Assembly (NCBI GenBank): GCA_030747075.1
Contig: JASLLL010000050.1
Location: 1 to 10,674, forward strand
Direction of reading: 5' to 3'
DNA from: Gemmatimonadota bacterium
Lineage (GTDB): Bacteria; ARS69
Length of the DNA: 10,674 nt
Part shown: piece after piece, positions 1 through 10,674 of the stretch
Layout of the letters: every line of letters begins with the position of its first letter
Position numbering within the stretch: position 1 is the first letter of the stretch
Made by a program: the position numbers and the translations under genes
The notes under the pieces: generated by a model
What the model saw: the letters and a program-made list of their open reading frames with translations, nothing else
Databases searched by the model: none
What the model was told of the DNA's origin: nothing

Positions 1-1
1 C

Positions 2-376
2 AACGCGGGAGCCGACACCGGAACACTCAACCAGTGGTGTCTGCGCCTCACCTACGGAAGCGGCGCGACGGACGCGGACTTCGTAGCGGGCGCGCCGATC
101 GCGACCGAACTCACGGGGAACCGCCCGAACCCGTTCGGTGCGTCGACGGAGATCTCCTTCGGACTGGCGCGAGAGGGCGAGGTGAACCTGTCCGTGTTTG
201 ATGTGTCGGGTCGCCGCGTGGCGAAGGTCTTCAGCGGGCAGATGCCGATCGGCTGGCATCGTGTCGCGTGGGATGGCCGGGACGGCGCGGGGCGTCCGGT
301 GGCGAGCGGTATTTACTTCTACCGCCTCGATGCTGACGGGAACACCTTCACGCGGAAGATGCTCCGCCTGAAGTAA
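2..376 (+). CDS. Secreted protein, C-terminal part: end of P domain plus FlgD-like sorting domain (5' truncated)
   Basis: The reading frame is open from the window edge, so only the last 124 residues are visible. The first 20 residues contain DTGTLNQW and LRLTYG, the usual closing strand of a proprotein-convertase P (Homo B) domain, which in bacteria often follows a subtilisin-like protease or another secreted enzyme. A short linker leads to GNRPNPFGASTEISF, then SVFDVSGRRV, WDGRDGAGRPVASGIYFYRL, and a basic terminus ending RKMLRLK. This is a complete FlgD Ig-like / type IX-style sorting domain, normally removed or used as an anchor during export across the outer membrane. The enzymatic part lies outside the window, so its activity is unknown. 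The gene converges on the minus-strand gene at 648-3197. A strong hairpin at 594-623 probably ends transcription. The domain reading is firm; the identity of the whole protein is not. Confidence 0.85.
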   Translation, partial: NAGADTGTLNQWCLRLTYGSGATDADFVAGAPIATELTGNRPNPFGASTEISFGLAREGEVNLSVFDVSGRRVAKVFSGQMPIGWHRVAWDGRDGAGRPVASGIYFYRLDADGNTFTRKMLRLK

Positions 377-378
377 TC

Positions 379-570
379 GACGAGGTCCGGCCGGCGGCCT
401 TCCCCTCCCCCCGGGGCCGGCGGCAGGTGGTGCAGGGGCCGCTTCGCCACGGCGCGGGGCGGCCCTTCCTGCGCGGCGCGGCACGCTCTCCGCAGCCGTC
501 AGGCGTGTACTTTCTGCGCCTGCGTGGCGGCACGGTGCACGCGGACTCGCGCGTGACGCTGCTGCGGTAG
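379..570 (+). pseudogene. Degraded second C-terminal sorting domain (gene remnant)
   Basis: No intact gene is visible between the stop at 376 and the minus-strand gene at 648. One plus-strand frame, two bases out of step with the preceding gene, ends with a recognisable tail: PSGVYFLRLRGG (about 496-531), then a short stretch ending RVTLLR and a TAG at 568-570. Upstream in the same frame are GRR (about 415-423) and GPLRHGAG (about 436-459), which fall where the GRRV and GPLPAG positions of such a tail would be. The FDV strand and the PNP motif are missing and there is no plausible start codon with a ribosome binding site. I read it as the 3' remnant of another secreted-protein gene, or of a former tandem tail. 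A chance frame in GC-rich DNA is possible but unlikely for the last 25 residues. Confidence 0.5.
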
Positions 571-593
571 CGGCCACTCTCTCCCGGACGCAA

Positions 594-623
594 GAAGCCC
601 CCCGGATTGCTCCGGGGGGCTTC
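594..623. terminator. Strong hairpin between convergent genes, probable bidirectional terminator
   Basis: A perfect 12-bp inverted repeat has its arms at 594-605 and 612-623, with a 6-base loop at 606-611. The stem contains a run of six C paired with six G. It lies between the plus-strand gene ending at 376 (and the remnant ending at 570) and the minus-strand gene whose stop codon is at 648. It can therefore serve both directions. There is no long T tract on either side, so termination efficiency is uncertain. Confidence 0.8.
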
Positions 624-647
624 GGCGGTCCTCTTCCAGCGGCTGCT

Positions 648-3197
648 CTACCTCACGATGATGAGCTTGCGCGTCTGCTCCTTCCCGTGAGTCTGGAGCT
701 TGTAGAAGTAGACCCCCGCCGCCATGCGTGAAGTGTCGAGCGTGTACTCGTGGCGGCCCGCCGGGAGATCGTCGCTGATGATCGTCTTCACGCGACGCCC
801 CGCGACATCGAATACCGACAGGTCCACCTTGCCGTCACGCGGAACCGCAAACGCGATCGCGGTCTGTGCATTGGCCGGATTGGGGAAGTTCTGGTCCAGA
901 CCGAAGGCTTCGGCGGACGCGAGAATCTCATCCACATCGACGGGATCATCTCCCGTGATCTCGCGTTGCCAGATGCTCCGGCCGTAGCTGCCCGCGACCA
1001 CATAGAACCGGCCCACCGTTGACAGACTGTCGATGAAGGCAAGTTCGGTGACAATGTTGGCGCCGGGCATCCCATTGTTCCAGCGGTGCCAGAGTGTGCC
1101 TCCGTCCGTCGTGCGGAAGCAGCCCATCTCGGACGAAAGGTAGAGCTTGTTCGGGTCCGTCGGGTGAGCGATGACATCCGACGCCGGAACATTGGGGAGG
1201 TTCCCGGTGACATTGGCCCAGTTCTGGCCGCGGTCGGTCGTCTTGTAGACCTTTTCCCCCGGTGTCGACAGTCCGTTCATGACCGCGTAGGCCTCGTGGG
1301 AGCCGTATGGATGCGGAGCGACATGGCGCACCCGCTCTCCGGCGGGAAGTCCCGCGCTTCTCTCCACCCACGCCCCGTCGTACACCTGAAGGCGTTGCCC
1401 CGCTGTCGAGGAAGCCAGGCAGGCGTAGATGTTCGTCGAACCGCTCCACTTGGCGACGGAGATGTTGGACACATTTGCCGGGAAGGCCGCGGCGTTGTGC
1501 TTCGCCCAGTTGGAGCCCTCGTCGGTGGAGCGGTACACCCAGGTGTCGGAGTTGGTGTAGATCCACGGGGTTCCCGCGTAGCTGTCGTGGAGGATCATGG
1601 GCCACCACATCCCCGACGGGTCGATGCCCGTGTTGATGTGGGACCAGTTCACACCCCTATCGGTCGAGAAGAGTCTGCGGAACGACCAGTCGCCTCCGTA
1701 GACTCCGTTCGTCATCCAGATCTTGTCCGGGTTGGACGGGTGGACCGAGATCGCGCTTCCGTCCCCCCCGGAGGCGAAGGTCCAGCTGGATCCGCCGTCG
1801 GTCGTCATGGGGATGCCGTTGTCCTGTGTTCCGCCCCCGATGATCCGGGCGTCGCTCAGTGCGGCGTCGATGTGCACATACTGGGTGATCGGGAGGAAGT
1901 TGCTGGACGAAGACCAGGTGGCGCCCGCATCATCAGAGTAGATCCACCCGCCGTCGTTCCCTTCCCAGACCCGGGTGCCGTCGGAGTGCCAGCGAATGGC
2001 ATGATGGTCCACATGGACATCCGAGTCCGCGACCTCTGCCCAGTTCGTTCCTCCGTCGGTGGTTCTCCAGAGGGAGCCGCCGCCCGCCAACACAATGTTG
2101 TGGTCGGTGGGCGAAGCTCCGATGACATTGTTGTACCAGCCCTGGCCCCAGTGGTAGGCACTGGGTGGAGTCACATCCGACCAGGTGGAACCGCCGTTTG
2201 AGCTCCTGTAGACGCCGTGGGTGTTGTGGTCCGTCACATCGACGATGGCTGCGTAGACGACCTGCGAGGTCGTGCCGGACACGGAGACAGCGATCCTCCC
2301 CAGGTCCGTGGTGGGGAGCGTGCCGCTCCCATCGACGAGAAGCGTCCAGGATGCTCCGCTGTCGGTGGACTTGGCCACGCCGGCGCCATATCGGCCCATG
2401 TAGATGACATTCGACGCAGTCGGGCTGACGGAGATGTCCGAAACCCACCCGGTCAGGATCCGATTCCACGAACCCCCGTTGTCCGTCGAGCGGAAGTACC
2501 CGTGTCCGGTGCACGCGTGGATGATGTTCGTGTTCGTGGGGTCGTAGCGAATCCGGAAGAAGGAGGTTGGCTCGACGGGGAGAGCAACATGCGTCCAGCT
2601 GCCTCCGGCGTCGGTGGTTTCCCAGAGACCGGTTCCCGCGCGAATGAAGGGTTCCCCCGTGCCGACGAAGATGTGGTCGGAGTCCAGGGGATCCGTCGCA
2701 AACGAACCGATCGCCTGGCTGGTCAGGCCGTCCGTCATCGGGTACGGAATGAACCACAAGAACGACCAGAGGGCGCCACTCGCGGATGCGATGCGCGTTG
2801 CCGCACCGGAGGGTACTTCGATGTCGAGAACGCGCCCGGTGTACTTCGCGCCGGTGGAAGGGACATCCATTCCCCACGGCCCCAGGCAGTCCCACGAGTT
2901 GATGGCGCGCGGGCCTACCATGTCTTCGGCGGGGATCGTCTCGACTTCGTCCCAGATTCCGTCAAGTACTTCGCGCGGAAGGACATTGCCGTAGGGGTGG
3001 TGCCACTCGCTGAAGAACCAGCGCTCCTGATCCGGTCCCTTCGCGGGCTCCTCGGGCGGCATGGCAATGGGGGATTCCACGACTTCCGACTCCGCATCCG
3101 GGAGGGTGGTGTCCGCCGGACCCGGCACCAGGCCGGACGCGAAGAGAAGCAGGGCGGTCAGCAGTACCGAAGGAACCGCAAGTCGAAATATACGCAT
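648..3197 (-). CDS. Secreted Asp-box (BNR) beta-propeller protein with C-terminal sorting domain, paralogue 1
   Basis: This 849-residue protein is predicted to be exported. It starts with a signal peptide (R2 and R5, then a hydrophobic core at about 6-25). Residues 58-140 form an N-terminal segment with WHHPYG (65-70), LGPWG and GRVLDIEV, shared with the neighbouring paralogue. Eleven Asp-box motifs of the S/T-x-D-x-G-x-x-W type follow near 193, 237, 277, 331, 379, 421, 465, 511, 557, 653 and 696, as in sialidase-like and VPS10/sortilin-like propellers. Family landmarks GNDGGW (413-418) and GGGTQDNG (454-461) are present. Residues 765-849 are a type IX-style sorting domain (NFPNP, SVFDVAGRRV, AAGVYFYKL, basic end). 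No catalytic residues of a known hydrolase are evident, so binding or an unknown activity is possible. The ATG at 3197 has GGAG at 3208-3205, seven bases upstream. Two promoters precede it. The propeller call is firm; the substrate is unknown. Confidence 0.9.
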   Translation of the reverse strand: MRIFRLAVPSVLLTALLLFASGLVPGPADTTLPDAESEVVESPIAMPPEEPAKGPDQERWFFSEWHHPYGNVLPREVLDGIWDEVETIPAEDMVGPRAINSWDCLGPWGMDVPSTGAKYTGRVLDIEVPSGAATRIASASGALWSFLWFIPYPMTDGLTSQAIGSFATDPLDSDHIFVGTGEPFIRAGTGLWETTDAGGSWTHVALPVEPTSFFRIRYDPTNTNIIHACTGHGYFRSTDNGGSWNRILTGWVSDISVSPTASNVIYMGRYGAGVAKSTDSGASWTLLVDGSGTLPTTDLGRIAVSVSGTTSQVVYAAIVDVTDHNTHGVYRSSNGGSTWSDVTPPSAYHWGQGWYNNVIGASPTDHNIVLAGGGSLWRTTDGGTNWAEVADSDVHVDHHAIRWHSDGTRVWEGNDGGWIYSDDAGATWSSSSNFLPITQYVHIDAALSDARIIGGGTQDNGIPMTTDGGSSWTFASGGDGSAISVHPSNPDKIWMTNGVYGGDWSFRRLFSTDRGVNWSHINTGIDPSGMWWPMILHDSYAGTPWIYTNSDTWVYRSTDEGSNWAKHNAAAFPANVSNISVAKWSGSTNIYACLASSTAGQRLQVYDGAWVERSAGLPAGERVRHVAPHPYGSHEAYAVMNGLSTPGEKVYKTTDRGQNWANVTGNLPNVPASDVIAHPTDPNKLYLSSEMGCFRTTDGGTLWHRWNNGMPGANIVTELAFIDSLSTVGRFYVVAGSYGRSIWQREITGDDPVDVDEILASAEAFGLDQNFPNPANAQTAIAFAVPRDGKVDLSVFDVAGRRVKTIISDDLPAGRHEYTLDTSRMAAGVYFYKLQTHGKEQTRKLIIVR

Positions 3198-3305
3198 GGA
3201 AGCACTCCAGGATGATGGGGATCGAACACACGAGTGAGCACGCCGATCGAGACACTTTGCGCTTCAGTCTGCGTGGTTCGAGACGCATACGACAGCCAAC
3301 AACCA

Positions 3306-3335
3306 AGTGTATCACAACCGACGGTGCGCGCTCAA
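3306..3335 (-). promoter_or_regulatory. Proximal sigma70-like promoter of paralogue 1
   Basis: Read on the minus strand, a -35 box TTGAGC (3335-3330) is followed by an 18-bp spacer and a -10 box TACACT (3311-3306). The expected transcription start is near 3299, giving a leader of about 100 bases to the ATG at 3197. A copy of the shared 16-bp block ends in the -35 box. The -10 box is only a moderate match to consensus; the repeated architecture at 3472-3501 strengthens the call. Confidence 0.5.
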
Positions 3336-3347
3336 TCAGAACGGGCG
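3332..3347 (-). repeat. 16-bp promoter-associated block, copy 1
   Basis: On the minus strand this reads CGCCCGTTCTGATTGA. It differs at one base from the copy at 3498-3513, and the two copies are 166 bp apart in the same orientation. Its 3' end supplies the first four bases of the -35 box. Similar CTCCT/TTTCT-rich sequence precedes both copies. It may be an operator or a trace of promoter duplication. Confidence 0.65.
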
Positions 3348-3471
3348 GCAAGAAAGGAGAATACCGGGTCAGATAAGTGAGAGTTTTGCCGGGTCCGGTA
3401 CGGGGGAGCGACGGGTTACGCTCCGACATCGCGGCCGCGCAGTTCCGACAGGAGGAAAGCGGACGAAGACG

Positions 3472-3501
3472 ATCATAGCGGACTTGAGAGCGTCTGTTCA
3501 A
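3472..3501 (-). promoter_or_regulatory. Distal sigma70-like promoter of paralogue 1
   Basis: On the minus strand, TTGAAC (3501-3496), an 18-bp spacer and TATGAT (3477-3472) give one of the better consensus matches in the window. It lies about 30 bases past the stop codon of the upstream paralogue. It would yield a leader of roughly 270 bases for the gene starting at 3197. Its spacer length equals that of the proximal promoter and the same 16-bp block overlaps its -35 box. Confidence 0.6.
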
Positions 3502-3513
3502 TCGGAACGGGCG
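3498..3513 (-). repeat. 16-bp promoter-associated block, copy 2
   Basis: On the minus strand this reads CGCCCGTTCCGATTGA, matching copy 1 at 15 of 16 positions and placed identically relative to its -35 box. Outside the block and its CT-rich upstream flank, the two promoter regions are not obviously alike. Constraint on the block itself is therefore plausible. Confidence 0.65.
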
Positions 3514-3531
3514 CAGAGAAACAGGAGTTCT

Positions 3532-6063
3532 CTACCTGGATAGAGTCAACTGTTCGGAGGCCACCAGCTCTCCCGCCCGGAGTCTCACGAAGAAGATGCC
3601 CGGTGGGAGGGTGCCTACCGGGAGGTTCACGAAGTGGTCTCCCGATGCACGCGTCTCATCAAGGACGGACGCGACGCGCCGGCCTGCCACATCGTGGATC
3701 GTCAACTGGACGCTTGCTTCGCGAGGCAGGTGGAAGCGGATCGTCGCGTGGGTGGATGCCGGGTTGGGGGTCGGGCGCGAGAGGGTGAGGTCGCGGTTCG
3801 TTGTCGGCACGAGGGGAACGGCCGTCGTCCCTCCGTCGGTGATCGTCCGGCCCCACGCTCCCCGCCCGTAGGTTCCCGCGATGATGTGGAATGTCCCGTC
3901 GATGGACCATCGGTTCACACACTCCAGATCCGTGACGATTGCGGCCCCCGGCATCCCCTCGTTCCAGCGCAACCAGGTGGAGCCGCCGTCCGTGGTTCGA
4001 AAGCAGCCGTATTGCGAGGCCAGGTAGAGGATGTTGTCGTCCACCGGATGGGGGATGAGGTCGGCCAGCGGGAGGTTCGGGAGGTCGCCGGTGATGTCCG
4101 TCCATGCCACGCCCATGTCCGTGGTGCGGAATACCATGCCGCCGGATTCCCCGGTTCCGTTCATGACGGCCCACGCCTGAGAGGGATCCGCGGGTCGGAG
4201 TGATATGCGACGCACTCGCTGCGACGACGGGATGCCGCCGGACCGCTCCTCCCAGATGCCCTGCCGGTAGACCTGTACCTTGGCGCTGGTCGCGGGCCAT
4301 CCGAGGCTGGCGTACAGGACATCGCCATGGAGAATGGTCCGGCGGGGAGCGACGAGGTCACCGACGATGTGGGGAAGCTCACCGGGACTCAGGAGACGCC
4401 ATGTGTCGCCCGCGTCCTTGGATCGGTACACCTCTCCCCCCGAGTTTGTGTAGAGCCACGGCGGGGAACCGCCATCCTGCACAATCTTCGGCCACCCGTA
4501 GGAAGTAGGCGGCAAGCCGTTGTTGATGGTTCCCCAACTGCCGCCGGTGTTGGTGGATCGCTTTCGGTGGAACGGAAGATCTCCGCTGTACAGGCCGTTC
4601 GTGACCCAGAGGTTGGCGGAGTTCCCCGCGTCGACCGCGAAGTCGCAGCCATCTCCCGGAAACATGCGGCTCCACAGAGCTCCGCTGTCCACGGTGAGGG
4701 AGATCCCGTTGTCCTGCGTCCCGCCACCCAGGACGGAGAAGTCGTCTGATGACACTCCCACATGATAATACTGGGTGATCGGCAGCGTGTTGAACTCGTC
4801 GCTCCAGGTGGCTCCCTGGTCGGTGGAACGGATCCACCCGCCGTCGTTGCCGACCCACACCGACGCTCCGTCAGGGCTCCAGGCGATGGCGTGCTGGTCC
4901 ACATGAACGACCGCAACCCCCAGATTCGTCCAGTTGTCGCCGCCGTCGGTCGAGCGGAGAAGCACGACGCCTCCGGCGAGGACGATGTCCGGATTCGTCG
5001 GGCAGGCCGCGATGACATTGTTGTACCAGCCCTGCTCGCCGAGGTGGTTTGTGCCCGGCGAGATGTCGTCCCAGGTGCGCCCCGCATCTGTCGTACGGAA
5101 GATCCCGAGAAGCCGGTTGTCGGAGTCCCTGGCGACCGATGCGTACACCCGGTCCGGATCCGCGGGACTGGCCGCGAGGGCTGTTCGCCCGACATCGGAT
5201 ATCGGCGCGCCGCCTTGATCGAGCTTCACCCAGGTGTCGCCGCCGTCGGGAGACCGGTAGATGGCGTCTCCGTGGCGAGCTGTATAGAGGACGGTCGGAT
5301 TCTCCGGGACGATGGCGAGGTCGGTGGCATCGCCTCCCAGCATACGCACCAGAGACGCCGCCGAGTTGGTAGAGCGGTAATAACCTTCGTTCGTTGCCGC
5401 ATGGATGACGGCGGGATCATTGGGATCGTACCGAATGCGGTAGTAGGAAGAGGGCTCGGCGAACCATCCCTGTCCGTTGTCGATCGGGACTTCCTGCCAG
5501 CTGCCGCCGCCGTCGGTCGTTCGATGGAGTCCCGCCCCCGCGCGGAGATGCGGTTCCCCTGTTCCAACCAGGATGTCATCGGCGTCGTTCGGGTTCGTGG
5601 CGAATGAACCGATCGCGAGACTGGGAAGACTGTCGGACAGCGGCGCGGAGAAGATGGGACCTGTACGCCAGAGTCCGCCGCTTGCTGAGGCCACGCGAAG
5701 AGACCCGTCGGCCCTTGGCTCCAGGTCGAGAACGCGCCCGGTGACCTGCTGGCCCGCCGGCGTCTCGATGCCGTGCGGTCCGAGGGATTGCCACTCGCCT
5801 TCCGCGCCCCGGGCGATCTCCGCTTCCGGGACCGCGCGCACTTCCCGGTGGATTCGCTCGACGACTTCCGCCGGAAGGAGCGTTCCGTGTGGATGATGCC
5901 AGTCCGCAAAGAACGCACGCTGGCGGTTTGCTCCGGCGCGAGGTCTTGTCGCGGGGTCGGGCGAAGGGGTGTCCCGAATGGGGACAGCGACCATCAGCAC
6001 GGCGAGAGCAGTGAGGGCAGTTCGCCGGAAGGTCGGGAGCGGGGGGAGGCGCTTCACCATCAT
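3532..6063 (-). CDS. Secreted Asp-box (BNR) beta-propeller protein with C-terminal sorting domain, paralogue 2
   Basis: This 843-residue protein matches the downstream gene nearly end to end and is clearly its tandem paralogue. It has a signal peptide (K4, R5, R13, R14, then hydrophobic residues 15-28) and the N-terminal segment with WHHPHG (55-60), SLGPHG and VTGRVLDL. Ten good Asp-boxes lie near 182, 271, 324, 371, 413, 457, 503, 548, 647 and 690, and an eleventh near 231 is degenerate (STNSAASL, lacking Asp, Gly and Trp). VGNDGGW (404-410) and GGGTQDNG (446-453) are kept. Residues 758-843 form a sorting domain (PTPNP, HDVAGRRV, PPGIFFVRLRAG, ending LTLSR). I chose the ATG at 6063 (second possible at 6060) because it opens a signal peptide. 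The frame continues to 6618, but that would overlap the divergent operon and the extra residues look non-coding. No Shine-Dalgarno is visible. The substrate is unknown. Confidence 0.88.
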   Translation of the reverse strand: MMVKRLPPLPTFRRTALTALAVLMVAVPIRDTPSPDPATRPRAGANRQRAFFADWHHPHGTLLPAEVVERIHREVRAVPEAEIARGAEGEWQSLGPHGIETPAGQQVTGRVLDLEPRADGSLRVASASGGLWRTGPIFSAPLSDSLPSLAIGSFATNPNDADDILVGTGEPHLRAGAGLHRTTDGGGSWQEVPIDNGQGWFAEPSSYYRIRYDPNDPAVIHAATNEGYYRSTNSAASLVRMLGGDATDLAIVPENPTVLYTARHGDAIYRSPDGGDTWVKLDQGGAPISDVGRTALAASPADPDRVYASVARDSDNRLLGIFRTTDAGRTWDDISPGTNHLGEQGWYNNVIAACPTNPDIVLAGGVVLLRSTDGGDNWTNLGVAVVHVDQHAIAWSPDGASVWVGNDGGWIRSTDQGATWSDEFNTLPITQYYHVGVSSDDFSVLGGGTQDNGISLTVDSGALWSRMFPGDGCDFAVDAGNSANLWVTNGLYSGDLPFHRKRSTNTGGSWGTINNGLPPTSYGWPKIVQDGGSPPWLYTNSGGEVYRSKDAGDTWRLLSPGELPHIVGDLVAPRRTILHGDVLYASLGWPATSAKVQVYRQGIWEERSGGIPSSQRVRRISLRPADPSQAWAVMNGTGESGGMVFRTTDMGVAWTDITGDLPNLPLADLIPHPVDDNILYLASQYGCFRTTDGGSTWLRWNEGMPGAAIVTDLECVNRWSIDGTFHIIAGTYGRGAWGRTITDGGTTAVPLVPTTNRDLTLSRPTPNPASTHATIRFHLPREASVQLTIHDVAGRRVASVLDETRASGDHFVNLPVGTLPPGIFFVRLRAGELVASEQLTLSR

Positions 6064-6069
6064 CCGCCG

Positions 6070-6099
6070 AGGATACCACACGGCAAGGACACCCCTCAA
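6070..6099 (-). promoter_or_regulatory. Candidate promoter of paralogue 2, giving a leaderless mRNA
   Basis: On the minus strand, TTGAGG (6099-6094), an 18-bp spacer and TATCCT (6075-6070) end six bases before the ATG at 6063. The expected start site therefore falls at or next to the A of that ATG. This agrees with the absence of a Shine-Dalgarno sequence there. Both boxes match consensus at four of six positions, so the call is moderate. The rest of the 147-bp divergent gap must hold the promoter of the plus-strand operon; only a weak TATCGT at 6163-6168 stands out, with no matching -35 box. Confidence 0.42.
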
Positions 6100-6198
6100 G
6101 CGCGTCGGATGGCTCCGGCAGGTGTGGCGTTCAAGTTCTCGCAAGAGCGGCGGTGCGTGGTGTATCGTGTCGCCGTTCGCTCTGGCCACAACCACTGC

Positions 6199-6204
6199 GG
6201 GAGG
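6199..6204 (+). promoter_or_regulatory. Ribosome binding site of the small-subunit gene
   Basis: GGGAGG ends six bases before the ATG at 6211. It decides that start over in-frame ATGs far upstream, which would put coding sequence across the divergent promoter region and into the opposite gene. Confidence 0.8.
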
Positions 6205-6210
6205 CCGCCC

Positions 6211-6762
6211 ATGACCCGGACAGACTCCGTTCCCGACCCGGCCCCGCCGAGTGACGCGGTCGCGAAGGTCGTGGTTCGGCTGAGTGTGAACGGCGCGATG
6301 CACGAGGTGGCCGTGCGTCCGGCGGATGTCCTGCTGGATACGCTTCGAGATGACCTGGGCCTGACCGGCACGACCCGGGGTTGCGACATGGGAGCGTGCG
6401 GGTGCTGCACGGTGCTCATTGACGGCGCACCGATGCTCGCCTGCCTTACGCTGACCGCATTGACCGAGGGGCGCGAAATCCTGACCATCGAAGGCGTGGC
6501 ACCGCCCGGAGTGGACCTCCACCCGCTCCAGAGCGCCCTTCACGAACATGGCGGCTCGCAGTGCGGGTACTGCACGCCGGGGTTCATCATGACGGCGCTG
6601 GCGTTTCTGAAAGAGCACCCGGATCCGACTACCGACGAAATCCGCCGCGCGATCTCCGGCAATATGTGCCGCTGTACCGGCTATGTGAAGATCATCGAAG
6701 CAATCGCGGCCGCCGCGAAGGACCTTTCGGATCCAGCACCCACCGGAGGAGAATCGTCGTGA
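6211..6762 (+). CDS. hcrC: 4-hydroxybenzoyl-CoA reductase-like small subunit, 2x[2Fe-2S] (gamma)
   Basis: This 183-residue protein is the electron-transfer subunit of a xanthine-dehydrogenase-family molybdenum enzyme. Residues 19-85 form a plant-type ferredoxin domain with C58, C63, C66 and C78 as ligands (C65 is an extra cysteine). Residues 100-170 form the all-helical second domain with CGYC (118-121) and CRC (153-155) holding the second [2Fe-2S] cluster. Its length suits the family (about 160 for the Thauera subunit, as I recall). The extra residues are a 19-residue polar, proline-rich N-terminus and a short C-terminal tail. There is no twin-arginine signal, so the enzyme is probably cytoplasmic. 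It is first in the operon and its TGA overlaps the GTG of the large-subunit gene. The family is certain. The specific assignment to 4-hydroxybenzoyl-CoA reductase rests on the partner FAD subunit. A related oxidoreductase acting on another substrate is the alternative. Confidence 0.9.
   Translation: MTRTDSVPDPAPPSDAVAKVVVRLSVNGAMHEVAVRPADVLLDTLRDDLGLTGTTRGCDMGACGCCTVLIDGAPMLACLTLTALTEGREILTIEGVAPPGVDLHPLQSALHEHGGSQCGYCTPGFIMTALAFLKEHPDPTTDEIRRAISGNMCRCTGYVKIIEAIAAAAKDLSDPAPTGGESS
6745..6751 (+). promoter_or_regulatory. Ribosome binding site deciding the GTG start of the large subunit
   Basis: GGAGGAG ends seven bases before GTG at 6759. This is the strongest Shine-Dalgarno sequence in the window. 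It fixes a GTG start that overlaps the previous stop by four bases (GTGA). Longer versions of the frame reach back to 6561 inside the small-subunit gene and have no such signal. Confidence 0.85.
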
Positions 6763-9104
6763 GTGGCGCCGGCGAACCCCCCCGCTCGCCGCACGGTGTG
6801 GGTCGGCGTGTTCCGCTGATTGACGGCGTGGACAAGGTCACGGGGAGAGCGGTCTATACGGATGACATTCGCCTCCCCGGGATGCTCGTCGGGAAGATCC
6901 TCCGGAGTCCCCACGCACACGCCCGCGTTGTGTCCATCGATGCCGCTTCCGCAGAGGCTCTCCCGGGGGTCCGCGCGGTGGTGACGGGCCGGGATGCGCC
7001 GGGGAAGTTCGGCGTTCTTCCGATCTCGGAGGACGAGACGGCGCTGGCCGTGGAGAAGGTCCGCTATGTTGGCGATGCGGTGGCTGCCGTGGCCGCGGAT
7101 TCGGAAGAGATCGCGTTGGCCGCGCTCGACGCTCTGCGCGTGGAGTACGAAGCGCTCCCGGTGTTCCTGAAGCCGAAGGACTCGCTCCAGGACATCCCGA
7201 CCGAACACAAGATCCACGCCGGGACGCGGCACGCTTCCAATCTTCACAAGGAAGTGCTTCAGGAGTTTGGTGATGTAGACACCGCCATGACGGAATCCGC
7301 GCATGTCGAGGGAGGGGAGTTCCGGTTTGTGGGAGTCACCCATGCGTTTACGGAACCGCATTGCGCGATTGCGCATCTGGACCCGACAGGGCGCCTGACC
7401 ATCTGGTCCGCCACGCAGGTGCCGCACTACCTGCATCGTGCGCTGTCGAAGGTCATGGAGATGCCGATGCACAGGATTCGCGTGGTGCGTCCCATGATCG
7501 GCGGCGGATTCGGCGGCAAGTCGGACCCGTTCCCGCATGAGATGATTGTCTCGTTGCTCTCGCGAAAGACGGGCCGCCCGGTGAAGATCCGCTTTGACCG
7601 GGAAGAGGTCTTCCTCACGAATCACGGCCGACACCCCACCACGACCACCATCTCCGCGGCCTGCGACACACAAGGCAAACTCACCGCGCTGGACCTCGAT
7701 GCGCTGATCGACGGAGGCGCATGGGGGAGTTTTGGCGTGGTGACCTCCTACTACAACGGGGTGCTGTCCGTCGGGCCTTATCGGTTCGACCACTTCCGCT
7801 ACCGAGGCCGTCGCGTCTTTACGAACAAGCCGCCCTGCGGTGCCATGCGCGGGCACGGGGCTGTGAACTCCCGCTTCGCATTCGAAGTACTGGTGGACCG
7901 GTTGGCGGAGAAGACGAAGAGGGACCCGGCGGAGTTCCGTCTCGCGAACCTGCTTCCCGAAAACACGACCACATTGAACGGCCTTCGCATCACATCGAAC
8001 GGCACCCGGGAGTGCATCGAGCGGGCGATGGAGGCTTCGGGCTGGAAGGAGAAGCATGGCCGCCTGCCGTCGGGCGAGGGGATCGGGATTGCGTGCGGAT
8101 TCTACATTTCCGGATCGGCGCACCGAATCCACCGGAACCGGCTTCCGCAGTCGACCGTGCATCTGAAGATCGACATGGACGGCGGGGTGACGGTCCACTC
8201 GATGGCGGCGGAGATCGGGCAGGGGTCGGACACGATGCTGGCGCAGTGCGTCGCGGAAGTGCTCGGGCTTCCCTTCGATCGGATTCGGGTGTACTGCCGG
8301 AACACGGATCATGCGCCGATCGACCTCGGCAGCTACAGTTCCCGCGTGACCTTCATGGCCGGGAACGCGGCCCGCGCCGCGGCGGAGAAGATCCGCGCGA
8401 AGCTGTGCGCCGCGGCCGCGCGACAGACGGGTTCCCCGGTGGAGGGCTTCGACACACGCGGCGAAGAGGTGGTCTACCTGCCGGACCCGGCCATTCGCGT
8501 GTCGTACGACGAGGCGCTCACCGAAGCGCTGGCGGACAATGGGGCGCTGATTGCGAAGGGAACCTACGGGGACGCACCTCCCATGGGCGGGGACTTCAAG
8601 GGAGCGGCGGCGGGGCTTTCGCCTTCGTACAGCTTTCAGGCATATGTGACGGAGGTGCGCGTGGACGAGGAGACCGGATTCGTGCGACCGGTTCATGTCT
8701 GGGCCGCGCACGACTGCGGGCGCGCGCTGAACCCGCTGGCCGTGGAGATGCAGATCGAGGGCTGTCTGCACATGGGCATGGGGCAGGCGCTGTCGGAGTC
8801 GTTCACGCTGCACAAGGGCGTTCCGCGTCACCCGAGCCTTCTCGACTACAAGATCCCCGGGCCGGTGGAAATGCCGGCGGTGGAGGTCATCATTGTGGAG
8901 TCGAAGGACCCGGAGGGACCCTTCGGCGCGAAGGAGGCGGGGGAGGGACCGCTCCTTCCGATTCTCCCCTCGATCGCGAACGCGGTGCACGATGCGGTGG
9001 GTGTCCGGTTGACGGAACTTCCCATGACGCCGGACCGCGTGCTGGCCGCGATGGACCGCAAGGCTCGCGCGCAGGCGGCCGTTCGGGAAGGGGCCGCGTC
9101 ATGA
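6759..9104 (+). CDS. hcrA: 4-hydroxybenzoyl-CoA reductase-like large subunit, molybdopterin-binding (alpha)
   Basis: This 781-residue protein is the catalytic subunit of a molybdenum hydroxylase-family enzyme. The N-terminal a/b-hammerhead domain spans about 15-130 (DGVDKVTGRAVYTDDI, SPHAHAR). The two molybdopterin-binding domains follow. Visible cofactor and active-site motifs are ATQ with Q220, GGGFGGK (248-254), CGAMRGHG (360-367, its Arg in the place of the bovine xanthine oxidase Arg912), EIGQGS (485-490), SYSSRVTFMAGNA (525-537) and GAKEAGEG, whose E729 fits the catalytic Glu position. PPCGAMRGHG, GSYSSRVTF and GPFGAKEA closely resemble the Thauera 4-hydroxybenzoyl-CoA reductase alpha subunit as I remember it, and the length (about 769 there) agrees. 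That enzyme reductively removes the 4-hydroxyl to give benzoyl-CoA. The start is GTG at 6759, and the stop overlaps the next gene by four bases. No XdhC-like maturation gene is in the window. Substrate preference cannot be proved from sequence. Confidence 0.88.
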   Translation: MSGAGEPPRSPHGVGRRVPLIDGVDKVTGRAVYTDDIRLPGMLVGKILRSPHAHARVVSIDAASAEALPGVRAVVTGRDAPGKFGVLPISEDETALAVEKVRYVGDAVAAVAADSEEIALAALDALRVEYEALPVFLKPKDSLQDIPTEHKIHAGTRHASNLHKEVLQEFGDVDTAMTESAHVEGGEFRFVGVTHAFTEPHCAIAHLDPTGRLTIWSATQVPHYLHRALSKVMEMPMHRIRVVRPMIGGGFGGKSDPFPHEMIVSLLSRKTGRPVKIRFDREEVFLTNHGRHPTTTTISAACDTQGKLTALDLDALIDGGAWGSFGVVTSYYNGVLSVGPYRFDHFRYRGRRVFTNKPPCGAMRGHGAVNSRFAFEVLVDRLAEKTKRDPAEFRLANLLPENTTTLNGLRITSNGTRECIERAMEASGWKEKHGRLPSGEGIGIACGFYISGSAHRIHRNRLPQSTVHLKIDMDGGVTVHSMAAEIGQGSDTMLAQCVAEVLGLPFDRIRVYCRNTDHAPIDLGSYSSRVTFMAGNAARAAAEKIRAKLCAAAARQTGSPVEGFDTRGEEVVYLPDPAIRVSYDEALTEALADNGALIAKGTYGDAPPMGGDFKGAAAGLSPSYSFQAYVTEVRVDEETGFVRPVHVWAAHDCGRALNPLAVEMQIEGCLHMGMGQALSESFTLHKGVPRHPSLLDYKIPGPVEMPAVEVIIVESKDPEGPFGAKEAGEGPLLPILPSIANAVHDAVGVRLTELPMTPDRVLAAMDRKARAQAAVREGAAS

Positions 9105-10072
9105 TTCTTCCCGCGTTCCGGCTTCACCGGCCCGCCACCGTGGACGAAGCCGTCCGGCTTGCGCACGACCTCGGGCCGGGCGCGGACTTCCTCGGCGGCG
9201 GAACGGATCTCCTGCAGAACTACAAGAACCGGCTGAACGCGAAACCACATGTCATTGCCCTCGACGCCGTGGAGGAACTTCGCGGAGTTTGTGGCGGACG
9301 GATCGGCGCCATGGAGCGGCTTTCGTCGCTGGAGCGGGATCCGGGTCTGCGGCGCAGCGTTCCCGCGTTGGCGGAGGCGGCGGCGAAGGTGGCGTCGCCC
9401 GTCATTCGCCATGCGGCCACGATCGGAGGAAACCTCCTCGCGGATCACCGCTGCTTCTGGTTCAACCAGACGCTCGAGTGGCGGCGCGCGGGAACTCCCT
9501 GCATGAAGGCCGAGGGCGACGAGTGCCTCGTGGTTCCGGGAACGGAGACCTGCTACGCGGCCTACTCCGGGGATCTGGCGCCGCTACTGATGGTGCTCGG
9601 CGCGTCCCTGGAAATCGCTTCCGCGTCCGGGCGGAGGACCGTACCGCTGTCGGACTTCTTCCAGGGTGACGGGATCTCGGGGAATGTCCTTCGGACGGGT
9701 GAACTCCTGACGGCGGTTCTTATCCCGGAGGAGGCCGCGGGCCTTCGTGCGGGATACCGCAAGCTCCGTCCGAGAGAGGCCATGGATTACCCCGAGATGG
9801 GCGTGGCGGCCGCCGTTCGCTTCGGGAGCCACGGGGCGCTCCGCGAGTTTCGCGTGGCGACGACCGCGCTCGATGTGGTGCCGCAGTTCGTGGACTACTC
9901 CGCCGAAACCAAGGGTCGCCCGCTCGCGGAAGTTCTGGACGATGTCGCCGGGAAAGTGCAGGCGGGAGCGAATCCGCGTCGCAATACCACGATGCCGGTG
10001 GCGTACCGGAAGCGGATGGCCGGGGTCTACCTTCGCAGGCTGCTGGAAGACCTGGCGCGGGGGTCGGTATGA
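9101..10072 (+). CDS. hcrB: 4-hydroxybenzoyl-CoA reductase-like FAD subunit with extra [4Fe-4S] loop (beta)
   Basis: This 323-residue protein (about 324 in Thauera, from memory) is the flavin subunit. FAD-binding motifs are GGGTDLL (32-38) and TIGGNLLAD (107-115). From about 220 to the end is the usual C-terminal domain of CO dehydrogenase-type flavoproteins. Unlike ordinary xanthine dehydrogenase FAD subunits, it has an insertion with C118, C134, C142 and C151. The spacings of 16, 8 and 9 equal those of the four ligands of the additional [4Fe-4S] cluster in 4-hydroxybenzoyl-CoA reductase (122, 138, 146 and 155 as I recall), with a constant offset of four. That cluster is thought to carry low-potential electrons from ferredoxin to FAD for the reductive reaction. 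The ATG lies in ATGA, overlapping the large-subunit stop, with an AAGGGG-type site seven bases upstream. The gene order small-large-FAD matches hcrCAB. I consider the subfamily call strong. Confidence 0.88.
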   Translation: MILPAFRLHRPATVDEAVRLAHDLGPGADFLGGGTDLLQNYKNRLNAKPHVIALDAVEELRGVCGGRIGAMERLSSLERDPGLRRSVPALAEAAAKVASPVIRHAATIGGNLLADHRCFWFNQTLEWRRAGTPCMKAEGDECLVVPGTETCYAAYSGDLAPLLMVLGASLEIASASGRRTVPLSDFFQGDGISGNVLRTGELLTAVLIPEEAAGLRAGYRKLRPREAMDYPEMGVAAAVRFGSHGALREFRVATTALDVVPQFVDYSAETKGRPLAEVLDDVAGKVQAGANPRRNTTMPVAYRKRMAGVYLRRLLEDLARGSV

Positions 10073-10674
10073 GCCGCGAGCGCGTCCTCCGGGCTGCCTG
10101 TTGTCTGATGCTGCTCGCCTTCGCGTCGTGCGGGAAGTTAAAGAGCGATCATGTCGCCGTGATCGGCAGCGAGGCGCTGACCGTGGCCGATCTTCGTCTC
10201 GTCTACGCGAATCTCGCCCCTTCCAACAAGCCGAGTCTTCGAACGCGCGCGGATCGCCTCGACTTCCTGAACCGCACCATCGATCGAATGCTGCTCACGC
10301 AGTACGCGCGAGAGATGGTTCAGGAAGGGAACCGGGAGACGGAGGAGTTCCTCTCCCAGGGAGAAGACGAAGTCCTCGTCCGACGGCTGCGTGTGCTGGC
10401 TGGCGGAGAAGGGGAGCCGGACAGCGGGTCCGTGCGCGCATCTCTGGCGGCGCAGGGCATTCATCACCCCACGGAAGAGGAATTCGCGGTCCGGGCGGGA
10501 GAGATGCGCGGCCAGATGAAAGCGCGCGCGCTGGATTCGCTTCGGGGCGACCTCTGGGAGAGCGGGGTTGCCGGGATCGACGATGCGGGGGTGAAGCTGG
10601 TCATCGAGCGGACTCATGAAGGGCTCGTCAGCGGCCGGTTTGCGGAACAGGATCCAGGGTGGGGCCTGCCGGTT
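10069..10674 (+). CDS. Lipoprotein with SurA/PpiC-type N-terminal chaperone region (3' truncated)
   Basis: The frame stays open for 202 residues to the window end. A short basic N-terminus (R3, R5, R8) and hydrophobic residues 9-19 lead to a lipobox-like LAFASC with C21 as the probable lipidated cysteine. Phe at -3 is less usual than Leu. G22 and K23 follow, with no inner-membrane Asp signal. Residues 28-110 resemble the helical N-terminal region of SurA/PrsA-type periplasmic folding factors: a VAVIGSEALTVADLRLVY start, then LDFLNRTIDRMLLTQYARE and an acidic helical stretch. No parvulin isomerase domain is seen before the edge; it may lie further on or be absent. The ATG overlaps the FAD-subunit stop (ATGA), so translation is coupled, although a cytoplasmic enzyme and an envelope lipoprotein are an odd pair. 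It could instead head a separate envelope gene set that continues downstream. Confidence 0.72.
   Translation, partial: MSRERVLRAACCLMLLAFASCGKLKSDHVAVIGSEALTVADLRLVYANLAPSNKPSLRTRADRLDFLNRTIDRMLLTQYAREMVQEGNRETEEFLSQGEDEVLVRRLRVLAGGEGEPDSGSVRASLAAQGIHHPTEEEFAVRAGEMRGQMKARALDSLRGDLWESGVAGIDDAGVKLVIERTHEGLVSGRFAEQDPGWGLPV

Follow-up and report, generated by a model that had tools for sequence, protein, structure and literature searches.

The closest described relatives of the locus reported here belong to the xanthine oxidase family. 4-Hydroxybenzoyl-CoA reductase of Thauera aromatica (HCR, 4-HBCR; HcrABC, PDB 1RM6/1SB3) is composed of a Mo-binding large subunit (HcrA), an FAD subunit (HcrB) and a small subunit with two [2Fe-2S] clusters (HcrC). 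E. coli PaoABC (5G5G) is a heterotrimer of the same family and also carries a four-cysteine loop in its FAD subunit; enzymes of the XdhABC/CoxLMS type have the same fold and subunit plan. Reductive removal of a phenolic hydroxyl by a family member, Ucdh of Enterocloster bolteae, is described in PMC12771579. In Marine Group II (MGII) archaea, xanthine dehydrogenase was the published reading of putative xdhC and yagS genes (PMC9723583); these may be other genes than the loci treated below.

Gene trio and subunit assignment

The window, i.e. the whole stretch of DNA that was analysed (10,674 nucleotides), is an entire contig (C50) of a 2.67 Mb genome (61 contigs, completeness rated at 100%). Three overlapping + strand genes within 6211-10072 encode small, large and FAD subunits side by side, as in HCR; the order small-large-FAD corresponds to hcrCAB of Thauera. 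Small subunit (6211..6762; HcrC-like, 183 aa; Pfam Fer2_2 and Fer2): cysteines counted from the sequence gave two [2Fe-2S] motifs, C58/C63/C66/C78 (6382-6444) and C118/C121/C153/C155 (6562-6675). Large Mo-binding subunit (6759..9104; HcrA-like by 1rm6_A match, TIGR03194 and tree; 781 aa): the GTG start at 6759 overlaps the small-subunit stop in a GTGA; on alignment, Tyr332 (7752..7754) falls on HcrA Tyr326, to which a functional role is presumably to be ascribed, and Glu729 (8943..8945, within PFGAKEAGEG) on HcrA Glu726, where enzymes of the xanthine oxidase family have their catalytic Glu. FAD subunit (9101..10072; HcrB-like, 323 aa; FAD_binding_5 and CO_deh_flav_C): the ATG at 9101 overlaps the end of the large subunit in an ATGA, and the stop codon is at 10070-10072.

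Other reading frames were noted in the window. A + strand ORF (10069-10674) begins in the ATGA overlap with the FAD-subunit stop, has a lipoprotein-like N-terminus and reaches the contig end; a Pfam search with it gave no match. On the − strand, two big proteins of similar make-up are encoded at 648-3197 and 3532-about 6042, the latter with a Sortilin-Vps10 match and a weak match to a Por secretion-tail domain.

Four-cysteine loop of the FAD subunit

The FAD subunit contains five cysteines (C64, C118, C134, C142 and C151), the last four forming the loop that the original prediction had placed at 9452-9553 with spacing 16/8/9; residues and codons (C118 9452-9454, C134 9500-9502, C142 9524-9526, C151 9551-9553; + strand) were counted and agreed exactly. 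On alignment to 1RM6_B the loop cysteines paired one to one with C122/C138/C146/C155 of Thauera HcrB (printed chain positions), the equal spacing being as predicted, and both of the flanking motifs named there, WFNQ-x-x-EW and YSGDLAP-x-LMVLGA, were found. Alignment, spacing and conservation mark the four cysteines as predicted [4Fe-4S] ligands on which a cluster would assemble. Invariant in all 41 related FAD subunits (bacteria and archaea) were R117, C118, N122, Q123, W127, R128, C134, K136, C142, C151, A153 and D158; since the four cysteines and the surrounding residues are retained over this set, the loop is not a product of chance. The model of the FAD subunit had a mean pLDDT of 87.8, but only about 50-67 within the loop.

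Two broader statements of the prediction had to be narrowed. An exact match of the loop to HCR stands as to spacing and register; the 16/8/9 pattern is common to several clades and not peculiar to HcrB. Lack of the loop in ordinary xanthine dehydrogenase-family FAD subunits was confirmed in E. coli XdhB and in the genome's second FAD subunit, but not in PaoB (10/9/19) or 5Y6Q_B (12/9/19), which both bear one; in CoxM (1FFU_C) the loop is apparently absent, the sequence being incomplete at that spot. Among the FAD subunits compared, the spacing was mostly 16/8/9, 16/11/10 in MGII archaea, 16/8/19 in one Planctomycetota sequence and about 10/8/18 in others. Judged by sequence, the loop marks HcrB-type FAD subunits, a group broader than 4-HBCR, and loops of another type occur in aldehyde oxidases. 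By itself it is not diagnostic of reduction, and it does not settle the reaction. Its spacing does separate HcrB-type from PaoB-type FAD subunits and is useful in annotation.

Relationship to Thauera HCR and phylogeny

The best PDB matches were 1rm6_B for the FAD subunit (E 1.7e-53; next 5.7e-24) and 1rm6_A for the large subunit (E 2.2e-198; next 1.5e-85); the closest solved relatives of both are the subunits of Thauera HCR and not those of a loop-bearing enzyme of other reaction. Identity of the large subunit was 44.8% to HcrA and 29% to PaoC, that of the FAD subunit to HcrB 38%. The modelled FAD subunit is predicted to fold like HcrB, with 1rm6_B as best match (Foldseek E 8.4e-31; VIA Z 40.2, 316 residues) and lower VIA Z for CODH medium chains (34.3), 5Y6Q_B (33.0) and PaoB (30.9). 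All three NCBIfam HCR models matched the trio over full length, every subunit scoring under its equivalog cut-off: small, TIGR03193, 186.5 bits (cut-off 257.8), slightly below the 190.9 bits obtained with glyceraldehyde DH gamma; large, TIGR03194, 868.5 bits (994.55); FAD, TIGR03195, 264.2 bits (404.55).

In the large-subunit tree, HcrA and the window protein lie within a 37-sequence clade (support 100/100), with PaoC, XdhA, CoxL and Qor outside. This Hcr clade splits into three parts (each 100/100): (1) Thauera HcrA and two Acidobacteriota; (2) three sequences (G065, G086, G088) with Gln at the position of HcrA Glu726; (3) 31 sequences, namely the window protein, its family, KSB1, Planctomycetota, Thermoplasmata and MGII archaea. 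The window large subunit is thereby placed beside, and not among, characterised HcrA, its clade being sister to that of Thauera HcrA and Acidobacteriota. In the second part the motif reads PFGAKE[VA]GQG, in enzymes that bear the FAD loop (L157, L160 and L158 of G065, G086 and G088, respectively). The motifs GAKE-A-x-EG and PPCGAMRGHG and the residues at the Tyr326 and Glu726 positions are common to the window protein and HcrA (alignment). The FAD-subunit tree, built with loop columns excluded, had the same outline; PaoB and 5Y6Q formed a separate clade (100/98) with the window FAD subunit outside it. Plasmids searched for Thauera-like HCR gave as best matches only sequences about 36% identical to HcrA.

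Benzoyl-CoA pathway genes and their distribution

At the end of contig C38 of the same genome, genes for Had (483.8 bits), Oah (546.7 bits), both above cut-off, and Dch (281 bits, slightly below the cut-off of 292.5) stand in a row. Contig C40 carries a four-subunit divergent Bcr-like reductase with a TetR-like gene; it is 65-78% identical to the one of a KSB1 genome (L123) that adjoins had-oah-dch, and its B subunit scored 204 bits vs the BcrB cut-off of 487. These genes are on other contigs than the trio, which is not beside aromatic-pathway genes; its only neighbours kept across phyla are XdhC-like and MobA-like maturation genes (named by eye). The MGII relatives and the XdhC/MobA-only neighbourhood had at first suggested a trio working without an aromatic pathway; for this genome that idea was abandoned once Oah, Had and Dch had turned up. 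Of the four AMP-binding proteins that the genome encodes, none was recognised as a dedicated benzoate-CoA ligase. A search for MocA (TIGR03310) gave no genome over cut-off and was uninformative; ferredoxin-dependent 2-oxoacid oxidoreductases were present in all genomes tested, MGII included, and therefore do not discriminate. A second xanthine-oxidase-family enzyme of this genome, without the loop, is encoded beside a long-chain acyl-CoA ligase-like gene (L001/L178; G000:C4, about 106-116 kb).

Oah over cut-off was found in 6 of the 8 genomes with a close large subunit (at least 770 bits, a line set after the scores were seen) vs 4 of the 137 others (145 genomes; Fisher p 5e-7). Five of these eight belong to one family; counted per family, the figures are 3/4 vs 4/137 (p 3e-4). 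Behind the related loci stand 50 genomes, with Oah over cut-off in 8 of the 12 bacterial (two Acidobacteriota included) and in 0 of the 38 archaeal ones. Canonical BcrB over cut-off was present in two family members (G003 and G004). Two Thermoplasmata loci (L173 in G149, L174 in G168) have divergent genes for Oah, a Bcr-like reductase, Dch and Had next to one another; the one Thermoplasmata genome searched for BcrB gave 334 bits, under cut-off. Tryptophan 2,3-dioxygenase-like, kynureninase-like and benzoate-CoA-ligase-family genes were seen together by eye at L152 (G004:C707), a set that suggests, from sequence, a 2-aminobenzoyl-CoA route. The benzoate-CoA ligase match of G004 was set aside as evidence; because it adjoins the first two of these genes, this protein is probably a 2-aminobenzoate-CoA ligase.

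The MGII/Poseidoniales loci (L048-L118) encode an Hcr-clade trio with the variant loop 16/11/10. The MGII genomes behind related loci had no Oah over cut-off, BcrB was not found in the two searched for it, and a literature search for a link of marine MGII to 4-HBCR returned none. It is conceivable, if rather unlikely, that the clade of the window, Planctomycetota, KSB1, Thermoplasmata and MGII is a distinct functional group of aroyl-CoA or other phenol reductases with a substrate other than 4-hydroxybenzoyl-CoA, used by surface-ocean MGII outside any benzoyl-CoA pathway. The role of the same enzyme type in Marine Group II archaea is the question raised by these loci.

Discussion

The trio is probably an HCR-type enzyme that most likely converts 4-hydroxybenzoyl-CoA to benzoyl-CoA and feeds a reductive dearomatisation route. 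The original prediction of a reductive enzyme rather than a hydroxylating one is upheld as the best reading, drawn not from the loop alone but from the closest solved relatives, tree, active-site motifs, dearomatisation genes and co-occurrence with oah. For electron flow, cofactor type, reaction and substrate we infer the following course: low-potential electrons, probably ferredoxin-derived, would enter at a [4Fe-4S] cluster on C118/C134/C142/C151 and pass via FAD and the two [2Fe-2S] clusters to the Mo cofactor, where an aroyl-CoA (most likely 4-hydroxybenzoyl-CoA) would lose its ring hydroxyl; the benzoyl-CoA formed would then be taken up by the divergent Bcr-type reductase, followed by Dch, Had and Oah, encoded elsewhere in the genome. 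The bacterium, an uncultured one, probably helps to degrade phenolic compounds, since an HCR-related enzyme occurs together with genes for oxygen-free breaking of the aromatic ring.

It is considered unlikely that the enzyme dehydroxylates reductively by the same mechanism but acts on another substrate, be it a different hydroxyaroyl-CoA or another activated phenol. Such a substrate would be consistent with the sister-clade position of the large subunit, the equivalog scores of all subunits and the divergence of the Bcr-like reductase, as well as with urolithin C dehydroxylase, which is 32.7% identical to 4-HBCR and reduces another phenol (PMC12771579); the active-site motifs, the same as in HcrA, and the nearness of Oah, Had and Dch to known enzymes speak for 4-hydroxybenzoyl-CoA instead. 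There is more certainty about the direction of the reaction than about its exact substrate, since Ucdh is an example of a related enzyme reducing a different phenol. An oxidative enzyme, acting on aldehydes or purines, is improbable: four-cysteine loops do occur in PaoB and 5Y6Q_B, from annotated aldehyde oxidases, MGII members of the clade have no Oah over cut-off, and published MGII genes were taken for xanthine dehydrogenase (PMC9723583), but the PaoB-type loops differ in spacing and belong to the separate FAD clade, large-subunit identity is 29% with PaoC vs 45% with HcrA, PaoC has KG at the position of KE in the window enzyme, and benzoyl-CoA pathway genes are present in the genome. That the loop is a structural relic devoid of a cluster, a reading to which the low model confidence there would lend itself, is highly improbable in view of four cysteines and nearby residues invariant in 41 bacterial and archaeal sequences.

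The enzyme type is already known; the present branch of it is new and uncharacterised. With this branch, a broad clade drawn from uncultured bacteria and archaea, the sequence range of 4-HBCR-type enzymes is widened; in several phyla its members are linked to dearomatisation genes, of which one set includes a divergent benzoyl-CoA reductase.

Comparison with known systems

Unlike the window enzyme, XdhABC/CoxLMS-type enzymes have large subunits outside the Hcr clade, with XdhB lacking the loop and CoxM apparently so. PaoABC differs in its loop (10/9/19), in an FAD subunit of another clade, in a large subunit 29% identical to that of the window, in the gene order small-FAD-large and in the PaoD chaperone. 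Ucdh, 32.7% identical to 4-HBCR, resembles the trio in family and in the reductive dehydroxylation proposed for the trio; the passages of PMC12771579 consulted name no [4Fe-4S] cluster in it. Thauera HcrABC differs in that the window trio forms a separate sister clade (100/100) and does not adjoin aromatic-pathway genes; it agrees with the trio in its three subunits, in loop cysteines in register at 16/8/9, in the large-subunit GAKE-A-x-EG, Tyr326 and PPCGAMRGHG, and in how the FAD subunit is predicted to fold (Z 40.2 over 316 residues).
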